This document shows, in pieces, positions 1 through 64,000 of a DNA stretch of 64,000 nt. The DNA is taken from NCBI GenBank assembly GCA_036275915.1, contig DASUCV010000020.1:62001-126000 (forward strand). Direction: 5' to 3'. The DNA comes from Candidatus Polarisedimenticolaceae bacterium (GTDB lineage Bacteria; Acidobacteriota; Polarisedimenticolia; Polarisedimenticolales; DASRJG01). Numbering within the stretch: the stretch's first letter is position 1; every line of letters starts with the position of its first letter. A program made the position numbers and the translations under genes. The notes beneath the pieces were generated by a model, which was not told where the DNA came from, made no database searches, and was given only the letters and a program-made list of their open reading frames with translations.

Positions 1-878
1 TAGCTCGTCAGGAGCACGAGGCGGCCGGGGGCGCCCGCGCCGTCGAAGTTCAGAGCGTAGACGGGGCGGTCCGCGAGCGTGGGCAGGTGCCGGTCGAGCC
101 AGCGCATCGCGCCGATCATGTGGTCTTCCTCGGCGCTCGGTGTCAGAAAAATGAGATCGACGTCGTCGGGGACGAGCCTCGGAAGCGTGCGGGCGAGCGC
201 GGTCACGATCGCGACCGACCCCGCGTTGTCGACGCCTCCGGGCGACTCGTTGCCGCTCGTCAGCGTGGAGAGGACGAAGAGGCACGCCGTGGCGACGAGG
301 CCGAGCGCGGGCACTGCGAAGCGGCCGCCGATCGTGCGAGCGAGCGCGAGGTCGGCGACGAGGAGGACGAGCATCGCCGTCGTCGCGACGAGGGCGAGCA
401 GGACCGGACCGTTCCGCCACGGAAACGAGAGGTTTTGCGACTTGCTGTCGTAGTGCGCCATTGCGATCAGCGTGAGCCGCGGTGCTTCGGGCTTCCTTCG
501 CCCCATCACGTTGACGGTCTCGGTCGGCCCTTCGCCCCGGTAGAGCCGCTCCGCCCACGGCGACCAGACGACGACCGTCCCGGCGACCGCGAGCGCGGCC
601 GCAGCGAGGCCGAGCGCGCAGCCGGGAGAGCGCGGTGCGAGAAGGCCGGCGGCCGCGAGGAGCGATCCGCCGGTCGCCGCGACGATTCGTATCGCACGGA
701 GCGCGGGGCGGATGTCGTAGCGGAACGGCTCCTCGCTCACCGCGAGGCCGGCGCTCCGGAACCACCCGGAAACGATCGCCTGGGCGCGGCGGCAGCCGTC
801 GGTCCCCGGGTAACGTGGGAAGGCGATGGCACGCGCGTCCCTGAGAATTTGCCCGCCGTCGAGACCCGAAGCGCTCAC
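1..878 (-). CDS. M28-family membrane metallopeptidase, 5' part (C-terminus beyond window)
   Basis: The open frame runs from a GTG at 878 off the left edge of the window, giving 292 residues with no stop. Zinc-ligand and catalytic motifs of M28 aminopeptidases are present in order: HYDS (His142, Asp144), a GGVDNAGS motif (Asp217), and SAEED (Glu250/Glu251), followed by the NFDGAG stretch. Hydrophobic segments lie at about 62-80 and 86-105, before the catalytic domain. Two more, at about 157-180 and 187-206, sit between the HYDS and VDNAGS motifs, so the peptidase core is interrupted by a membrane hairpin. It probably cleaves peptides at the membrane; the substrate is unknown. It is divergent from the GNAT gene, with 36 bases between the two starts. 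Confidence 0.82.
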   Translation of the reverse strand, partial: MSASGLDGGQILRDARAIAFPRYPGTDGCRRAQAIVSGWFRSAGLAVSEEPFRYDIRPALRAIRIVAATGGSLLAAAGLLAPRSPGCALGLAAAALAVAGTVVVWSPWAERLYRGEGPTETVNVMGRRKPEAPRLTLIAMAHYDSKSQNLSFPWRNGPVLLALVATTAMLVLLVADLALARTIGGRFAVPALGLVATACLFVLSTLTSGNESPGGVDNAGSVAIVTALARTLPRLVPDDVDLIFLTPSAEEDHMIGAMRWLDRHLPTLADRPVYALNFDGAGAPGRLVLLTS

Positions 879-914
879 GCGCGGCTACCCTAACGCCGCA
901 GGAGGACGATTGCC

Positions 915-1412
915 ATGACCGAGTTCGAGATCCGGCCGGCGCGCCGCGACGATTTGCCTCAGGCCTCGCTGCTCGCGGCCGAGCTGGTGCGCCTCCACCA
1001 CGGTTTTGATGCGCTGCGTTTCATGATCTTCGAGCCGATCGCGCCCGGCTACGAGCGCTTCATGGCCTCCCTCCTCGGCCGCAAGGACGCCGTGGTCCTC
1101 GTCGCGATCCAGGATGGCAGCGTCGTCGGCTATCTCATCGCAACGCTGGAAGATCGCGACTGGAGCGACCTGCGCGACGCCTGCGGGAAGATCCACGACG
1201 TGTACGTCGCGGAGGGCGCGCGCGGGAAGGGGATCGCCTCGGCGCTGTGCCGGGAAGCGCTCGAGCGGATGGCGGCGATGGGAGCGCCTCGCGTCGTCCT
1301 GATGACGGCGTGGCAAAACGAGGGGGCGCGCAAGCTCTTCGGTGCCCTCGGCTTTCGCCCGACGATGGTCGAGATGACGCGCGAGTCCGAGTCCCCTACG
1401 CGTCGATCGTGA
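915..1412 (+). CDS. GNAT-family N-acetyltransferase
   Basis: A 165-residue single GNAT domain. The acetyl-CoA pyrophosphate-binding motif is visible as VYVAEGARGKGIASALC (R-G-K-G-I-A core), followed by the usual helix and then the WQNEGARKLFGALGF segment typical of motif B. Family members transfer an acetyl group from acetyl-CoA to amines or protein N-termini; the acceptor cannot be predicted. An AGGAGG ribosome site lies 9 bases before the ATG, which fixes the start. The 3' end overlaps the convergent GST gene by 17 bases. Confidence 0.85.
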   Translation: MTEFEIRPARRDDLPQASLLAAELVRLHHGFDALRFMIFEPIAPGYERFMASLLGRKDAVVLVAIQDGSVVGYLIATLEDRDWSDLRDACGKIHDVYVAEGARGKGIASALCREALERMAAMGAPRVVLMTAWQNEGARKLFGALGFRPTMVEMTRESESPTRRS

Positions 1413-2007
1413 CGTGTCCCGGCTGCGCCTTGACGCGCGCGAGCCACTGACGAATGGCCGGGTACCGATCGAGGTTGAAGTCGCCTTCGCCGGCGACGTG
1501 CGTGTACGCGTAGAGAGAGATGTCCGCGAGCGTATAGCCGTCCCCCACGAGGAACGATCGCCCGGCGAGATGGCGCTCCATCGCATCCAGCGCCTTGTAA
1601 CCGCCCTTGTGCTTCTCGCCGAGCGCAACCGGATCGACTTCCTTGCCGCGGTAGTGCAGCCAGTTCCTCGCCACCGCGATGTGCGGCTCGTGATCGTATT
1701 GCTCGAAGAATTGCCACTGGAGGACCTGAGCCCGCTCGTACCGGTCGGTGGGCACGTACCTCGTCCCTTCGGCAAAGTACCAGAGGATCGCGTTCGATTC
1801 GCCGAGGGGACGACCATCGTCGAGCACGATCGTCGGCACGCGCAGCGACGGGTTCTTGCCGCCGAGCACCTCGGGCCGGTTGGACCGGTCGTGCACCGAG
1901 AGCTCGCGTCGCTCGTAATGCAGCCCGAGGTGCGCGAGAAGGAGGCGGACCTTGTAGCAGTTGCCGGAGATGGCGCTGTCGTAGAGGAGCATCGAGTTCT
2001 CCGTCAC
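1396..2007 (-). CDS. Glutathione S-transferase family protein
   Basis: A 203-residue GST. The thioredoxin-fold N-terminal half contains SGNCYKVRLLLAHLGL, with Ser and Cys at the usual catalytic position, and the ESNAILWY motif that binds the gamma-glutamyl part of glutathione. The C-terminal half is the alpha-helical domain with the conserved GDGYTLADISLYAY. The GTG start at 2007 directly follows the sigma-factor stop. An ATG at 1992 gives a start closer to the family norm, so the true N-terminus is uncertain by five residues. It is the last gene of the ECF42 operon. The likely role is detoxification or glutathione chemistry, possibly part of the sigma-factor response. Confidence 0.85.
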   Translation of the reverse strand: MTENSMLLYDSAISGNCYKVRLLLAHLGLHYERRELSVHDRSNRPEVLGGKNPSLRVPTIVLDDGRPLGESNAILWYFAEGTRYVPTDRYERAQVLQWQFFEQYDHEPHIAVARNWLHYRGKEVDPVALGEKHKGGYKALDAMERHLAGRSFLVGDGYTLADISLYAYTHVAGEGDFNLDRYPAIRQWLARVKAQPGHVTIDA

Positions 2008-3222
2008 TCATGCGCCGACTTCGTGCAGCCGGCGCTGCAAGTACCGTTTCTCGCTCACGTTGGCGACGAGATCGAGAGCCTTGCGATACGCATGGGCCGC
2101 CTCGAGGTTTCGTCCCAACCTCCTCAACAGATCCGCCTTCGCCGCGTGGAGCAGATGGAATCCGTCGAGTGCGCCGTCGCGCTCGATCCCGTCGATGAGC
2201 GCGAGGCCGCGCTCGGGTCCGTCGGCCATCGCGACGGCGGCGGCGTGATTGAGGCGAATCACCGGCGACGGGTGCGCACGAAGGAGCAACGAGTAAAGGA
2301 TCGCGATCTGTCGCCAGTCGGTGGCATCCGCCCGCGGCGACTGGGCATGGAGTGCCGCGATCGCCGCCTGGAGCGCGTAGAAGCCGGCGCCGCCTTCGCG
2401 GAGAGCGCGCTCGGCGAGCGCAACGCCTTCGATGATCTCGTCGCGGTCCCATTTCCCGCGGTCCTGCTCCTCGAGCGTGACGAGGTCGCCGGCGGCGTCG
2501 AAGCGGGCGTCACGGCGTGAGTTCTGAAGAAGAAGGAGCGCAACGAGCGCCCCTGCCTCGGGCTGCCGGGGCAGCAGGTCGCGAACGAGGCGCGCGAGAC
2601 GAATCGCCTCGATCGAGAGGTCGCGGCGGAGCGCCGCATCGCCCGCGGTCGGCGCGTATCCTTCGGTGAAAACAAGGTAAAGGACGCGCAGCACGCCGCT
2701 GACGCGTTCGCCCAAACCGTCGTCAGCAGGGACGACGTAGGGAATCCGAGCTTCTCGAATCTTCGCCTTCGCTCGCACGAGGCGTTGCGCCATCGTCGCC
2801 GCCGGTACGAGGAACGCGCGCGCGATCTCTTCGACGGTGAGGCCGCAGAGCGTCTTCAACGTCAGCGCGATCTGCGCTTCCTCGGCAAGCGCCGGGTGGC
2901 AGCACGTGAAGATGAGGCGGAGGAGGTCGTCCGTGAGCGGCTCCTCGTCGAGGACCGGTGGTGCTGCTTCGTCTTGAACGAGAAGATGCCGTTTCTCTCG
3001 TAGCGACGCCGCGCGCCGCAGGCGGTCGATCGCCTTGTGGCGCGCCGTCGAGACGAGCCACGCCATCGGCTCGCGCGGGACGCCCTCCGCGGGCCAGCGC
3101 TCGACGGCTAGTGCGAACGCTTCTTGGAGGGTGTCTTCGGCGAGGTCGAAGTCGCCGACGAGGCGGATCAGCGTGGCGAGCGCCTTGGGTCGTTCGTCGC
3201 GGAACAGCGCGGTCAGGTCCAT
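2008..3222 (-). CDS. ECF42-type RNA polymerase sigma factor with C-terminal TPR-like domain
   Basis: A 404-residue sigma factor. Region sigma-2 includes DFDLAEDTLQEAF and the REPMAWLVSTARHKAIDRLR stretch. Sigma-4 carries the helix-turn-helix LTVEEIARAFLVPAATMAQR. About 200 residues of helical (DUF6596/TPR-like) extension follow, which distinguishes this group from ordinary ECF factors. The family is known to be encoded beside DGPF/YCII proteins and to lack a classical anti-sigma; the neighbour at 3303 fits. The ATG at 3222 lies at the outer edge of a long inverted repeat. No Shine-Dalgarno sequence is visible before it, so translation is either inefficient or controlled by that structure. The downstream GST follows without spacing. 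Confidence 0.88.
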   Translation of the reverse strand: MDLTALFRDERPKALATLIRLVGDFDLAEDTLQEAFALAVERWPAEGVPREPMAWLVSTARHKAIDRLRRAASLREKRHLLVQDEAAPPVLDEEPLTDDLLRLIFTCCHPALAEEAQIALTLKTLCGLTVEEIARAFLVPAATMAQRLVRAKAKIREARIPYVVPADDGLGERVSGVLRVLYLVFTEGYAPTAGDAALRRDLSIEAIRLARLVRDLLPRQPEAGALVALLLLQNSRRDARFDAAGDLVTLEEQDRGKWDRDEIIEGVALAERALREGGAGFYALQAAIAALHAQSPRADATDWRQIAILYSLLLRAHPSPVIRLNHAAAVAMADGPERGLALIDGIERDGALDGFHLLHAAKADLLRRLGRNLEAAHAYRKALDLVANVSEKRYLQRRLHEVGA

Positions 3223-3294
3223 GGGGACATTCTGCTTTTTACCTCAGCGCTTCGGCACACAGAAGCTCTGAAAGAAAAAGCAGAATGTCCCCAT
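3221..3294. repeat. REP-like long inverted repeat with GGGGACATTCTG ends
   Basis: Bases 3221-3240 and 3275-3294 are exact reverse complements (20 bp). Imperfect pairing continues inward for 13 more positions (10 of 13), leaving an 8-base loop at 3254-3261. The GGGGACA ends resemble the short palindromes scattered at gene ends in Acidobacteriota and Deltaproteobacteria, often linked with RAYT (REP-associated tyrosine) transposases. That link is inference. The ATG of the sigma-factor gene is formed by the last bases of one arm. Confidence 0.7.
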
Positions 3295-3302
3295 TTCCGT
3301 TA

Positions 3303-3674
3303 CTAGGCTCCGATCGTCGCGGGCGCGGGGGTGGGCATGATCGGGCGGACTTCGATCGAGCCGTGGCGCGCGCTGGGAATCCGTGCGGCGAGGCTGATCG
3401 CTTCGTCCAGGTCCTTGGCCTCAACCATATAGAACCCGCCGAGCTGCTCGCGCGTTTCGGCGAACGGGCCGTCGGTCGTGAGCGTCTTGCCGTTCTTGAC
3501 GCGCACCGTCGTCGCCGTGGCGATGGGTTGGAGCGCCTCGCCGGCGATGTACTGGCCCTTCTTGTAGATGTCCTGGGTGTACTCCATGTACTCCTGGTAG
3601 CTCTTCCCCTGCTCTTCCTCGGACATCGTCGCCCAGTCGCCTTCGTTCCCGTAGATCAACAACAGGTATTTCAT
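3303..3674 (-). CDS. YCII-related DGPF-domain protein
   Basis: A 123-residue cytosolic protein starting MKYLLLIYGNEG, with the diagnostic DGPFAETREQLGGFYMVEA motif at about residues 67-85. The fold is the YCII/dimeric ferredoxin-like type. Members are regularly encoded next to ECF42 sigma factors and are thought to be part of that signalling unit or its main target; the biochemical role is unknown. The ATG at 3674 is preceded by a GGGGAG ribosome site. It sits 14 bases after the upstream secreted-protein gene. A long inverted repeat separates it from the sigma-factor gene and may tune the ratio of the two products. Confidence 0.9.
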   Translation of the reverse strand: MKYLLLIYGNEGDWATMSEEEQGKSYQEYMEYTQDIYKKGQYIAGEALQPIATATTVRVKNGKTLTTDGPFAETREQLGGFYMVEAKDLDEAISLAARIPSARHGSIEVRPIMPTPAPATIGA

Positions 3675-3688
3675 CGCCGTCTCCCCTT

Positions 3689-4204
3689 TCACTTCGCCGC
3701 GACGTCGCTCTTGCGCACGACGTGCATGTTCACGACCATCGAGACCTTTCCCTGATTCCACTCCGTCCACGTCGACTTCAGCTCGTTCGGACCGACGAAG
3801 TCGAACGCGGCCTGATGCATGTGCTCGGTCGTCTTCGGATCGATGTTCGATCCTCCGGCGAAGGCGAACTCGATCTTCGAGCCGTTCGGCGCCTGCGCGC
3901 GCATGTGCGGCTGGTTGCCGTTCATGCAGTAGTGCGTGAGCACGAGGTCCTTCCCGTCGAGGTAGTAGACGGTCGTCATCTGATGCTCGGTCCCCGGCAT
4001 CAGCTCTTCGACGACCGCGCTCCCGCCGGCGGTGAGGTGATAGCTCGCCACGAGGTCGCCCTTCTTCGCCATCTCGCCGTCCTCGGCCGCGACCCAGTCG
4101 CCCACGAGCCCCTTGAATCGATCCAGGGACGGTCCTCCGGGCGCCGCCACGACGATCCCCGCGGCCAGCGCCACGGCACCGATCCGCCATCCGGTCTTGC
4201 TCAT
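3689..4204 (-). CDS. Secreted uncharacterised protein, first gene of ECF42 operon
   Basis: A 171-residue protein with an N-terminal signal-like segment (about residues 8-21). A RFKGLVGDWVAAEDG opening follows, then alternating short beta-rich stretches, resembling lipocalin-like or DUF1579-type ligand-binding folds. I do not recognise a specific family. A GGAGG site (in GGAGGACAACG) precedes the ATG at 4204. It is 14 bases upstream of the DGPF gene and likely co-transcribed with it. The start is divergent from ada across 181 bases. A role in sensing or binding a small hydrophobic ligand is speculative. Confidence 0.6.
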   Translation of the reverse strand: MSKTGWRIGAVALAAGIVVAAPGGPSLDRFKGLVGDWVAAEDGEMAKKGDLVASYHLTAGGSAVVEELMPGTEHQMTTVYYLDGKDLVLTHYCMNGNQPHMRAQAPNGSKIEFAFAGGSNIDPKTTEHMHQAAFDFVGPNELKSTWTEWNQGKVSMVVNMHVVRKSDVAAK

Positions 4205-4349
4205 CGTTGTCCTCCATCGTGAGTGCGAGGCCCCTCGGCCTCTTCACCGGGTAGTCGAACGGCCCGGCCGAAAATCGACAGTACGGCGGCCCGGGACCGA
4301 AAGTTTTTTCCCGGCCCGATCCGGCCGGAATTGGTCGTCCATTGGCCGG

Positions 4350-4377
4350 TTGCGACCCGTTCCCGGGCCGGTATCCT
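4350..4377 (+). promoter_or_regulatory. Sigma-70-like promoter of ada
   Basis: TTGCGA at 4350-4355 and TATCCT at 4372-4377 are separated by 16 bases. The predicted start of transcription falls within a few bases of the ada ATG at 4386. No ribosome site is visible, so the mRNA may be leaderless. Confidence 0.4.
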
Positions 4378-4385
4378 CTCCAGTC

Positions 4386-5438
4386 ATGAACACGCACACG
4401 CTCCCCGACGACGACACCCTGTACCGGGCCCTGACCTCGAAGGACCCCGAGTTCGACGGGGTCTTCTTCACTGGCGTCCGCACGACCGGGATCTTCTGCC
4501 GATCGATCTGCACGGCGAAGAAGCCGCGCCGCGAGAACGTCGTCTTCTTCCCGACGGCGCGCGAGGCGCTCCTCGCCGGCTTCCGCCCGTGCCGCGTCTG
4601 CCACCCGATGACGACGCGCGAGCTGTTCCCGGGGGAGATGAAAGCGTTCCTCGCCGAGCTCGAGCGGAACCCCGCGATGCGCCTGACCGATGCGGACCTG
4701 AAGGCGCGCGGCGTCGATCCGGTCGCGCTCCGGCGCTGGTTCAAGCGGAACCACGGCCTCACGTTCCAGGGTTACCTGCGCGCGCTCCGCATCGGCGCGG
4801 CGTTCGGGCAGATCGCGGAAGGCGAGCGGCCGCTGGATGCGGGGTTCGCCACGGGTTGGGATTCGGCCAGCGCCTTCGCCGACGCGTTCAAGAAGCTCAC
4901 CGGGAGCTCGCCCGCCGAGGCGCGTGGAAAGACCTTGGTGAAGGTGACACGTCTCGCATCGCCGCTCGGGCCGTTCCTCGCCGGCGCGACCGACCAGGGC
5001 GTCTGCCTCCTCGAGTTCGTCGACCGGCGCATGCTGCCAACACAGCTCACCCGGATTCAGCGTCGCTACGGTATGGCGCCGATCCCCGGATCGAGCCCGC
5101 ACTTCGGTCCGCTCCAGAAGGAGCTGGACGCGTACTTCGCCGGGAGGCTGAAGGAGTTCACCGTCCCGCTCGATTTCGCGGGCACGCCGTTTCAGGAGAA
5201 GGTCTGGTCGGCGCTGCGCACGATCCCCTACGGCGCGACGCGCTCGTACGGCGAGCAGGCGCGGCAGATCAAGATGCCCGAGGCGGTCCGGGCGGTCGCG
5301 CGCGCGAACGGCGACAACCGGATCTCGATTATCATCCCGTGCCATCGGGTCATCGGAGCCGACGGGAAGCTGACCGGCTACGGCGGCGGGCTGTGGCGGA
5401 AGCAGTGGCTCCTCGAGATGGAGCGCCGGAACGCGTGA
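4386..5438 (+). CDS. ada: Bifunctional Ada: methylphosphotriester sensor, AraC-type regulator and O6-alkylguanine-DNA alkyltransferase
   Basis: A 350-residue protein with the full Ada layout. The N-terminal zinc domain has Cys38, Cys42, Cys69 and Cys72 (FCRSIC and CRVC), matching E. coli numbering. The AraC-type helix-turn-helix follows at about 80-170 (WFKRNHGLTFQGYLRALRIG). The C-terminal MGMT domain has the active-site IIPCHRVIG (Cys319) and an arginine finger segment. It repairs O6-methylguanine and methylphosphotriesters by suicide transfer, and once methylated at Cys38 it should activate its own gene. The downstream cyclodeaminase gene overlaps by 4 bases (GTGA), an unusual partner for ada. 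Confidence 0.95.
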   Translation: MNTHTLPDDDTLYRALTSKDPEFDGVFFTGVRTTGIFCRSICTAKKPRRENVVFFPTAREALLAGFRPCRVCHPMTTRELFPGEMKAFLAELERNPAMRLTDADLKARGVDPVALRRWFKRNHGLTFQGYLRALRIGAAFGQIAEGERPLDAGFATGWDSASAFADAFKKLTGSSPAEARGKTLVKVTRLASPLGPFLAGATDQGVCLLEFVDRRMLPTQLTRIQRRYGMAPIPGSSPHFGPLQKELDAYFAGRLKEFTVPLDFAGTPFQEKVWSALRTIPYGATRSYGEQARQIKMPEAVRAVARANGDNRISIIIPCHRVIGADGKLTGYGGGLWRKQWLLEMERRNA

Positions 5439-6442
5439 GCACGCTGATCATCCCGCAGGACCTCGTCCCCGAGCTGCTGCCGATGGGCGACTGCGTCGAC
5501 GCGATGGCCGAGGCGCTCGGCGCCCTCGCGCGCGGCGACGCGGTCTTGCCGTTGCGCACCATGGTCTGGATGCCGGACAAGAGCGGCCTGCTCGGCACGA
5601 TGCCCGGATACCTGGGCGCACCGAAGTCGCTCGGCATCAAGGTCATCGCGTACCTTCCCGGCAACCACGGAACCGACCGCGACTCGCACCAGGGTGCGGT
5701 GCTCCTGTTCGACACCGAGAACGGCGACCTCCTCGCCGTCATCGACGCCAGCTCGATCACCGCGATCCGGACCGCCGCGGCGTCGGGGTTGGCGACGCGC
5801 CTCCTGGCGCGGGAAGACGCCGGTGACCTCGCGATCCTGGGCTCGGGTGTCCAGGCGAGCGCCCACTTGGACGCGATGAAGACCGTCCGCAAGCTCCGCC
5901 GCGTGCGGGTCTTCAGCCGATCGATCGAGCAGGCGCGGAACTTCGCCCGCCATCACGAGAAGGAGCTGGGACTCGCCATCGAGGCCGCCGGGTCGGCCGA
6001 GGAGGCGGCGCGCGGCGCGGACCTCATCTGCACCGCAACCGCGTCGCCCGAGCCCGTCCTCCTCGGCGACTGGATCGCCGAAGGCGCCCACATCAACGCG
6101 GTCGGCGCGTGCTTTCCGAAGGCGCGCGAGCTCGACACGCGAGCGGTCGTGAAGGCGCGCCTGTTCGTCGACCGCCGCGAATCGGCGCTGGCCGAGGCCG
6201 GCGACTTTCTGATCCCGAAGGCCGAGGGCGCGATCGGCGACGACCACATCCTGGGCGAGATCGGAGAGATCGCGATCGGGCGCCTCCCCGGCCGCCGGTC
6301 GCCCCGGGAGATCACCCTCTTCAAGTCGCTGGGGATCGCCGTCGAGGACCTCGCCGCCGCTCACCGGATTCACGACCGCGCGAGAAAGCTGGGAAAGGGC
6401 CTCGAGGTCGAGTTCGGCGGCCGGCGCGTGGCCTACGAATGA
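5435..6442 (+). CDS. Ornithine cyclodeaminase / mu-crystallin family protein
   Basis: A 335-residue protein starting at a GTG that overlaps the ada stop. It carries the OCD-family N-terminal substrate domain and an NAD(P)-binding Rossmann core with ILGSGVQASAHLDAM. The conserved loop ADLICTATASPEPV and the segment GAHINAVGA follow. Family members include ornithine cyclodeaminase, alanine dehydrogenase, ketimine reductase and N-substituted amino-acid dehydrogenases. The sequence alone does not settle the substrate, and no arginine or proline pathway genes are nearby. Translational coupling to ada suggests co-expression rather than a shared pathway. Confidence 0.88.
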   Translation: MSTLIIPQDLVPELLPMGDCVDAMAEALGALARGDAVLPLRTMVWMPDKSGLLGTMPGYLGAPKSLGIKVIAYLPGNHGTDRDSHQGAVLLFDTENGDLLAVIDASSITAIRTAAASGLATRLLAREDAGDLAILGSGVQASAHLDAMKTVRKLRRVRVFSRSIEQARNFARHHEKELGLAIEAAGSAEEAARGADLICTATASPEPVLLGDWIAEGAHINAVGACFPKARELDTRAVVKARLFVDRRESALAEAGDFLIPKAEGAIGDDHILGEIGEIAIGRLPGRRSPREITLFKSLGIAVEDLAAAHRIHDRARKLGKGLEVEFGGRRVAYE

Positions 6443-6468
6443 GGCGAACGGGGTAGGATCGGGCCCCC

Positions 6469-6948
6469 ATGACCCGCTCCGCTCTGTGGGCTGCCGTCTT
6501 CGGCGCGCTCGTCGGATCGTTCGCCGCCGCGGTGGGCTACACCGCCCATTACGCTCGGGCGACGTCTTATCTCTCGGAAGATCCGAAGGCCTGCATCAAC
6601 TGCCACGTCATGAACGAGCAGTACGACGGCTGGTCGCGCTCGCCGCACCATGCGCGCGCCACGTGCAACGATTGTCACGTCCCGCACAGCTCGATCTTCG
6701 CCAAGTACTACGTGAAGGCCGAGCACGGCTACCGCCACTCGAAGCTCTTCACGTTGAACTCGTTCCACGAGCCGATCCGCGCGAACGCCGCGAGCCATGC
6801 GGTCGTGATCGCGAACTGCATCCGTTGCCACGAGGCGATGACGCGCGAGATCCGGCTCGCCGCCCCGGGCAGCTCGGCGCACACCGTCTCGGGCGGCATC
6901 GACTGCATCCGCTGCCATGCCGCCGTCGCCCACGGCCCCACTCGATGA
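6469..6948 (+). CDS. nrfH: Cytochrome c nitrite reductase small subunit NrfH
   Basis: A 159-residue tetrahaem quinol dehydrogenase of the NapC/NirT/NrfH family. A single N-terminal membrane anchor (about residues 7-28) is followed by four haem sites: CINCH, CNDCH, CIRCH and CIRCH. It takes electrons from the menaquinol pool and passes them to NrfA at the periplasmic face. The anchor, haem count and length match NrfH. The nrfA gene follows after 10 bases, giving the usual nrfHA operon. Confidence 0.93.
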   Translation: MTRSALWAAVFGALVGSFAAAVGYTAHYARATSYLSEDPKACINCHVMNEQYDGWSRSPHHARATCNDCHVPHSSIFAKYYVKAEHGYRHSKLFTLNSFHEPIRANAASHAVVIANCIRCHEAMTREIRLAAPGSSAHTVSGGIDCIRCHAAVAHGPTR

Positions 6949-6958
6949 GAGGCTCGCC

Positions 6959-8437
6959 ATGACGAAGCTCCCCTCCCGCTCGCTCATCTTCCTCGTCGCC
7001 GCCGTCGCGTTCGGCATCGGGACGGTCGCCGCGATGGCGCTTTACGCCAACATCGCGAAGCGCAAGATGGAGGCGGAGAGCACCGTCCTCAAGATCGCCG
7101 ACATCACGGAGACGACGATCGACCCGGCGGAGTGGGGGAAGAACTTTCCCCGCGAGTACGACGGCTACATCCGCACGGCGGACAACGCTCCCGCGAGGTT
7201 CAAGTGGAGCGAGGGCCGGCCGCCGGAGGACGACGCGAATGCAGGGAAGGCCCCGTCCAAGCTCGTCGGCGATCCTCTCTTGACGACGATCTTCGACGGC
7301 TATGCCTTCGCGATCGATTACCGCGAGCGCCGCGGCCACTTCTACATGCTCCTCGATCAGCGCGACACGGAGCGCGTGAAGCAGAAGCCTCAGCCCGGCG
7401 CGTGCCTGAACTGCCACGCGTCGAACGTCGTCGCCTACCGCGAGGTGGGATTGAAGAACGGCGCGGCTGGATCGCTCGCCGACCCGCTCTTCTCCGAGAA
7501 CGGCCGCAAGCAGCTCTTCACGGGATGGGAGCAGGTCAACCATCTTCCCTACGCCGATGCGACCGCGCTCGTGAAGCATCCGATGACCTGCCTCGACTGC
7601 CACGACCCGAAGACGATGGCTCTCAGGGTCACGCGGCCCGCCTTCCTCGAGGGGATCGCGAACCTCGCGGCGTCGTCCGAGCCGGTGCCTCACCTTCCGA
7701 GCATCGAGGAGTGGCGCCGCGGCGACAAGAAGACCCCGTACGATCCGAACACGCTCGCGAGCCGCCAGGAAATGCGCTCGATGGCCTGCGGCCAGTGCCA
7801 CGTCGAGTACTACTTCAAGGGCCCGGAGAAGCGCCTCACCTTCCCGTGGCACAAGGGTCTCAAGGCCGAGGAGATGGAGGCGTACTACGACGAGACCGGG
7901 TGGACCGACTGGACGCACAAGCGATCGGGCGCCCAGGTGCTCAAGGCGCAGCACCCCGAGTTCGAGACGTGGAGTCAGGGGATCCACGCGCGGAGCGGTG
8001 TCGCCTGCGCCGATTGCCACATGCCGTACAAGCGCGAGGGCGCGCTCAAGTACAGCGACCATCAGGTGCAGTCGCCGCTCGCGCACGTCAACCTCTCGTG
8101 CCAGACCTGCCACAACTACACCGAGACCGAGATCCTCTCGCGGGTCGACGCGATCCAGTCCCGGCACAAGGCGATGCTCGACCGGGCGGAGCAGGCGGTC
8201 GTCGATCTCATCAACGCGATCGAGGCGGCGAAGGCGGCGGGCGCGACCGACGCTCAGCTCGCCGCGGCGAGAGCGCTCCAGCGGAAGGCGCAGTGGCGTG
8301 CCGATCTCATGAACGCCGAGAACTCCCTCGGGTTCCACGCGCCCGCGGAGTGCCTGCGCCTTCTCGGCGAGTCGATCGACTACGCCCGGCAGGGAACGAC
8401 CGAGGTGGCGAAGCTACAAATGGCGGCACGTCGATGA
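6959..8437 (+). CDS. nrfA: Ammonia-forming cytochrome c nitrite reductase NrfA, CXXCH variant
   Basis: A 492-residue pentahaem enzyme that reduces nitrite to ammonium in the periplasm. It starts at an ATG with a GAGAGG site, followed by an uncleaved-type signal anchor (about residues 8-29). Haem sites are CLNCH (Cys149), CLDCH (Cys211), CGQCH (Cys277), CADCH (Cys350) and CQTCH (Cys381). The first one, at the catalytic-haem position, is CXXCH instead of the usual CXXCK, so the active haem should be His-attached or distal-open in a different way. Family hallmarks remain: QCHVEYYF, the WHKG lysine region, and the HPEFETWSQGIHARSGVAC segment with the active-site His. It pairs with nrfH upstream. 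Confidence 0.93.
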   Translation: MTKLPSRSLIFLVAAVAFGIGTVAAMALYANIAKRKMEAESTVLKIADITETTIDPAEWGKNFPREYDGYIRTADNAPARFKWSEGRPPEDDANAGKAPSKLVGDPLLTTIFDGYAFAIDYRERRGHFYMLLDQRDTERVKQKPQPGACLNCHASNVVAYREVGLKNGAAGSLADPLFSENGRKQLFTGWEQVNHLPYADATALVKHPMTCLDCHDPKTMALRVTRPAFLEGIANLAASSEPVPHLPSIEEWRRGDKKTPYDPNTLASRQEMRSMACGQCHVEYYFKGPEKRLTFPWHKGLKAEEMEAYYDETGWTDWTHKRSGAQVLKAQHPEFETWSQGIHARSGVACADCHMPYKREGALKYSDHQVQSPLAHVNLSCQTCHNYTETEILSRVDAIQSRHKAMLDRAEQAVVDLINAIEAAKAAGATDAQLAAARALQRKAQWRADLMNAENSLGFHAPAECLRLLGESIDYARQGTTEVAKLQMAARR

Positions 8438-8474
8438 GTTGCGGCGTACGATCTATGCGGCGGAGGGATTGACC

Positions 8475-9143
8475 ATGCATAAATCGTTGATCGCCGTGGG
8501 CACGCTCGTGCTCTCGATCGGTGCCGTTCTCGCGGCGCCGGCGTTCACCGTCACCGAAGATTTCGAAGGGACGGTCGACGACGCCTCGTGGCGGTCGAGC
8601 CCACAGGACCAGATCGTCGCGACCGGCGGAAATCCAGGCGCCTACCTTGATGCCGTGCGTGACTCCGCCGAGCCGGTCATCCTGACGATCCCGGCGCACG
8701 CCGCACATTTTCTCGGCAACTACCGGGGCAAGGTCGTGAGCAACCTCGGGATCGACGTCGCGATCTTCGACGTCGGCATCTCCGCCGACGGGCGGCCGGT
8801 GTCGCTCCATCTGCTGAGCGACATGAACACGCCCGACGACCCGACCGACGATTGCGAGATCGCCGTCGTCAGTACGAAGACCCTCCCCCGCTCCAGCCGT
8901 CAGTGGCGATCGTTCGACTTCAACGTGCCGTCGCTCAGCAACGTCCTCCCGAAGGGCTGGCAGGTCGTGAGCTGCCCCGGCCTCACCGATGACGCCGCCT
9001 GGAACGCGGTCATCACGCACGTGAGCCAGGCGAGCTTCGCCTTCGGCGAGCCCGGCTTCTTCTACTTCGACCAGACCTGGAACATCGGCTACGACAACGC
9101 GCGTATCAGCTTCGGCAAGGGCGCGATCCAGCCGCCGTTCTGA
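8475..9143 (+). CDS. Secreted protein of unknown function
   Basis: A 222-residue protein with a signal peptide (MHKSLIAVGTLVLSIGAVL..., cleavage likely after AAPA). The ATG at 8475 is chosen because GGAGGG lies just upstream. The mature part is beta-rich, starts FTVTEDFEGTVDDASW, and has two well-spaced cysteines (DDCEIAV and VSCPGLTDD). This opening resembles carbohydrate-binding-like jelly-roll domains, but no family is recognised. It lies 37 bases after nrfA and may be read through with it. The next gene overlaps its stop by one base. Confidence 0.7.
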   Translation: MHKSLIAVGTLVLSIGAVLAAPAFTVTEDFEGTVDDASWRSSPQDQIVATGGNPGAYLDAVRDSAEPVILTIPAHAAHFLGNYRGKVVSNLGIDVAIFDVGISADGRPVSLHLLSDMNTPDDPTDDCEIAVVSTKTLPRSSRQWRSFDFNVPSLSNVLPKGWQVVSCPGLTDDAAWNAVITHVSQASFAFGEPGFFYFDQTWNIGYDNARISFGKGAIQPPF

Positions 9144-9949
9144 TGATGCGCACTCTCTCGCTTCTCGTCGCGCTGTCGGTGACGTGCGCGTGCACCGCGA
9201 TCGGTCCGAAGCCGGGCGTGTACGAGGTGAAGACCGTCCCGATGCAGCTTCCGCACGGTGAGCTCCCGATCACGGTCGTCAAGCCTGTCGCCCCGTCACC
9301 GGGCAACGTCATGATCCTCTTCGCCACCGGCGACGCCGGTTGGCTCGGTGCCTCGAAGGGGATCTTCGAGCACATCATCGACCGCGGGTACGCCGCCGCC
9401 GCGTTCAGCTCGCAGCGCGTCGTTTCCAATCTGCGCAAGGCGAAGGAGCTGATCGGGTTCGAGCAGGTCGCGAGCGACGTCGATCTCATCCTCGTCGAAT
9501 CGAAGAAGGCTCTGGGACTGCCCGCGGACGCCCCGGTCATCGTCGCCGGCTTCTCGCGCGGCGCGAACGTCGTCGTCTTCGCCGCGGGGGAGCCCTCGCT
9601 GCGGCGCCACATCGTCGGCGGCGTCGCGCTCGCGCTCACCGCCGAGACCGACTACGTGAAGCCGCCCGCCGGCGCGCACCTTCCCCCCTCGATCGAGCTC
9701 GACGACAAGGGCCGCATGCGGACCTATCCCGCGCTCGCCCGCCTCGGGGACACCCCGATCGCGGTCATCCAATCGGCGGGCGACAGCTACGTGCCGGCCG
9801 ACGAATCGCGGAAGCTCTTCGGCCCCAACACCGACACGCGCCGCCTCTACGAGGTGAAGGCGACGAGCCACGGGTTCAGCGGCGGCCGCGACGAGATGCT
9901 GAAGGACCTGGACGAGGCGCTCGACTGGATCGTTGCGAAAAAGCCGTAA
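9143..9949 (+). CDS. VirJ/AcvB-like alpha/beta hydrolase, exported
   Basis: A 268-residue protein. An N-terminal hydrophobic signal ends in a Cys-rich stretch (TCACTAIG), which may be a lipoprotein or ordinary export signal. The body matches the VirJ domain: the FATGDAGW motif and the nucleophile elbow VAGFSRGANVV (G-x-S-x-G) are present, with a late Asp/His region (SAGDSYVPAD and TSHGFSGG). VirJ/AcvB relatives act in the periplasm; some cleave aminoacylated phosphatidylglycerol. The actual substrate here is not known. The stop of the preceding gene overlaps the ATG (TGATG). Convergent with the kinase gene, 6 bases apart. Confidence 0.82.
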   Translation: MMRTLSLLVALSVTCACTAIGPKPGVYEVKTVPMQLPHGELPITVVKPVAPSPGNVMILFATGDAGWLGASKGIFEHIIDRGYAAAAFSSQRVVSNLRKAKELIGFEQVASDVDLILVESKKALGLPADAPVIVAGFSRGANVVVFAAGEPSLRRHIVGGVALALTAETDYVKPPAGAHLPPSIELDDKGRMRTYPALARLGDTPIAVIQSAGDSYVPADESRKLFGPNTDTRRLYEVKATSHGFSGGRDEMLKDLDEALDWIVAKKP

Positions 9950-9955
9950 GTTCGC

Positions 9956-12496
9956 TCAGCGCAAGCCCTCGACCACATAGACATCGCTCAGCAACTTGTT
10001 GGTGCCGAGCGCCCAGTGTTTCCCATCGGGCGTGACGACCGCGGTCGCGAATCGCATCCCCGCAGGATCGGTCGGCGACAGGGTCATGAGCGGCGTCCGC
10101 CGCCCGGTCGCGAGCTCGAGCCGTGCGATCTGGATCGGCAGCGCGAGTCCGGAGACGAAGAGGGAAGCGCCGTCCGCCGCCCAGGCGACCGGGTACTCGC
10201 CGGGAAGCAGCCCGGGAATCGGAAGAGCCGCGCTTCCGTCCAGCGGTAGGCGCACCGGCGTGCCATCGGCGGCCTGGAAGATGGCCATACGCCCGTCGGG
10301 CGAGACTGGAGCTCCGGAGAAGAACGTCCAGGAAATTCCGGGCGCGCCGAAGGCACGACACGCGCCGCTCTCGAGATCGCATACGAATGCGTGGGACGGC
10401 TCGCCGGGCTTGCGGCCGGTGACGACAAAATGCTTGCCGTCGGGGAGCCACGTCGCGATCGATTCGTAGCTCACGTCGTCGGGATTGGGAATCGTCCGCG
10501 GCCCGCCGATCCCGAGAGGAACGACCGTGAGCGTTTTGTAGTTCTCGACCGAGAGCAGGGCCGCCGAGCCGTCATGGGAGATGGTGTTTGCCTCGCCGAT
10601 CGCAAGGCGGGACGCGCCCGGACGATCCGAGCGCAAGGCGTACGTCACGTAGATCTTGGCGACCTGGTCGGTCACGAGAGCCGTCCGGCCGTCCGAGGAG
10701 ATCGCCCGGACGATCGAGGTTTCACCCGGCACGATGAGGGGACGTGGCTCGCGGTCGCCTTCCAGGAGCGCGAGCCCCTCGCGCTGGGCATGTTGCACGG
10801 CGAGGAGGAGCCGCCCGTCCGCGGCGATGTCGAGCAGCTCGTCGAATCCCGGCGCGATGTAGACGGCGCGCCGGTGGCCACCGAGGTCAACGGCCCAGAT
10901 TCCGCTCCGCAGCTCCGCATCGATGCCGCTGAACCAGACTTCGCGGCCGCCCGGCGCCCACGCCACACCCTGAATGGCGCCGAAGTCCTTCAAGAGCGAC
11001 GTCTTCTTCCCCGCGCGATCGACGACCGCGAGACCTCCTTGGTTGTCCCCCCAGTTGATGTGGTCCACGTAGGCGACCATGGCCCCGTCCGCGGAGATGC
11101 GGACCGAGTCGAAATAGCCGTTGGTCTTGTCGAGCACTTTGCCGACGGGGTACTCGAGCTGGTCGGTCCCGCCGGGGACCGCGTGCACGATCGCGAGATC
11201 GGACCCATCCGGCGACCAGTCCGCCGAGCGGACGCTCTCGACGACCTCGCGCGGGCTTCCGCCGAGCAGGGACGCCCGCGCGAGCGTTCCCGTTCCCATC
11301 CAACCGCGATAGTTCAGGCCGAGCGCAATCGCCAGCTCGCCGGACTTCGACACCGAGAGGAGCTCCCCCGGCGGCAGCGCGATCGGCGCCGTCTCCGGCG
11401 AATCGGTGCGCGCCATGTAGAGCTTGACCGGTGGTCCGCCCCATCCCGCGCCGAAAACGATGGTGCGGCCGTCGGCGGTGAAGCGGCCGGTGCGCACCAT
11501 GCCGCGCGAATTGGTGAGTCGATGGAATCTGACCGGCGCGCTCTCGGCGACCGCGGAGCCGCGGTGCGCGATCCACCAGCCGCCGCCGAGACCGGCGACC
11601 GCGACGACGAGCGCCGCGATCGGTAAGACGTAGCTGCGCGTCGGCGCCGGAGCAGGAGATTCTTCCGTTTTTTCGTCGAGGAGGAGCGCGGCGTCCCCCG
11701 CATCGCGCAGGCGCTTGCGCACGTCCTTCTCGAGACAGCGGCGGAGGAGGCGTCTCACCGACTGAGGGGTCGAGGCCGGAAGCTTCGTCCAATCCGGCTC
11801 GCCGGTCACGACCGCGGCGAGGACGTCGGTGATCGTCGGCCCGTCGAACGCCTTCGTCCCCGAGAGCATCTCGTAGAGAAGACAGCCGAACGCCCACAGG
11901 TCGCTCCGCCGGTCGACGCTCTGGCCGCGCGCCTGCTCGGGGCTCATGTACGACGCCGTGCCGAGGATGATCCCCGCCTGCGTTCCCGCCGACGTCACGG
12001 TCGCGGAATGCACGGAGGCGGGCGCCGCCGTCTCGAGCGCCTTCGCGAGGCCGAAGTCGAGGACCTTGATCTGTCCTTCGGGCGTGCGTCTCACGTTGGC
12101 GGGTTTGAGATCCCGATGGACGACGCCGTGGTCGTGCGCCGCCTCGAGCGCGCTCGCGACCTGCTTCGCCGCGTCCACGGCCTCGCCCTGCGGAAGCGGG
12201 CCGTGCAGGTCCTCTCCGCGGACGAGCTCCATCGCCAGGAAGCGGAGGCCGTCGACCGCATGGAACCCATGGATGGTCGCGATGTTCGGGTGATTGAGCG
12301 ACGCGAGGAGCTTCGCCTCGCGCTCGAAGCGCGCGAGACGCTCCGGATCTTGCGCGAAGGCCGCCGGCAGGACCTTGATCGCGACCTCCCGGTCGAGGGT
12401 CGTGTCGGTCGCGCGCCAGACCTCGCCCATTCCCCCTTCGCCGATCTTCTCTTCGAGACGGAAATGGAGGAGGGATCGGCCGGGGCTCAGCGACAT
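9956..12496 (-). CDS. PknB-type Ser/Thr protein kinase with C-terminal beta-propeller
   Basis: An 846-residue membrane kinase. The kinase domain (about 12-275) has the glycine loop IGEGGMGEV, VAIK (Lys41), HRDLKPAN, DFGLAKA and the APE-equivalent SYMSPEQARG; all catalytic residues are present. One membrane segment lies at about 288-310. The remaining 530 residues form a TolB/WD40-like propeller with repeated SPDG/SADG blade motifs, placed outside the cytoplasm as a probable sensor or scaffold. This architecture is very common in Acidobacteriota. It shares a 41-base divergent upstream region with an ABC exporter, which may make the exporter a functional neighbour. Confidence 0.92.
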   Translation of the reverse strand: MSLSPGRSLLHFRLEEKIGEGGMGEVWRATDTTLDREVAIKVLPAAFAQDPERLARFEREAKLLASLNHPNIATIHGFHAVDGLRFLAMELVRGEDLHGPLPQGEAVDAAKQVASALEAAHDHGVVHRDLKPANVRRTPEGQIKVLDFGLAKALETAAPASVHSATVTSAGTQAGIILGTASYMSPEQARGQSVDRRSDLWAFGCLLYEMLSGTKAFDGPTITDVLAAVVTGEPDWTKLPASTPQSVRRLLRRCLEKDVRKRLRDAGDAALLLDEKTEESPAPAPTRSYVLPIAALVVAVAGLGGGWWIAHRGSAVAESAPVRFHRLTNSRGMVRTGRFTADGRTIVFGAGWGGPPVKLYMARTDSPETAPIALPPGELLSVSKSGELAIALGLNYRGWMGTGTLARASLLGGSPREVVESVRSADWSPDGSDLAIVHAVPGGTDQLEYPVGKVLDKTNGYFDSVRISADGAMVAYVDHINWGDNQGGLAVVDRAGKKTSLLKDFGAIQGVAWAPGGREVWFSGIDAELRSGIWAVDLGGHRRAVYIAPGFDELLDIAADGRLLLAVQHAQREGLALLEGDREPRPLIVPGETSIVRAISSDGRTALVTDQVAKIYVTYALRSDRPGASRLAIGEANTISHDGSAALLSVENYKTLTVVPLGIGGPRTIPNPDDVSYESIATWLPDGKHFVVTGRKPGEPSHAFVCDLESGACRAFGAPGISWTFFSGAPVSPDGRMAIFQAADGTPVRLPLDGSAALPIPGLLPGEYPVAWAADGASLFVSGLALPIQIARLELATGRRTPLMTLSPTDPAGMRFATAVVTPDGKHWALGTNKLLSDVYVVEGLR

Positions 12497-12506
12497 GGCG
12501 GCCGCG

Positions 12507-12514
12507 AGTATACT
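12507..12514. promoter_or_regulatory. Palindromic -10 element AGTATACT between divergent genes
   Basis: AGTATACT is its own reverse complement and provides a TATACT hexamer on either strand, in the 41-base gap between the kinase and ABC exporter starts. Neither direction has a clear -35. It could serve both genes, so they might be expressed in competition. Confidence 0.3.
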
Positions 12515-12537
12515 TTTCGTCTTTCACGGGCGAGGGC

Positions 12538-14328
12538 ATGACGTTCCACTTCAACTACGGCGACGCGCCGAAAGGCGTGAAGCTCCGGCGCCAGGACATG
12601 GTGCGGATCGGCCGTTATCTACTGCCGGCGTGGCGGACGTCTCTCCTCATCCTGGTCTGCATCGCGGTGACGTCGGTCCTGGGCCTCGTGCCGCCCCTCC
12701 TCATCCGCGAGATCATCGACCATGCGATCCCGGAGAAGAACGGGCGGCTCCTGAACCAGCTCGTCGCCCTCATGATCGGGCTGCCCCTCCTTTCGGGGTT
12801 CATCGGCGTCGGGCAGAACTATCTCGTGACGAAGATGGGCCAGGCGGTGATGTTCGATCTGCGGAACGAGATGTACGCCCGCCTCCTCCGCCAATCGCTC
12901 CGGTTTTTCACCAACACGAAGTCGGGCGAGATCCTCTCGCGGATCCAGAACGACGTCGGTGGAGTCCAAGGGGTCGTCACCGGCACGCTCGTCTCTCTCG
13001 TCACGAACTCCCTGATGGCGCTCACGACCCTCGTCGTGATCTTCCGCATCGACTGGAAGCTGTCGCTCATCGCGACCGCGGTGCTGCCGCTCTTCATCCT
13101 CCCGACTCGGACGGTCGGTAAGATCAGGAAGCGCCTCTCGACCGAGACCTCCGAGAGACTCGCCGAGATGACCGCGTACATTCAGGAAGCGCTCTCGGTG
13201 AGCGGCTATCTCCTCGTGCGCCTCTTCGGCGCGAAGGAGTACGAGAGGACGCGGTTTCGCGACAAAGCCGCGGCGGTCCGCGACCTCGAGATCCGTCAGA
13301 GCATGGCCGGCCGCTGGTTCCTGATGTGGATCCTCATGTTCGCGAGCATCGGCCCCGCCTTGATCTATTTGGTCGGCGGGCACGAGGCGATCACGGGAGA
13401 CCTGACGATCGGGACGATCGTCGCGTTCGTGGCCTATCTCGGCCGTCTCTACATGCCGGTCTCTGCGCTCGTCAACGTCCACGTCGACGTCATGACGGCG
13501 GTCGCGAAGTTCCAGCGGGTGTTCGAGTACCTCGACCTGCCGATCGAGATCGACGAGCCGGCGCAGCCGGTTGCGATCGCCGAGCCTCGCGGCGCCCTCC
13601 GCTTCGAGGACGTCTCGATGGGGTATGCCCCCGGCGCGCCCCTGGTCGTCGAGAACATCTCGTTCGAGGCCGCACCCGGAAAGATGGTCGCGCTCGTCGG
13701 GCCGAGCGGGTCGGGTAAGACCTCCATCACGTACCTCGCGACCCGCCTTTACGACCCGGCGCACGGCCGGATCACCTTCGACGGGATCGACCTGCGCGAG
13801 CTGTCGCTCGACGACCTGGCCCGCTGGACCGCGAAAGTGACCCAGGAGACGACCCTCTTCAACGCGTCGATCGCCGAAAACCTCCGCTACGCCCGTCCCG
13901 GCGCGACGCAGGACGATCTCGAGCGCGCGTCCCGGCTCGCACAGATCCACGAGGTGATCGCCGCGTTACCGGAAGGTTACGAGACCAAGGTCGGCGAGCG
14001 GGGGTACAAGCTGTCGGGGGGCGAGAAGCAGCGCCTCGCGATCGCCCGGGTCCTCCTCCGTGACCCGCGCCTCCTCATCCTCGACGAGGCGACCTCGTCC
14101 CTCGACTCCCGCTCCGAGGCTCTCATCCAGGAAGCGCTCGAGCCGCTCCTCGCCGGGCGCACGAGCCTCGTCATCGCGCACCGGCTGAGCACGATCCTCC
14201 GTGCCGACGAGATCCTCGTCCTCGAGAAGGGACGCATCGTCGAGCGCGGGACGCACAGCGAGCTGCTCGCGAAGAGCGGTCTCTACGCGCGCCTCTACGA
14301 AGAGCAGTTCCGCGGAGCGATCGCGTAG
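12538..14328 (+). CDS. ABC exporter half-transporter (MsbA/multidrug type)
   Basis: A 596-residue fused permease-ATPase. Six membrane segments occupy about residues 25-325. The nucleotide-binding domain has Walker A GPSGSGKTS, the Q-loop in TQETTLF, signature LSGGEKQRLAIAR, Walker B LLILDEATSSLD and the switch His in VIAHRLST. It should work as a homodimer in the inner membrane, exporting lipids or hydrophobic compounds. The substrate cannot be read from the sequence. It is divergent from the propeller kinase. Confidence 0.9.
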   Translation: MTFHFNYGDAPKGVKLRRQDMVRIGRYLLPAWRTSLLILVCIAVTSVLGLVPPLLIREIIDHAIPEKNGRLLNQLVALMIGLPLLSGFIGVGQNYLVTKMGQAVMFDLRNEMYARLLRQSLRFFTNTKSGEILSRIQNDVGGVQGVVTGTLVSLVTNSLMALTTLVVIFRIDWKLSLIATAVLPLFILPTRTVGKIRKRLSTETSERLAEMTAYIQEALSVSGYLLVRLFGAKEYERTRFRDKAAAVRDLEIRQSMAGRWFLMWILMFASIGPALIYLVGGHEAITGDLTIGTIVAFVAYLGRLYMPVSALVNVHVDVMTAVAKFQRVFEYLDLPIEIDEPAQPVAIAEPRGALRFEDVSMGYAPGAPLVVENISFEAAPGKMVALVGPSGSGKTSITYLATRLYDPAHGRITFDGIDLRELSLDDLARWTAKVTQETTLFNASIAENLRYARPGATQDDLERASRLAQIHEVIAALPEGYETKVGERGYKLSGGEKQRLAIARVLLRDPRLLILDEATSSLDSRSEALIQEALEPLLAGRTSLVIAHRLSTILRADEILVLEKGRIVERGTHSELLAKSGLYARLYEEQFRGAIA

Positions 14329-14691
14329 AAATTCACCGGGCTCCGGTGCGCCTCGCCGCCACTTTTCGGAAACTGCGTAGGGCCGACACGGAGGCGTGTG
14401 CGTTTTGCCTAGGTGAACGCTAGGGAAACCGCGTAGATCTCGCGCACGTCATTCCTACTGCGCTGTCAATCCTCTCAGGTGATCCCGCCGAACGATGTCG
14501 GGAAAACCATGTCGCGTTTGCCCGATCGAGCAACTCCGATCGCGATGCGAACGAAGCGAAGCTCGAATCGCGCGGCAAATTCGATGACTGCAAGTACACC
14601 GCAAGCTTGAGCGTTTCTGGCATCTCTATGGCTTAGGGAAATCCCCTTCTCACGTTAACGAACTCTCACCGCGGGATTGGGGAAACTGCAG
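14329..14691 (+). other. Long upstream region of first fn3 paralogue
   Basis: This 363-base region has no convincing gene. It holds two near-identical 13-base boxes, GGAAACTGCGTAG (14368-14380) and GGAAACCGCGTAG (14424-14436). A CACGTCATTCCT box at 14445-14456 recurs upstream of the next paralogue. A -24/-12 element sits at 14618. The boxes lie 160-250 bases upstream of that element, where a sigma-54 activator could bind. Confidence 0.4.
14618..14633 (+). promoter_or_regulatory. Sigma-54-like -24/-12 element
   Basis: TGGCATCTCTATGGCT has GG and GC with exactly 10 bases between them and keeps TGGCA at -24. The -12 box reads TGGCT instead of TTGCW. The same element, in the same place, precedes the paralogue downstream. 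Confidence 0.5.
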
Positions 14692-15120
14692 ATGAAACTC
14701 GATGTTGGCGGGGCCCTACGGGGCTCGCTGGCGCTACTCTTCGCGCTGGCGGGCATTTCTGGAGCGACGGCCGGTGAGTGCATCCCGGATCTGACGCATT
14801 ACACGGCGACACCGACGATCAGCTGGGCCGGCGCGGACGCGAGCACGGCCGGGTACAAGGTCTATTGGAAGCGCGCGGAGGATGTCGCATGGCGCGGCGT
14901 GATCGACCTTCCCGTGTGGCCCGGCGATGATGTCTCGAGTCCGGTCCATCCGGGCATCACCGAGTCTTTCCCGCTCCAACGGCTGATTCCCGACGTCGAC
15001 CAGGGACTCCTCGTCGACGTTCAGGTGACGGCGTACAACGCTGCCCGTGTCGAGGGCAAGCCGTCGACGATTCTCCGTCTCTGCATGCCGCAGGTCTGGA
15101 GGAGCGGGCCGTACCGTTAA
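14692..15120 (+). CDS. Small secreted fibronectin-III-like protein, copy 1
   Basis: A 142-residue protein. The ATG at 14692 is preferred over the in-frame TTG at 14677 because GGGGAAA lies at ribosome-site distance and because the signal peptide (ending near ATAGEC) then starts correctly. The mature part is one fn3-like domain with the strand YKVYWKRAEDVAWRG and a C-terminal LRLCMPQ. Two cysteines (GECIPDL and RLCMPQ) could form a disulfide linking the domain ends. The function is unknown. It is a tandem paralogue of the gene at 15370, with shared upstream control sequences, and likely depends on sigma-54. Confidence 0.75.
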   Translation: MKLDVGGALRGSLALLFALAGISGATAGECIPDLTHYTATPTISWAGADASTAGYKVYWKRAEDVAWRGVIDLPVWPGDDVSSPVHPGITESFPLQRLIPDVDQGLLVDVQVTAYNAARVEGKPSTILRLCMPQVWRSGPYR

Positions 15121-15299
15121 GAGCTCGTAAACGGTTTCACGTCATTCCTGCCCCGCGTATCCGTTGTTCACGGCGCATCGATTCATCCATCGCGATTCGA
15201 CCGTGTGCGCGCGCGTCGATCGTGAACGTTCGACGCACGCGTCCCGAGGATTAGCGCGGCGCCACGCGATTGCACATTCACCGCAGCGCGACGCGCCTC

Positions 15300-15315
15300 T
15301 GGCACCTCAACAGCT
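15300..15315 (+). promoter_or_regulatory. Sigma-54-like -24/-12 element
   Basis: TGGCACCTCAACAGCT has GG-N10-GC spacing and the full TGGCAC -24 box. It lies 54 bases before the ATG, as in the upstream paralogue. The surrounding sequence (TCTGGCA, GTTAACGA) is conserved between the two copies. Confidence 0.5.
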
Positions 15316-15369
15316 AAGGCGAACCCCCGTCCTTCGTTAACGACTCTTTCAAGGAACCGGGGGAAAACC

Positions 15370-15801
15370 ATGAGGCAGAAGAATCGCGGCGTCCGTCGAT
15401 GCTCGCTGGCGCTTGTCGTCGCGCTGGCGAGCATCTCCCTCGCAAGAGCGGGAGCTTGCACTCCGGACCTGACTCATTACACGCCGACTCCGACCCTGAC
15501 ATGGTCGGAGAGCGACCTGGCCGACACCGCCGGATTCCGCGTCTACTGGAAGCGCGCCGAGGACACGCTCTGGCGCGGGTCGATCGACATCCCGGCGTGG
15601 CAGGGCGATTCCATGTCCGGCGCGGTATGGCCCGGGATGACCGAGCCGTGGCCTCTCCAACGTTTGGTTCCGGACACGGAGCAAGGCCTGCTCGTCGACA
15701 TCCAGGTCGCCGCCTACAACACGTCGAAGGTGCTCGGGACACCGTCGACGATCCTGCGGCTCTGCATGCCGCAGATCTGGGCCGGCGGCCACTACCAGTA
15801 A
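15370..15801 (+). CDS. Small secreted fibronectin-III-like protein, copy 2
   Basis: A 143-residue paralogue of the preceding protein, colinear along its whole length. Shared segments include CTPDLTHYTPTPTLTWS (CIPDLTHYTATPTISWA in copy 1), VYWKRAED and STILRLCMPQ. The signal peptide ends near ARAGAC. The ATG is preceded by GGGGGAAAA. It is a single fn3-like domain with terminal cysteines and no catalytic features. The duplication includes the control region, so both copies are probably expressed together. Function unknown; a surface or matrix component is the simplest guess. Confidence 0.75.
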   Translation: MRQKNRGVRRCSLALVVALASISLARAGACTPDLTHYTPTPTLTWSESDLADTAGFRVYWKRAEDTLWRGSIDIPAWQGDSMSGAVWPGMTEPWPLQRLVPDTEQGLLVDIQVAAYNTSKVLGTPSTILRLCMPQIWAGGHYQ

Positions 15802-15808
15802 CGATCCC

Positions 15809-16273
15809 TCAGCCGAACAACTGCCGCAGCTGCGCCGTTCGATGGTCGAAGATCGCCCGGACGTCGCGCCGGACGACGAGCCGATCGATCAGCCAGCCGC
15901 CCGGAACGGCGTAGCGCACGAAGTCGCCGACGTCGGTGCCGCCGTCCCGCGGCGCGAACGAGTGCTCGTGGATCCACGCCCGGTAGGGACCGCGCCGCTG
16001 CTCATCCGCGAACCGCCGGGGCGGATCCCACACCGTGATCTCCGATTCCCAGTGCACGGGGACGCCGCGGAGCCTGAGCGCGTACTCGAGCCGCGCGCCC
16101 TGCCGCATCACGATCGGCCGCGGCGTGACGATGCGAAACCGGAGCCACGGGGGCGTCAGCTCCTCGAGGTTGCCGGCGTCCGCGAAGAACGCGAACACGC
16201 GCTCGATCGGTTGGCCCAGCCAGATCTCCGAGCGAAGGGTCGTCAAGCCGTCGGCCCGGCCCCACGTGATCAT
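15809..16273 (-). CDS. SRPBCC-superfamily ligand-binding protein
   Basis: A 154-residue START/SRPBCC-type protein. It opens with the typical beta-strand and helix SEIWLGQPIERVFAFFAD, followed by AGNLEELTPPWLRF. It ends with a long C-terminal helix (RRDVRAIFDHRTAQLRQLF). Relatives include coenzyme Q-binding and polyketide cyclase-like proteins, and stand-alone copies near cell-division epimerase genes; the ligand is unknown. It lies 9 bases downstream of the fn3 protein at 16283, so the two are probably co-transcribed. Confidence 0.8.
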   Translation of the reverse strand: MITWGRADGLTTLRSEIWLGQPIERVFAFFADAGNLEELTPPWLRFRIVTPRPIVMRQGARLEYALRLRGVPVHWESEITVWDPPRRFADEQRRGPYRAWIHEHSFAPRDGGTDVGDFVRYAVPGGWLIDRLVVRRDVRAIFDHRTAQLRQLFG

Positions 16274-16282
16274 GGGAACAGG

Positions 16283-17548
16283 TTACTCGGGACAGTCGTC
16301 GATCGCCTTGACGCGGTAGTAGAGCCTCTCTCCGGGCGCCGACGGTGGGACCGCCCTGTCGATCGCGTGGAGGGTTCCGTCCACGACGGCGATCTTCCGG
16401 AAGTCGGCGTCGGCGGGCGCTACGTCGAGCGGCCCGGCGCGCTCGACGACGTAGCTCGGCGCGGCGATCGGATGCCCCTCGACGTCGGTCGTCGAAGGCG
16501 ACCACGACACGAGGTTGGCCGCGCCGATCGCGGTGACGTGGACCTGCGCGGGCGCCTTCGGCTTGGGTCCGGCCGCGGCGACGACCTCGACCTTCTCCGA
16601 AGGAGCGCTCTCGACGCCGCACGTGTTCATGGCGGTGACCACGTAAGAAAAACGGCTACACGCGCGGACCGGATCGATCGTGGCGACGTGGGACGCGTCC
16701 AGGTCCGCGATGCGGTGGGCGTCGTCGATCGGAACGTTGAAGCCGGTGGAGCGGTAGACCCGGTAGCCGGCGAGATCGCGGATCGCGGGTGACGCTGGAT
16801 CGCCGGGAAGCGGCGCGTCATTGATCGCGACCGCCGGCCACGCGAGCGCATTGACGACGCCGGGGCTGCCCTCGCTGACGTTCAGCTCCATGGGGGCCTG
16901 AGGGGTTGTCCTGTTCGCGGTCGTCACCGCGATCTCCTCGGTCGGCGCGCTCTCATTCCCTTCGGCGTCGACCGCGACGACGGAGAGGTAGTACGTCGCC
17001 GCGTCGGCGAGGCCGTCGATGTAGGTCGCCGTGCCGCCGACCGGCCAGACGTAGACCGGCGCCGCCGGGGACGTGCCCGCGCGCAGGCGGTAGATCGTGA
17101 CGTCCGGGCTCGGGCTCGCAGGCCACGAGACGACGAGACCGCGACAGTGGCCGGAAACCGCGACGGGCGTACCGGCGGGCTCGGGCAACGTGAAGTCTCG
17201 ATGGCAGCTCTCCGAATTGGGGCGAATGCCGCCGCTGCTGTCGGTGCCGAGACCGCTCTCTACGAGGGAGTTGCCGGAGACGAGGAAGAAGGCGCAGCGT
17301 CCGGGCGCGGGGATGTCGCCGGAGCCGAAACGCCGCTCGCCGATGTCACAGCTCCCGGGCTGCTGCGTGTAGACGCCCGTCGCGCGCAGCTCTTTCATGT
17401 CTCCGGCGTAGACATCCCACGAGGAGTGCGTGGCGCCGTCGGTCCAGACCAAGGTCTTCGTCGCGTCGAACGCGACGTCGATCCCGCGGCCGTCGTCGGC
17501 AACGGCGATCGAGGTCCCCAGCATCAAGAAGAAGACGTACCGTCTCAC
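16283..17548 (-). CDS. Secreted multi-domain fibronectin-III protein
   Basis: A 421-residue protein starting at a GTG (17548), with a short signal peptide ending near AVADD. The N-terminal about 120 residues match a module also found in three other secreted proteins of this window; its consensus is roughly a FFYLV core, then LGxxSxG and RPN before a Cys. Two to three fn3 domains follow (for instance AATYYLSVVAVDAEGNESAP and FSYVVTAMNTCGVESAP). The protein ends YYRVKAIDDCPE. No enzyme motif is seen. It is probably a cell-surface or matrix protein, leading a two-gene unit with the SRPBCC gene. Confidence 0.78.
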   Translation of the reverse strand: MRRYVFFLMLGTSIAVADDGRGIDVAFDATKTLVWTDGATHSSWDVYAGDMKELRATGVYTQQPGSCDIGERRFGSGDIPAPGRCAFFLVSGNSLVESGLGTDSSGGIRPNSESCHRDFTLPEPAGTPVAVSGHCRGLVVSWPASPSPDVTIYRLRAGTSPAAPVYVWPVGGTATYIDGLADAATYYLSVVAVDAEGNESAPTEEIAVTTANRTTPQAPMELNVSEGSPGVVNALAWPAVAINDAPLPGDPASPAIRDLAGYRVYRSTGFNVPIDDAHRIADLDASHVATIDPVRACSRFSYVVTAMNTCGVESAPSEKVEVVAAAGPKPKAPAQVHVTAIGAANLVSWSPSTTDVEGHPIAAPSYVVERAGPLDVAPADADFRKIAVVDGTLHAIDRAVPPSAPGERLYYRVKAIDDCPE

Positions 17549-17650
17549 CCAAGGAATATGGGTTCCACCGCGGAGTGGGCAACCCGCCCTTGTCGAGTCC
17601 GGTGATCGGAACTACGCTTGGACTCCGGGTGCTCCTTCGACGAGGTTCTC

Positions 17651-18496
17651 ATGCCGCTGTACATGGATATCCACGTGATACCGGGCGCCAAGCCGGAAGA
17701 CGTCGCGAAGGCCCACATGGCCGATATGGACGCGCAGAAGGAGCACGGCGTCGAGTACGTCAAGTACTGGTTCAACGAGTCGTGCGGAAAAATCTTCTGC
17801 CTCTGCGAGGCGCCCAGCGCCGAGGCGGCCGCCGAGGTGCACAAGAAGGCTCATGGACTGGTCGCGGAGAGGATCATCGAGGTTCAGCCGGAGATCGCCG
17901 AAGGGTTCATGGGCGGGGTGGAAGCCAACCTCGTGGGCGCGGCGATCGTGCCGGGCGGCGGTCAGAACGACCGCGATTCCGGGATGCGGACGATCCTCTT
18001 CACCGACATCGTGAACTCGACCTCGCTGACGCAGAAGCTCGGCGACCGCAAGGCGATGGAGCTGCTGCGCGTCCACGACCGGATCGTGCGCGAGGCGCTC
18101 GCGCAGTCGGCGGGGCGCGAGGTGAAGCACACCGGCGACGGGATCATGGCGTCGTTCATCTCTGCCGCCGCGACCGTGCGTTGCGCCGCGAAGATCCAGT
18201 CGGAGCTCGACCGCCATCGTGCCGAGCACGACGGCTTCCCGCTGCAAGTGCGCATCGGTGCCGCGGCCGGCGAGCCGGTGGAAGAGAACAAGGATCTCTT
18301 CGGCTCGACCGTCCAGCTCGCGGCCCGGCTCTGCGCGCACGCCGATCCCGATCACATCCTCGTCTCGCACGCCGTCGTGGAGCTGTGTCTGGGTAAGGGC
18401 GTTCCGTTCCAGGATCTCGGCGAGGTGTCGCTCCGAGGCTTCGAGCAGCCGATCCGCGTTCACACCGTTTCGTGGGCCGACACGACCGTCGCATGA
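17651..18496 (+). CDS. DUF4242 nickel-binding-type domain fused to class III nucleotidyl cyclase
   Basis: A 281-residue protein. Residues 1-90 form a DUF4242 domain (MPLYMDIHVIPGAKPEDV, with a CGKIFCLCEAP core), related to small metal-binding ferredoxin-like proteins. Residues 115-275 are an adenylate/guanylate cyclase catalytic domain: FTDIVNST carries the first metal Asp and KHTGDGIMASF the second, and the transition-state region follows in LFGSTVQLAARLCAHAD. It should make cAMP or cGMP. The DUF4242 part is a plausible metal- or redox-responsive switch. The ATG has a GAGG site. The OsmC gene starts inside its stop codon (ATGA), tying the two together. Confidence 0.85.
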   Translation: MPLYMDIHVIPGAKPEDVAKAHMADMDAQKEHGVEYVKYWFNESCGKIFCLCEAPSAEAAAEVHKKAHGLVAERIIEVQPEIAEGFMGGVEANLVGAAIVPGGGQNDRDSGMRTILFTDIVNSTSLTQKLGDRKAMELLRVHDRIVREALAQSAGREVKHTGDGIMASFISAAATVRCAAKIQSELDRHRAEHDGFPLQVRIGAAAGEPVEENKDLFGSTVQLAARLCAHADPDHILVSHAVVELCLGKGVPFQDLGEVSLRGFEQPIRVHTVSWADTTVA

Positions 18497-18999
18497 ACGT
18501 CGACGACCTGCGCGCGATCCAGGCGCCTCTCAAGCAGCGCTACCGCGAGGAGCCGAAGGCGGCGGTGGTCACGCTCTCTGCGGAGGGCGATCTCGGCGAC
18601 GGCATCGCGTGCAACGTGGCGACCGGCCGCGCGCTCGTCGAGGCGGGCCTGCACCCCGCCACCGGCGGAACCGGAGCGCTCGCCTGCTCCGGCGACATGT
18701 TGCTTCAGGCGCTCGTCGCCTGCGCCGGCGTCACGCTCTCGGCGGTCGCGACCTCGCTCGGGATCGAGCTGCGCGGGGCACATCTCCGCGCCGAGGGCGA
18801 CCTCGATTTCCGCGGCACCCTCGGCGTCGACAAGACGGCGCGGGTCGGGTTCGAGCGGATCCGGCTCTTAATCGACCTCGACACCGACGCGCCGGACGAG
18901 CAGCGCCGGAAGCTCCTCGAGCTGACCGAGCGTTACTGCGTCGTGTTCCAGACTCTCTCGCGGAGTCCCGAGCTGCGCGTCAGCGCCACCACGCGCTGA
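18493..18999 (+). CDS. OsmC/Ohr-family peroxide-detoxification protein
   Basis: A 168-residue OsmC-fold protein. It carries the two conserved redox cysteines, one in LVACAGVTLS and one in ERYCVVFQTL, which in the family reduce organic hydroperoxides. The GDMLLQALVACAG segment is characteristic. The start ATG overlaps the cyclase stop by 4 bases, which argues for co-expression and for a redox theme in this pair. The 3' end overlaps the convergent membrane-protein gene by 20 bases. Confidence 0.87.
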   Translation: MNVDDLRAIQAPLKQRYREEPKAAVVTLSAEGDLGDGIACNVATGRALVEAGLHPATGGTGALACSGDMLLQALVACAGVTLSAVATSLGIELRGAHLRAEGDLDFRGTLGVDKTARVGFERIRLLIDLDTDAPDEQRRKLLELTERYCVVFQTLSRSPELRVSATTR

Positions 19000-19975
19000 G
19001 CGTGTGCGCGGCGAGAAGGCTCGCCGCCGGGATGATCTCGAAGAAGACGCGATACTCGCGCGGGCTCCCGGCCGTGATGTAGACGAGGACGAGCGGCACG
19101 AGCGCGATGAGCTGCCACCGGAGGACGAGCGGCTTCTCCTTCCAGCGGTAGGTCAGGAGGAGAAGGACGGTGAGCGCGCCGATCCAGTCGATCAGGTCGT
19201 AGGGCTTGGTGAAGACGTACTGGAACTGCCCTGACACGTCCCAGAACACGTTGGCGCCCGGATTGTCGCTGTAGCGGAAGATCAGGCAGAGCTTGATCGC
19301 GACGCCGGTCGCCACGAGCGCGGCGCCGTAGCGCAAGACCTTCGCGCGCGGGAGCGTGCGCCAGCCGTACGCGACGAACGGCAGGACGAGGTAGAGCGTC
19401 GTCTCGCGGTTGAGCATCCCGAGAACGAACCAGACGAAGAAGCGGTCCCATCGGCCGCGCACCGTCTCGTAGAGACACGCGGCCCACACGAGGAGGGTCG
19501 CCTCGTCGTACATGTAGAGCTGGGGCCAGAGCGAGGACACCGAAGCCAAGCCGAGAAAGGGCGCCATGAGCGCCGGCGCGTCGCTGTCCGGAAAAAGGAT
19601 CCGTGCGGCGCGGAAGACGAAGACCGCGAAGCCGAGAAGGCAGAGGTACATGAGCCCCAGCTCGAGGAGACCCTCGTAGGCCAGCTCGGGCGGCGCGTCG
19701 ATGTGCATGAGCACGTAGCGCGCCCCCTCGTTCCCCACGCACCACCGCTCGATGCCGCTCTGCAGGCTTTGCGGCGTCACCGCGCGGATCGCCCGGATCG
19801 TCCAGGGCATCAGCACGCGATGGGCGAACGGGCTGTAGGCCGTCCCGTCGAGCATCGACGGGAGGTCGGCGGCGGTGTTGTAGTTGAGGTGGGACGCCTC
19901 GACGGCGACCGCCATGACGGCGAACGCATGAAGGGCGATGGCAACGCCCAGGACGGCGAGCTTCCATCTCGGCAT
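18980..19975 (-). CDS. Polytopic membrane protein, GT-C-like, unknown function
   Basis: A 331-residue inner-membrane protein with about 8-9 hydrophobic segments. The first loop ([16 protein letters not shown]...FAHRVLMPW) and the [16 protein letters not shown] motif resemble uncharacterised GT-C-fold glycosyltransferase-like or DUF2029-like proteins. In those families an acidic residue after the first helix would be catalytic. I cannot identify that residue with confidence. The gene overlaps OsmC tail to tail and is divergent from the Kelch gene. It may handle a polyprenyl-linked sugar, but this is speculation. Confidence 0.6.
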
Positions 19976-20070
19976 CGGGCGGCATCATCACACACTCTCG
20001 CGCCGGAGAGAGCGCTCCACGGTCCGACAGTCCGAGCGCCCGATAGTCCCGAAATACCTTCGGAAACGCG

Positions 20071-20086
20071 AGGCACACCCGTTGCA
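20071..20086 (+). promoter_or_regulatory. Sigma-54 -24/-12 promoter of Kelch gene
   Basis: AGGCACACCCGTTGCA carries GGCAC and TTGC with exact GG-N10-GC spacing. It lies 28 bases before the ATG at 20115. Transcription would start about 17 bases upstream of the ATG, just ahead of a GGGAGGTGG ribosome site. Confidence 0.65.
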
Positions 20087-20114
20087 GAACCCGGGACCAT
20101 CGGGAGGTGGCCCC

Positions 20115-23100
20115 ATGCGTTCGATCTTCGTCTTCGCCCTCGCCGCGACCGCCGTCAGCGCCGCGGCCGCTCGTGAGCTGACCTTCGACGAGCGGGTCAC
20201 CGCCCAGCGGGCGATCGAGCAGGTCTACTGGAGCCACCGGATCTGGCCGGCCGACAATCCGGGGCCGAAGCCGCCCCTCGCGGCGGTCCTGAGCGAGCAG
20301 GCGGTCCGGGCCAAGGTCGCTGCCCAGCTCACCGCATTCGACGCCGCTGCGGCCAAGGGGGCCGTGATCGACGGCGCCCGTCTCCAGAGCGAGATGAACC
20401 GGATCGCCGCGTCGTCGCACGCCCCCGACATCCTTCGAGAGCTGTTCGAGGCGCTCGGAAACGACCCGTTCGTGATTGCGGAAACACTCGTCCGTCCCGA
20501 GCTGACCGAGCGGATCCTGGACGGCAAAGCGTCCGGCGGCCCGTCGGCGGGACCCGTCCCCGTGGGGATGGTGCTCCCTTCCATCACCGCCTCGGCCACC
20601 TGCCCGAACGACGTGTGGCGCGACGTCGAAGGCCTTCCCAACGGCCGGTACCAACACACCGCCGTCTGGACCGGAACCGAGATGCTGATCTGGGGTGGGC
20701 ACGTCGGCACGACGCCGTACCTCCCCGACGGCGCGAGGTACAACCCCGCTCTCGACACCTGGACGCCGATGTCGCAGGCCGGCCAGCCCACACTTCGCAC
20801 GCTCCACACCACCGTGTGGACCGGATCGCGCATGGTCGTGTGGGGCGGTTACGCGGGAGGCGCCTACTTCGGCGACGGCGGCGTTTACGATCCGGCGACG
20901 GACACGTGGACCGCGACCGCGACGAGCGGCGCCCCGACGGCGCGCATCTACCACACCGCCGTCTGGACCGGCTCGCGCATGCTCGTCTGGGGCGGGGTCC
21001 AGACCGGCGCCACCTATCCGACCGCCGGCGGATCGTTCGATCCGGTGACGAACACCTGGACGCCGATGTCCGCGGTGGGCGCGCCCGCGGGCCGGGCGCG
21101 CCACAGCATGATCTGGGCGGGAACCCGCATGATCGTGTTCGGCGGAGACAATGGGGTGCTTCTGAGCACTGGCGGGCGTTACGACCCGGCGACCGATGCG
21201 TGGACTCCGACGTCGACGACGGGAATCGTCGGACGTCACTACCACACCGCCGTCTGGACAGGCACGGAGATGATCGTCTGGGGCGGCTCGACGACGGTTT
21301 CATTCCCGAACACCGGAGCCCGCTACAACCCGGTGTCCGACACATGGACCGCGACGACGACGGTCGGCGCCCCTTCGGGACGCTACGAGCACACCGCCAT
21401 CTGGACCGGCGCGCGCATGATCGTCTGGGGCGGCTATTACACCGACGGAGTCAACTCCCCCGTCATCTTCAACACGGGGAGCCGCTACGACCCGGTGGCG
21501 AACAGCTGGTCAGCGATCACGAGCGTCGGCGCGCCTCTCGCTCGCGACCAGCACACCGCCGTCTACGCGCCCGAACGGGGCGAGATGATCGTGTGGGGCG
21601 GCGTCGGCGCCGACTATTTCAGCGACGGGGGCCGTTACGACACGACGACGAATACCTGGTCGCCGATTCCCGGCAAGAGCCCGGAGCCTCGCGGCGAGCA
21701 CGTCGCGGTGTGGACGGGAGCCGAGATGATCGTCTGGGGCGGCGAGGGCGAGAGCGGCAATCTCAGAGACGGCAGCCGCTACGTTCCCGCGACCGACACG
21801 TGGTCGCGCATCGCCGACAACGGCGCGCCCTCCGCGCGCGTACGACACACGGCGGTCTGGACCGGGACCGAGATGATCGTGTGGGGAGGGTTCGGGACGC
21901 AGGGTCTCAACACCGGCGGCCGCTACAATCCGACGAGCAACACTTGGCTTCCGACGACCACGACCGGCGCGCCGACGCTGCGCCAGTACCACTCCATGGT
22001 CTGGACAGGCTCGCGCGCGATCGTGTGGGGCGGGTCCGGGCAATCGGCGGTGAATACGGGCGGCCGCTATGACCCGGCGACCGATTCGTGGACGCCCACC
22101 ACGACGACAGGCGCGCCGACCGTGCGGAATCACCACGCGGCCGTGTGGGTCAACGGGCGCATGGTCGTGTTCGGGGGCTTCAACGGCTCGGTCAACCTGA
22201 ACACCGGCGGCCGCTACGATCCGAACACGGACACGTGGGCCGCGACCACGACGACCGGCGCGCCGTCGATCCGTAACGACGCCTCCGCGGTCTCGACCGG
22301 AACGAAGATGATCGTCTGGGGCGGGAGCCCGGCCACCAACACCGGCGGCGTCTACGATCCGGTGGCGAACACCTGGACCGCCACCGCGACGGCGAACGCG
22401 CCGAGCGCGCGCTTCCGCGCGACCGCGGTCTGGACCGGCGACGTGATGATCGTGTGGGGAGGTTCGGCGCTGGTCGTGGGAGTCGGCGCGGGCGGCCTCT
22501 ACGACCCGGCGACGAACACGTGGACGCCGACCGCCCAGACCAGCTCGACTCCCTACGATCGCGATTACACGGCTTCCGTCTGGGCGGGCAACGAGTTCAT
22601 CGTGTTCGGCGGCATCCGCGGCTCCGGGATGCACTTCGGAAACGGAGCCCAGTACTGCTCGTGCGGTGTCGTCTACCTCGACCACGACGGCGACGGCCAC
22701 GGCAACCCCGCGATCTCTCAGCAGAACTGCGCCGGCTCGCCGCCGCCGGGGTACGTCTCCGCGGGAGACGACTGCGACGACAACGACCCGAACAACTATC
22801 CCGGCAACCTCGAGGTCTGCGACGGCCGCGACAACGACTGCGACGGCCAGCCCGAGGTCCCCGGCCCCGAGGTCTGCGACGGCCGCGACAACGACTGCAA
22901 CGGCCTCATCGACGAGGGCATCCCGGCGGGCGGCGCGTGCACGACCGGGCAGCCGGGCGTCTGCGGCCCGGGCCACAGCATCTGCATCGCCGGCTCGTTC
23001 GTCTGCGTCTCGGACCGCGGTCCCGGCGTCGAGATCTGCAACGGCCTCGACGACAACTGCGACGGCCAGGTCGACGAAGCGATGGACTCGGACGGCGACG

Positions 23101-23891
23101 GGATCAGCAACTGTCTCGACAATTGCCCCGACGCCTCGAACGCGAATCAGGCGAACGCCGACGGCGACGCCTTCGGCGATGCGTGTGACTGCGCGCCCAA
23201 CGATCCGGCGAACGGGCGCGCGCCCGCGGTCGACAACTCGATGCGCGTGGCGAAGGCGGGCGCCTCGACGACCTTCACGTGGCAGGACGGCAGTCTCGGC
23301 GGCTCCTTCCGGCTCTACCGCGGATTCCGCAATCCGGGGAGCGCGTTCGCGTACGACCAGTACTGCACCGGGCAGGCGTGGCCCTCGTCTTCGGCGAGCG
23401 ACACGCTGACGCCGCGGCCGGGGACGCTCTTCTACTATCTCGTCAGCCGGACCGGCTGCTCCGAGTCGGCGCTCGGGTATGGCGGCGCGAACGTCGAGAT
23501 CCCGAATTCCGATCCGTGCCCCTCGGGCGGCACCGACGCCGACGGCGACGGCATCGAGGAGGCGGTCGACGACTGCCCCGGCTTCTACAACCCGTCGCAG
23601 GCCGACGCCGACGGCGACCAGCACGGCGACGTCTGCGACAACTGCCCGCTCGCCGCGAACCCCGATCAGCGCGACATCGATCAGGATGGGCTCGGCGACG
23701 CGTGCGACCCGGACATCGACGGCGACGGTCTTGCGAACGCCGCGGACAATTGCCCGACGATCGCCAACGCCGATCAGGCCGACGTCGATCTCGACGGCGT
23801 GGGCGACGTCTGCGACAACTGCCCGACCGTGTTCAACCCGACGCAGCTCGATACCGACGGCGACGGCGTGGGTGACGCCTGCCAGCCCTGA
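20115..23891 (+). CDS. Secreted Kelch double-propeller protein with MopE-type and thrombospondin type 3 repeats
   Basis: A 1258-residue protein with a signal peptide ending near ARELTF. Residues of about 20-170 form a helical N-terminal domain. About 14 Kelch-like blades follow (recurring HTAVWTG..MIVWGG, then YDPATDTW), which fits two seven-blade propellers. Next come MopE-type metal-binding repeats ([12 protein letters not shown]), then a window-wide recurring fn3-like module ([20 protein letters not shown]). The C-terminus holds four calcium-binding thrombospondin type 3 repeats ([16 protein letters not shown]). No enzyme motif is present; it is probably a calcium-stabilised surface or extracellular adhesion protein. 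A strong ribosome site and a -24/-12 element precede it. Confidence 0.88.
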
Positions 23892-23894
23892 CGA

Positions 23895-25122
23895 TTACTT
23901 GCGCGCCGCCGCCAGCGCCCGCACGTGCGCGGCGAGCGGCGCGTAGTCGGCTTCCCGCGATGACACCGTCCCACGTCGGCATCTTGACCCCGGGTTTCGC
24001 GATCTCGGGGTGCTTGATATAGGCGATGAGCGCCTCCTCGGTCGGGAAGTCGACGGGGTTCTTGCGGAGGTCGTAGACGCCGACGCCGGTGTCGCCGTGG
24101 CACCCGTTGCAGCCGTAACGGTAGTAGGCGGCGCGGCCCGCGTCCGTTCCGGCAACCGTGGCCGCCACCGGCCGCGGCACCGCATTCTTGATCGGCGGCA
24201 CGGTCTTCAGGTACGCGTAGATCGCGCGCGTCTCGTCGTCGGACAGCTCCGGAAACGGCATCATCGGGTACTGGATCACGCTCGCGTCGGGACGAACCCC
24301 GAAGCGCACGAGCCGCACGAACTCATCCTCGGTCCACTTGCCGATCCCGGTCTCGGGATCCGGCGTGATGTTCGCCGTCTTCACGATGCGGCCGTTCATG
24401 TCGGGCATCGCGTTCCCGCCGCCGAGGTAGCCGCCCGATTTCTCGGGCACGTGCTCGTCGAGCGTCGCGAAATCGGCCGAGTGGCACGGATAGCAGAGGG
24501 CGCGGGCCTGCACGAGGTACCGCCCGTACGCGACCCTGTCGCTCGTGTCGGGCGTCGGGATCGGCGAGGTCGGGTACGGAATCGGCTTGAACACCGTCCG
24601 CGCGAGCACCTTCATGAGCAAGCTGGGCTGGCTCAGCGGCCTCTTCACGTGCACCGGCTTCACGAGCGGATCGTCGGAGCGAAGGAACGCGATGACGTCC
24701 TTCAGGTCCTCGTCGGCCATGAGCGGCAGCTTGACCATCCACGGCGGCGTGTAGCGCCCGTCACGACGGACGCCGGTGCGGAGGAGATACGCGATCTCGC
24801 CGTCGCTCCACGACCCGATCCCCGTCTCCGGGTCGCCGGTGATGTTCGCCGAGTGCGCCGAGCCGAACTGCGCGGGCACCTCGAGCATCGGCTTGCCGGC
24901 GAGCGTCCCAGTGTCGTTGTCGAGGTGGCAGGCGACACAAAGCATCTGCATCGTGTGCCGCCCGCGCTCGACGCGCTCCGGGGTCACCTCGACCTTGAGG
25001 TCGATCTTCCCCGGCGGGTAAAACGGGATGCCGCCACGAGAGATGACGGCGAGCGCGATTCCCACGATCAAAACGAGAACGGCCACGGCGCCGGCGACGA
25101 TCTTGAGAATGCGGCGGAGCAT
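23895..25122 (-). CDS. Membrane-anchored triheme cytochrome c, frameshifted near the C-terminus
   Basis: From the ATG at 25122, the frame shows one N-terminal membrane anchor (about 6-28) and three haem sites: CVACH (Cys62), CYPCH (Cys210) and CNGCH (Cys338). The layout resembles the triheme cytochrome subunit of membrane alcohol or aldehyde dehydrogenases. The frame breaks after KMPTWDGVIA: an extra G (CCC at 23954-23956 on the plus strand) diverts the ending. Removing one base restores EADYAPLAAHVRALAAARK and a TAA at 23895, the expected family ending of 408 residues. Unshifted reading runs to 23833, into the Kelch gene. The dehydrogenase partner is not in the window. Confidence 0.8.
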
Positions 25123-25160
25123 CGGAGGCGGGAGGCTATCACGCGGCGGCGCGAGATGAC

Positions 25161-26369
25161 ATGATTCGGTCACGAGGTGCGTCGATGCTTGTCGTGTCCG
25201 CAATGCTGCTCTCCGCGCTGGCCTCCGGATTTGCCAGCGATGCGGTACAGCCAGACACCGCCGCACGCCGTGATGATCTGAAGAAGAGCTATGGAGACGT
25301 TTGCGACAAGCTCGGAAAGCTCTACGAGAACCTGACTCCGGAGCGCGAGGACGAGCTTGATGCGCTCATGAATCGCTCCTGGTCACTTGCCGAGCAGTGG
25401 TTGCTCAGCTACCTCGCCGACCATCCTGACAGCGCCGCGGATGAGCTGGCCGCGGATCTGCGGACGCTGTCTCCCCCATCGCGCTCGGAGAACGACGATG
25501 TTCCGGGCCCGCTGGACGCCGGCGCGGTGTCCTTGGCGACCGGGTCTTACGCGATCGCCATCCATTCGGGCTCGCGCCGGAGCACGATCGTGATCGCCGC
25601 ACGGTCAGCGAAGGGCGATTACCGGATCGCTTGGCGGATCCGAACCGTTCCTCTCGATGCACGGGCGGAGGAGGGTGAGCTTGGTCGTTGGCGTACCTCC
25701 GGACCCGGATGGCACGACGGCCCGCTCGACGGAAAGGTCATCCTTGCCCCGAAGAGTGCCGGCGGCGAGGCACGATTCTGGGTCGACGCGGTAGCGCGGC
25801 CCGACGCCGGGCTCATCTGCCCTGCGCAAATCAGCCTCTGGCGCTGGACGGGCAAGACCGCGGTGCTCGAGTACGTCGCGATGTACGACGCGCCCGGCCA
25901 GACCCACGTCGAGCTGCAGGGTGACGTGCTCCGCCTGCGGGTGAACACGCCGCTCGCGTGCTTCGCACCCTGCGGCGCGTGCGACGGGCCGCATGCAACT
26001 TGGTCATTGCGGCTTCGCGACCACGGGGTGGAAGACCTCGGCCGCGTCGACGATGACCCCGAGCTTCACGCGCTGCACGAGCTGTTTCGCCGTGTCGCGG
26101 CGGCGAAGGATGCGTCCGCGCTCGCCGCGCCGGCTGCGATCGCCTACGTGAAGTCCCAATTTGCGTCGATGCGCGACAAGTACGTCCGCGACGACGGGGA
26201 GGAATGCTGGGTCGGCCTGATCATGGGCGAGTGGAAGGTCGAGCACCACGCCGGGAAATCGGTGCTCGATGCGCACTTCGACCGGCTCTACCCGCTGTCC
26301 GTCGCCTTCGAAACCCGAAACGGCCGGCCCTTCGTGACCGGGATCGAGGAGCATCCCGAGCGCGAGTGA
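25161..26369 (+). CDS. Secreted protein of unknown function
   Basis: A 402-residue protein with a signal peptide (MLVVSAMLLSALASGFAS if started at the ATG at 25185; ATG 25161 adds eight residues). The N-terminal third is helical and rich in charged residues. The rest is beta-rich with a Cys cluster (ACFAPCGACDGPH). The C-terminal part has a DDGEECWVGLIMGEWKVE segment. I recognise no family. The start is divergent from the cytochrome gene across 38 bases, and the 3' end is 7 bases from the convergent gene at 26377. Confidence 0.65.
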   Translation: MIRSRGASMLVVSAMLLSALASGFASDAVQPDTAARRDDLKKSYGDVCDKLGKLYENLTPEREDELDALMNRSWSLAEQWLLSYLADHPDSAADELAADLRTLSPPSRSENDDVPGPLDAGAVSLATGSYAIAIHSGSRRSTIVIAARSAKGDYRIAWRIRTVPLDARAEEGELGRWRTSGPGWHDGPLDGKVILAPKSAGGEARFWVDAVARPDAGLICPAQISLWRWTGKTAVLEYVAMYDAPGQTHVELQGDVLRLRVNTPLACFAPCGACDGPHATWSLRLRDHGVEDLGRVDDDPELHALHELFRRVAAAKDASALAAPAAIAYVKSQFASMRDKYVRDDGEECWVGLIMGEWKVEHHAGKSVLDAHFDRLYPLSVAFETRNGRPFVTGIEEHPERE

Positions 26370-26376
26370 TGAAGTG

Positions 26377-27084
26377 TTACTGCGGTTTCGGCGCGAACGC
26401 GTCGTGGACCTGCTTCTCGATGTCCTTGTAGTTCTTGTCGAGGAACTTCGCCTCTTCCTTGGTGAGGATCCGGAAGGGCACGCGCACGAGCGAGCTCTCG
26501 AACTTGATGTCGAGCCAGTATTGACCGTAGTGGATTCCTCCCTCGACGGGGAAGTAGAGCCGGCCGAGGCAGGCGCGATCGGGGGTGAGCTCGACCTTGT
26601 CGAAGCCCATCGTGCGATCGGTGAGATCGGCGAAGAACCCGAGCCGGGCTGCGCGTGTCGCGTCGGGGGGAAAGTAGTTGATCGAGTCGCGCATCATGTC
26701 GGCCTGCTTCTGAAGGCCGGCCAGGTTCGCCGTCTGGAATTCCTTGTTGGACGGCAGAGGGACCTTCTTGCCGTCGGGCGTCTCGAGCGAGATCGCGTCG
26801 CGCAGGAGCTGCTCGCTCGCGACACCCTTCCTCACCGTGATACCGACCTCGAGCAGGATCCAAGGCTGACCGACCGAGTTGTTCGCGACCCGGTACCCGA
26901 GGATCGCGTACCCCTCGTTGTTGTAGGCGGCGCGGACCCAGCGCCCTTCGAGCGTCATGACCTGCGGAACGCCGGGCTCGGGGATCTTGACCTTCGGCGG
27001 CGCGTCCTGAGCCAGGACGAGCATCTCGAACGACGCGATCGTGAGAAAGGAAGAGCGGAGCAGGCGGACGGTTCTATTCGTCAT
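26377..27084 (-). CDS. Conserved exported protein of unknown function
   Basis: A 235-residue protein. The ATG at 27084 is chosen so that the hydrophobic signal (ending near LVLAQDAPP) sits at the N-terminus. The body is one globular domain with the memorable segments EGRWVRAAYNNEGYAILGYR, DSINYFPPDATRAAR and FESSLVRVPFRILTKEEAKF. I believe similar uncharacterised proteins are common in Acidobacteriota, but no activity is known to me. It is divergent from the TetR gene across 73 bases, so it is a likely regulatory target of TetR. Confidence 0.65.
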   Translation of the reverse strand: MTNRTVRLLRSSFLTIASFEMLVLAQDAPPKVKIPEPGVPQVMTLEGRWVRAAYNNEGYAILGYRVANNSVGQPWILLEVGITVRKGVASEQLLRDAISLETPDGKKVPLPSNKEFQTANLAGLQKQADMMRDSINYFPPDATRAARLGFFADLTDRTMGFDKVELTPDRACLGRLYFPVEGGIHYGQYWLDIKFESSLVRVPFRILTKEEAKFLDKNYKDIEKQVHDAFAPKPQ

Positions 27085-27122
27085 GGGGACCTCGTGCGAC
27101 GAATTATGGCAGAAACCGTCTC

Positions 27123-27151
27123 TTGACGTTTTGACAGTACACACTTACATT
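27123..27151 (+). promoter_or_regulatory. TetR promoter with overlapping operator candidate
   Basis: TTGACG (27123-27128), 17 bases, then TACATT (27146-27151) places the transcription start close to the ATG at 27158, suggesting leaderless mRNA; no ribosome site is visible. Inside it, TGACAGT-ACAC-ACTTACA (27132-27149) is an imperfect palindrome (5 of 7 per arm) suited to a TetR dimer, implying autoregulation. Confidence 0.4.
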
Positions 27152-27157
27152 ACACCC

Positions 27158-27748
27158 ATGCCGCGGCCAAACCGTTCCGCCGAGAAGCGCGAGGCGCTCT
27201 TGCCCGTCTTGGCCGAGGCGTTCGCGAGCGCGGGCTACACCAAGGCGACGACGGCGGAGCTGGCGCGGCGGTGCGGAGTCCAGGAGACGGTCCTCTATCG
27301 GCTCTGGCCCGACAAGAAGGCGATGTTCCTGGCGTCGATCGACCACGTGTTCGAGCGCTCTATGGCGACCTGGACCGAGCTGCTCGCCGGCGCGTCCGCC
27401 TCGGCGACCGGTGCCGAGCGCATCCTCGCCCACGAGGCGGTCCACCACGGCGAGTTCGGGCTCTACCGGGTGCTCTTCACCGGCCTCGACGAGATCGACG
27501 ACGACGAAGTGCGGGAGCACCTCCGGCAGACCTATCGCAAGTTCCAGCGCTACGTCCGCGATCGCATCGCCGAGCACCGCGCGGCCCGCCGCGTGCGCGG
27601 GGGCGTCTCCCCCGACGCCGCCGCCTGGGCGATCCTCGGGCTCGGGACGATCGCGAGCATCGGCCGCGAGCTCGGACTTCTCACGACCGCCGCTCGCCGC
27701 GAGCTGCTCGCCGGCGTCGGGCGTGCGCTCCTGGAGTCGACACGATGA
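27158..27748 (+). CDS. TetR-family transcriptional regulator
   Basis: A 196-residue regulator. The DNA-binding domain (about residues 8-60) contains the helix-turn-helix YTKATTAELARRCGVQET followed by VLYRLWPDKKAMFLASI, which matches the TetR pattern closely. The C-terminal part is an all-helical ligand domain of unknown specificity. The ATG at 27158 is the first start compatible with the N-terminal helix. Likely targets are its own gene, the overlapping small membrane-protein gene (ATGA junction) and the divergent exported protein. Confidence 0.88.
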   Translation: MPRPNRSAEKREALLPVLAEAFASAGYTKATTAELARRCGVQETVLYRLWPDKKAMFLASIDHVFERSMATWTELLAGASASATGAERILAHEAVHHGEFGLYRVLFTGLDEIDDDEVREHLRQTYRKFQRYVRDRIAEHRAARRVRGGVSPDAAAWAILGLGTIASIGRELGLLTTAARRELLAGVGRALLESTR

Positions 27749-28044
27749 AAGTATTTCTGATGCTCGTCGGCGCCGCCCTCGTCCTCGCCGTCGCGGCGTT
27801 CGTTCTCTTCCGTCGCGCAAAGGGGTGGACGCGATTCTTCCTGGGAGTCGCGGCCGTCTCGGCGTGCGCGTTCCCGCTCTGTGCCGTCCTCCACAACGCC
27901 GCCGAGGCGCTCCTTCATGCCGACGAGCCGGTCTTCTTCCTCGCCGCGGTCATCGGCGCGCCCGCCGGGGTCGTCGTGGGCTTCGTGGGAGCCGCAATCG
28001 CGCGACGATTTGAGAAGAAAATGGGGACTGTCCCCAGTTCCTAA
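27745..28044 (+). CDS. Small three-helix membrane protein
   Basis: A 99-residue protein with hydrophobic segments at about 4-20, 30-47 and 63-85, separated by short charged loops. The ATG overlaps the TetR stop (ATGA), so the two are translationally coupled. The last residues (KKMGTVPSS) are encoded by a GGGGACTGTCCCC palindrome, so the native C-terminus was probably replaced by that element. Its TAA interlocks with the TAG of the convergent gene (CTAA). Function unknown; it may be the effector controlled by TetR. Confidence 0.7.
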   Translation: MKVFLMLVGAALVLAVAAFVLFRRAKGWTRFFLGVAAVSACAFPLCAVLHNAAEALLHADEPVFFLAAVIGAPAGVVVGFVGAAIARRFEKKMGTVPSS

Positions 28045-28050
28045 GGACAG
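28023..28050. repeat. GGGGACTGTCCCC palindrome and flanking CTGTCC/GGACAG repeat
   Basis: Bases 28023-28035 form a 6-bp-arm palindrome. CTGTCC at 28028-28033 and GGACAG at 28045-28050 form a second inverted repeat spanning the interlocked stop codons of two convergent genes. A near-identical arrangement is found at 37406-37427. Confidence 0.55.
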
Positions 28051-29588
28051 GGGGTCGTGCGCTCCGCGCCGGCGGTCGTGTACCCCCACGTGCCGAGCTG
28101 CGGCAGCGACGGGCGGTTGATGTAGAAGAAGGCACCGCCGGCCGCGGGGATCTGGGAATCGCTCCACGTCGTTCCCGTCGTCGTGATGCCGACGCAGGGT
28201 GTCGTGGCGAAGGTCGCGAGCGTCGAGCGACGTGTCTCGTATTGCGTGACGCCCGGCTGCGACGGCCACGAGTAGAGGGTCTTGTCGCCCCGCGTCATGA
28301 ACCCGGAAGTGCCGATCGTCTCGGGGCCGGTCGACTCGAACGCTCCGATGTCGCAGGCGGTGAAGGCCGGGCGTGCGATGCCGCGCTGGTCGGCGGCTTC
28401 GCAGGCGTCGCCGCCGCTCCCCGGTGCTGCGGGGTTGCCGGCGTCGCGGGCGGCGCTCGTGAGGTAGAGGGGCATCGTCGGCGTCAGGCCGCCGCTCGAG
28501 GCGAGCGGTGCGAGCCCCGCCGTCGCGTTGCTCTTGTCCCCGGTGGCCGCGAAACCGCACGTTCCCCCTGAATCGAGGTTGTAGCCGTGCGACGTGATTC
28601 CGACGCCGCTGCAATTGTTCGCGGTGTTCGCGAGGATCGTGTTGCGCACGATCGCCGTTCCCCCGCCCGTGACGTAGATGTTCGAGCCGGTCGCCGCGAC
28701 GTTCTGCGCGAGCGTGACGTTGCTGACGGTCGCCTTGCCCTGCCCGTAGACGTAGATCCCCGCGCCGAATCCCGCCGTCGACATGTTCTCGACGATCGTC
28801 GAGTTCTTGATCGTGGTCCCTCCGCTCCCCGAGACGAAGAGGGCGCCGCCGGCGACCGCCGCGTTTCCGGAGAACGTCGTCCGCATGATCACAGCCGGGT
28901 CGAGGCTCGCGGAGAGCACGCACGAGGGGCCGTCCGTGGCCGTGTTGTCGAGGAACACCGAGTCGATGATCGTCAGCGCGCCGCGGTCGATGTCGAGGCA
29001 CGGCGCCCCGCCGGCGGTGTTGTCGCGGAAGGTGCAGCGCGTGAACGTCATCGTCTTGCCGACGCCGTCCGAGTAGCCGACCGCGGCGTCGTTGACGCCG
29101 TTCCCGCTCGAGTGCCCGTCGGCGTGGTTGTCCGCGAACGTGCAGTCCGTGAACGAAACGGTGCCGCTGCTCACCACGACACCCGCCGCCGCGACCCCGA
29201 GCGGCGCGTAGAACTCCCCCTTGCCTTGGGTGAACGTGAGACCGGACGCGGTGAGCGTTCCCGCCGGCGTCACGCTGAAGATGCGCTGCGTGTCGCCGCC
29301 GCTGATGGCGAGCGCGCCCTGGCCCGGCCCCGTGATCGTGAGGGTCTTGTCGATGACGAGGTCTCCGAGGACGAGCGTGATCGTCTCGCCGACGACGTCG
29401 TCGTCGAACGTGATCGTGTCGCCCGAGACGGAGGCGGTGACGGCGTCGCGGAGCGAGCAGTCCGCATCGCACAGGCCGTCGGTGGTGTCGTCGGGCTTGG
29501 TGACGACGCGCGTCGCCGCGGACGCCGCGCCGATCGCTGCCGCCGTCACCAGGGCCAGGACGCCCAGAATCGTTGATGCCCGACGCAA
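28041..29588 (-). CDS. Secreted CSLREA-domain parallel beta-helix protein
   Basis: A 515-residue protein starting at a TTG (29588) that places the signal peptide (ending ASAATR) correctly. CSLREA-type motif CDADCSLRDAV lies at about 38-48. A right-handed beta-helix region follows with FTDCTFADN- and FTRCTFRDN-type turns. The choice-of-anchor Q-like segment RGIARPAFTACDIGAFE is at about 405-421. The C-terminal about 90 residues are the recurring fn3-like module, ending AERTTPCP. It is probably an adhesin or polysaccharide-interacting surface protein. It lies 46 bases downstream of the sortilin-type gene, so co-transcription is possible. Confidence 0.82.
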   Translation of the reverse strand: MRRASTILGVLALVTAAAIGAASAATRVVTKPDDTTDGLCDADCSLRDAVTASVSGDTITFDDDVVGETITLVLGDLVIDKTLTITGPGQGALAISGGDTQRIFSVTPAGTLTASGLTFTQGKGEFYAPLGVAAAGVVVSSGTVSFTDCTFADNHADGHSSGNGVNDAAVGYSDGVGKTMTFTRCTFRDNTAGGAPCLDIDRGALTIIDSVFLDNTATDGPSCVLSASLDPAVIMRTTFSGNAAVAGGALFVSGSGGTTIKNSTIVENMSTAGFGAGIYVYGQGKATVSNVTLAQNVAATGSNIYVTGGGTAIVRNTILANTANNCSGVGITSHGYNLDSGGTCGFAATGDKSNATAGLAPLASSGGLTPTMPLYLTSAARDAGNPAAPGSGGDACEAADQRGIARPAFTACDIGAFESTGPETIGTSGFMTRGDKTLYSWPSQPGVTQYETRRSTLATFATTPCVGITTTGTTWSDSQIPAAGGAFFYINRPSLPQLGTWGYTTAGAERTTPCP

Positions 29589-29634
29589 CCCGCCCCCGCT
29601 TCCCCCGAACCATTCATTTACGGCGAAAGGGAGG

Positions 29635-32600
29635 CTACGGCTTGAGGGCGGCGAAACCGGCGGCCTGGAGCGTCCGGTTGGCGGCAGCCAGCCCGCCGTC
29701 GAGAAGGGTCTGCCAGCGCGCCAATCCTTCGGTTGCGGCGGATTGTCGCTGCCCGAATGCGGTCAGAGCATCGGCCGAGGGCGCGCCGTCGGCGCTCTCG
29801 ACCGCCGACTGCAGCTCGGCGAGCGACGAGGCGACCCGCCGGAGGCTCGCGGGGTCGGCATCGATCGGTTGCCCGAAGGAAGGCTCCGCGTTGGCCGGCG
29901 GCCCCGCGGCACGATCGATCGAGCTCGAAAGCTCGGCGAGCGTGCCGGCCTTGGCTTTCGATTCCTGGATCTGCTTGCGGAGGGTGTCGGCCTGGCGGAG
30001 ACCCACGGCCACGCGAACACGAATCGCCTGGAGCTTGACCGCGAGCTCGTGCTGGTGCTCGAGGTCGGCGTCGGTGATCGCCGCCGGGAGGCGTGGATCC
30101 TTGACGACGTCGAGGGGCTGCGAGACGACCCGCCCACCCTGCTCGAGCCGGACGATGTAGCGGCCGGGAGGCGACCACGGCCCCGAGCCGGTGCCCCGGC
30201 GGTCGCGGCTCACGAGCTCTTCGGGCAACGCGTCGCGGAGGTCCCAGACGAACCGATGCATTCCCGGCGTCGCCGGCGGCGGCTGGGACACGGTCGCCCA
30301 ATCCGGGGTCGTCGCAATCTTCTGGAGATCGGGCGGCTGGGTCGCATCGTCGCTGGCATAGCGGCGGACGACGGCGCCGGACGCATCGACGATCGAGACG
30401 ACGAGGCGGCCGCTGTCGGCGCGCACGAAGTAATCGATGACCGCTCCGGCGAGGGGGTTCTCGGCCATCGGCTCGTCCTTGGGCTCCGGCGATCCCTGGA
30501 AGCCTGCCGCGCGGAGGCACACCGCGGGACGTGGAGCGGCGAGGAAGAGGTCCTTCGAGCTCACCGTCGCATCGATCTGCCGGAGGGGCGAGAGGTCGTC
30601 GAGCACCCAGAACGAGCGGCCGTGCGTGGCGACGACGAGGTCGCCATGGCGGACGTCGATGTCGCGAATCGAGCAGTTCGGAAGGTTGGCTTGCAACGGC
30701 TGCCAGTGCTCGCCGTCGTCGAACGAGACGAACACGCCGGTCTCGGTGCCGGCGTAGAGCAGCCCGCGCCGTACCGGGTCCTCCCGCACGACGTTGACGA
30801 AGCTCCCGTCGGGGATGCCGCGGGCGATCGACGTCCAGGTTTTTCCGGCGTCTTTCGTCCGCAGGATCTCCGGCGAGAGATCGTCGATCCGGTGCCGGTC
30901 GATCGCCGCGTAGGCCGTGTCCGCGTCGAAGTGAGACGCCTCGATGATCCCGACCTTCGACCACGGCCCGAGGACCTTCGGGGTGACGTTGTTCCACGAC
31001 CGGCCGTCGTCGGGGGAAAGCCAGATCAACCCGTCGTCGGTGCCGACCCAGATCCTTGCGTCGACGAGGGGCGAGGGCGCGATCGCATAGATCACGCCGC
31101 GGCGCGCGCCCTTGACGTCGGAGTCGTCGGCCGTCACCGGGTCGAGGTTCGCCGGCTTTCCGGGATCCTCGCGCGTGAGATCGGGGCTGATCTTCTCCCA
31201 TCGGCCGCCGCGATCGACCGACTTGAAGAGGAACTGCCGGGCGAAGTAGATCGCCTTCGTGCGCGGCGAGATCGCGAGCGGCAGCGTCCACTCACCGCGG
31301 TATTCGCCGGGGTGCGCGAGGGTGGGATCGACGCTCGCTTCCTGAAGGGTGCGCCAGTCGAACTTGCCGACCGTCCCGCCCCAGACGACGTCGGGATCGT
31401 CCGGGTCGGGCACGATGTATCCGCTCTCGCCGCCGATGGCGATCTCGTTCCAGTCGCGCTCGGTGATCGACCGGTAATCGGTGCGAACGGGGGTCGCCGC
31501 GGCTCCGCTGTCCTGCTGCGCGCCGTAGATCCAGTACGGGAACCGGTCGTCGGTCGCGACGTGGTAGAACTGCCCGGTCGGCTGGTTGTACCAGGAGCTC
31601 CACGTCTTGCCACCGTCGAGGCTGATCGCCGCGCCCTGATCGCTCGCCAGGATCATGCGGCGCGCGTCGGCGGGATCGATCCACAGCCTGTGATAGTCGT
31701 CGCCGCCGGGCGCGCCCTTGAACGGAAGGAACGTCTTGCCGCCGTCGGTCGACCGGTAGAGCGCCGTGTTGCAGGCGTAGACGACGTCGCGATCCGCCGG
31801 GTCGACCGTCACACCCGCGAAATACCAGCCGCGCTCCCAGATGCGACGATCCGAGCCGGTTTTCTTCCAGTTCACACCGCCGTCGTCGGATACGTAGAGG
31901 CCACCCTCCTTCGCGTCGACGAGCGCGTACACCCGGCGAGGGTCGGACGGGGCGAACGCGATGCGGATCCGGCCCAGCTTCTCCACAGGAAGCCCGCCGC
32001 TGACGCGGGCCCATGTGTCGCCGCCGTCGACGGAACGGTAGAGGCCGCTCCCGGGGCCGTTCGACGGCGGATAGACGTTCCACGGCGGCCGCCGCGTCTG
32101 CCACATCGCGGCGAGGATCGTCTTGCTGCTCGCGGGGTCGAACGCGAGGTCGATCGCTCCGGTGTTCTCGTCCTCGAAGAGCACGCGCTTCCAGGTCTTG
32201 CCGCCATCCCTCGAGCGGAAGACGCCGCGCTCCTGGTTCGGTCCGTAGGCATGCCCGAGCGCCGCCACGAAGACGACGTTCGCGTCGTGAGGGTCCACGA
32301 GGACCTGCCCGATCTGGCGGCTGTCGGTCAGACCGATCCGGGTCCAGGTCGCTCCGGCATCGACGCTCTTGTACATCCCGTTGCCGTAGCTGATGTCCGA
32401 GCGCATGTCCCCTTCGCCCGAGCCCACGTAGAGGACGTCGGGACTCGAGGGAGCGACCGCGACCGCTCCGATCGACGCGACCGGCTGCGCGTCGAAGATC
32501 GGATCCCAGGTGCGCCCGGCGTTGTCGGATCGCCACACCCCTCCGCCGACCGCGCCGAAGTAGAAACGGTTCGGCCGCCCGGGCACGCCGGTCGCCGTCA

Positions 32601-32730
32601 CCGTGCGGCCGCCGCGAAACGGCCCGACGAGCCGCCAGTGCAGCCCTTCGAGCAAACGCGGGTCGAGCGACTGCGCCATCGCGGCCGAAGCTGCGACGGC
32701 AGACAAGACGAGGACGAGGATTCGACGCAC
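29635..32730 (-). CDS. Sortilin-type (VPS10/BNR) beta-propeller exported protein
   Basis: A 1031-residue protein starting at a GTG (32730) with a GGGGGG-rich ribosome site and a signal peptide ending near AMAQSLD. The body is a large double propeller with many BNR/Asp-box repeats (SxDGGKTW-like: RSRDGGKTWKRV, SVDGGDTWARV, STDGGKTFLPF, KDAGKTWTSI). The first blade, HWRLVGPFRGGRTVTATG, is typical of the about 1000-residue 'glycosyl hydrolase'-named family abundant in Acidobacteriota. A C-terminal domain has the WDLRDALPEELVSRDRRG region and a helical tail (about 930-1031). Despite family naming, no glycosidase catalytic pair is evident, and the ligand is unknown. Confidence 0.88.
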   Translation of the reverse strand: MRRILVLVLSAVAASAAMAQSLDPRLLEGLHWRLVGPFRGGRTVTATGVPGRPNRFYFGAVGGGVWRSDNAGRTWDPIFDAQPVASIGAVAVAPSSPDVLYVGSGEGDMRSDISYGNGMYKSVDAGATWTRIGLTDSRQIGQVLVDPHDANVVFVAALGHAYGPNQERGVFRSRDGGKTWKRVLFEDENTGAIDLAFDPASSKTILAAMWQTRRPPWNVYPPSNGPGSGLYRSVDGGDTWARVSGGLPVEKLGRIRIAFAPSDPRRVYALVDAKEGGLYVSDDGGVNWKKTGSDRRIWERGWYFAGVTVDPADRDVVYACNTALYRSTDGGKTFLPFKGAPGGDDYHRLWIDPADARRMILASDQGAAISLDGGKTWSSWYNQPTGQFYHVATDDRFPYWIYGAQQDSGAAATPVRTDYRSITERDWNEIAIGGESGYIVPDPDDPDVVWGGTVGKFDWRTLQEASVDPTLAHPGEYRGEWTLPLAISPRTKAIYFARQFLFKSVDRGGRWEKISPDLTREDPGKPANLDPVTADDSDVKGARRGVIYAIAPSPLVDARIWVGTDDGLIWLSPDDGRSWNNVTPKVLGPWSKVGIIEASHFDADTAYAAIDRHRIDDLSPEILRTKDAGKTWTSIARGIPDGSFVNVVREDPVRRGLLYAGTETGVFVSFDDGEHWQPLQANLPNCSIRDIDVRHGDLVVATHGRSFWVLDDLSPLRQIDATVSSKDLFLAAPRPAVCLRAAGFQGSPEPKDEPMAENPLAGAVIDYFVRADSGRLVVSIVDASGAVVRRYASDDATQPPDLQKIATTPDWATVSQPPPATPGMHRFVWDLRDALPEELVSRDRRGTGSGPWSPPGRYIVRLEQGGRVVSQPLDVVKDPRLPAAITDADLEHQHELAVKLQAIRVRVAVGLRQADTLRKQIQESKAKAGTLAELSSSIDRAAGPPANAEPSFGQPIDADPASLRRVASSLAELQSAVESADGAPSADALTAFGQRQSAATEGLARWQTLLDGGLAAANRTLQAAGFAALKP

Positions 32731-32752
32731 GAGGCCCCCCCGAACGCGCCGT

Positions 32753-32758
32753 ATTCTA
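32753..32758 (-). promoter_or_regulatory. Possible -10 box for the sortilin-type gene
   Basis: TAGAAT on the minus strand lies 22 bases upstream of the GTG at 32730. No good -35 is seen 16-18 bases further up, so this is weak support for a promoter. Confidence 0.25.
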
Positions 32759-32832
32759 AACGTGTCGTCGTTGTCGCCGGCCCCCCATGAGGGGACGCGA
32801 AACCGTAAGCGCGCGCGGCGGCCCACGGCGCA

Positions 32833-32861
32833 TTGACGCTCCGCCATCCTCCTCGTACTTT
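32833..32861 (+). promoter_or_regulatory. Sigma-70-like promoter of TPR gene
   Basis: TTGACG at 32833-32838, a 17-base spacer, and TACTTT at 32856-32861 lie 35 bases before the ATG at 32897. A GAGG ribosome site precedes that ATG. The -35 is good and the -10 weak. Confidence 0.35.
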
Positions 32862-32896
32862 CACGCGCAGTCGGGGATGGTTCGAGGTCGATCGCC

Positions 32897-34066
32897 ATGT
32901 TGCGCCGAGCATTCCCGGCCGTGGGCGCCCTCGCCTTGCTGTTCGCCGCATCGCCGGCGGGCGCCATCACGAGCACTCCGAAGCCCAAATCGCTCTCGAA
33001 GCCCGTCCCCACCGACAGCTTCGAGCGTCCCGACGCCCAGGCCCTCGTCCGTGAGGCGAAGGCGCTCTGGCACATCGAGAAGGACTACAACGGCGCGCTG
33101 GCGAAGTTCAACGCCGCCGTCGACGCGAGCCCCGACGACAGCGACGTCCGCCTCCAGAGGGGACATTTCTTCGAGGTCCTCGCAGCACTCGTCGTTCCGG
33201 AGGATCGCGAGAAATTCAAGGAGTTCGCCCAGGAGGACTACCAGTCGATTGCCGAAGGCGATCCGGACTCGCTCATCGCCGGCGTGGCGCGCGACGGCAT
33301 GACGCGCCTTGCCGGCGAGGAGTTCCTCGAGGTCAAGACGGTCGAGTGCCCGGAGACGGCGATCGAGATCCACTCGCGCGGGGAATCGCTCTACGGCGCG
33401 CGGCGGTACTCGGATGCGATCGCCGCCTACGAGAAGGCGACGGCCGGATGTCCGGAGGCGGCCGCGTGGTGGGTCGACTTCGCCGACTCGCATTACGTGG
33501 TCGAGGACTATCGCAAGGCGAAGGAGCTGTTCTCGAAGGCGCTGACGGTCGACCCGTGGAACCGCGAGGCGCACCGGTTCCTCGCCGACACCGACCTGCA
33601 GCTCGGGGACAACGAGGCCGCGGTGCACGAGCTCGTCCTCACCGTCGTGTCGGACCCGATGTACGAGGCCGGATGGTCGGCGCTCCGCCTTTACGGGACC
33701 GCGCTCGGACACAAGTGGAAGCGCGTCTTCGGGAACCGGAACGTCGAGCCGCGAGGCGCCGACGCCGCGGCCTGGGTGGCCTACATCAACGCGAAGGCCG
33801 ACGCGGCCGACGGAAAATCGGCGCTCGCCGTCGAGCGCGCGGCCGTCAAGCGCGCGCTCGCTGCGGCTCGTGAAACGGAGCCGGGGCCCTCGAGGGTGAC
33901 GAGCCCGTTCTGGGCGATGATCGAGCGCGCCGATCAGGCCGGCTACCTCGACGAGGCGATCTTCCTCCACCTGTTCGACGCGGCGCTCGCGGGCGAGTAC
34001 CCGGAGTTTCGCGAGAAGCACTCGCAGCGCCTGTCCCGGTACGTCGAAACGCTAATAATGGAGTGA
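32897..34066 (+). CDS. Periplasmic TPR-repeat protein
   Basis: A 389-residue protein with a signal peptide ending near AGAITS. At least three TPR units are visible: ALWHIEKDYNGALAKFNAAV, SLYGARRYSDAIAAYEKA and HYVVEDYRKAKELFSKAL followed by AHRFLADTDLQLGDNEAAV. TPR proteins act as scaffolds; there is no enzyme motif, and the partner is unknown. It lies between two large exported propeller proteins, divergent from one and 100 bases upstream of the other, and could assist their export. That is inference from location only. Confidence 0.75.
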   Translation: MLRRAFPAVGALALLFAASPAGAITSTPKPKSLSKPVPTDSFERPDAQALVREAKALWHIEKDYNGALAKFNAAVDASPDDSDVRLQRGHFFEVLAALVVPEDREKFKEFAQEDYQSIAEGDPDSLIAGVARDGMTRLAGEEFLEVKTVECPETAIEIHSRGESLYGARRYSDAIAAYEKATAGCPEAAAWWVDFADSHYVVEDYRKAKELFSKALTVDPWNREAHRFLADTDLQLGDNEAAVHELVLTVVSDPMYEAGWSALRLYGTALGHKWKRVFGNRNVEPRGADAAAWVAYINAKADAADGKSALAVERAAVKRALAAARETEPGPSRVTSPFWAMIERADQAGYLDEAIFLHLFDAALAGEYPEFREKHSQRLSRYVETLIME

Positions 34067-34136
34067 CGCAAGGATTTCCCCCTGTTTCATTCAGGGAAAC
34101 ACCTTATGGTGATTCCCGGCTTCCGAGTCCACAAAG

Positions 34137-34166
34137 GGTGTGCGCCATCAGACAAGGGGGCACACC
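34137..34166 (+). promoter_or_regulatory. Hairpin sequestering the ribosome site of the BNR/PKD gene
   Basis: GGTGTGCGCC (34137-34146) can pair with GGGGCACACC (34157-34166) at 9 of 10 positions, with a 10-base loop. The ribosome site AAGGGGG (34154-34160) is partly inside the stem, and the ATG starts directly after it. The structure could act as a translational switch. Confidence 0.4.
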
Positions 34167-37100
34167 ATGGTCCGAGCCGCGGTCGCTGCGATTCTCGTCG
34201 TCGTCCTCCAACCGGCCGTTTGGTCTGCGACGCCGGCGAGCGGAACGGTCTCACCGAACGCCACGACGGGATTCACCGGCGGTCCATTCGACTTCACCAA
34301 CCAGACGGGTGCGCCTTACGTCCCGCCCGCGCCGCCGGTGTCGCCGGTGTGCGCGAACCCCGCGAGCCCCTGCGATGACTTCGCGCTGACGGTCGCGATC
34401 CCACCGTCCGACTCGACGATCTACCTCCTCCACGTCGATCTGAACTTCCCGGACCCGCAGGGCGATTTCGATCTCTACTTGATCGACGCGGACGGGACCA
34501 CCGTCGACGCGATCTCGGCGAACAGCACCGGCGTCCAGGAGTCGATCACCTACCAGGTGCCGAGCGGTGCGACCTCGCATTACACCGTGCGCGTCGTCCC
34601 CTATTCGGTGACGACGGGGGCGGGCGGGGACACGTACTCCACGACGATCGCGCTCGGTCATGCGCAGGCGCCGATCGAGCCGCCCGACCAGCCGACGGTC
34701 CCGGGCGTCCCGCGCTTCGAGGTCTACCAGGCGCCGACCGGCATGGGCGACGACGCCGGCGAGCCGTCGATCGGCGCGGACTGGACGAGCGGCAAGGCGA
34801 TGTTCCAGTCGGGCCTCCGAACGCTGCGCGTCGGGTGGGACGAATGCGCGTCGCCGGCCGCGGCGACCTGGGAGGACGTGTCGTTCCCGTCGACCTCGAC
34901 CGTCAGCCTCGATCCGATCCTCTTCACCGACTCGCGGACGAACCGCACCTTCTCATCGCAGCTCACCGGCGCGTGCAGCGCGACCGCGTTCTCCGACGAC
35001 GACGGGACGACGTGGACCCCGAGCCAGGGTTGCGGTGCACCCGCCGGCGCCGACCACCAGAGCTACGGCGGCGGGCCGTTCGCGCCCGGCCCAACCGATT
35101 GCCACACGCCCGTGTACCCCGACGCCGTCTACTACTGCTCGCAGGAGGACGAGACGTCGTTCTGCGCGATGAGCTGCGACGGCGGCCTGACCTTCGGCCC
35201 CGGCGTGCCCGCGTGGACGACCCAGGACTGCGCGGCGATCCACGGGCACATCAAGGTCGCGCCCGACGGGACCGTGTATGTCCCGAACAAGGACTGCAAC
35301 GGCAATGGAGGCGTCATCGTCTCGTCGGACAACGGCGTGACCTGGACGGTGCGCCGGGTGACCGGGAGCACGGCGTCGAAGAACGGCTGGCTGCTCGATC
35401 CCTCGGTCGGCATCGGCGCCGGCGGCCGGCTCTACTTCGGCTATCAGCGCGACGACGGCCACCCCTGGATCGCCGTGTCCGACGACAAGGGCGTCACGTG
35501 GCACGACAACAAGGAGGTCGGCACCGAGTTCGGGATCAAGAACAGCACCTTCCCCGAGGTCGTCGCCGGCGACAACGATCGTGCGGCCTATGCCTTCCTG
35601 GGGACGCTCTCGGACGGCGATTACGGCGATCCCTCGACCTTCGCGGGCATCTGGCACCTCTTCATCGCGACGACGCTCGACGGCGGCGTCACCTGGGCGA
35701 CCGTCGACGCGACGCCACACGACCCGGTCCAGCGCGGCTCGATCTGCAATCAGGGAACGACCGCCTGCGATCACGTTCCGGACGACCGCAACCTCCTCGA
35801 CTTCAACGACATCACGATCGACAAGCTCGGCCGCGTCCTCGTCGCCTTCTCGGACGGATGCGTGACCGGCTCGTGCATCTCCGGTCAGACCTACAACGAC
35901 TACACGGCGAAGGCCTCGATCATTCGCCAGTCCGGAGGCCGGCGTCTCCTCGCGCAGTACGACCCGAGCCCCGCCGAGCCGGTTCATCCGCAGGCGCCGA
36001 AGCTCGACGGCGTCCGTACCGCACCGGGTGTGGTCCATCTCTCGTGGTCGAGGCCCGACAACGGCGGCTCCGTGATCACGGGGTACAAGATCTACCGCGG
36101 TCCGACGAGCGGGAGCGAGACGCTGCTCACGTCGATCGGCGCGAAGAACAGCTACGACGACATCGCCGCGAACCCGTCGCTCGGCTACTTCTACAAGGTC
36201 TCGGCGGTGAACGCCGCGGGCGAGGGCGCGTTCTGCAGCGAGATCTCCGTCGCACCGGGTGTGCCGCCCGGCACCGATCCGTGCACCGTCCCCGGGATGA
36301 TCATCGCGACCGACACCAGCGATTCCGCACCGAACATCCCCGCGACGCCGGCCGTGAACATCGTGTCGCTGTCGGCCGCCGAGCCGTACTCGGGGGAGCC
36401 GGACGACATCGTGTTCACGCTCCAGGTCGGTCAGGCCGCGTCCGCGCCGCCGACGACCCAGTGGTACATCATCTGGAACCGCCCGGTCCCGAACGGCAGC
36501 GCCGACCGGAACTACGTCGCCGCGAAGACGGACGCCGCCGGCACGGTGAGCTACGAGTACGGCACCGTCTCGCCGCCGAACGCGAACCTTCCGACACGGG
36601 TCGGGGCCGCCGATGAGGGCAGCTACGACCCCGGGACCGGCGTGATCCGGATCAAGATCGCGAACGCGAAGATCGACGGCGTCTCCGCCGGTCAAACCCT
36701 GGTCGGTGTCACGGCGCGGACGTTCACACGCCCCGACGGCCTGCCGGTCACACAGACCGCCGCGCAGGACTTCGCGCCGACGGGCCAGTACGTCCTCGTC
36801 GGCAACGCGTCGTGCCGTCCGAACGCGGCGCCGGTTGCGACCCTGTCCCGGTCTCCCGCCGATGGGTGCGTGCCGCTGACCGTCACCTTCGACGGCTCGC
36901 CGTCCTCGGACCCCGACGGCGACGGCATCGCCTCGTACCAGTTCGACTTCGGCGACGGATCGCCCGACGTCGTCCAATCGTGGCCGACCACCGAGCATGT
37001 CTACACGGTCGCCGGCGACTACGCCGCGCGGCTGCGCGTCACCGACGCGCGGGGCCTCGGCAGTCCGAACGTCGATCAGAAGACGATCGAGGTCGAAGCG

Positions 37101-37415
37101 TGCGCGATCCCGGAGGTCGCGGCTCTCTCATGGGACGCGGCGAAGGACACGCTCTCCTGGGGCGTGGCTTCGAACGCCGACGGCTACCGGCTCTATCGCG
37201 GCGTCGCCGCCGACCTCCCCCACCTGCTCGACTCCTCGCTCGATTCGTGCATCCGCTACGAGGGGGTCGACCCGTCCGCGGCCTCCGCGGAGATCCCGCC
37301 GGAGGACACGCTCTACTGGTATCTCGCGGTCGGGATCCGCGGACCGGTCGTCGGCTCGGCCGGCGACGCGACTGCGGGGCCCCGCGTCGTCAACGCCTCG
37401 GGGACCTGTCCTTAA
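34167..37415 (+). CDS. Secreted BNR-propeller, fn3 and PKD multi-domain protein
   Basis: A 1082-residue protein. The ATG at 34167 gives a signal peptide ending near WSATPAS, better than an in-frame GTG at 34140. Domains in order: a PPC-like beta domain (about 20-170, with GDFDLYLIDADG); a BNR/sialidase-like propeller (about 200-600, with SSDNGVTWTVRR, SDDKGVTWHD and TLDGGVTWATV); fn3 (about 615-705); a beta domain (about 720-890); PKD (SSDPDGDGIASYQFDFGDG); and the recurring fn3-like C-terminal module ending NASGTCP. It is probably extracellular, binding glycans or matrix. A GGGGACAGT box begins 5 bases after the stop. Confidence 0.83.
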   Translation: MVRAAVAAILVVVLQPAVWSATPASGTVSPNATTGFTGGPFDFTNQTGAPYVPPAPPVSPVCANPASPCDDFALTVAIPPSDSTIYLLHVDLNFPDPQGDFDLYLIDADGTTVDAISANSTGVQESITYQVPSGATSHYTVRVVPYSVTTGAGGDTYSTTIALGHAQAPIEPPDQPTVPGVPRFEVYQAPTGMGDDAGEPSIGADWTSGKAMFQSGLRTLRVGWDECASPAAATWEDVSFPSTSTVSLDPILFTDSRTNRTFSSQLTGACSATAFSDDDGTTWTPSQGCGAPAGADHQSYGGGPFAPGPTDCHTPVYPDAVYYCSQEDETSFCAMSCDGGLTFGPGVPAWTTQDCAAIHGHIKVAPDGTVYVPNKDCNGNGGVIVSSDNGVTWTVRRVTGSTASKNGWLLDPSVGIGAGGRLYFGYQRDDGHPWIAVSDDKGVTWHDNKEVGTEFGIKNSTFPEVVAGDNDRAAYAFLGTLSDGDYGDPSTFAGIWHLFIATTLDGGVTWATVDATPHDPVQRGSICNQGTTACDHVPDDRNLLDFNDITIDKLGRVLVAFSDGCVTGSCISGQTYNDYTAKASIIRQSGGRRLLAQYDPSPAEPVHPQAPKLDGVRTAPGVVHLSWSRPDNGGSVITGYKIYRGPTSGSETLLTSIGAKNSYDDIAANPSLGYFYKVSAVNAAGEGAFCSEISVAPGVPPGTDPCTVPGMIIATDTSDSAPNIPATPAVNIVSLSAAEPYSGEPDDIVFTLQVGQAASAPPTTQWYIIWNRPVPNGSADRNYVAAKTDAAGTVSYEYGTVSPPNANLPTRVGAADEGSYDPGTGVIRIKIANAKIDGVSAGQTLVGVTARTFTRPDGLPVTQTAAQDFAPTGQYVLVGNASCRPNAAPVATLSRSPADGCVPLTVTFDGSPSSDPDGDGIASYQFDFGDGSPDVVQSWPTTEHVYTVAGDYAARLRVTDARGLGSPNVDQKTIEVEACAIPEVAALSWDAAKDTLSWGVASNADGYRLYRGVAADLPHLLDSSLDSCIRYEGVDPSAASAEIPPEDTLYWYLAVGIRGPVVGSAGDATAGPRVVNASGTCP

Positions 37416-37435
37416 GAGTGGGGACAGTAACCACT
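37406..37435. repeat. GGGGACAGT-type inverted repeats between convergent genes
   Basis: CTGTCC (37406-37411) pairs with GGACAG (37422-37427), and AGTGG (37417-37421) with CCACT (37431-37435). The segment TGTCCTTA..GA..GGGGACAGT matches the one after the CSLREA gene stop. It covers the 18-base gap between the BNR/PKD gene and the OmpA-barrel gene. Confidence 0.5.
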
Positions 37436-40400
37436 ACCACGTCGTGCCGACGACGTTGACGAAGACGCCCTGGTGCTTCGAGCTCAGGTCGGTGAGGTCG
37501 TCGGAGAAGTCGGTGAAGTTGTAGCCAGCGCCGACCTTGAAGCTCTTGCCGAGCGTGCGGTAGACCGCGGCGAGGACGCCGCTCCTGCGCTGGCCCGAGT
37601 TGGGGGTGTCGAGCGTGCGGACCTCGGCCATCGTTTCCCAGTTCTTGAGGAACCGGAAGTCCGCTCGTAGCACCGCGAAGTGCGCAGCGTTGTCGAAGTA
37701 GGTCGGGTTCGTGCGGTCGAGGCTCGCCTCGCCGAGACGGTAGGCGTACTTGCCGCCGAGCGTCCACGCCTTCGAGATGTCGTAAGAAAGGTCGAACGAG
37801 GCGATGTGGCTCCTCTGGAGGTACTCGACGGGGGTGTTCACAGCGCCCACTTGACCGGCGGTCGGCACGTTGTCGAAGAAGGTGTACTTCGCGAGCGCGT
37901 TCCACCGGTCGTTCTTGACAGGCCGGTAGGCGTAGCCGAGCACGACCTCGGTGTAGCCGCCGCCGTAGAAGTCGCCGAGCGAGCTGTCGCTGAACGAGTG
38001 ATCGATCTTGCCGACCATGCGCCAGTCGGGGGAGAGGATCAGCTTGAAGTGGTTCCGGAAGAGCCACGTCGTCCGCTCGTCGTGTGAGAGGTCGAGCTGC
38101 TCCTGATCGTCGCGACGGTATTCGATCGCCGACGACCACTGGATCCAATCGAGCCCGTAGCCGATGCGAATCCCCGCGGCACGGCGATCGGTGTGCTGGT
38201 CGGTCTGCGGGTTGACGAGCGTGCCGACTTCCGCTGAGGCGCCGAGGTTCCAGCGCTCGCGCTTCACGAGATCGATGCCGGCGGCGTGCGTGAGGCCGGT
38301 GAGCGCCGTACTGTCCTGATAGCGCTCCTCGACGTAGACGCTCGAGTCGTCCGACAGGCGCCGCTTCATCCCCGTGGTCACGGTTCCGCGACGATCCTGC
38401 ATTCCGTTGTCCGTGCGCTCGTTCTCGAGCGAGTAATTCAGGTAGACGCTCGTCCGGTCGGAGTAGAGGTAGGTCGTTCCCAGCTTGCCGCCCGGGCCGA
38501 GGTCGCCGTCGCTGGCCTCGGCGTCGAGACGGAAGCGCTGCGTCGGACGGTACGAGCCGCCGACGCCCGCGCGATTGTTGTCCTCGCGGTTGCCGTCGGA
38601 AGCGAGCGTTCCCTGGACGAACCCGTAAGCGCGCCACTGCGGGCCGGGCTCGTAAGCGACCTGCGCGACCGCGTCGGTGCGCTCGCCCTGCTCCTGCGTC
38701 GCCGGAACGACCGGCGAGTGGTCTTCGCGCTTGTCGTCGCGGACGCCGGTCTGGACGCTCCACTTGTCGGTCACCTTGACGTGCAGGTCGAGCTCGAGCG
38801 ACCGGTGGTCGAGCCCCTGGTCCTCGGTCGTCTGGTCGCCCTTCGCCAGGAGGCTCACGCGGCCGCCGATCGGGACCGCGAGCGTGCCGCCGTACTGCTC
38901 GGTGTCCTTGAGGGTTTGCTGGCCTTGCGCCGAGTATCCGGCGTCGCGGCTCTGGCCGTAGAGGGTGAGGCGGCCCTTCGCCCCCTTGAAGAAGTCGCCG
39001 AAGCCCATGCTCGCGTCCGCCCGGTAGGCCGAGGCGTTCGCGTCGGTGAACGCGGCGGGGTCGGTGCTCGAGAACGCGAAGCCGCCGTCGGTCGAGGACT
39101 GCGTCGTCGAGAGCGCGCCGTCGCTCCGGCCGCCCTGGACCCGGATCCACGAGTCGGTGCTCTTGCGAAGCGTCAGGTCGGCGGCGCCGAGGGTGCTGTC
39201 GGTGTCGCCTTCCTTGTTGGAGTTGCCGGTCACGCCGAGGCGCACGTGATCGCCGAACCAGTAGTGGGCCTGACCGCCGACCGCCGTGGCGCTCAGGTCG
39301 CCGACGCTCGGTGTGTACTCGTAACGGGCGACGAGATAGGCCTGGTTGCCGGAGAGCCCGCTCGTGCGGACGAGCAGGTTGTCGTCGGCGACCGACGACA
39401 GCGGCTGCGTCAGGAGGACGCGGCCCTGGATGTAGTCGATGTCGTAGTCGACGCCGGGCCGCAGGTCGACGACCCCGTTGACGATCTGCGAGTCCTTGTC
39501 GCGGATCTCGATGCGCACGCGCTCGGATCCGGTGAGCACGTCCTGGTGATGGAGGTAATAGAGTGAGCCGCCGGTGCCGAGGAACTCCTCGAAGCTGCCG
39601 ACGGTGCCCGGCTGCGCCGCGAAGCCCTCGACGACCGCCTTGCGCTCGCCGAAGCTCGTCGTCGATTCCGAAGCAAAGCGGCCGGAGGCGCCGTAGAGAC
39701 CGCGATCGACCTGCGCCAGCTCGTTGCCCGCGTAGTCGACCGTGAAGTTGCCCCACATCGCGTAGCTCGGCCCATGGCTCGCCTTGACGTAGAACTTGCC
39801 CTGCGTCGGCGCCATCTCCTCGACGACGCTGTCGTCGCCGAACGTCGGATAGGCGTAGTCGGGGTCGATGCGGCGGAAGAGCGACTGGGGGGACTTGTCG
39901 AGGAAGTTGCTGAAGATGTCGTGGATCGGCCCCTCGCCCGTGTCGGCGCTCGCGGTCAGGTTCCAGTGCTCGCTCACCTTCCCGTTGACGTAGAAGGCGA
40001 AGCGGCCGTCCACCGACGAGTCGAACGGCTGCGGGGCGTTCTCACCCTGGAGTTGATCCGCCGGCCCGCTCGAGTGATTCGCCGAGACGGTGACGTCGGC
40101 GATGCCCATGTAGAAGAGGTCGCGCTTCTTGAGCTCGAGGTCGCGGAGGTAGAGCGAGCCGTTCCCGGCGTCGTCCAGGACCGCGACCTCGACCGTGTGC
40201 GCGCCGGCCGGGAGGATCTCCTCCGCGGCGAAGCGACCCTGCGGATCGACCGGCACCTGGCGGCCCGCGACCCAGACGGTGTGACCCGCGGGGACGCCGC
40301 TGCCTTCGACCGTCACCTTGCCGCCGTCCGTCGGGATCTGATGACGGATGAGATCGCTCTCGCCGTAGGCGGCGAGGAGGTCCTGCGTTCCGTCGGTCGC

Positions 40401-42467
40401 CTTCGGCGCCTCACGCGTCAGCCAGAGGGAGTGTGCCTCGGTCTCGTCGAAGTGACCCTTCGCGTCGTAGGCGCGAAGCACGAACTTCAGCTCGCGCGTG
40501 GAACCCGCGAGGATCTGCGCCGGCGGCTGCCAGGTGGCCAGCCCCTCCGGATCGACCGCGACGGTCGCGAGCGGCACGGCCACGAGCGACTGGTCCTTGT
40601 CGAAGATCCGGACCTCGGCGCGCGCGATGTAGCTCTTGTAGTTGTCGTACATCCGGAACGTCACGGTCGACGCCGCGGGATCGTCCCCGCTCATCGCGAG
40701 GGCGACCGGATGCGCGGCGACGGCGAGGCGCGGCCGCGACTCGAGATTGTCGAAGCGGAACTGGATCCTCGCCTGGTCGAGCGCGACGTCGGTGCAGCGC
40801 TGCACGTCCGACGAGCTGACGCCCGGGTCGTCGATCGGCTTCCCATCGACGGTGATGCGCATGACGTTGAGGTCGTACGGGCTCTTCGGGTCGATCTCGT
40901 GATTCATCTTGGTGACGTTGATGGCGTCGTCGTCCAGGGGGACCGGCTCGTCGTAGACGACCTGGACGCGGACGAACGACCGCTCGCCGTCGGTGAACCC
41001 CGCGTTGACGACGTCGTCGGACTGGACGTCGCCCCGTCCTTCGTGCTCGGCCGAAGCTGACGCGAGCGCCGCGTCCGTCATGACGAGGTCCTGCGCGCGC
41101 CGCGCCCGGTCGGTGGAGAGGCCGATGTCGTCGCCGTACACGGTGGCGGTGCGGCGGTCGAGACGCTCGTTCTTCGTGTAGCCGACGAACCGGACGCGCG
41201 GGTTCCGGCGATCGGAGACCGCCGCCAGCGCGCGGGCCACGGCCGCCCCGTACCCGTCGGGCACCGTCGCGCGGCCGTTCGTGAGCTCGAGGTCGGCGAT
41301 CGGTCCCCACGGCGGATCGAACACCTTCGTCGTCATCTCCTCGCCGGCGTCGCCGGGGCAGAGCTGAAGCTCGTCGGAGAGCTCCTCGAGCGGCTCGTCG
41401 TACCAGAACTCGACCTCGACGCGCCGGTTGAGCGCGCGTCCCTGGACGGTCTCGTTCGAGGCGAGCGGCGACGCGCTCCCGCGGCCGTCGCTGACGATCG
41501 CGGCGTTCGGCAGGCCGAGGGCCTCCTGCACCGCAAGCGCGACCCGGCGCGCCCGCGCCTTCGAGAGCGCGAGGGCGTCGCCGTAGATCCGCCGGTCACG
41601 CTCCCCGAGCGGGCCGTCGTCGGTGTAGCCGACGAGCTTGACGAGGACCTGCTGCTTGTCGTGAAGGTTCGTCCACGCCTGCCGGATTTGCTGCACGAAC
41701 GCGTCGGGAACGGCGGCCTGGTCGTCCTCGTAGCGTAGCGGCACGACGAGGTTCTTGACGCGTGCGCGGCGCGCCATCCCTTCCTTGTAGCGGAGCAGGC
41801 AGAGCGCCTCCGTCCGGCAGACCTTGATCCGCTTGACGTCGCTCGGGGCGACGAACTCCTCGTCCTTCGTCCCCTGGCGGGTCTCGTCGTACCAGACCTC
41901 GACCTCGACACGCCGGTTCTGTCCGCGGCCTTCCTCCGTCTCGTTCGAGGCGATCGGCTGCGTGTCCCCCGCCCACTCGTAGGTGATCGCTTCGGGCGGC
42001 AGCCCGAGGCTCTTCTTGAAGTACTCGGCGACCTCGCCCGCGCGCTCGCGAGACAGGCCCATGTTGTCCCCGAAGACGTTCGCGAGCCCTTGGGAAAGGT
42101 GCTGCGAATCGGCATGCCCCACGAAGTGAACGCGGACGTTCTTCCGGTAGCGCATGCTCTCGAGGATCTTCGCGAGCTTGTCGACGTCGTCCGCCGGGAT
42201 CTTCGCGACGCCCGACTCGAAGTGGATCGGCGGGACGACGTTCTTGAGCTTCACGGTCTCGAGCTGCTCGTGCGGAACGGCACGGGTCTCGAGCTTGTCG
42301 CTCCGGTCTCCCGCGAGGTCCTTCGGATCCTTCGACCACTGCTGGAACGTCTGATCGGTCGAGAGGTTCCGCTCGACCTGCTCGCCCGGCTTCGCCTCGT
42401 CGGCGCGGGCGAGGCTCGCGGCCGCGAGAAGGCCGAGAAGGATGATCCGGCGACGGTTGTTGTTCAT
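37434..42467 (-). CDS. Triple OmpA-domain outer-membrane beta-barrel protein
   Basis: A 1677-residue protein (ATG 42467; a GTG at 42476 overlapping the upstream stop is also possible), with a signal peptide ending near LARADEA. Three OmpA-like peptidoglycan-binding domains occupy about 60-170, 200-330 and 345-475. Examples are VHFVGHADSQHLSQG with GQNRRVEVEVWYDE, and LVKLVGYTDDGPLGERD with ALNRRVEVEFWYDE. The third ends VRVQVVYDEP. Beta-rich linker domains follow to about 830. The C-terminal half alternates aromatic and polar residues as transmembrane strands do and ends NVVGTTW, an outer-membrane signature. It should anchor in the outer membrane while gripping peptidoglycan. It is the last gene of the envelope operon and likely displays or exports the DUF11 protein encoded just upstream. 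Confidence 0.85.
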   Translation of the reverse strand: MNNNRRRIILLGLLAAASLARADEAKPGEQVERNLSTDQTFQQWSKDPKDLAGDRSDKLETRAVPHEQLETVKLKNVVPPIHFESGVAKIPADDVDKLAKILESMRYRKNVRVHFVGHADSQHLSQGLANVFGDNMGLSRERAGEVAEYFKKSLGLPPEAITYEWAGDTQPIASNETEEGRGQNRRVEVEVWYDETRQGTKDEEFVAPSDVKRIKVCRTEALCLLRYKEGMARRARVKNLVVPLRYEDDQAAVPDAFVQQIRQAWTNLHDKQQVLVKLVGYTDDGPLGERDRRIYGDALALSKARARRVALAVQEALGLPNAAIVSDGRGSASPLASNETVQGRALNRRVEVEFWYDEPLEELSDELQLCPGDAGEEMTTKVFDPPWGPIADLELTNGRATVPDGYGAAVARALAAVSDRRNPRVRFVGYTKNERLDRRTATVYGDDIGLSTDRARRAQDLVMTDAALASASAEHEGRGDVQSDDVVNAGFTDGERSFVRVQVVYDEPVPLDDDAINVTKMNHEIDPKSPYDLNVMRITVDGKPIDDPGVSSSDVQRCTDVALDQARIQFRFDNLESRPRLAVAAHPVALAMSGDDPAASTVTFRMYDNYKSYIARAEVRIFDKDQSLVAVPLATVAVDPEGLATWQPPAQILAGSTRELKFVLRAYDAKGHFDETEAHSLWLTREAPKATDGTQDLLAAYGESDLIRHQIPTDGGKVTVEGSGVPAGHTVWVAGRQVPVDPQGRFAAEEILPAGAHTVEVAVLDDAGNGSLYLRDLELKKRDLFYMGIADVTVSANHSSGPADQLQGENAPQPFDSSVDGRFAFYVNGKVSEHWNLTASADTGEGPIHDIFSNFLDKSPQSLFRRIDPDYAYPTFGDDSVVEEMAPTQGKFYVKASHGPSYAMWGNFTVDYAGNELAQVDRGLYGASGRFASESTTSFGERKAVVEGFAAQPGTVGSFEEFLGTGGSLYYLHHQDVLTGSERVRIEIRDKDSQIVNGVVDLRPGVDYDIDYIQGRVLLTQPLSSVADDNLLVRTSGLSGNQAYLVARYEYTPSVGDLSATAVGGQAHYWFGDHVRLGVTGNSNKEGDTDSTLGAADLTLRKSTDSWIRVQGGRSDGALSTTQSSTDGGFAFSSTDPAAFTDANASAYRADASMGFGDFFKGAKGRLTLYGQSRDAGYSAQGQQTLKDTEQYGGTLAVPIGGRVSLLAKGDQTTEDQGLDHRSLELDLHVKVTDKWSVQTGVRDDKREDHSPVVPATQEQGERTDAVAQVAYEPGPQWRAYGFVQGTLASDGNREDNNRAGVGGSYRPTQRFRLDAEASDGDLGPGGKLGTTYLYSDRTSVYLNYSLENERTDNGMQDRRGTVTTGMKRRLSDDSSVYVEERYQDSTALTGLTHAAGIDLVKRERWNLGASAEVGTLVNPQTDQHTDRRAAGIRIGYGLDWIQWSSAIEYRRDDQEQLDLSHDERTTWLFRNHFKLILSPDWRMVGKIDHSFSDSSLGDFYGGGYTEVVLGYAYRPVKNDRWNALAKYTFFDNVPTAGQVGAVNTPVEYLQRSHIASFDLSYDISKAWTLGGKYAYRLGEASLDRTNPTYFDNAAHFAVLRADFRFLKNWETMAEVRTLDTPNSGQRRSGVLAAVYRTLGKSFKVGAGYNFTDFSDDLTDLSSKHQGVFVNVVGTTW

Positions 42468-42472
42468 ACCGT

Positions 42473-45400
42473 TCACCGGCCCTTCGGCGTTTCGACGTGG
42501 GGCTGCCTGGACGGGGCCCCCTTGCGCCAGAAGATCTCTTGCTCGATCGTCAGCGGGTAGACCGCCGGGTCCCACTTCGCGGTGATCTGCCGCTTCACGT
42601 CCTCGACGCGCTTGCCGACGAGCGCGGCGTCCTCGGTGTCGGCGAGGTACGTAAGACGCAGCACCGCCGGCGCCTTGTGCAGCTCGCCCACGAGCAGGTC
42701 GATGCGCGGCCGCCAGGGAACGCGAATGTCGGTCGAGCCGGGCTCGAACGCGGCGTCCGAGAGGTCGATCGCGACGACGCGGAAGATCGACGCGCCGAAG
42801 TCGATGCCGAGCGCCTTGCCCCGCGTGGCGCGCTCGACGCGCTGCCCCGGCGTCGACATGCGGAAGCCGCTCGGCAGCGTCCTCTCGTCGAGCTTCAGGA
42901 TGAAGTTGCTGCCGCGGTCCTCGTTCGGGACGATCGCGCAGGTGATGTGGTAGCGCCCGTAGGCGTCGGTCGTCGCCTGGAGGCCGCGCACGGTCACGAG
43001 GCGCACGCCTGCGATCCCGCCTTCGCCTTCGTCCTGCACGCCGTTCCTGTTCGCGTCGTTCCAGACCTTGCCGAGGACGTCGGTGCAGTCGAAGTTCGGG
43101 TCGGGCGCGACGCGGACCGTCGCCGTCGCCTCGCCGGAGATCGCCGCTCCGGTGAGGCCGTCCACGACGCGGGCCCGGTTGACGTACTCTCCTTCGCTCA
43201 CGCCGGGGCCGACGGCGAGGAGGAGCTTGATCGTGCGCGACTGCGTGCCCGCCAGCGCGAGGCCGGTCCAGCGCAGCTCGCGGCCGGCGGCGGCGGGCTC
43301 CGCGGGCGTGCCGTCGACGAGCGCGGAGCGCGGCACGTACGTGAACCCAGCCGGGAAGTCGTCGACGACGCTAATGTCGGTGAGCAGCGCCCCCGACACG
43401 TTGTCGACGGTGATCGTGTAGGGCACGAGCTGCCCGCGGGTCACGTCGATGAGCGGCGTCGTCTTCGTGATCGCGACGGCGCCCGCGAGCTGCGGGTCGA
43501 GCGGGATGTGGTTGTCGAAGATCTGGCTCGTGCCGGGCGATCCGGTTCCGTCGAGCACGAGGTGGAGGTAGTAGATCGTCCCGGGCGTGCGGGCCTGGAC
43601 CGCGGGAGTCGGTGCGTCCTGAGACGGCTCCGCCTCGCAGTAGAGGGTGGTCGACGGGATCGCGTCGCCGGCGCCGGCGGGACAAGCGGGCACCGAGAAC
43701 GCCGCGGTCGCCGCGTCGGTGGCCGGCGGGATGATCTGCGAGGGACCGTTCACGTAAGACGAGCCCGGAGGCGCCGCGACCGCGATGACGTAGTCGCTTC
43801 CGCTCGGGCAGGCCGGGTCGCTGAAGTTGAGGTCGAACTTGTAGTAGCCGCTCCCGAGCGTGACCTGGCCCTGCTGGGCCGGATCGTCGAAGCAGCCCGC
43901 CGGCAGCGGCGCGCCGCCGCCGCCCTGAAGCAGCGTGAGCGTCGCCCCCCCGATCGGGATGCGCGCCATCGCGTTGTAGACGACGCCGTTCGGCGTGATC
44001 GGCAGGTTGAGGCCCTGGAGGTTCGCGCCGGCCGAGACGGTGACGCCCGTGATCCGCTGCGGTCCGTTCGTGAACGGCGAGGACGCGCGTCCCAGGGTGG
44101 CGGTCGTCGCGACGGCACCCGGGGCGCGGAAACGGATCTCGTACGGACTGCCGGAGACGTCGTTCGGCTCGACGTTGACGAACCGGTAGGCGCCGTTCGC
44201 GTCGGTGAGCGAGGTGTGGAGGATCTGGTTGTCGCGGTAGAGATCGACCGCCCAGCCGATGAGCGGGCGCTCGCCGGTGTCCTGAATCTGGTCGAAGTCG
44301 GCGTCGCGCCAGGCCGATCCGTTCAAGACCGCGACACCGGGCACGCCGCCGACCGCGATCGAGACGGACGCGCTCGCCGTCTGCGTCGGAGTGTTCCATG
44401 TGACGTCGGCCGTGTTCGTGACCACGGTGCCCAGAGCGAGGCTGGGATCGAGGGTGGCCCGGAACCGGAGCGTCACGGTCGCGCCCGGAGCGAGCGGGCC
44501 GTACGCGGTGCCGAAGTCGGCGGTGATCGTGGTACCGGCGACGGTGACTCCGGTCGCGGAGCCGTTCATCGTCGCGGAGCCGGGCACGTAGGCGAGCTGG
44601 CCGGCGGGGAGCGCGTCGGTGATGACGACGGTCAGCGCGGGGACGGCCGCGAAGTTCGTGACCGTGACGACGTAGTCGAGCTGCGCGCCCGGAATCGCCG
44701 GGCCGCCGCCGACCACCGAGACCTGCTTCGTGATCGAGAGCTCCTGGACCGCGCCGACCACGACGACCGTCGGCTGCGCGCCGTTCGCGGGGTCGCCGTC
44801 GCCGTCGGTGAGGAGATCCGGTAGCTCGACGCTGTGGACGGTCGCCTGGTTGACGATGAGCGTGCCGGCCGGGGTGCCTGGGACGACGCGTAGCTCGTAC
44901 TGGACGACCGCCGAGCCGTGCGCGGGGATCGTGCCGACGGCGATTCCCGAGGCGAGCGGCGCCACGCCGCCGTCGGGCTGGCCGACCGCGGCGCCATTGA
45001 GCGTCGTGGTGTTCGCGACGTAGGTCGTGTTCGCGGGAACCGCGTCGATCAGCACGACGCCGGTCGACGGGATCGCCGCGGAATTCTGGATCGTGATCGT
45101 GTAGCGGAGGACGTCGCCCGGATCGACGACGCCCGGTGTCCCGAGGTCGACGGCGAGCGCCGCCGTCTTCGTCGCGTAGAGCAGCGGATGGTTGCCGACG
45201 ACGTTACGCGTCGGGTCGTCGGGGATCGGCGTGCGAGGGTCGTCGGACGGCGCATCGACGATGCCCGGCGTCGCGCTGACGAACCCCTGGTTCGAGATGA
45301 TCGTGCCGTCGAGGACGGCGGGGTCGATCACGACGTCGAAGACGATCGTCGCGGTGGTACCGACGGGCATCGAGCCGGGCGTCGGATCCGACGGCGGGTG

Positions 45401-47530
45401 AATCAACATGCCGGAGACGAGCGCCGAGGTCCCGCCGACGTCGGCGACGACCGCACCATTGAGGCGCGTGCTGCCCGCGACGTACGCCGTGTTCGCGGGG
45501 ATGGCATCTCGTATGACGGCGCCGGTGGCGGCCGCGTTCCCGATGTTCTGGACGGTGATCGTGTAGCGCAGGGTCTCGCCGGCGAGGAGCACGTTCGGGT
45601 CGCCGGTCATGTCGGTCGAGATCTTCTGAACACGGAACGCCGGCGAGGCCTGGATCGTGACGCGGGTCGGATCCTCGTCTCCCGCGACGAGCGGGTCGGC
45701 CGTCCCGTTCACGTTCGGGTCGTCGCTCAGGGCGACGACCGTATTGTTCGGAAGCCGCGAAGACGCCTGGTTCGTGACGACCGTGCCGTTCGTGAGCGCC
45801 GGCGCCAGCCGGATGTCGAACTGGATGGTGAGCGAGCTGTTGGCGGGGAGGCTCAGGCTCCGGACGTCGAGAACGCCGGTGCCGTTCGTGCCGCCGTTCG
45901 CGCTCGTGCTGCCCGTGTTGGCCCCCGGGGGAACCGTGACGAGCGTCAGCGTGCCGGGCACGTACGCGGGCCCGGGGTTCATCGCCCCCATGTCGTCGAA
46001 GATCCGGAAATTGTTGAGCGGCTGGTCGGTCGTCCGGAAGCGCAGCGTGTACCGCAGCGTGTCGCCCGGAGCCGCGGTCGTCGTGGGATCGACTCCGGTG
46101 GTCCGGTCCGCGGCGGTCTTCTCGAAGAAGAACCCGGTGAGCGCCGTGTTGACGGTGAAGGCGTCCTGGAAATCGACGATGGCGGGCGTGCCGTCCGTCA
46201 ACGTCCGGTTGTAGGCGACTCGGCTCGCGTTGCTGCTGTCGCCGTTGAACCATTGGATCGCGCCCGCGATGTTCGTGAGCGCGACACCGTTCTGCGTGTT
46301 GGCGTCGAGCTGCGTGCGGTAGTGGACGATGAGGCGCTGGCCGGCGGCGATCGATCCCGCCGCCGTGAGCATCTTCAAGTCGAGCCGGCACGCGGGAGCG
46401 GGAGACCAGCTCAGCGTGTAATCGACCCCCGCGGCGAGCGGTCCCTTGCCCGCGACCGGGGTCACGCCGTCGGCGGCGAACACCTGCGCGCTCTGGATCT
46501 CCGGCGTCAGGTCGCACATGCCGCCGGTGGCGCCGTTCGGGAGCAGGTCGCGCAGCGTCACGTCCCAGGCGTCGGAGAGCCCGGTGTTCGCCGTGTCGAG
46601 GGTGAAGGTCCCCCACTGGCCCAGGTTCATCGTGGCCGGCCCCGACTTGTCGACGGTGAGCACCGGCGCCGCAATCGTGAGTGGCGGCGAGATGCCGTTC
46701 TCGCCGGGAAGCGGCTGGTAGAACACGCCGTCGATGAGCCGGCCGAACTGCCAGGTCGCCGTGTTGACGAACTGCTTCCCGGGCGTGTTCACCGCCGGGT
46801 CGTCGTTGAGGACGACCGTGAGGTTGACCGCGAACTGCCGCCCGGCGTTGACGATCGGGATGCCGTCGAAGGTCAGGAAGCCGTTGTTGTTGGTGAAGGT
46901 GTGCGGGACCGGTGTGCCGTCGTCGAGCCAGGTGGCCGTCTCGCTCACCACGCTCAGGTCGACGCCGGTCGCCGTGAGGTCGTCCCAGACCGTGATGCTG
47001 TGGAGATCGTTGACGCTTCCCTGAGTGTCGATGACGGTGCCGGTGCCCGGGTCGAACAGCACCGGGATGACGAGCTTCCACGTGAACGGGACACCGATCG
47101 TGGCGGTCGTCCGGTTCGTCGGGACGTTCTGCTTGTCGATCTTCTCGACCGGGATCAGCAGGCTCAGGCAGTGCTGCTGGACCGAGGTCGACGAGCTGTT
47201 GACGAACCAGATCTTGTTGCCCTGCGCGTTGAGGTTGCAGGACATGTTCCCGGTGTGGACGACGTTGTCGAAGATGAGCAACGTGCTCGAGGGCAGGCTG
47301 CCGAACCAGCTGATGTTCGAGGTCAGAGGGTTCGATGCCGGGTAGTTCCGGATCGTGCACTCGCCGTCGATGTTGATCTGCGCCGGAGGGTTGGGGTAGT
47401 TGACGAAGCCGTCGATGATCCCGCCGGCCTGAGCAACGCAGTCGAGCGCGAGCGCCGGAGCCGCGGACAGCAAGCACACCGCGACGGCGAGGCCGACGAC
47501 TGTCGCGAGTTTCTTGACGCTGAACCGCAC
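42473..47530 (-). CDS. Giant DUF11 / SdrD B-like repeat surface protein
   Basis: A 1685-residue protein starting at a GTG with GGGGGAG as ribosome site; the signal peptide ends near APALALDC. About six DUF11 (TIGR01451) repeats are visible. Each combines a K-x-based opening, GDTLRYTLRF- or GETLRYTITV-type strands and a D-x-P-[AP]-x-T-x-YV-x-G-[ST] ending, as in AIPANTAYVAGSTRLNG. Two SdrD B-like domains (WRDADFDQIQDTGERPLIGW and VWNDANRNGVQDEGEGGIAG) carry calcium-type Asp/Asn loops. The C-terminal about 120 residues are charged and non-repetitive. It resembles isopeptide/adhesin-like surface stalks. A c-di-GMP riboswitch occupies its leader. The OmpA-barrel gene overlaps its stop or lies 5 bases after it. 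Confidence 0.85.
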   Translation of the reverse strand: MRFSVKKLATVVGLAVAVCLLSAAPALALDCVAQAGGIIDGFVNYPNPPAQINIDGECTIRNYPASNPLTSNISWFGSLPSSTLLIFDNVVHTGNMSCNLNAQGNKIWFVNSSSTSVQQHCLSLLIPVEKIDKQNVPTNRTTATIGVPFTWKLVIPVLFDPGTGTVIDTQGSVNDLHSITVWDDLTATGVDLSVVSETATWLDDGTPVPHTFTNNNGFLTFDGIPIVNAGRQFAVNLTVVLNDDPAVNTPGKQFVNTATWQFGRLIDGVFYQPLPGENGISPPLTIAAPVLTVDKSGPATMNLGQWGTFTLDTANTGLSDAWDVTLRDLLPNGATGGMCDLTPEIQSAQVFAADGVTPVAGKGPLAAGVDYTLSWSPAPACRLDLKMLTAAGSIAAGQRLIVHYRTQLDANTQNGVALTNIAGAIQWFNGDSSNASRVAYNRTLTDGTPAIVDFQDAFTVNTALTGFFFEKTAADRTTGVDPTTTAAPGDTLRYTLRFRTTDQPLNNFRIFDDMGAMNPGPAYVPGTLTLVTVPPGANTGSTSANGGTNGTGVLDVRSLSLPANSSLTIQFDIRLAPALTNGTVVTNQASSRLPNNTVVALSDDPNVNGTADPLVAGDEDPTRVTIQASPAFRVQKISTDMTGDPNVLLAGETLRYTITVQNIGNAAATGAVIRDAIPANTAYVAGSTRLNGAVVADVGGTSALVSGMLIHPPSDPTPGSMPVGTTATIVFDVVIDPAVLDGTIISNQGFVSATPGIVDAPSDDPRTPIPDDPTRNVVGNHPLLYATKTAALAVDLGTPGVVDPGDVLRYTITIQNSAAIPSTGVVLIDAVPANTTYVANTTTLNGAAVGQPDGGVAPLASGIAVGTIPAHGSAVVQYELRVVPGTPAGTLIVNQATVHSVELPDLLTDGDGDPANGAQPTVVVVGAVQELSITKQVSVVGGGPAIPGAQLDYVVTVTNFAAVPALTVVITDALPAGQLAYVPGSATMNGSATGVTVAGTTITADFGTAYGPLAPGATVTLRFRATLDPSLALGTVVTNTADVTWNTPTQTASASVSIAVGGVPGVAVLNGSAWRDADFDQIQDTGERPLIGWAVDLYRDNQILHTSLTDANGAYRFVNVEPNDVSGSPYEIRFRAPGAVATTATLGRASSPFTNGPQRITGVTVSAGANLQGLNLPITPNGVVYNAMARIPIGGATLTLLQGGGGAPLPAGCFDDPAQQGQVTLGSGYYKFDLNFSDPACPSGSDYVIAVAAPPGSSYVNGPSQIIPPATDAATAAFSVPACPAGAGDAIPSTTLYCEAEPSQDAPTPAVQARTPGTIYYLHLVLDGTGSPGTSQIFDNHIPLDPQLAGAVAITKTTPLIDVTRGQLVPYTITVDNVSGALLTDISVVDDFPAGFTYVPRSALVDGTPAEPAAAGRELRWTGLALAGTQSRTIKLLLAVGPGVSEGEYVNRARVVDGLTGAAISGEATATVRVAPDPNFDCTDVLGKVWNDANRNGVQDEGEGGIAGVRLVTVRGLQATTDAYGRYHITCAIVPNEDRGSNFILKLDERTLPSGFRMSTPGQRVERATRGKALGIDFGASIFRVVAIDLSDAAFEPGSTDIRVPWRPRIDLLVGELHKAPAVLRLTYLADTEDAALVGKRVEDVKRQITAKWDPAVYPLTIEQEIFWRKGAPSRQPHVETPKGR

Positions 47531-47586
47531 GCGCTCCCCCGTTCTCGCTTCCGTAATCCGGTCAACAGAGCTCGGGGCCGCGGCAA

Positions 47587-47606
47587 CAGCCCGATACGTC
47601 GGGCTG
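47587..47606 (-). other. 8-bp hairpin after the riboswitch (expression-platform candidate)
   Basis: CAGCCCGA and TCGGGCTG flank a four-base loop (CGTA on the minus strand). It follows the aptamer by about a base. No U-tract follows, so a simple intrinsic terminator is unlikely. It could be part of a folding switch or a Rho-related platform. Confidence 0.45.
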
Positions 47607-47607
47607 G

Positions 47608-47698
47608 ATTCCGGCGGTCCCGCTGCCTTGGGGCCCCCATGGCCCGTTAGACCGGTGACTTTGCGTCGCCACCTTTCGATGGCTTTGCCTTTGTCAGA
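47608..47698 (-). promoter_or_regulatory. Cyclic-di-GMP-I (GEMM) riboswitch aptamer
   Basis: On the minus strand, AAAGGCAAAGCC is followed by AUC, a GAAA tetraloop and GGUGGC, making a perfect 6-bp stem (GCCAUC/GGUGGC, one G-U). Next comes the hallmark GACGCAAAGUCACCGGUCUAA. A second stem-loop (GGGCC...GGCCC) follows, then CAAGGCAGCGGGACCGCC. These match the conserved core of GEMM-I: GGCAAA, tetraloop, GACGCAAAGYCACCGGYCUAA, and AGCGGG. It ends 77 bases before the GTG of the DUF11 gene, so c-di-GMP should set that gene's expression within the operon. Confidence 0.88.
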
Positions 47699-47727
47699 AT
47701 CGAATCAGATGCGCACTCCTCCTGTGG

Positions 47728-48735
47728 TCATGCAGCCGGCAAGAAATCGATCGGATAGACGATGGTCAGCGCGGGCACGTCCTTCGCGCCGAAGTTGATC
47801 GCGCGCACGCGCTGGACGACCTGCGCCGCGAGCGCCGGTGCTTTCATGTCGGACGATTGCAGCGTGCACATCGACACGCTGCCGTCCGGCTCGATCGTCA
47901 GCTTCAGCACCATTTGACCCTTCAACGTCGGGTCGTTGCGCAGCTCTTCGTGGTAGAGCCGGTAGAACGACGACTTGTGCCGGTCGAAGACGATCTGGAT
48001 CTCTTCGTCCGTGCGGCCCGGCTTCGCTCCCGGACCCCCGGTCGATCCGTCGGCGGAGCCCGACCCCGATCCGCCGTGGCCGCGCGAGCCGCCGCCTCCG
48101 CCGATCCCGGCGAGCGCGTCCGTGGCGCGTCCCACGGCGACGCCCTGCATCCCGCCGCCGCCTGCGCCGCCCGTGCCTCCGCCACCGCCGCCGACGCTCC
48201 GGCTGAGCGCCGCGGAGTTGATTCCGCCGCTTCCGCCCGGAACGGCGTTGAGCAGGTAGTCACGCGGCGAGCTCGTGTTCGCGTCGGCCGCTGCTTTCAG
48301 GTGCGCCTGGGCGCCGAGGCTGATCGAGCTCTTGTCGTCCGCCACGCTCGCGATCTGGTCACGGAACGCCAGGATGCCGGTGTTCCCCACCTTCGGCTTC
48401 GGCGGCGCCGCGCTCGGAGTCTCGGTCGCGCCTTCGGGCAGGCCCGGAGGGTTCGCGGCGAGCGGCGCTTCGGGCGCGGCCGGTGCCGACGGCGTCGGCA
48501 CGTGGGACGGCGTCTTGGGCCCCGCGGGGAGCACGCCACCCTTCGGAAGGGGCAGCGCCGCGCGCAGTGGCAGCGGATCCGGCGGCGGAGGCGGTCGATG
48601 GAAGACCACCTCGACCTCATCGGGCTGCGCCATGCGGCGAAGCGGCCCGGCCGGTATCGCCAAAACCACCGCGGCCACCACGCCGTGAATCGCGAGGCTC
48701 TTCAGAAAGGCGCGGGATTGCAGGTTCGTCGCCAC
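47728..48735 (-). CDS. TonB-like energy transducer with AgmX/PglI C-terminal domain
   Basis: A 335-residue protein starting at a GTG with GAGGTGG upstream. One N-terminal membrane segment (about 12-28) is followed by a Pro-rich stretch (RPPPPPDPLPLRAALPLP), a polar linker, a long Gly-rich region (about 178-235) and a C-terminal globular domain (about 245-335). That domain opens IQIVFDRHKSSFYRLYHEEL and continues DPTLKGQMVLKLTIEPDGSV, the pattern of the AgmX/PglI (GltJ-type) relatives of TonB. It should couple the ExbB-ExbD motor to an outer-membrane or periplasmic partner. It lies 9 bases after exbD2. Confidence 0.85.
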   Translation of the reverse strand: MATNLQSRAFLKSLAIHGVVAAVVLAIPAGPLRRMAQPDEVEVVFHRPPPPPDPLPLRAALPLPKGGVLPAGPKTPSHVPTPSAPAAPEAPLAANPPGLPEGATETPSAAPPKPKVGNTGILAFRDQIASVADDKSSISLGAQAHLKAAADANTSSPRDYLLNAVPGGSGGINSAALSRSVGGGGGGTGGAGGGGMQGVAVGRATDALAGIGGGGGSRGHGGSGSGSADGSTGGPGAKPGRTDEEIQIVFDRHKSSFYRLYHEELRNDPTLKGQMVLKLTIEPDGSVSMCTLQSSDMKAPALAAQVVQRVRAINFGAKDVPALTIVYPIDFLPAA

Positions 48736-48744
48736 GCATCCACC

Positions 48745-49209
48745 TCACTCGGTCGTGATGACGCCGATCTTGAGATCGTCGACTCCCGACTTGGCGAGAT
48801 CGACGATGCGGAGGACGCCCTCGTAGTTCAGGCGGTCATCCGCGGCGAGGAACAGCACACGCTGATCCCGGGGCCGGGCACCGAGAAGCTCACGCACGCG
48901 CGTGGGAAGCTCGGCGACGGGGATGTCCTTGTCGGCCAGGCTGACCCGGCAGTCGGCCGGGAGCCCTCGATGGGCCGGCGGCTCGAGGATGCCGCACGTC
49001 CCCGAAGCGATGCGCAGCACGACCTGCGACTGCTCGGCCGCCGTCGGGGCGGCCTCGACCGACGTGCGCGGGGTGTTGACGTCGTACCCCTCCAGCATGA
49101 GGGGGACGACGACCATGAAGATGATCAGCAGCACGAGCACGACGTCGACCAAGGGGGTGACGTTGATCTCGGACTGAAGACCGGTGTCGGAACTGCCGCT
49201 CATCTGCAT
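48745..49209 (-). CDS. ExbD/TolR-family motor protein 2
   Basis: A 154-residue protein with one membrane helix preceded by [19 protein letters not shown]; Asp22 is the conserved proton-carrying residue. The periplasmic part is longer than in ExbD1 and contains an inserted segment with two cysteines (SGTCGILEPPAHRGLPADC). The start at 49209 is chosen for distance to the upstream stop; an ATG at 49203 is equally possible. It works with ExbB in a proton channel complex. It lies 4 bases after exbD1. Confidence 0.88.
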   Translation of the reverse strand: MQMSGSSDTGLQSEINVTPLVDVVLVLLIIFMVVVPLMLEGYDVNTPRTSVEAAPTAAEQSQVVLRIASGTCGILEPPAHRGLPADCRVSLADKDIPVAELPTRVRELLGARPRDQRVLFLAADDRLNYEGVLRIVDLAKSGVDDLKIGVITTE

Positions 49210-49213
49210 GATC

Positions 49214-49639
49214 TCAGCCCCTCCGCGTGTGCGTGCCGGCGCGCTCGGCGATGAGGGCGACCCCATCGAAGCCGGCCTGCTCGATGGCGAGCATCGTCTG
49301 GCGGATCTCTCCGAACGGAAGCCGCGCATCGCACTGCAGCACGACTTTGGGGTTCTTCTCCGCTCCCGCGGCCGCACGGAGCCCATCGCCGAAGCTCGCC
49401 GCCGGGACCTGCTTGTCCTCGATCCAGAGCACGCCCTTCTCGTCGAGCGTGACGAGGATCCGGTCGCTGGTCCCCTGCTGCGTCGGCCTCTCCGTCGCCG
49501 GCAGGTTGATCTCCGGCCCCGGCCCCTTCTGCATGTTGGGGGCCATGACCATGAAGATGATCAGCAAGACCAGCACCACGTCCACGAGCGGCGTGACGTT
49601 GATCGTCGAGCGGATCTTGGGGATTTCACCGAGTCGCAT
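49214..49639 (-). CDS. ExbD/TolR-family motor protein 1
   Basis: A 141-residue protein with the same membrane motif [19 protein letters not shown], Asp20 being the conserved proton-path residue. The periplasmic domain is a compact TolR/ExbD-like fold ([43 protein letters not shown]). The start overlaps the end of exbB by 14 bases, which indicates tight coupling. Two different ExbD subunits in one operon suggest a mixed motor with distinct stator partners. Confidence 0.9.
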
Positions 49640-50303
49640 GGAGTTCCTTGTGCGTCTTGAACAGGACGTTCACGATCTCGTTCGAGGCCTGGTTGATCTC
49701 GACCTGGAAGCGCTCGAGGTCCCCCGTGAAGTGGTTGAACGCGACGACCGCGGGGATCGCGACGAAGATGCCGAGCGCGGTCGCGACGAGCGCCTCGGCG
49801 ATACCGCCGGAGACCGCCGCCATCCCGCCGGAGCCGGTGGCCGCGATGCCGCGGAAGGCGTTGATGATCCCGACGACCGTTCCGAAGAGGCCGATGAACG
49901 GCGCGGTCGATCCGATCGTCGCCAGGGAGCTGAGGCCGCGGCGCATCTCGATGAGCGCCTCGATCTTCGAGTGCTCGAGCGCGCTCGTGACCAGCTCCTC
50001 CTGCGTCTCGGAATCGCTGCCGCACTCCTTGGCGCCGGCGAACTCCGTGAGGCCGGCGGACACGACCTGCGCCACGTACGAGCTCTGATGCTGCTTGGCG
50101 GCGACGATCGTTTCCTTCACCTCACCCGCGCGGAGGGACTTCGCGAAGGCGGGGCGAAACATCTGCCATTGCTTCTGGGCCGCGCGGAACTTGCGGTACT
50201 TGTCGAGGATCACCGTCACCGAGAAGACCGAGAGCACGGCGAGGCACCCCATGACCGCGAGGCCGAAGAGTCCGACGTTTCCCAACAGCTCCGTCAAGCT
50301 CAT
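49626..50303 (-). CDS. ExbB/TolQ/MotA-family proton channel subunit
   Basis: A 225-residue protein with three membrane helices (about 12-32, 128-155, 168-192), a cytoplasmic loop between the first and second, and the conserved [20 protein letters not shown] and [20 protein letters not shown] segments that line the channel. It forms the pentameric part of the motor in the inner membrane. Its ATG overlaps the small upstream gene (ATGA) and its 3' end overlaps exbD1, placing it in the centre of the operon. Confidence 0.93.
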
Positions 50304-50620
50304 GACTTGCTCCTAGGCGCCGCAGGGGGGCGCGTCGTTTCCGATCGAATCTCGTAGTAGCTGAGCGCTCTCAGGAAGACCTCCCGGTCGACCGGGGTCT
50401 TGGAGTCGTCGAGCAACGGCGCGATCCCGAGCGCGTCGCCCAGCTCCGAGCTCTTCCACGGGACGATGACCAGCGCCTTCGGCGCCTCCTGGTTGCCCAG
50501 GATCGACATGCCGTCGAGCGTCTTCGGGTCTTGCTTCGCCGGCTCCTTCGCCGGAGGCTTCTTGTCGTCGGCGAGCGCGACGCCCGCGACGAGGAGCAGG
50601 AGGCATACGCTCTTCTTCAT
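50300..50620 (-). CDS. Small exported conserved protein of the TolQR/TonB operon
   Basis: A 106-residue protein with a signal peptide ([19 protein letters not shown]), a Lys/Pro-rich linker and the core [26 protein letters not shown] and [18 protein letters not shown] recall similar short proteins in TPR-ExbB-ExbD-TonB operons of gammaproteobacteria, but no function is known to me. Both ends overlap neighbours by 4 bases (ATGA). It is a candidate accessory subunit of the motor complex. Confidence 0.7.
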
Positions 50621-51216
50621 GGCTTCACCTCTCGCGACCGCAGATCGGCGATCCACTTCCCGACGTCCGGATCGTCGAAGACGAGCCGGCGATACGCCTC
50701 GTAGTGCGCGAGCGCGCACGACATGTCTCCGAGGTAGAGGTCGCAGAGAATGGCGAGGTTCTTGTGCGCGTAGTGGTAGTCCGGGAAGGCCGCGAGCGCG
50801 GCCTCGTAGCTGGCCCGTGCCTGCGCGAACTCTCCCTTCCGCCGCTGCACCATGCCCAGCTCGTTGTAGGCGGCGGGATGGCGCGGATTCAGCTCGAGCG
50901 CCTTCGTGAGCGTCGCCTCGGCGCGGTCGAGATCGCCGGTGCGCGCATAGGCGATGCCGAGATCGATGAACGCCGGCGTCAGCGTCGGCGCGCGCTCGGT
51001 CACCTTCGAGAGGATCGCGATCGCCTGGTCGTACTTGCCCGTCTCGGCGAGCCTCTCCGCCGCCTCGTAATCCGAGCGCACGTCGCCCGCCGCCTTCACG
51101 CGCTGCGTGATCGTGAAGCCGCTCGCATCTTTCGCGACCTCCACCTTGGCGAGCTTTTCGGCCGCCGGCGAGACCGTGGCGGCGAGGAGCACGCTGAGGA
51201 CCATGTGCGTTTTCAT
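50617..51216 (-). CDS. Exported TPR protein
   Basis: A 199-residue protein with a signal peptide ending near SPAAEK. Three to four TPR units are visible: [59 protein letters not shown] and [20 protein letters not shown]. It probably serves as a periplasmic scaffold. The ATG overlaps the stop of the long TPR lipoprotein (ATGA) and its stop overlaps the next start, so it is stoichiometrically coupled in the operon. Confidence 0.82.
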
Positions 51217-54200
51217 GGCGTCACCAGGCGGGCGGTGTCGGTCGAGGAGGCGGCGTCCGTGTCGCCCTGAATCGGCCCATAGATCAGCGACACGGGCGTG
51301 CGATAGACGAAGGTGTCGATCGCGCCGAGGAAGCCGCCGCTCACTTCGCTCTTCGCGTAGCGTCCCGGCAGCAGCACGGCGAGCTCGCCGAGGCTCTTCT
51401 GGGTCCAGTCGTTGAGCACGCCGGTTTGCAAGAGCTCCAGGTTCTTCTCGTGGAGCGCGATCGCCTTCTGCTCGAGCGGGAACGCTTCCTTGTCGAGCGC
51501 GGCGTCGTACTCGTCGCGATCGGCCTCCGCGAGATCGGCCGGCCGTTCCGATTCCATCAGGGACCGGCTGAACTCGTGGTAGATCTCCGCCATGTAGAAC
51601 GTCGCCGCGGCGGTCGCCTCCGCGATCTCGTACTCCGTCAGCTTGCTCATCGCCGCGAGGGCGGCGTCCATCCGCTGCTTCTTCTCCTTGAGGCTCGCCT
51701 CGAACGGCTGGCGCAGCTTGACCGCCGCGAAGTCCTGCTCGACCGCGATCGCGAGGACCAGGGCCGAGCGCGAGGCGATCGTCCGCGTGCGCTGGGTCCG
51801 GTCCGCCCCCGCTTCCGCCTCGACGCGCACGATCTCTTCGAGCTCCTGGCGGTACTTTCCGTCGTCGTGCGACGCCTTGTGGATCTCCGCGATCTTGAGG
51901 CGCGTCTCGAGCGCCGGCTCGACCGGCTGCGGGAACTCCTGGACGTAACGCGTGTACGCTTCGAGCGCCTTCTCCTGGGTGCCGGACTGCGCGTGGAGGT
52001 CGCCCGCGACGAGCAGCGCTTCCTGGCGGAGCGCCGTGTCCTTGGAGTCCGACGCGACGCGGTCGTACTCGTCGGCGGCGCGCCCGAGCTGGCCGTTCTG
52101 CCGGTAGGCGAGCGCGATCTGACGCGTCGCCTCGTGCTCGAGCGGATGATCGGGGAAGGCGTCGCGGAACCCTTCGAGCACCTTCGCCGCCGCGGTCCAA
52201 TCCTCGAGCGACATGAGCGCGGTGCCGGCGTCGTACTCGGCCGCGGCGCGGATCGTCGACGTCGGCGCGGCCGTGCGGATCCTCAGGAAGTGATCGGCGG
52301 CCGCACGGTAGTCCTTCGCATCCCGCGCCGCCTCGCCCTGCTTGTAGATCGAGGCCGCCAGGTTGTCCACGAACTCGGCGTGCGACGCGTCGTCCTGCGG
52401 CGTCGCCGCGAGGACCTGCGTGTACGCCTTCTCGGCGCGCGGGTAGTCGGCGAGCTCGAACGAGCCGTGAGCGACCACGATCCACGCCGAGCGCCGGATC
52501 GCGCCTTCGGCGCCGGGGTACGAGTCGACGACGCGCTGGGCGATGGCGACGCCGTTCGGAAAGTCCTTCAGCTCGTAGAGATCGTCGGCGGCCGCGCCGA
52601 GGATCGCCGCCGCGCTCTCGTGCGCCGGGAAAGCGTCGGCGAACTTGATCGAGCTTGCCACCGTGTCGCGCTTGACGGCCTCTTGCCGGTCGGCAGGGGC
52701 GATCTTCAGCGCCTCGCGGTAGGCGTAGACCGCCGCGTAGCCGGCCGCGGCCGACTGCTCGTGCGCCGGGTACTCGTACGCCGTCCGCTCGTACTCCTTC
52801 GCCGCTTCGCCGAAATCCTTGTTCTCGAGGAGGAGGCCGGCGAGCTCGTAATCGATCTGCGGCGACGACGGATCCTTCGGGAAGGCCGTGAGATAGTCGC
52901 CGTACCAGCGCCGGGCCTCGCGATAGGCGGCGGTCTTCTCGGCGGGGTCCTGCGCGCTCTGGTACTGCGCGTGGTAGTGGCTCGCGAGGTCGGTCAGGTT
53001 CGTCTTGAGGTAGGCGAGCACTTCCGGCGACTCCTCCGGCTTGAAGTGCGTCCAGTAAGGCGCCGCGAGGCCGTACGTCGCGGCGAAGTCCCGCTTCGCC
53101 TCGAGGACGAGCTTCGGGAACCCGCCCTGCGTGAAGGTGTCGATGACGCGCATGCTGAACTTCGGCGCCGACTTGTGGAACGGATAGAGCGCGACGAACG
53201 CCTTGAACGTGCCCGCCGCGTCGTCGTAGCGCAGCTTCGCGAGGTAGTGGTCGCCGAGGTTGTTGTAGATACGGTCCTCGTAGGACCGGTTGCCGAACTT
53301 GGCGAACCAGTCGCGAACGGTGTCGGTCCCACCGCCGAGGTTGCTGAAGCTCAGGCTGATGACGCGGAACGTGTCGGCGACGCGGCGCTCGTCGTCCTCC
53401 TCGTGCGTCGCGTCGAAGTCGTAGCCGATCGAGACCTTGTAGTCGAGGAGCGCCATGTACTTGCCGAGCGCGTCCTCGTAGAGATCCTGCTTGTAGAGGG
53501 TCCAGCCGAGCTTGTAGAGCGCCAGCTCGTAATAGGACGACTTCGCGCCCATCGCGGTGATCGCGCCATAGGCGCTCTCGGCGTCGCGGAAGCGCCGGCG
53601 CATGAAGAAGTACTCGCCGCGGCGGTACTGGACCTCGTCGACGTGCGGCGAGCTCGGGTTGGCGCGGATGAGACGCTCCATCGTCGCGATCGCCTCGTCG
53701 GTCTGGCCCAGCTCGTCGAACGCGCGCGCCTTCTGATAGAGGATCTGGTCGCTGTCCTTGTAGTTCGGGTAGTCCGCGAGGAGCTTGTCGTAGAGCGCGA
53801 TCGCCTCCCGCGGCCCTTCGGGATCGGCGGCCTGACGGTCCCAGGCGACCTCGCTGCCCGTGGTCGTGCGCTGCTCGAAGTCCTCGTCGGACTCGCGGGC
53901 GCCGGCGGGCAACGGCGCTTGCGCCTTCGCCGCCGTCGGCACCGCTGTCGGCGGCTTCTGGAGCCCGAACTGCTTCTCGAGCTTGAGATCGGCGAGGCGG
54001 CGCATCGCCTCCGGCGTCATCGAGGTCTCCGGCGTCTCGTCGAGAAACTTCCGGTAGCCGGACATCGCCTGATCGAGGCCGCCTTCGACCTTCGCATCCT
54101 TCACGTCGGGCTTGACGCTCCGCAGCTCGGCCAGCGTCCCCGTCTTCGGGGCCTCGTGATGCGCGGGAGCGCAGCCGGCGACCAGGACCGGCACGACGAC

Positions 54201-54224
54201 GGCGACGAGGGCGCGGCGGCGCAT
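51213..54224 (-). CDS. Large TPR lipoprotein
   Basis: A 1003-residue protein with a lipobox LVAGC at about residues 14-18, so it is probably lipid-anchored. The body is a long TPR/alpha-solenoid array. Many repeats are plain, among them [40 protein letters not shown] and [20 protein letters not shown]. It should scaffold other envelope parts between the membrane and peptidoglycan. The ATG overlaps the preceding stop (TGATG). Similar long TPR proteins accompany ExbB/ExbD/TonB clusters elsewhere. Confidence 0.85.
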
Positions 54225-56095
54225 CACCGCTTCTCCTCGTCCGCGGACTGCGCGCGCGCCGCACGGTCGTAGCTGTCGGCGACCGCGTAGCGCGCCTGGG
54301 TCTGTTGCGCCGCGAGGCGCGCGCGGCGCGCGGTGAGCTGATCGATCGCGGCCGTCTCGATCTGCCGCCCCTGGCGGGCGATGAGACCGTCGACCCCTTG
54401 CTCCGCCTCGCCGACGCGCTCGCGCAGTCGCGCGATCGTCACGTCGTAGCCGGCATAGCTCTGCGTCGCGGCTTGGCGCGCTCTCACGAACGCGTCGTAC
54501 TGGTGCGTGAGGGTGTCGATGCCGGCGTTCAGCTCGTTCAGGTGCACGAACGCCGCGGACAGGCGCGCGGGGTACTCCGACGCGAGACGCCAGGTGATCG
54601 CGCCGCGCAGGCGGGCGACCCGTGCGCGCGTCGCGGCGTCGGAATCCCCGAGCCGCTTCTCGATCGCGGCGAGGCGCTCGCCGGCGATCCGCTCGTCGGC
54701 CGTCGCGAGCTGCTCGGGCCTCGGCGCGGTCAGGAGCGCCTGGAGGCGCTTCGCGGCGCTCCGGCGCTGCTCGAGACGGAGGCGCATCCGCGAGTCCAGC
54801 TCGCGGAACTGCGCATCGACCGCCGGGAGCAGCGGCTCGTAGTTCTCGCGCCGGAGCCGGATGATCTCCTCGAACGCGTCGAGGCCCGTCTTCCAGGCGG
54901 CGAGCTTCGTCTTCAGATCCTCGAGATCGAGGTAGTTGCTGAGCGCCGTCTGGAACTCGTGCGACGCCATGAGCTCGGTGAGGTAGAAGGTCTCGGGCTC
55001 GCCGGGAAGCGTCCGAAGACGGACGACCCAGCCCGCGTCCTGGCGGCTCTCCTCGCGGGTGAGCGCGCCCAGGAACCGTCCTTCGCGGATGCTGGCGATC
55101 GACGCGTCGACGCGCTCGATCTGCCCCGAGAGCTGCTCGAGCGCGCGCCCGTAGAGGAGCGCCGCGCGGCCGTGGAGGTTCAGGCTCTCGTACGCCGACG
55201 GGAGCGCCAGCATCGCCTCTTGCACCGCGGCGTCGGTCGGATCGCGATCGGCGAGCACGCCCCACGGCACGAGCGCGCGGTCGTACTGCTTCGCCGACGC
55301 TTCGGCCCAGCCCGCGCGGAGGAGCGCCTGGTTCGAGAACGGACCGTCGAGCCGCACGCGGTCCAAGGACTGCTTCGCCTCGTCGAAGCGCGACCCTTCG
55401 AAGAGCATCGCGCCGAGCACGAGGTTCGTCTTGTCGCGGATGGCGAGCCCCGCCGGGTCGCCGGCCGCAAGCTGGCCGGCGCGGTCGAGCTGCTTCACGG
55501 CATCGCCGGTCCGGCCGTCCTCGAGGAGCGCGATGCCGAGGTTGTACGCGACGAAGCCCGACAACTTCGGATCGCTCTTCACGCCCTCGAGCACGAGGGC
55601 GGCGTCGTGCGGCTTTCCCTGCGCGAGATCGACGCTCGCGCGCAGGAACTCGACGTCGTCGACGATCTCCGCCGGCATCTTTCCGTGGATCCGCGCGAGC
55701 GCCTCCTGCGCATCGCCCCACTGGCCCTTCTGGAAGTGGATGCGCGCGAGGCGGAACGCGGCCTCGTTGCGCACCGACTCGTCGACCGACGCCTCGAGCA
55801 CCGCCTTGATCGCGCGCCCGGCGCGGAGGTGCATGCGGTAGTCGAGCTCGAAGTCGCCGACCGAGAATTCCGCGTCGCCGATGTGGTAGTGCAGCGTGTC
55901 GCGAAGCGGATCGTCGAGCCCGTGGTACATCGCGAGCTCCGTGTCGAGACGCTGGAGCGCGTCGAAGTACTGCCCCTGGTAGGCGTGGAACAGCGCATCG
56001 CCGAAGAAGAGGTCCTTCAGATCGGCGGAGACGCCGGGGCGGGCCGCGAGCGCCGCGGCCAGGCCGATTCCCAGGAGGCGGGGCGACGGACGCAC
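54224..56095 (-). CDS. Exported TPR and coiled-coil protein
   Basis: A 623-residue protein starting at a GTG (56095), with a signal peptide ending near GVSADLK. The N-terminal half has TPR units ([60 protein letters not shown]). The C-terminal half is helical and heptad-rich (about 370-610), with a [20 protein letters not shown] stretch, so a coiled coil is likely. It may bridge the motor and the outer-membrane components. It lies 4 bases after the first gene and overlaps the next by one base. Confidence 0.8.
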
Positions 56096-56099
56096 CGGA

Positions 56100-56636
56100 T
56101 CACCACTCCTCGAGCGCGACCGGCGTGCTTCCGGACCCGGCCACGCGCAGACCCACGAGCTTGGGTTTCACGTCCTTGCGAAAGGCGAGGTGCTCGGTGC
56201 GGTTGACGTCGGCGCCGCCGTCGAGCTTCCCTTCGACGACGACGTCGAGCTTGTGCTCTCCCGTCGTGACGTTGCCGACGTAGAGACGCTGCACGCCGCC
56301 TTTGCGCAGGGCCTCGAGCTCCTTGAAGCTGTAGATGTACTCGGCCGCGCGCTGCCCGTCGATCGTCAGTCGCACCGCGTCGAGGCGCATCGTGTCGCCC
56401 TTCGCGAGCGCGACGAAGACGGCCACCTCGGTGCCCGACGGATAGAGCAGCTTCTCCTCGAGCCGGCTCAGCTCCTGCGCGATGCCGAGGACGTCGGATT
56501 TCATCGCCTGAACTTGCTCGTCCAGGCCCGGAGGTGGCGCCTGGTCGCTCTTTTGCGCGCGGGCCGCCACGCTCATGCCACAGAGAAGGGCAGCGCAGAG
56601 GATCACGCGGCCTCGCGTCCGAACCGGTTCGCCCAT
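56100..56636 (-). CDS. Exported protein, first gene of envelope operon
   Basis: A 178-residue protein. The ATG at 56636 has a GAGGAA site; a GTG at 56657 is the alternative. The signal peptide ends near AARAQKS. A short coiled-coil (about 38-58) precedes a beta-sandwich-like domain with TEVAVFVALAKGDTMRLDAV, YIYSFKELEALRKGGVQRLY and GEHKLDVVVEG. I recall database entries that mislabel similar proteins as 'AraC family', although there is no DNA-binding domain. It leads the operon and is preceded by a sigma-54 element. Confidence 0.7.
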   Translation of the reverse strand: MGEPVRTRGRVILCAALLCGMSVAARAQKSDQAPPPGLDEQVQAMKSDVLGIAQELSRLEEKLLYPSGTEVAVFVALAKGDTMRLDAVRLTIDGQRAAEYIYSFKELEALRKGGVQRLYVGNVTTGEHKLDVVVEGKLDGGADVNRTEHLAFRKDVKPKLVGLRVAGSGSTPVALEEW

Positions 56637-56729
56637 GACGTTCCTCGTTTCGCTCACGAAGCGCTCGAGCGGGCAACAGCGATCCCGCTCGGCCGTGAGG
56701 GCGCCCCCCTCCTCGGCTCGCGGAGGGAT

Positions 56730-56745
56730 TGCAACGCCTCTGCCA
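56730..56745 (-). promoter_or_regulatory. Sigma-54 -24/-12 promoter of envelope operon
   Basis: On the minus strand TGGCAGAGGCGTTGCA carries TGGCA and TTGCA with exact GG-N10-GC spacing; flanking bases (C before, AT after) also fit. It lies 93 bases before the ATG at 56636, so the 19-kb operon would need RpoN and an enhancer-binding protein. The flanking region 56637-56853 has no gene. Confidence 0.7.
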
Positions 56746-56853
56746 GGAATGGAATGTGTGGGAGTGACCGGCCCGCGAGGAGCGCGGTTTAGGAATTCCG
56801 GACGCGGCGGCTACGAATCCCGTAACTCGGATTCAAGGACGTATGCGACGGAG

Positions 56854-59800
56854 TTAACGGAAGTTCACCTTGATCGTCGTGACCGCGCGGGCGCGCGAAG
56901 GCACGCGCACGACGTCGCCGTCGATGGGGAGATCCTTTCCGTCTTCTTCCAGGAAATTCGTCGCGCGCGCGCGGCTCGGCTCGCGGTCGAACGTCACCGC
57001 GGCCGTCGTGTCCTCACCCTTGGGGTCGTACCATTGAACGACCCATGCGTTCGAGTCCTCGGCCTTCTTGAGAGTCGTGAGAACGAGCGAATCGGGGGCG
57101 AGACGGACGAACGAACGGCGGGGCGATTCCCCTCGGTGCGCCGTCTCGACGACGGCGAGGAGCGGGTTGTTCATCTCGTAGCCGCGGCGCACCGTGGCCG
57201 CGCCCGAGATCCCGCCGGCGTGGGGAAGGAGAGCGTAGTCGATCGTGTGCTTGCCGCGGTCCGCCGTCGGGTCGGGCCATTCCGGGGAGCGGAGGAGCGA
57301 GAGACGCATCGTGTTGCCCTTGATGTCGTAGCCGTACTTCGACGTGTTGAGGAGGCTGACGCCGAACCCGTCCTGAGAGAGGTCGGCCCAGCGCTGCGAC
57401 GGCACCTCGACCTTCGCCTTCTGCCACGCGTCGCCCATTCCCGTCGAGCGCTCGATCGTCCCGTACGGGATCTCGTAGGTGGCGACGTCGCTCTTGACCG
57501 CGACGGGGAAGGCAACCTTGAGCATCGTCTTCGTCTCCCACCAGTCGACCGCGGTCGTGAAATCGACGCGATCGGATCCGGCGTCGAGGACGATGTCCTG
57601 TGTGAAGAACGTGGACGGGAAGTCCTCGGTCGGGAAATCCTTCTTCGTGCCCGGCTTGAGGTAGTCGCGCTTGAGCCGGACGACGGCGCGGACCGGTCCG
57701 CGCTCGATCACCTCCGCCCCACGGAAGGTCGAGGGGAACTCGGTGCCGGTGAGACCGACGTTCCACGCGTCCCACGCATCGGGCTTGTCTTCGAGAAGCT
57801 GAAGCTGGTTTCCGGGGCCGGCGAGCACCTCGCGACCCGACTTCTTGTCGACGATGCTCGCGATCCAGCCGGTCTTCGCGTCGATGCGCACGCGGAGCGC
57901 GTCGTTCTCGAGGGTGTCGGCGGTGACGGAGAGGGACGTCGTCGCCGCGGCCTTCTGCGGGCGCAGGTCGTAGACGGCGTAGCCGAGAGCCGGAACGCGC
58001 GCCCGGAAGATCACGTCGCGCTGGTAACGGCCGTTCGCGAGGACCTGCGACGGAAGCTCCGTGCTCCCGTCGAAGACGGCGACGTCGCCTTCCATCCCTG
58101 GAGGAAGCGTGACGCGGACCACGTCGCTCCGCTCCCATCCCAGCGCGTTGAAGACGACGACCGGCGCCCCTTTCGACGCTGACGTGTCGGCCTTCGATGC
58201 GATCGCGTGGAGCGCTCCGTCGAGCACGTGGTTCCCGATCGTCTCGGCGTCGCGGTAGTGCTCGCCGGCATCGATGTAGTTCTCGCGGATGCCGGAGCCC
58301 GGCAGGAGGTCGTGGAACTGCTCGAAGAGGACGTTCCGCCAGGCGTCCTCGAGGCCGGCGTTCGAAGTCCCCGCGAGCGTCGAGAGCTTCTCGGCGTTCG
58401 TCAGGAGGACCTCGTCGCGGCGGTTCGAAGACTTCATCTTCGCCTGGGTCGTGTAGGTGCCCTGGTGGTACTCGAGGTACAGCTCGTCCTTCCAGACCGG
58501 CACCTTCGAGAGATCCTGCGCGCGGAGCCACGAGAAGTAGCTGCCCGCGTTCCCGTGCTCGATCGTCGGGTAGAGATCGAGCTTCCGCAGCTTGTCGATC
58601 CGGTCGAGCATCGCGAGCGAGGGACCGCCGCCGTGGTCGCCGACGCCGAAGAGGACGAGCATCTTGCGGAAGCCGCTGTTGGCGTCGTGCTGCCGCAGCC
58701 AGTCGACGAGCTGGAACGGATCGTCGACCTCGTTCACGTAGTCGAAGGGGAAGTACGTGAGGACGCGCGAGCCGTCCGGCGCCTGCCACCAGAACACGCG
58801 GTAGGGAAAGACGTTCTTCTCGTTCCATCCGATCTTCTGCGTCACGAACGCGCCGATCCCGGCGTTCGCGTAGAACTGCGGAATGTTCGCGTTGTAACCG
58901 AACGAGTCGGGGTTCCACCCGATCGTGACGTCGGCGCCGAGCTTCTGCCGGAAGTAGCGCTTGGCGTAGAGGAGATGGCGGGCCCACGACTCGCCCGACG
59001 GGAGGTTGCAGTCGGGCTCGACCCACATCCCGCCCACGACTTCCCAGCGTCCGTCCTGGACGCGCTTCTTGATCCCGGAGAACAGCTCGGGATCGAACCG
59101 CTCCATCCATTCGTAGTACGCCGCGGCGCTCTGCGTGTACGTGAAGTCCGGCCGCGCGTCGAACATCTTGAGCACGGAGCCGAACGTTCTCCGGCACACC
59201 TCGACGGTCTCCTTCTCGCGCCAGAGCCAGGCCGCGTCGATGTGGGCGTTGGCGGCGAAGTGCAGGGTGTAGGAGTGGACGAACTTGGCGATCGGCGGAA
59301 GCTCGCGGCGCAGGGCGGCGAGCGACGCGCGGAACGCGGCGAGGTCGCCGCGCTCGAGCGATGCGGTGTCGACCTTGGCCGCGAGTTGCTGGAGCAGGTC
59401 GTTCAGCCGCCGCTTCTCCGCGGGGTCGGCGGTCGAGCGGTCGGTCCCGGGGTCGATCCGGTTGCGCGCACTGGTTTGATACGTGTCGAAGCCGAGGAGC
59501 TTCTGCGCCACGCGCAGGCTGATGCCGAGCCCCTCGATCTCGTCCTTCGCCTCGGAAGGCTCGGCCAGCTCGAAGTCGGCCTGGAGCAGCCGCAACGGGC
59601 CGCCGGTGTTGATCGCGTGGATCGCGAGATGGAGAACGTCGCCCGGCTTGACATCCTGACTCAGCGTGAAGGAACCGCTCCAGTCGAAGCGGCCGAGGTC
59701 CTTTCCATTCACGAACAGGAAGCCGTAGTCGTCGACGGTCACCTTGAAGGTGAGCGGCCCGTGCGGCTTCCGGCCGGCGACGCTCTGGGGCACGACCACG

Positions 59801-60051
59801 GTCTTGCGCATCCAGCAGGAGTCGACGCGCAAGCTCTCGTCGATGCCGAGCGGCTTCCAGCCGCCGTCGTCGTAGTCGTCCTTCGCCGGGTCGTTCCCCT
59901 CGATCGGCCCCGGGCTCACCTTCCATCCGCCGAGATGCGTCATCGTCAGCTCGTCGAAGCGCGCGACGAGCTTGTCGACGGCGGTCTCCGCGCGTGCGAC
60001 ACCGATCGAGACGAGAAGGACGACTCCCGCGATCATGGAGCGACCGGTCAT
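56854..60051 (-). CDS. Secreted GH38-family alpha-mannosidase with N-terminal sugar-binding-like domain
   Basis: A 1065-residue protein with a signal peptide ending near GVARAET. An N-terminal jelly-roll-like domain (about 50-165, with FLFVNGKDLGRFDWSG) precedes the GH38 core. The zinc site is ANAHIDAAWLW (His270, Asp272), and the nucleophile is Asp382 in WNPDSFGYNANIPQF. The C-terminal beta domains follow to the end. It should trim alpha-mannosides in the periplasm or outside. A signal peptide is unusual for bacterial GH38, which is mostly cytosolic. It overlaps the permease gene by ATGA, so it belongs to the sugar-uptake operon. Confidence 0.87.
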   Translation of the reverse strand: MTGRSMIAGVVLLVSIGVARAETAVDKLVARFDELTMTHLGGWKVSPGPIEGNDPAKDDYDDGGWKPLGIDESLRVDSCWMRKTVVVPQSVAGRKPHGPLTFKVTVDDYGFLFVNGKDLGRFDWSGSFTLSQDVKPGDVLHLAIHAINTGGPLRLLQADFELAEPSEAKDEIEGLGISLRVAQKLLGFDTYQTSARNRIDPGTDRSTADPAEKRRLNDLLQQLAAKVDTASLERGDLAAFRASLAALRRELPPIAKFVHSYTLHFAANAHIDAAWLWREKETVEVCRRTFGSVLKMFDARPDFTYTQSAAAYYEWMERFDPELFSGIKKRVQDGRWEVVGGMWVEPDCNLPSGESWARHLLYAKRYFRQKLGADVTIGWNPDSFGYNANIPQFYANAGIGAFVTQKIGWNEKNVFPYRVFWWQAPDGSRVLTYFPFDYVNEVDDPFQLVDWLRQHDANSGFRKMLVLFGVGDHGGGPSLAMLDRIDKLRKLDLYPTIEHGNAGSYFSWLRAQDLSKVPVWKDELYLEYHQGTYTTQAKMKSSNRRDEVLLTNAEKLSTLAGTSNAGLEDAWRNVLFEQFHDLLPGSGIRENYIDAGEHYRDAETIGNHVLDGALHAIASKADTSASKGAPVVVFNALGWERSDVVRVTLPPGMEGDVAVFDGSTELPSQVLANGRYQRDVIFRARVPALGYAVYDLRPQKAAATTSLSVTADTLENDALRVRIDAKTGWIASIVDKKSGREVLAGPGNQLQLLEDKPDAWDAWNVGLTGTEFPSTFRGAEVIERGPVRAVVRLKRDYLKPGTKKDFPTEDFPSTFFTQDIVLDAGSDRVDFTTAVDWWETKTMLKVAFPVAVKSDVATYEIPYGTIERSTGMGDAWQKAKVEVPSQRWADLSQDGFGVSLLNTSKYGYDIKGNTMRLSLLRSPEWPDPTADRGKHTIDYALLPHAGGISGAATVRRGYEMNNPLLAVVETAHRGESPRRSFVRLAPDSLVLTTLKKAEDSNAWVVQWYDPKGEDTTAAVTFDREPSRARATNFLEEDGKDLPIDGDVVRVPSRARAVTTIKVNFR

Positions 60052-60974
60052 GTGCGTCTCTCCCGCAGCCGGTCGAGGAGCACGGCGAGGAGGATCACCG
60101 CGCCCACGACGACTTGTTGCACGTACGAGTTCACGTTCAAGAGGTTGAGCCCGTTCCTCAGGATCGCGATGAGCATCGTGCCGAGGAACGTGCCGGCGAC
60201 CGAGCCGCGGCCTCCGGACAAGCTCGTGCCGCCGACGACGACGGCGGCGATCACGTCGAGCTCGAGCATCAGGCCGGCGTTCGGCTGGCCCGAATTCATG
60301 CGCGAGGCGAGCAGGACGCCGCCGAGGGCGGCGAGACCGCCGCAGAGGACGTAGGTCGATGCGACCACGCGCGCGGTCCCGATTCCGGCGAGCCGCGCGG
60401 CCTCGGCGTTGCCGCCCACCGCGTAGACGTGACGACCCCAGCGCGTGTGCTTGAGCGCCGCGTGCGCGACGACGAAGACGAGGACCATGACGATCGACGG
60501 AAACGGGACCCCGGCGAGACGTCCGCCGCCCAGGCCCGCGAACCCCGGCGGCAGGTCCCAGACCGGACGCCCCTCGGTGGCGACGAAGGCGAGACCGCGC
60601 TCGATCGTCATGAGCGCGAGGGTGACGATGAACGGGGCGACGCCGAGGCGCGTCACGAGCGCTCCCGCCACGACGCCGGAGACGAGGCCGATGCCGAGCC
60701 CCGCCGCGATCGCCGTCGCGTACGCGTGGCCGCCCGCGAGCGCCGCGGTCGTGGCGATGCCGGCGACCGCGACGACCGACCCGACGGACAGGTCGATGCC
60801 GCCGGTGAGGATGACGAACGTCATGCCGGCGGCGACGATCGCCGTGATCGAGGCCTGGAGCGAGACGTTGAGCAGGTTCTCCGCAGTGAGGAAGTGGGGC
60901 GAGAGGAACGAGAGCGCCGCACCTTCGATGACGACGGCGGCCGCGATGGCCGCCTCGCTGCCGCGCAGCCTCAC
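60048..60974 (-). CDS. Ribose/sugar-type ABC transporter permease
   Basis: A 308-residue RbsC-like permease with about 8-10 membrane helices and the family hallmark GGIDLSVGSVVAVAG near the N-terminus, plus VVVGGTSLSGGRGSVAGT near the end. The start is a GTG at 60974 that overlaps the ATPase stop (GTGA). It transports a monosaccharide, possibly a product of the mannosidase encoded downstream. Confidence 0.88.
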   Translation of the reverse strand: MRLRGSEAAIAAAVVIEGAALSFLSPHFLTAENLLNVSLQASITAIVAAGMTFVILTGGIDLSVGSVVAVAGIATTAALAGGHAYATAIAAGLGIGLVSGVVAGALVTRLGVAPFIVTLALMTIERGLAFVATEGRPVWDLPPGFAGLGGGRLAGVPFPSIVMVLVFVVAHAALKHTRWGRHVYAVGGNAEAARLAGIGTARVVASTYVLCGGLAALGGVLLASRMNSGQPNAGLMLELDVIAAVVVGGTSLSGGRGSVAGTFLGTMLIAILRNGLNLLNVNSYVQQVVVGAVILLAVLLDRLRERRT

Positions 60975-62455
60975 GCCGCGGCGCCCGGTGCCGCGAGAGC
61001 GAGCAGACTCTCCTGCGTCGCCTCGCGCGCGAGCACCTCCCCGGCGATCTTCCCCTCGCGCATGACGAGCACGCGGTCGCAGATCCCGAGAACCTCGGGC
61101 AGGTCCGAGGAGACGACGAGGACGCCGATCCCCTCCTCGACGAGGCGCCGGATGATGAGGTAGATCTCGCGCCTCGCACCGACGTCGACTCCCGCCGTCG
61201 GCTCGTCGAAGATGAGGACGCGTCCCTCGGTCTCGAGCCACCGCGCGAGCACGACCTTCTGCCGGTTCCCGCCCGAGAGCGCCCCGACCGGCCGCTCGAC
61301 GTCGGCCGGCTTGATCTGGAGCTCGACGGCGCGCGCGCGGGCCGCCGCGGTCTCGCGTGAGCGCGAGAGCAAGCGGCGCAAGCGCGCGAGCGTGATGTTC
61401 TCCCGCACGTTCATCGTGCCGACGAGGCCGAGACGATCGCGGTCTTCCGTGAGGAGACCGATCCCGAGCGCGATCGCCTCGTGCGGCGAGCGCGGATCGA
61501 TCGGGCGTCCGTCCAGTCGAAGGCTCCCCGACGTCCGCCGGTCGGCGCCGAAGATCGCGCGCACCACCTCACTGCGCCCGGCGCCGACGAGCCCCGCCAT
61601 CCCGAGCACCTCGCCGCGTCGCAAGGTGAAGCTCACCGGACCGGCCCGCCCTGCCACGAGCCGGTCGACCTCGAGAACCGTCTCGCCCGGCGTCGACCGT
61701 CTCTCCGGGTACTCGTCGCCGAGATCGCGCCCCACCATCGCGCGGATCAGCGCGGGACGATCGATCTCGCCGGCGCGCGCGGTCGCGACGTGCTCGCCGT
61801 CCCGAAGTACCGTCACGCGATCGGCGAGGGCGAAGATCTCGTCCAGGCGATGCGTGATGTGAATGACGCCGACGCCTTCCGCTGCGAGCCTGCGCACGAC
61901 GCGGAACAGCCGCTCCGCCTCGTGCGGCGTGAGCGGCGCGGTCGGCTCGTCGAGCACGAGGATGCGCATCCGCCGCGAGAGGGCCCGCGCGATCGCGACG
62001 AGCTGCCGGCGCGCGAGGTCGAGCGCCTCGACAGGCGTCCCGGGATCGATCGGCTCACCGAGCTGCGCCAGGAGCGCCTCGGTCGCGCGCGTGAGCGCGG
62101 CGCGATCGAGGATCCGTAAGCCCCTCCGTCGCGGCTCGTGCCCCAGGAAGACGTTCTCCGCCACGGTCAGGTGCGGCACGAGGTGCAGCTCCTGGTGGAG
62201 GATGCCGATGCCGAGCGCGAGCGCGTCCGCCGGCGAGCGCAGCGACACCGGCGCTCCTTCGAGCGACACGGTCCCGGAGTCGCATGCCGTCGCACCCGAG
62301 AGCACGCGCACGAGGGTCGACTTCCCTGCTCCGTTCTCGCCGGCGAGCGCGTGGATCTCGCCGCGCTCCAGCGTGAAGTCGACCCGGTCGAGGGCGCGCG
62401 TCGTGCCGTAGCTCTTCGTGATCTCCCGCATCGCGAGGAGCGGGGACAAGGTCAT
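60971..62455 (-). CDS. Ribose/sugar-type ABC transporter ATP-binding protein (RbsA type)
   Basis: A 494-residue protein with two ABC domains. The first has Walker A GENGAGKST and Walker B ILVLDEPTAPL. The second has the signature LSGGNRQKVVLARWL and Walker B VLIFDEPTAGVDVGA, with a degenerate Walker A (GLVGAGRSE), as usual in this family. It energises sugar uptake together with the permease. The ATG overlaps the stop of the binding-protein gene (ATGA). Confidence 0.92.
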   Translation of the reverse strand: MTLSPLLAMREITKSYGTTRALDRVDFTLERGEIHALAGENGAGKSTLVRVLSGATACDSGTVSLEGAPVSLRSPADALALGIGILHQELHLVPHLTVAENVFLGHEPRRRGLRILDRAALTRATEALLAQLGEPIDPGTPVEALDLARRQLVAIARALSRRMRILVLDEPTAPLTPHEAERLFRVVRRLAAEGVGVIHITHRLDEIFALADRVTVLRDGEHVATARAGEIDRPALIRAMVGRDLGDEYPERRSTPGETVLEVDRLVAGRAGPVSFTLRRGEVLGMAGLVGAGRSEVVRAIFGADRRTSGSLRLDGRPIDPRSPHEAIALGIGLLTEDRDRLGLVGTMNVRENITLARLRRLLSRSRETAAARARAVELQIKPADVERPVGALSGGNRQKVVLARWLETEGRVLIFDEPTAGVDVGARREIYLIIRRLVEEGIGVLVVSSDLPEVLGICDRVLVMREGKIAGEVLAREATQESLLALAAPGAAA

Positions 62456-63372
62456 CGCGGCGCCGCGCTCGAAAGCGCCGCCTTGTCCACGATGCCGACC
62501 GGCACCGGCACCACCTTCGGAACCGGCTTCCCGGCGAAGTGATCGCGGATCTCGTCGATCGTCGCCGCCCCGATCTTCTTCGGGTACTGGACCACGTCGG
62601 CCGCGAGCGCCTCGCCCTTCTTGATCGCGTCGACCGCCGGCTCGGTCGCGTCGTAGCCGACGATCACGATCCCGTCGCGCTTGAACTGGCGCACCGCGTC
62701 GAGCGCGCCGAGCGCCGAGTCGTCGTTGATTCCGAAGATCCCGCGCAGGTCGGGATGCGCCTGGAGGACGTCGGACGCGGCCTCGAGCGCGCGGTCGCGC
62801 ACGCCTTGCCCGTTGACGTCGGCGACGACCTGGATCCCCGGATGCGCCGCGATCGCCTCGCGGAACCCCTTCACGCGGTCGAGCACCGAGGTGATGACCG
62901 GCTGGTTGATGATCGCGACCGCCCCCGATCCGCCGATCGCCTTCGCGAGGTATTCCCCGGCGAGACGTCCGCCGGCGACGTTGTCGGACGCGACGTGGCA
63001 GACGACGTCGCCATCCTTCGCGGCGATGTCGGCCGTGAAGACCGGGATGCCGGCGGCGTTCGCCTTGCGGATCGCCGGCCCGACGCCGCTCGAATCGACC
63101 GGACAGACGACGATCGCGTCGACCCTGCGGGCGACGAAGTCCTCGATCTCGGAGGTCTGCTTGCCGAGATCGAAGTCGGCCGCGGTCACGACGAGCTCGT
63201 ACCCGGGCGACTTCGCGGCGTCGCGGAGGCCCTCCTCGAGATCGCGGTAGAAGAGGTGACCCCGCGTGAGCAGGGTCACTCCGATCGTCTTCGTCGCCGC
63301 CGGCGCGTGTGCCGACTTTCCGCCGCAGGACAGCAGCGCGGGCAGCAGCAAGCAGGCGGCGAGGCGTCTCAT
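62452..63372 (-). CDS. Sugar ABC transporter substrate-binding lipoprotein
   Basis: A 306-residue periplasmic binding protein of the RbsB/type-I fold. The ATG at 63372 places a lipoprotein signal correctly (LLLPALLSCGG), so it is lipid-anchored. Sugar-binding segments DAIVVCPVDSSGVGPAIRKA, AAGIPVFTAD and GIFGINDDSALGALDAV are conserved. It leads the four-gene operon with ATPase, permease and GH38 mannosidase. The ligand is probably a monosaccharide; the mannosidase context suggests mannose, but this is inference. Confidence 0.9.
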   Translation of the reverse strand: MRRLAACLLLPALLSCGGKSAHAPAATKTIGVTLLTRGHLFYRDLEEGLRDAAKSPGYELVVTAADFDLGKQTSEIEDFVARRVDAIVVCPVDSSGVGPAIRKANAAGIPVFTADIAAKDGDVVCHVASDNVAGGRLAGEYLAKAIGGSGAVAIINQPVITSVLDRVKGFREAIAAHPGIQVVADVNGQGVRDRALEAASDVLQAHPDLRGIFGINDDSALGALDAVRQFKRDGIVIVGYDATEPAVDAIKKGEALAADVVQYPKKIGAATIDEIRDHFAGKPVPKVVPVPVGIVDKAALSSAAPR

Positions 63373-63523
63373 GGCGCGGCGCTCAGTCTGCCACGCCTTT
63401 CCCGGAAGTCGGGCGAGCGCGGCGCAGCAAAGTTGTTTCACGCTTTTCCTCATTGACAGCGGCGACCGATGGGGTGTTAGCTACCGGCCGTTTGCGCAAC
63501 TTGGCGCAGCACAGGAGGTGTCG
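63373..63523 (+). promoter_or_regulatory. Divergent upstream region of sugar operon and RiPP precursor
   Basis: This 151-base gap holds the upstream sequences of both genes. On the plus strand a perfect TTGACA (63453-63458) is followed after 16 bases by TGTTAG (63475-63480), a weak -10, 43 bases before the precursor ATG. No clear operator is seen. Confidence 0.3.
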
Positions 63524-63679
63524 ATGAACGAGAGCAAGACGGTGGTGTTGGATCTCGAGATCGATGAGATCGAAACGCGGGAGAAGGCGAGCGGGACGTG
63601 CACGTCGTCCACGACCTCGCCCCGTTGCACCTGCATGTGCATCTTCCCCACAACACTCGCCAAGGACACGTTCAAGTAG
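63524..63679 (+). CDS. RiPP precursor peptide (Cys/Ser/Thr-rich core)
   Basis: A 51-residue peptide with an AGGAGGTG ribosome site. The leader (about 1-23) is acidic and has hydrophobic periodicity (VVLDLEIDEIE), like leader peptides recognised by LanB-type enzymes. The segment KASG then leads into a core TCTSSTTSPRCTCMC followed by IFPTTLAKDTFK. It contains 4 Cys and many Ser/Thr, suitable for dehydration, thioether or azole formation. A SpaB_C-like enzyme gene follows in the same direction. It could be a class I lanthipeptide, a thiopeptide-like product or an undescribed class. I know of no close relative. Confidence 0.72.
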   Translation: MNESKTVVLDLEIDEIETREKASGTCTSSTTSPRCTCMCIFPTTLAKDTFK

Positions 63680-63689
63680 TCTCTGAACG

Positions 63690-63730
63690 CGGCGCGGAGG
63701 GATCGCACGACCATCGCTCCCTCCGCGCCG
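63690..63730 (+). other. 13-bp perfect stem-loop between RiPP precursor and enzyme gene
   Basis: Bases 63690-63702 and 63718-63730 are exact reverse complements with a 15-base loop. The sequence after it is GAAAAAACG, not T-rich, so a normal intrinsic terminator is not supported. Hairpins here often raise precursor mRNA over enzyme mRNA by blocking decay or reading. Confidence 0.55.
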
Positions 63731-63748
63731 GAAAAAACGCCCCGCCCC

Positions 63749-64000
63749 ATGCGTGACGCGCTCGCCGTCTCGATCCCCTCCCCCAAGGCTTCCCAAGACG
63801 CCGTGATCCGAGGCGAGATCGCCCTCGTCATCGCGGCGCTCGCCGGAGCGACCGAGCTCGAGGCGATCTCGTTCGAGCGATTCAACAAGCCCGATTGGGG
63901 GGTCAGGCTCCGCGTCCTCGGCGCGCGCTCCTGGCTCGACGATGTCGTGCGGCCGGAGATCGAGCGCCACCTCGCGGCGACGACGTTCGCGTTCGGCGAG
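63749..64000 (+). CDS. SpaB_C-like (lantibiotic/thiopeptide biosynthesis) protein, 5' part
   Basis: An open frame from the ATG at 63749 to the window end, 84 codons. The segment FERFNKPDWGVRLRVLGARS, followed by DVVRPEIERHL, matches the start of the SpaB_C/thiopeptide-type domain (R-[FY]-x-x-P-x(3)-[VL]-R-[VL]-R pattern). That domain eliminates glutamyl from Ser/Thr in split LanB enzymes or catalyses [4+2] ring formation in thiopeptides. The frame is the same as the precursor's, with the precursor TAG between them, and has no strong ribosome site. More of the cluster must lie to the right. Confidence 0.55.
   Translation, partial: MRDALAVSIPSPKASQDAVIRGEIALVIAALAGATELEAISFERFNKPDWGVRLRVLGARSWLDDVVRPEIERHLAATTFAFGE

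Follow-up and report, generated by a model that had tools for sequence, protein, structure and literature searches.

A miniature TIR element of a dispersed family beside the sigma factor start codon of an ECF42-type operon

TIRtrons and the TIR families associated with TIRYT transposases were described by Di Nocera et al. (2013, PMC3733652) and are also treated in PMC6006769; the motif GGGGWSAS is reported for some TIRs, and for the majority according to PMC6006769. A second described system is the REPIN (Bertels and Rainey 2011, PMC3116915), a dispersed inverted pair of REPs whose host genome carries a RAYT gene. Such repeats can touch the genes beside them: according to PMC12306157, a gene in E. 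coli can be expressed at a lower level when a REP lies <16 nt past its stop codon.

Here, we describe a 74-nt near-perfect hairpin that sits between a DGPF/YCII gene and an ECF42-type sigma gene in a window of 64,000 nt (contig DASUCV010000020.1, positions 62,001 to 126,000) from a Candidatus Polarisedimenticolaceae bacterium. From sequence comparisons, we consider it highly probable that this hairpin is a non-autonomous TIR element, dispersed by a HUH Y1 transposase encoded at C10:47908-48582 of the same genome and inserted beside the DGPF stop codon, with predicted effects of the hairpin on expression. It offers a clear example from nature of a small, single-strand-transposon-derived element within a sigma-factor operon, where it probably uncouples sigma from its partner.

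The hairpin and its operon

The features of the locus are as follows, in window coordinates:

1396-2007, minus strand: glutathione S-transferase (GST)-like gene, directly 3' of the sigma gene and on the same strand
2008-3222, minus strand: ECF42-type sigma factor, 404 aa (Sigma70_r2, Sigma70_r4_2 and a DUF6596 C-terminal extension)
3213-3230, minus strand: 5-codon frame ATGTCCCCATGGACCTGA (MSPWT), which starts inside the arm and runs across the sigma ATG in a different reading frame; putative role in coupling
3221-3294, no strand: non-autonomous TIR-pair element, a miniature element of the GGGGACATTCTGC family, with the GGGG..CCCC core at 3223-3292
3221-3253, plus strand: sigma-side arm, whose inner part has diverged (4 mismatches against the other arm, all within the inner 13 nt)
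3241-3245, minus strand: GAGGT, a Shine-Dalgarno-like string in the stem with a putative role, 10 nt 5' of the arm's ATG and ending 18 nt upstream of the sigma ATG
3262-3294, minus strand: DGPF-side arm, which agrees with the family consensus and has an ATTT flank, as do many copies
3303-3674, minus strand: DGPF/YCII-family gene, whose TAG stop (3305-3303) is separated by 8 nt from the palindrome and by 10 nt from the CCCC end
3308-3311, minus strand: GGAG in the 3'-terminal part of the DGPF gene, a possible original sigma Shine-Dalgarno sequence, now 85 nt from the ATG
3689-4204, minus strand: 171-aa gene with no Pfam or NCBIfam match

The palindrome comprises two 33-nt arms (3221-3253 and 3262-3294) around an 8-nt loop, and the arms are 88% complementary (29/33 pairs). 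A preliminary description of this DNA had reported a 20-bp exact inverted repeat with inner pairing of 10 of 13; the exact pairing of the outer 20 nt is real, but the inner 13 nt pair at 9 of 13 positions as DNA. The sigma-sense leader folded as RNA at -62.9 kcal/mol, compared with -37.5 ± 3.8 kcal/mol for shuffled sequences (z = -6.7; none of 200 as good), and the 74-mer folded as single-stranded DNA gave z-scores of -9.3 and -10.5 for its two strands. The sigma AUG is buried within the stem of this folded leader, and no Shine-Dalgarno-like stretch was found at the usual distance 5' of the sigma ATG. There is no U-run behind the stem on the sigma strand, so the stem is not a standard terminator. 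Compensating G.U pairs in the sigma-side arm, or selection for its GAGGT string, were considered and are not claimed, as substitutions are few and other copies decay too.

ECF42 sigma factors have a DGPF gene nearby and recognise a promoter with the consensus TGTCGA-N14..20-CGAC. The assignment of the window's sigma factor rests on its domains and its neighbour: it features sigma regions 2 and 4, a YCII gene immediately upstream and a long C-terminal extension, which in ECF42 proteins is ~200 residues, according to PMC8999054. A candidate ECF42 promoter lies 5' of the operon (4254-4280, minus strand), but the consensus matches the window 5 times against 5.1 expected, so these matches provide no evidence for such a promoter.

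Dispersed copies and transposases

A BLAST search of the bacterium's own genome with positions 3200-3310 returned 34 matches. The 16-base end GGGGACATTCTGCTTT matched the genome at 39 sites with ≤2 mismatches, 29 of them with no mismatch, compared with 2 matches for the reversed sequence used as a control, and these ends are mostly arranged as inward-facing pairs. Twelve complete pairs were found in addition to the transposase unit described below; several have the same 54-nt distance between starts, while others have differing or nested interiors, such that the ends of the element are conserved and its middle is variable. Several single arms are located at contig ends, as expected of repeats, which break assembly.

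The genome encodes two Y1_Tnp genes. The cognate tyrosine transposase, at C10:47908-48582, starts ~100 nt inside one arm, and the facing arm lies 1,090 nt past its stop codon. In the extracted locus (L041), ends at 1310 and 3170 flank the transposase gene (1409-2086; Pfam Y1_Tnp, 56.8 bits, cut-off 23), and the protein is a REP-associated tyrosine transposase according to NCBIfam NF047646 (82.4 bits, cut-off 80). A RAYT gene, which the preliminary description had proposed as a check on its idea of a mobile-type repeat, is therefore present and bracketed by the element's own ends, and this idea is well borne out by the 39 ends. The same description had stated that an absence of other copies, combined with conservation in distant relatives, would point to a native regulatory hairpin; instead, copies are abundant and the exact end occurs in one of 100 related genomes, which is the genome of the window itself.

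Transposase homologues (E ≤1e-20) are encoded in 18 of the 100 related genomes, own genome included. The bracketing analysis covered four homologues from relatives, with the close homologues L190 and L191 left out, and each of the four is bracketed by its own inverted ends (GGGGACATTCCGCTTTTT, GGGGACATTGCACGTT, GGGGTCAGGCCCCTTTTTC and GGGGACACTCATCTTT). The second transposase of the window's genome has a different end, GGGGACAGTAACCGAG, which argues for specific pairing between transposase and end.

Further afield, a scan of a public genome collection identified the 19-base end in 69 stretches from ~36 isolates (counted from titles), spanning Woeseiaceae, Ectothiorhodospiraceae, Chromatiales, other Gammaproteobacteria, Planctomycetota, Deltaproteobacteria, a Geotalea and a Ruminococcus. 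A facing pair (≤1 mismatch) is present in 49 of the 69 stretches, and at four of the 69 loci, all in other organisms, a homologous transposase (51-56% identical) lies beside or between arms of the same type. The occurrence of this end in ~36 genomes of several phyla suggests either wide horizontal spread or strong conservation of the end.

Several other features of these units were observed. The cognate transposase unit (L041:1310-3185; G000:C10:47809-49684) also encloses a gene for an HtrA/DegP-like serine protease (Trypsin_2, PDZ), and homologous units elsewhere end 30-85 nt past the transposase; the HtrA-like gene is possibly a passenger, or the unit possibly consists of two independent ends. 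The second transposase gene (G000:C1:148444-149061; L042) is bracketed by GGGGACAGTAACCGAGTTTTTCTTACC, and its right end falls within the coding frame of the next gene, which by eye encodes a P-loop ATPase-like protein. A second palindromic family, GGGGACAGCTACCGAATT, has 32 ends in the genome at ≤1 mismatch (control 0; for example, L198:1501 and L192:1501) and is often nested with other palindromes, with ~25 nt of further perfect inverted flanks in L198. The nested copies were inspected as a route to the element boundary, but variation in the interior beside the arm of the GGGGACAGCTACCGAATT family meant that an empty site could not be recognised.

Gene spacing and the sigma start codon

A DGPF-type frame is present upstream of sigma in 12 of 13 relatives' loci examined; L014 lacks this frame and hence falls outside the spacing count, which also left out L019 (its sigma frame lacks a start codon downstream of the final in-frame stop) and L099 and L023-L040 (partial or weak matches). 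For several relatives, we picked the start codon as an in-frame ATG, GTG or TTG near the aligned start (CTG for L015). Across the 12 relatives, the distance from DGPF stop to sigma start was +1 (overlap) three times, then -2, -7, -8, -8 and -12, and finally -28, -56, -66 and -72, meaning that the two genes are ≤12 nt apart in 8 of 12. The window has a spacing of -83, which becomes -13 to -9 once an insert of 70-74 nt is subtracted, in agreement with the earlier suggestion that the element separates genes that are normally tightly spaced. In the same-family relative G001 (L015), the DGPF and sigma genes overlap and the element is absent. As the nearest orthologue is only 61% identical, we infer the insertion from the copies and the spacing.

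In two relatives, L012 and L013, GC-rich hairpins of their own abut the sigma ATG (L012:1454-1497 and L013:1450-1485), with the DGPF stop 72 and 56 nt away, respectively. These resemble each other and do not behave as repeats: across four genomes searched, the L013 leader had one match in G027 and none in G031, while the gapped stem pattern had six in G027 (control 4) and one in G031 (control 1). Such stems would be expected if a native regulatory hairpin were conserved at ECF42 start codons, but this is a very improbable origin for the hairpin in the window, which is unrelated to them in sequence and belongs to a dispersed family whose exact end occurs in one of 100 related genomes; in addition, most relatives with an upstream DGPF gene (8 of 12, within 12 nt) have no room for one. 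The L012 and L013 hairpins do indicate that ECF42 genes in this class can tolerate a hairpin at the sigma ATG. The insert may mimic a form of control that already exists, in which case a mobile hairpin would have been exapted for a role filled natively in other genomes, or it may be harmless.

The preliminary description held that the sigma ATG consists of the final three bases of one arm, and that the element thereby supplies the start codon. The first statement is one base off, as the palindrome provides only the A and T of this codon (minus strand, 3222-3220) and the G comes from the flank. In the sigma sense, the sequence to the left of the insert is ..TAGTAACGGAAAT and that to the right is ATGGACC. 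When the insert was removed in silico, ATGGACC remained under every shared-AT partition considered, except for the removal of ATGGGG..CCCCAT, and the sigma protein of L012 (the closest orthologue, 61% identical) begins at the residue that the alignment pairs with the first Met of the window's sigma factor. These two comparisons do not favour a donated start codon, and the sigma ATG probably predates the insertion. Of 30 arms in this genome, 29 have an A directly after CCCC and 25 have a T as the following base, so the A and T may be element bases, yet the start codon still need not be new. The proposed displacement of the ribosome site is upheld: the sigma ATG has been moved away from the GGAG at the DGPF gene end.

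We propose that the single-strand (HUH, Y1) tyrosine transposase encoded at C10 disperses the copies, presumably by cleaving and joining its TIRs in single-stranded form, as is typical of its kind, and that one copy entered next to the DGPF stop, in a gap that would then have been ~9-13 nt. The hairpin would be transcribed within a DGPF-sigma(-GST) mRNA and would break short-range translational coupling between DGPF and sigma. By moving the old GGAG (3311-3308) to 85 nt from the sigma ATG and hiding the AUG in a stem, the insert would be predicted to result in lower, uncoupled translation of sigma. By analogy with E. coli REPs, a hairpin that starts 8 nt past the DGPF stop may also slow ribosomes or decay at that point.

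It is rather unlikely, but worth weighing, that this was instead a recent neutral insertion with no important effect, where sigma has an internal promoter or is little needed. The sigma and GST reading frames are intact and some other copies of the element show arm decay, which would be expected without selection. However, a stem of high stability contains the sigma start codon and there is no Shine-Dalgarno sequence nearby, a situation that usually matters for translation.

Copies at gene junctions and comparison with known elements

The position of the window's copy was compared with that of its relatives within the genome. The stop codon of a gene abuts 11 of the 12 complete copies, nine identified by an automatic caller, which accepts stop-to-stop frames that span ≥90 codons and have a GC pattern like that of coding DNA, and two by eye; neither isolated arms, nor those at contig ends, nor the transposase unit entered this count. 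In the nine automatic cases, the stop lies within 13 nt of the copy and often 1-3 nt off, as TAAT or TAAAT directly before GGGG. The two by-eye cases are the copy at mqnC, where the preceding frame ends in TAA, and that of the window (DGPF TAG, 10 nt from the CCCC end), and the single exception is C6:64886. As a background, 0.8% of all window positions, and 1.8% of those outside called frames, lie ≤15 nt past a called stop, which is a lower bound because the caller misses the window's DGPF frame and the frame upstream of mqnC. Given the 11 stop-adjacent copies, the copy in the window probably targeted the DGPF stop, and its contact with the sigma ATG would follow from the tiny gap between DGPF and sigma. 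The ends may bring the TAA with them or may target it.

The mqnC copy (L069:477-1591; G000:C6:72040-73154) lies between a TAA stop and mqnC. Its arm, AGGAAAAAGCAGAATGTCCCCC, gives an in-frame ATG with AGGA upstream, and past the element the previous frame ends in ..CGCTAA. The frame opened by the arm ATG encodes a full-length MqnC of 343 aa (TIGR03699, 493.5 bits, residues 3-336 on profile positions 5-341), such that an element arm can supply a start codon, though not in general. This copy speaks for the idea that the element donates a start codon as part of a start module (Shine-Dalgarno-like AGGA or GAGGT plus AGAATG), which in the window would act through coupling of MSPWT to the sigma AUG. 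Two further observations point the same way: an arm ATG in L041 begins a frame of 280 aa whose N-terminus resembles a signal peptide (no Pfam hit), and the window's arm has GAGGT 10 nt before its own ATG.

A portable start codon as a general property was nevertheless rejected on the frame statistics of 163 arms (30 own and 133 elsewhere), selected for an intact ATG, ≤1 mismatch in the 17-base arm end and flanking sequence of ≥60 nt ahead of the arm and ≥330 nt beyond it, with identical contexts kept as one copy. Frames opened by the arm ATG are no longer than the other two: in frames 0, 1 and 2, 12, 13 and 8 of the 30 own arms, and 23, 22 and 25 of the 133 others, are stop-free for 100 codons. 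A Shine-Dalgarno-like string is also absent from 19 of 30 own arms and 113 of 133 arms elsewhere. The arm ATG of the window's copy is in a different reading frame from sigma, and comparison with homologues places the sigma start at the present ATG, which makes a donated start module an improbable explanation for this locus; coupling of MSPWT to the sigma AUG is possible but speculative. A brief literature search listed no precedent for elements that supply start codons, which does not imply that none is in print.

A broader notion, which we regard as unlikely and offer tentatively, is that the TIR ends are adapted to gene junctions, bringing or targeting upstream stops (TAAT or TAAAT before GGGG) and sometimes giving a downstream AGGA..AGAATG. 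The element could thus enter closely packed operons, the one with mqnC being an example, and shift the ratio between two genes of one transcript while killing neither. With 11 of 12 copies adjacent to a stop and one that opens mqnC, the question of how these elements select gene junctions and survive there becomes testable in one genome.

Among described elements, the E. coli intercistronic REPs (Liang et al. 2015, via PMC12306157) likewise place a hairpin ≤15 nt from a stop between genes; they belong to an unrelated sequence family, and the element here also covers the start of the next gene. The resemblance to REPINs (PMC3116915) extends to an inverted pair in one long hairpin, dispersal, a variable spacer and a RAYT gene. 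In contrast, REPIN ends are REPs, whereas a single arm of the present element does not fold (0 kcal/mol on either strand) and no GTAG tag joined to the arms was seen by eye in the printed copies. Membership of the GTAG REP/REPIN class therefore fails, as the arm is not a palindrome with a GTAG-type tetranucleotide.

The likeness to TIRtrons (PMC3733652, PMC6006769) is closer. In both, a Y1 tyrosine transposase is bracketed by long TIRs (PMC3733652), the TIRs start with GGGG(A/T)(C/G)A (PMC3733652, PMC6006769), and they are dispersed away from the gene and also occur as dimers, here as 39 ends and 12 pairs. The TIR here, GGGGACAT, fits GGGGWSAS at 7 of 8 positions, as the motif needs C or G last. 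Full fits are found at the homologue ends in G001 (GGGGTCAG) and G090 (GGGGACAC) and at the second own transposase (GGGGACAG), while the homologue ends in G006 and G008 (GGGGACAT) also fit at 7 of 8. Two further differences are apparent: one unit here also encloses the HtrA-like gene, and members of subclass 2.1 carry a C-terminal HTH-like domain (Bac_DnaA_C, HTH_23 or HTH_28; PMC6006769), whereas a Pfam search with E up to 5 identified Y1_Tnp alone, and no HTH domain, in three of three proteins. Membership of subclass 2.1 is therefore not claimed. Overall, the ends of the element fit TIRs of the published TIRtron/TIRYT kind (PMC3733652) rather than canonical GTAG REPs; this kind of element is already known, and what is new here is this copy and its instructive position.

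Follow-up and report, generated by a model that had tools for sequence, protein, structure and literature searches.

Sigma-54 promoter and c-di-GMP-I riboswitch in an Agl/Glt-type motor gene row of a Polarisedimenticolaceae bacterium

The stretch of DNA analyzed here (64,000 nucleotides, called the window below) contains a long row of minus-strand genes for a putative trans-envelope motor and two giant proteins, which raises the question of what switches this row on and whether its distal half is subject to an additional control. The sequence-only reading placed an "exact" sigma-54 promoter at the head of the row and a c-di-GMP riboswitch inside it. The row extends from 56719 to about 37434, where it has a convergent end, and its first nine genes are arranged head to tail, either overlapping or separated by small gaps:

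56100..56636, minus strand: gene 1, conserved secreted protein, 178 aa
54224..56095, minus strand: gene 2, TPR protein, 623 aa
51213..54224, minus strand: gene 3, TPR lipoprotein, 1003 aa
50617..51216, minus strand: gene 4, TPR protein with weak GltE similarity, 199 aa
50300..50620, minus strand: gene 5, small secreted protein, 106 aa
49626..50303, minus strand: gene 6, MotA/TolQ/ExbB (AglR-like), PF01618 at 111.5 bits
49214..49639, minus strand: gene 7, ExbD/TolR, PF02472 at 78.8 bits
48745..49209, minus strand: gene 8, ExbD/TolR, PF02472 at 57.6 bits
47728..48735, minus strand: gene 9, TonB/GltG-like, with AgmX/PglI C-terminal domain (NF033768 at 60.3 bits, cut-off 40)
42473..47530, minus strand: gene 10, giant surface protein with DUF11, SdrD-B and fimbrial isopeptide domains, 1685 aa
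37434..42575, minus strand: gene 11, OmpA-domain giant, ORF of up to 1713 aa (start approximate)

Judged by their sequences, genes 1-9 encode an Agl/Glt-type core complex, which comprises a TolQ protein, two TolR proteins, a GltG-like protein and three TPR proteins. In non-Deltaproteobacteria and in Geobacter, the aglRQS and gltCDEG genes for such a complex, related to the gliding motor of Myxococcus, were observed to form single clusters, and in most of the bacteria that carry it no function has been assigned to the complex (Luciano et al. 2011, PMC3169522). Genes 2-4 and 6-9 of the window correspond in kind to aglRQS-gltCDEG and likewise form one cluster; however, the window's row additionally includes genes 1 and 5, and continues behind a riboswitch with the DUF11 and OmpA giants. 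The equivalog models for Myxococcus GltE and GltG were matched well below their cut-offs (45.9 vs 225 and 38.8 vs 650 bits), which indicates that the complex is a relative of the Myxococcus gliding machine rather than that machine itself. Gene 1 matches no family in Pfam or NCBIfam, and in a remote homology search against solved structures it gave only weak matches, mostly to coiled-coil proteins.

Sigma-54 promoters confer strict on/off control, exerted through an activator. The putative promoter and the elements around it are the following:

56745..56730, minus strand: sigma-54 -24/-12 promoter, TGGCAGAGGCGTTGCA, with the same site in eight orthologous upstream regions
56719, minus strand: predicted transcription start (+1, a G), placed by promoter geometry 12 nt past the C at -12
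56786..56801, minus strand: candidate activator box 2, CCGGAATTCCTAAACC, a motif common to upstream regions
56812..56827, minus strand: candidate activator box 1, AGTTACGGGATTCGTA, containing the inverted repeat TACG-N5-CGTA

The architecture and spacing of the site are those of a -24/-12 promoter, with GG at -25/-24 and GC at -13/-12, but the term "exact" was too strong, as TGGCAGAGGCGTTGCA has a single mismatch to the consensus TGGCACN5TTGCW, namely TGGCAG for TGGCAC. It is located 93 nt ahead of the gene 1 ATG at 56636 (minus strand), which is preceded by the Shine-Dalgarno sequence GAGGAA, and the predicted start at 56719 is one base away from the 56718 proposed previously. The site thus shares with known RpoN-dependent promoters the GG/GC elements, their spacing, the intergenic location before a gene start and the presence of RpoN and enhancer-binding proteins (EBPs) in the genome, while two things set it apart: in this clade, no particular base is kept at the sixth position of TGGCAC, and the site heads a motor operon.

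Motif counting alone was considered as proof and rejected, as the loose consensus is at the chance level both in the window (12 matches with up to 2 mismatches vs 11.95 expected) and in the genome (46 matches with up to 1 mismatch vs 183 for the reversed control). The strict pattern TGGCAN6TTGCW occurs once in the window against 0.03 occurrences expected and was present in 3 of 100 shuffles, and TGGCAN6TTGCA occurs only twice in the 4.5-Mb genome. On these sequence grounds the motif by itself is weak evidence, and the strong evidence for a sigma-54 site is its conservation. Orthologs of gene 1 (54-73% identity) were found in nine other genomes among those searched, all from the window's class, and 80 further gene 1 loci were drawn from a wider collection. 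Gene 1 is carried by six genomes of the window's order (the window's own genome, G001, G003, G006, G008 and G009, which constitute the complete set), and each of them has TGGCA-N6-TTGCA ahead of the gene, as do two more distant genomes, G014 and L077. An alignment of these eight regions anchored at the motif showed no variation in its ten fixed columns, while the pairwise identity was 0.18-0.57 in the six spacer columns and 0.21-0.38, i.e. near random, in the 10-bp flanking blocks. An unanchored search of the 300 nt before gene 1 for motifs of the form 5-N(0-20)-5 recovered this site as the only one shared by at least five of the eight genomes; it was present in all eight, compared to at most three in shuffles. 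Even though the eight regions were picked for having the site, the complete six-genome set of the order supports the same conclusion. In six of the eight orthologs the predicted leader measures 82-86 nt, and in the other two 143 and 168 nt.

The loose consensus being no commoner than expected, one could argue that the match is fortuitous, or that its conservation has nothing to do with sigma-54. We find this hardly credible, since the conservation fits the -24/-12 contacts exactly and ignores the spacer. As the site is retained while both the spacer and the surrounding DNA are near random, the sigma-54 promoter before gene 1 is, on comparative sequence grounds, almost certainly real. No clear site was found in three class relatives that carry gene 1 (G024, G028 and G032). 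Outside the class, a search for a sigma-54 site ahead of gene 1 was successful in L077 only; in many of those relatives, gene 1 is internal in a cluster with the stalk-first order.

The genome encodes an intact RpoN with the RpoN box ARRTVAKYRE, and 25 matches to the EBP family PF00158, 21 of them strong; GAFTGA or GAFTDA was recognized in 13 by an automatic check. None of the PF00158 matches lies on the window's contig, and no EBP could be assigned by neighbourhood. The intact RpoN and the many EBPs, together with the ten invariant bases, bear out the earlier proposal that a sigma-54 promoter heads the motor operon. Genome-wide, the strict pattern TGGCAN6TTGCW occurs at nine sites, of which five (that of the window plus four more) have the Shine-Dalgarno-ATG start of an ORF of at least 60 aa 40-103 nt downstream; only 4% of random positions in the window have such a start at that distance (binomial P of about 1e-5 for five of nine). 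Downstream of a sixth site there is an ORF of 36 aa, close to an EBP gene. The pilA gene has a perfect sigma-54 site at its head (locus L012, G000:C17:276-291), and its neighbours encode an NtrC-family response regulator, a histidine kinase and a PilC; this site serves as an internal positive control, and the sigma-54 regulon of this genome seems to include pilA as well.

Upstream of the promoter, about 70-110 bp ahead of the start, boxes 1 and 2 are shared among the upstream regions to an extent that exceeds shuffles, and they may be the binding sites of the activator. Further upstream (56854-63453), on the same strand, the window contains what is probably an ABC transporter for sugars, together with a large protein resembling alpha-mannosidase. 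That genes 1-9 owe their transcription chiefly to polymerases reading through from the mannosidase gene, or to a housekeeping promoter that escaped detection, is quite improbable in our view: the mannosidase gene does have the same orientation and no terminator-like site was found between it and gene 1, but no counterpart of the mannosidase was detected in the relatives' cassette loci, in contrast to the conserved sigma-54 site, and the search for a sigma-70-like promoter in that interval yielded none.

With the sigma-54 promoter taken as the head of the row, the second part of the question concerns the following elements between genes 9 and 10:

47610..47699, minus strand: c-di-GMP-I riboswitch aptamer, RF01051 at 75.3 bits (gathering score 35)
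47529..47584, minus strand: predicted hairpin pairing the Shine-Dalgarno region of gene 10 (folding prediction)

The aptamer starts 28 nt after gene 9, ahead of the DUF11/OmpA half of the row, and is the sole RF01051 match in the whole genome; its presence inside the row supports the sequence-only reading. Like other c-di-GMP-I riboswitches, it has a full aptamer, and its particular feature is the location between genes of one row, with a probably translational platform. A short open frame, ATGACCACAGGAGGAGTGCGCATCTGA (47728-47699), overlaps the gene 9 stop codon just ahead of it. Directly 3' of the aptamer there is a stable hairpin, CAGCCCGA-cgta-TCGGGCTG, with similar hairpins in relatives, which could be taken to mean that the riboswitch halts transcription, by a terminator or Rho, instead of translation. 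We regard this as unlikely, given that no U-run follows the aptamer in the loci inspected, no terminator was called behind it on the minus strand of the window, and a second hairpin covers the Shine-Dalgarno region, although action through Rho is conceivable. The absence of a U-run terminator and the pairing of the Shine-Dalgarno region favour translational control, and by these folding models gene 10 is likely gated at the level of translation. The expression platform was folded sequence by sequence, as the MAFFT alignment was poor in this region and no consensus fold was obtained. In 17 scorable loci, the mean pairing of the Shine-Dalgarno region was 0.84 vs 0.71 in shuffled sequences (Wilcoxon P 8e-5) and the mean folding z was -2.7; the pairing in the window's own sequence (0.80) was not higher than in its shuffles (0.79). 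According to the folding prediction, the aptamer-proximal hairpin and the Shine-Dalgarno hairpin can coexist, hence it is not evident how ligand binding switches the platform.

Does the sigma-54 transcript extend this far? Genes 10 and 11 might form a separate unit, transcribed from a promoter within the 3'-terminal part of gene 9, leaving only genes 1-9 to sigma-54. In Geobacter-type genomes, the order is stalk-first (gene 10, gene 11, then genes 1-9), with the riboswitch and gene 10 at the cluster head, which indicates that this pair can act as its own unit. In the window, however, the gap between gene 9 and the aptamer is only 28 nt and no sigma-70-like promoter was found there (the scan was for that consensus only), and we consider a separate unit doubtful. 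It is reasonably likely that one transcript runs through the riboswitch to genes 10-11.

The best explanation as a whole, to which we assign a probability of roughly 0.75, is a sigma-54 promoter with read-through and a riboswitch-gated gene 10. RNA polymerase with RpoN would form a closed complex at 56745-56730 and stay inactive there unless an ATP-dependent EBP, probably bound near 56786-56827, opened it for initiation at 56719. The transcript would encode the proton-driven Agl/Glt-type trans-envelope core complex (genes 1-9), and read-through would add the giant DUF11 surface protein and the OmpA-domain protein, the former translated under control of the riboswitch, as either an ON or an OFF switch, via the hairpin pairing its Shine-Dalgarno region. 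The sigma-54 signal would thus call for the motor, while its surface partner would require the right c-di-GMP level too. A role in surface attachment, as the sequence-only reading also suggested, is plausible because of the protein domains and the link to c-di-GMP; the developmental character which that reading also proposed is speculative. In a literature search, no title or abstract was found that describes regulation of this operon by sigma-54 or by a riboswitch.

The two controls are separable, since G006 and G009 keep the sigma-54 site and have zero RF01051 matches in their genomes. Single matches, also ahead of gene 10, were found in each of G001, G003 and G024. With a model built from five copies of the riboswitch, which was used for searching the relatives, it was detected before gene 10 in Acidobacteriota, Gammaproteobacteria (including Lysobacter, Povalibacter and Peristeroidobacter) and Myxococcota. 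The five Geobacter-type loci examined (L206-L210) exhibit tandem riboswitches of the c-di-GMP-I clan upstream of the gene 10 frame. Nine gammaproteobacterial loci possess a second strong c-di-GMP-I riboswitch just upstream of gene 1, in the place occupied by the sigma-54 promoter in the window's clade:

L123: 9544-9635
L104: 9531-9627
L092: 9808-9894
L105: 9782-9869
L118: 9716-9803
L097: 5585-5671
L094: 8725-8811
L153: 367-455
L093: 816-902

Across phyla, the core complex accompanies a giant surface protein encoded downstream of a c-di-GMP riboswitch; in the window it is also connected with the sigma-54 regulon. This provides an example of an operon with lineage-specific control at its head, an RNA switch in one lineage and an alternative sigma factor in another. 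We see about even odds that these cassettes represent a widespread c-di-GMP-gated trans-envelope system, composed of an Agl/Glt-type motor, a giant DUF11 protein and an OmpA protein, in which the DUF11 part is gated by the riboswitch, while the motor half can be placed under different controls in different lineages. The linkage leads us to hypothesize a motor-dependent, c-di-GMP-gated surface structure.

Several minor observations concern the relatives. In G006 and G008 (L219, L230, L225 and L231), strict sigma-54 sites are located directly before matching genes for small secreted proteins or lipoproteins, hinting at a conserved regulon of envelope proteins under sigma-54. The cassettes of L077 and L087, labelled as Candidatus Eisenbacteria and Anaerolineales, are very close to the acidobacterial ones, and these contigs have probably been mis-binned. 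Candidatus Polarisedimenticola svalbardensis (L090), a member of the class, has the same site as contig C139 of G006.
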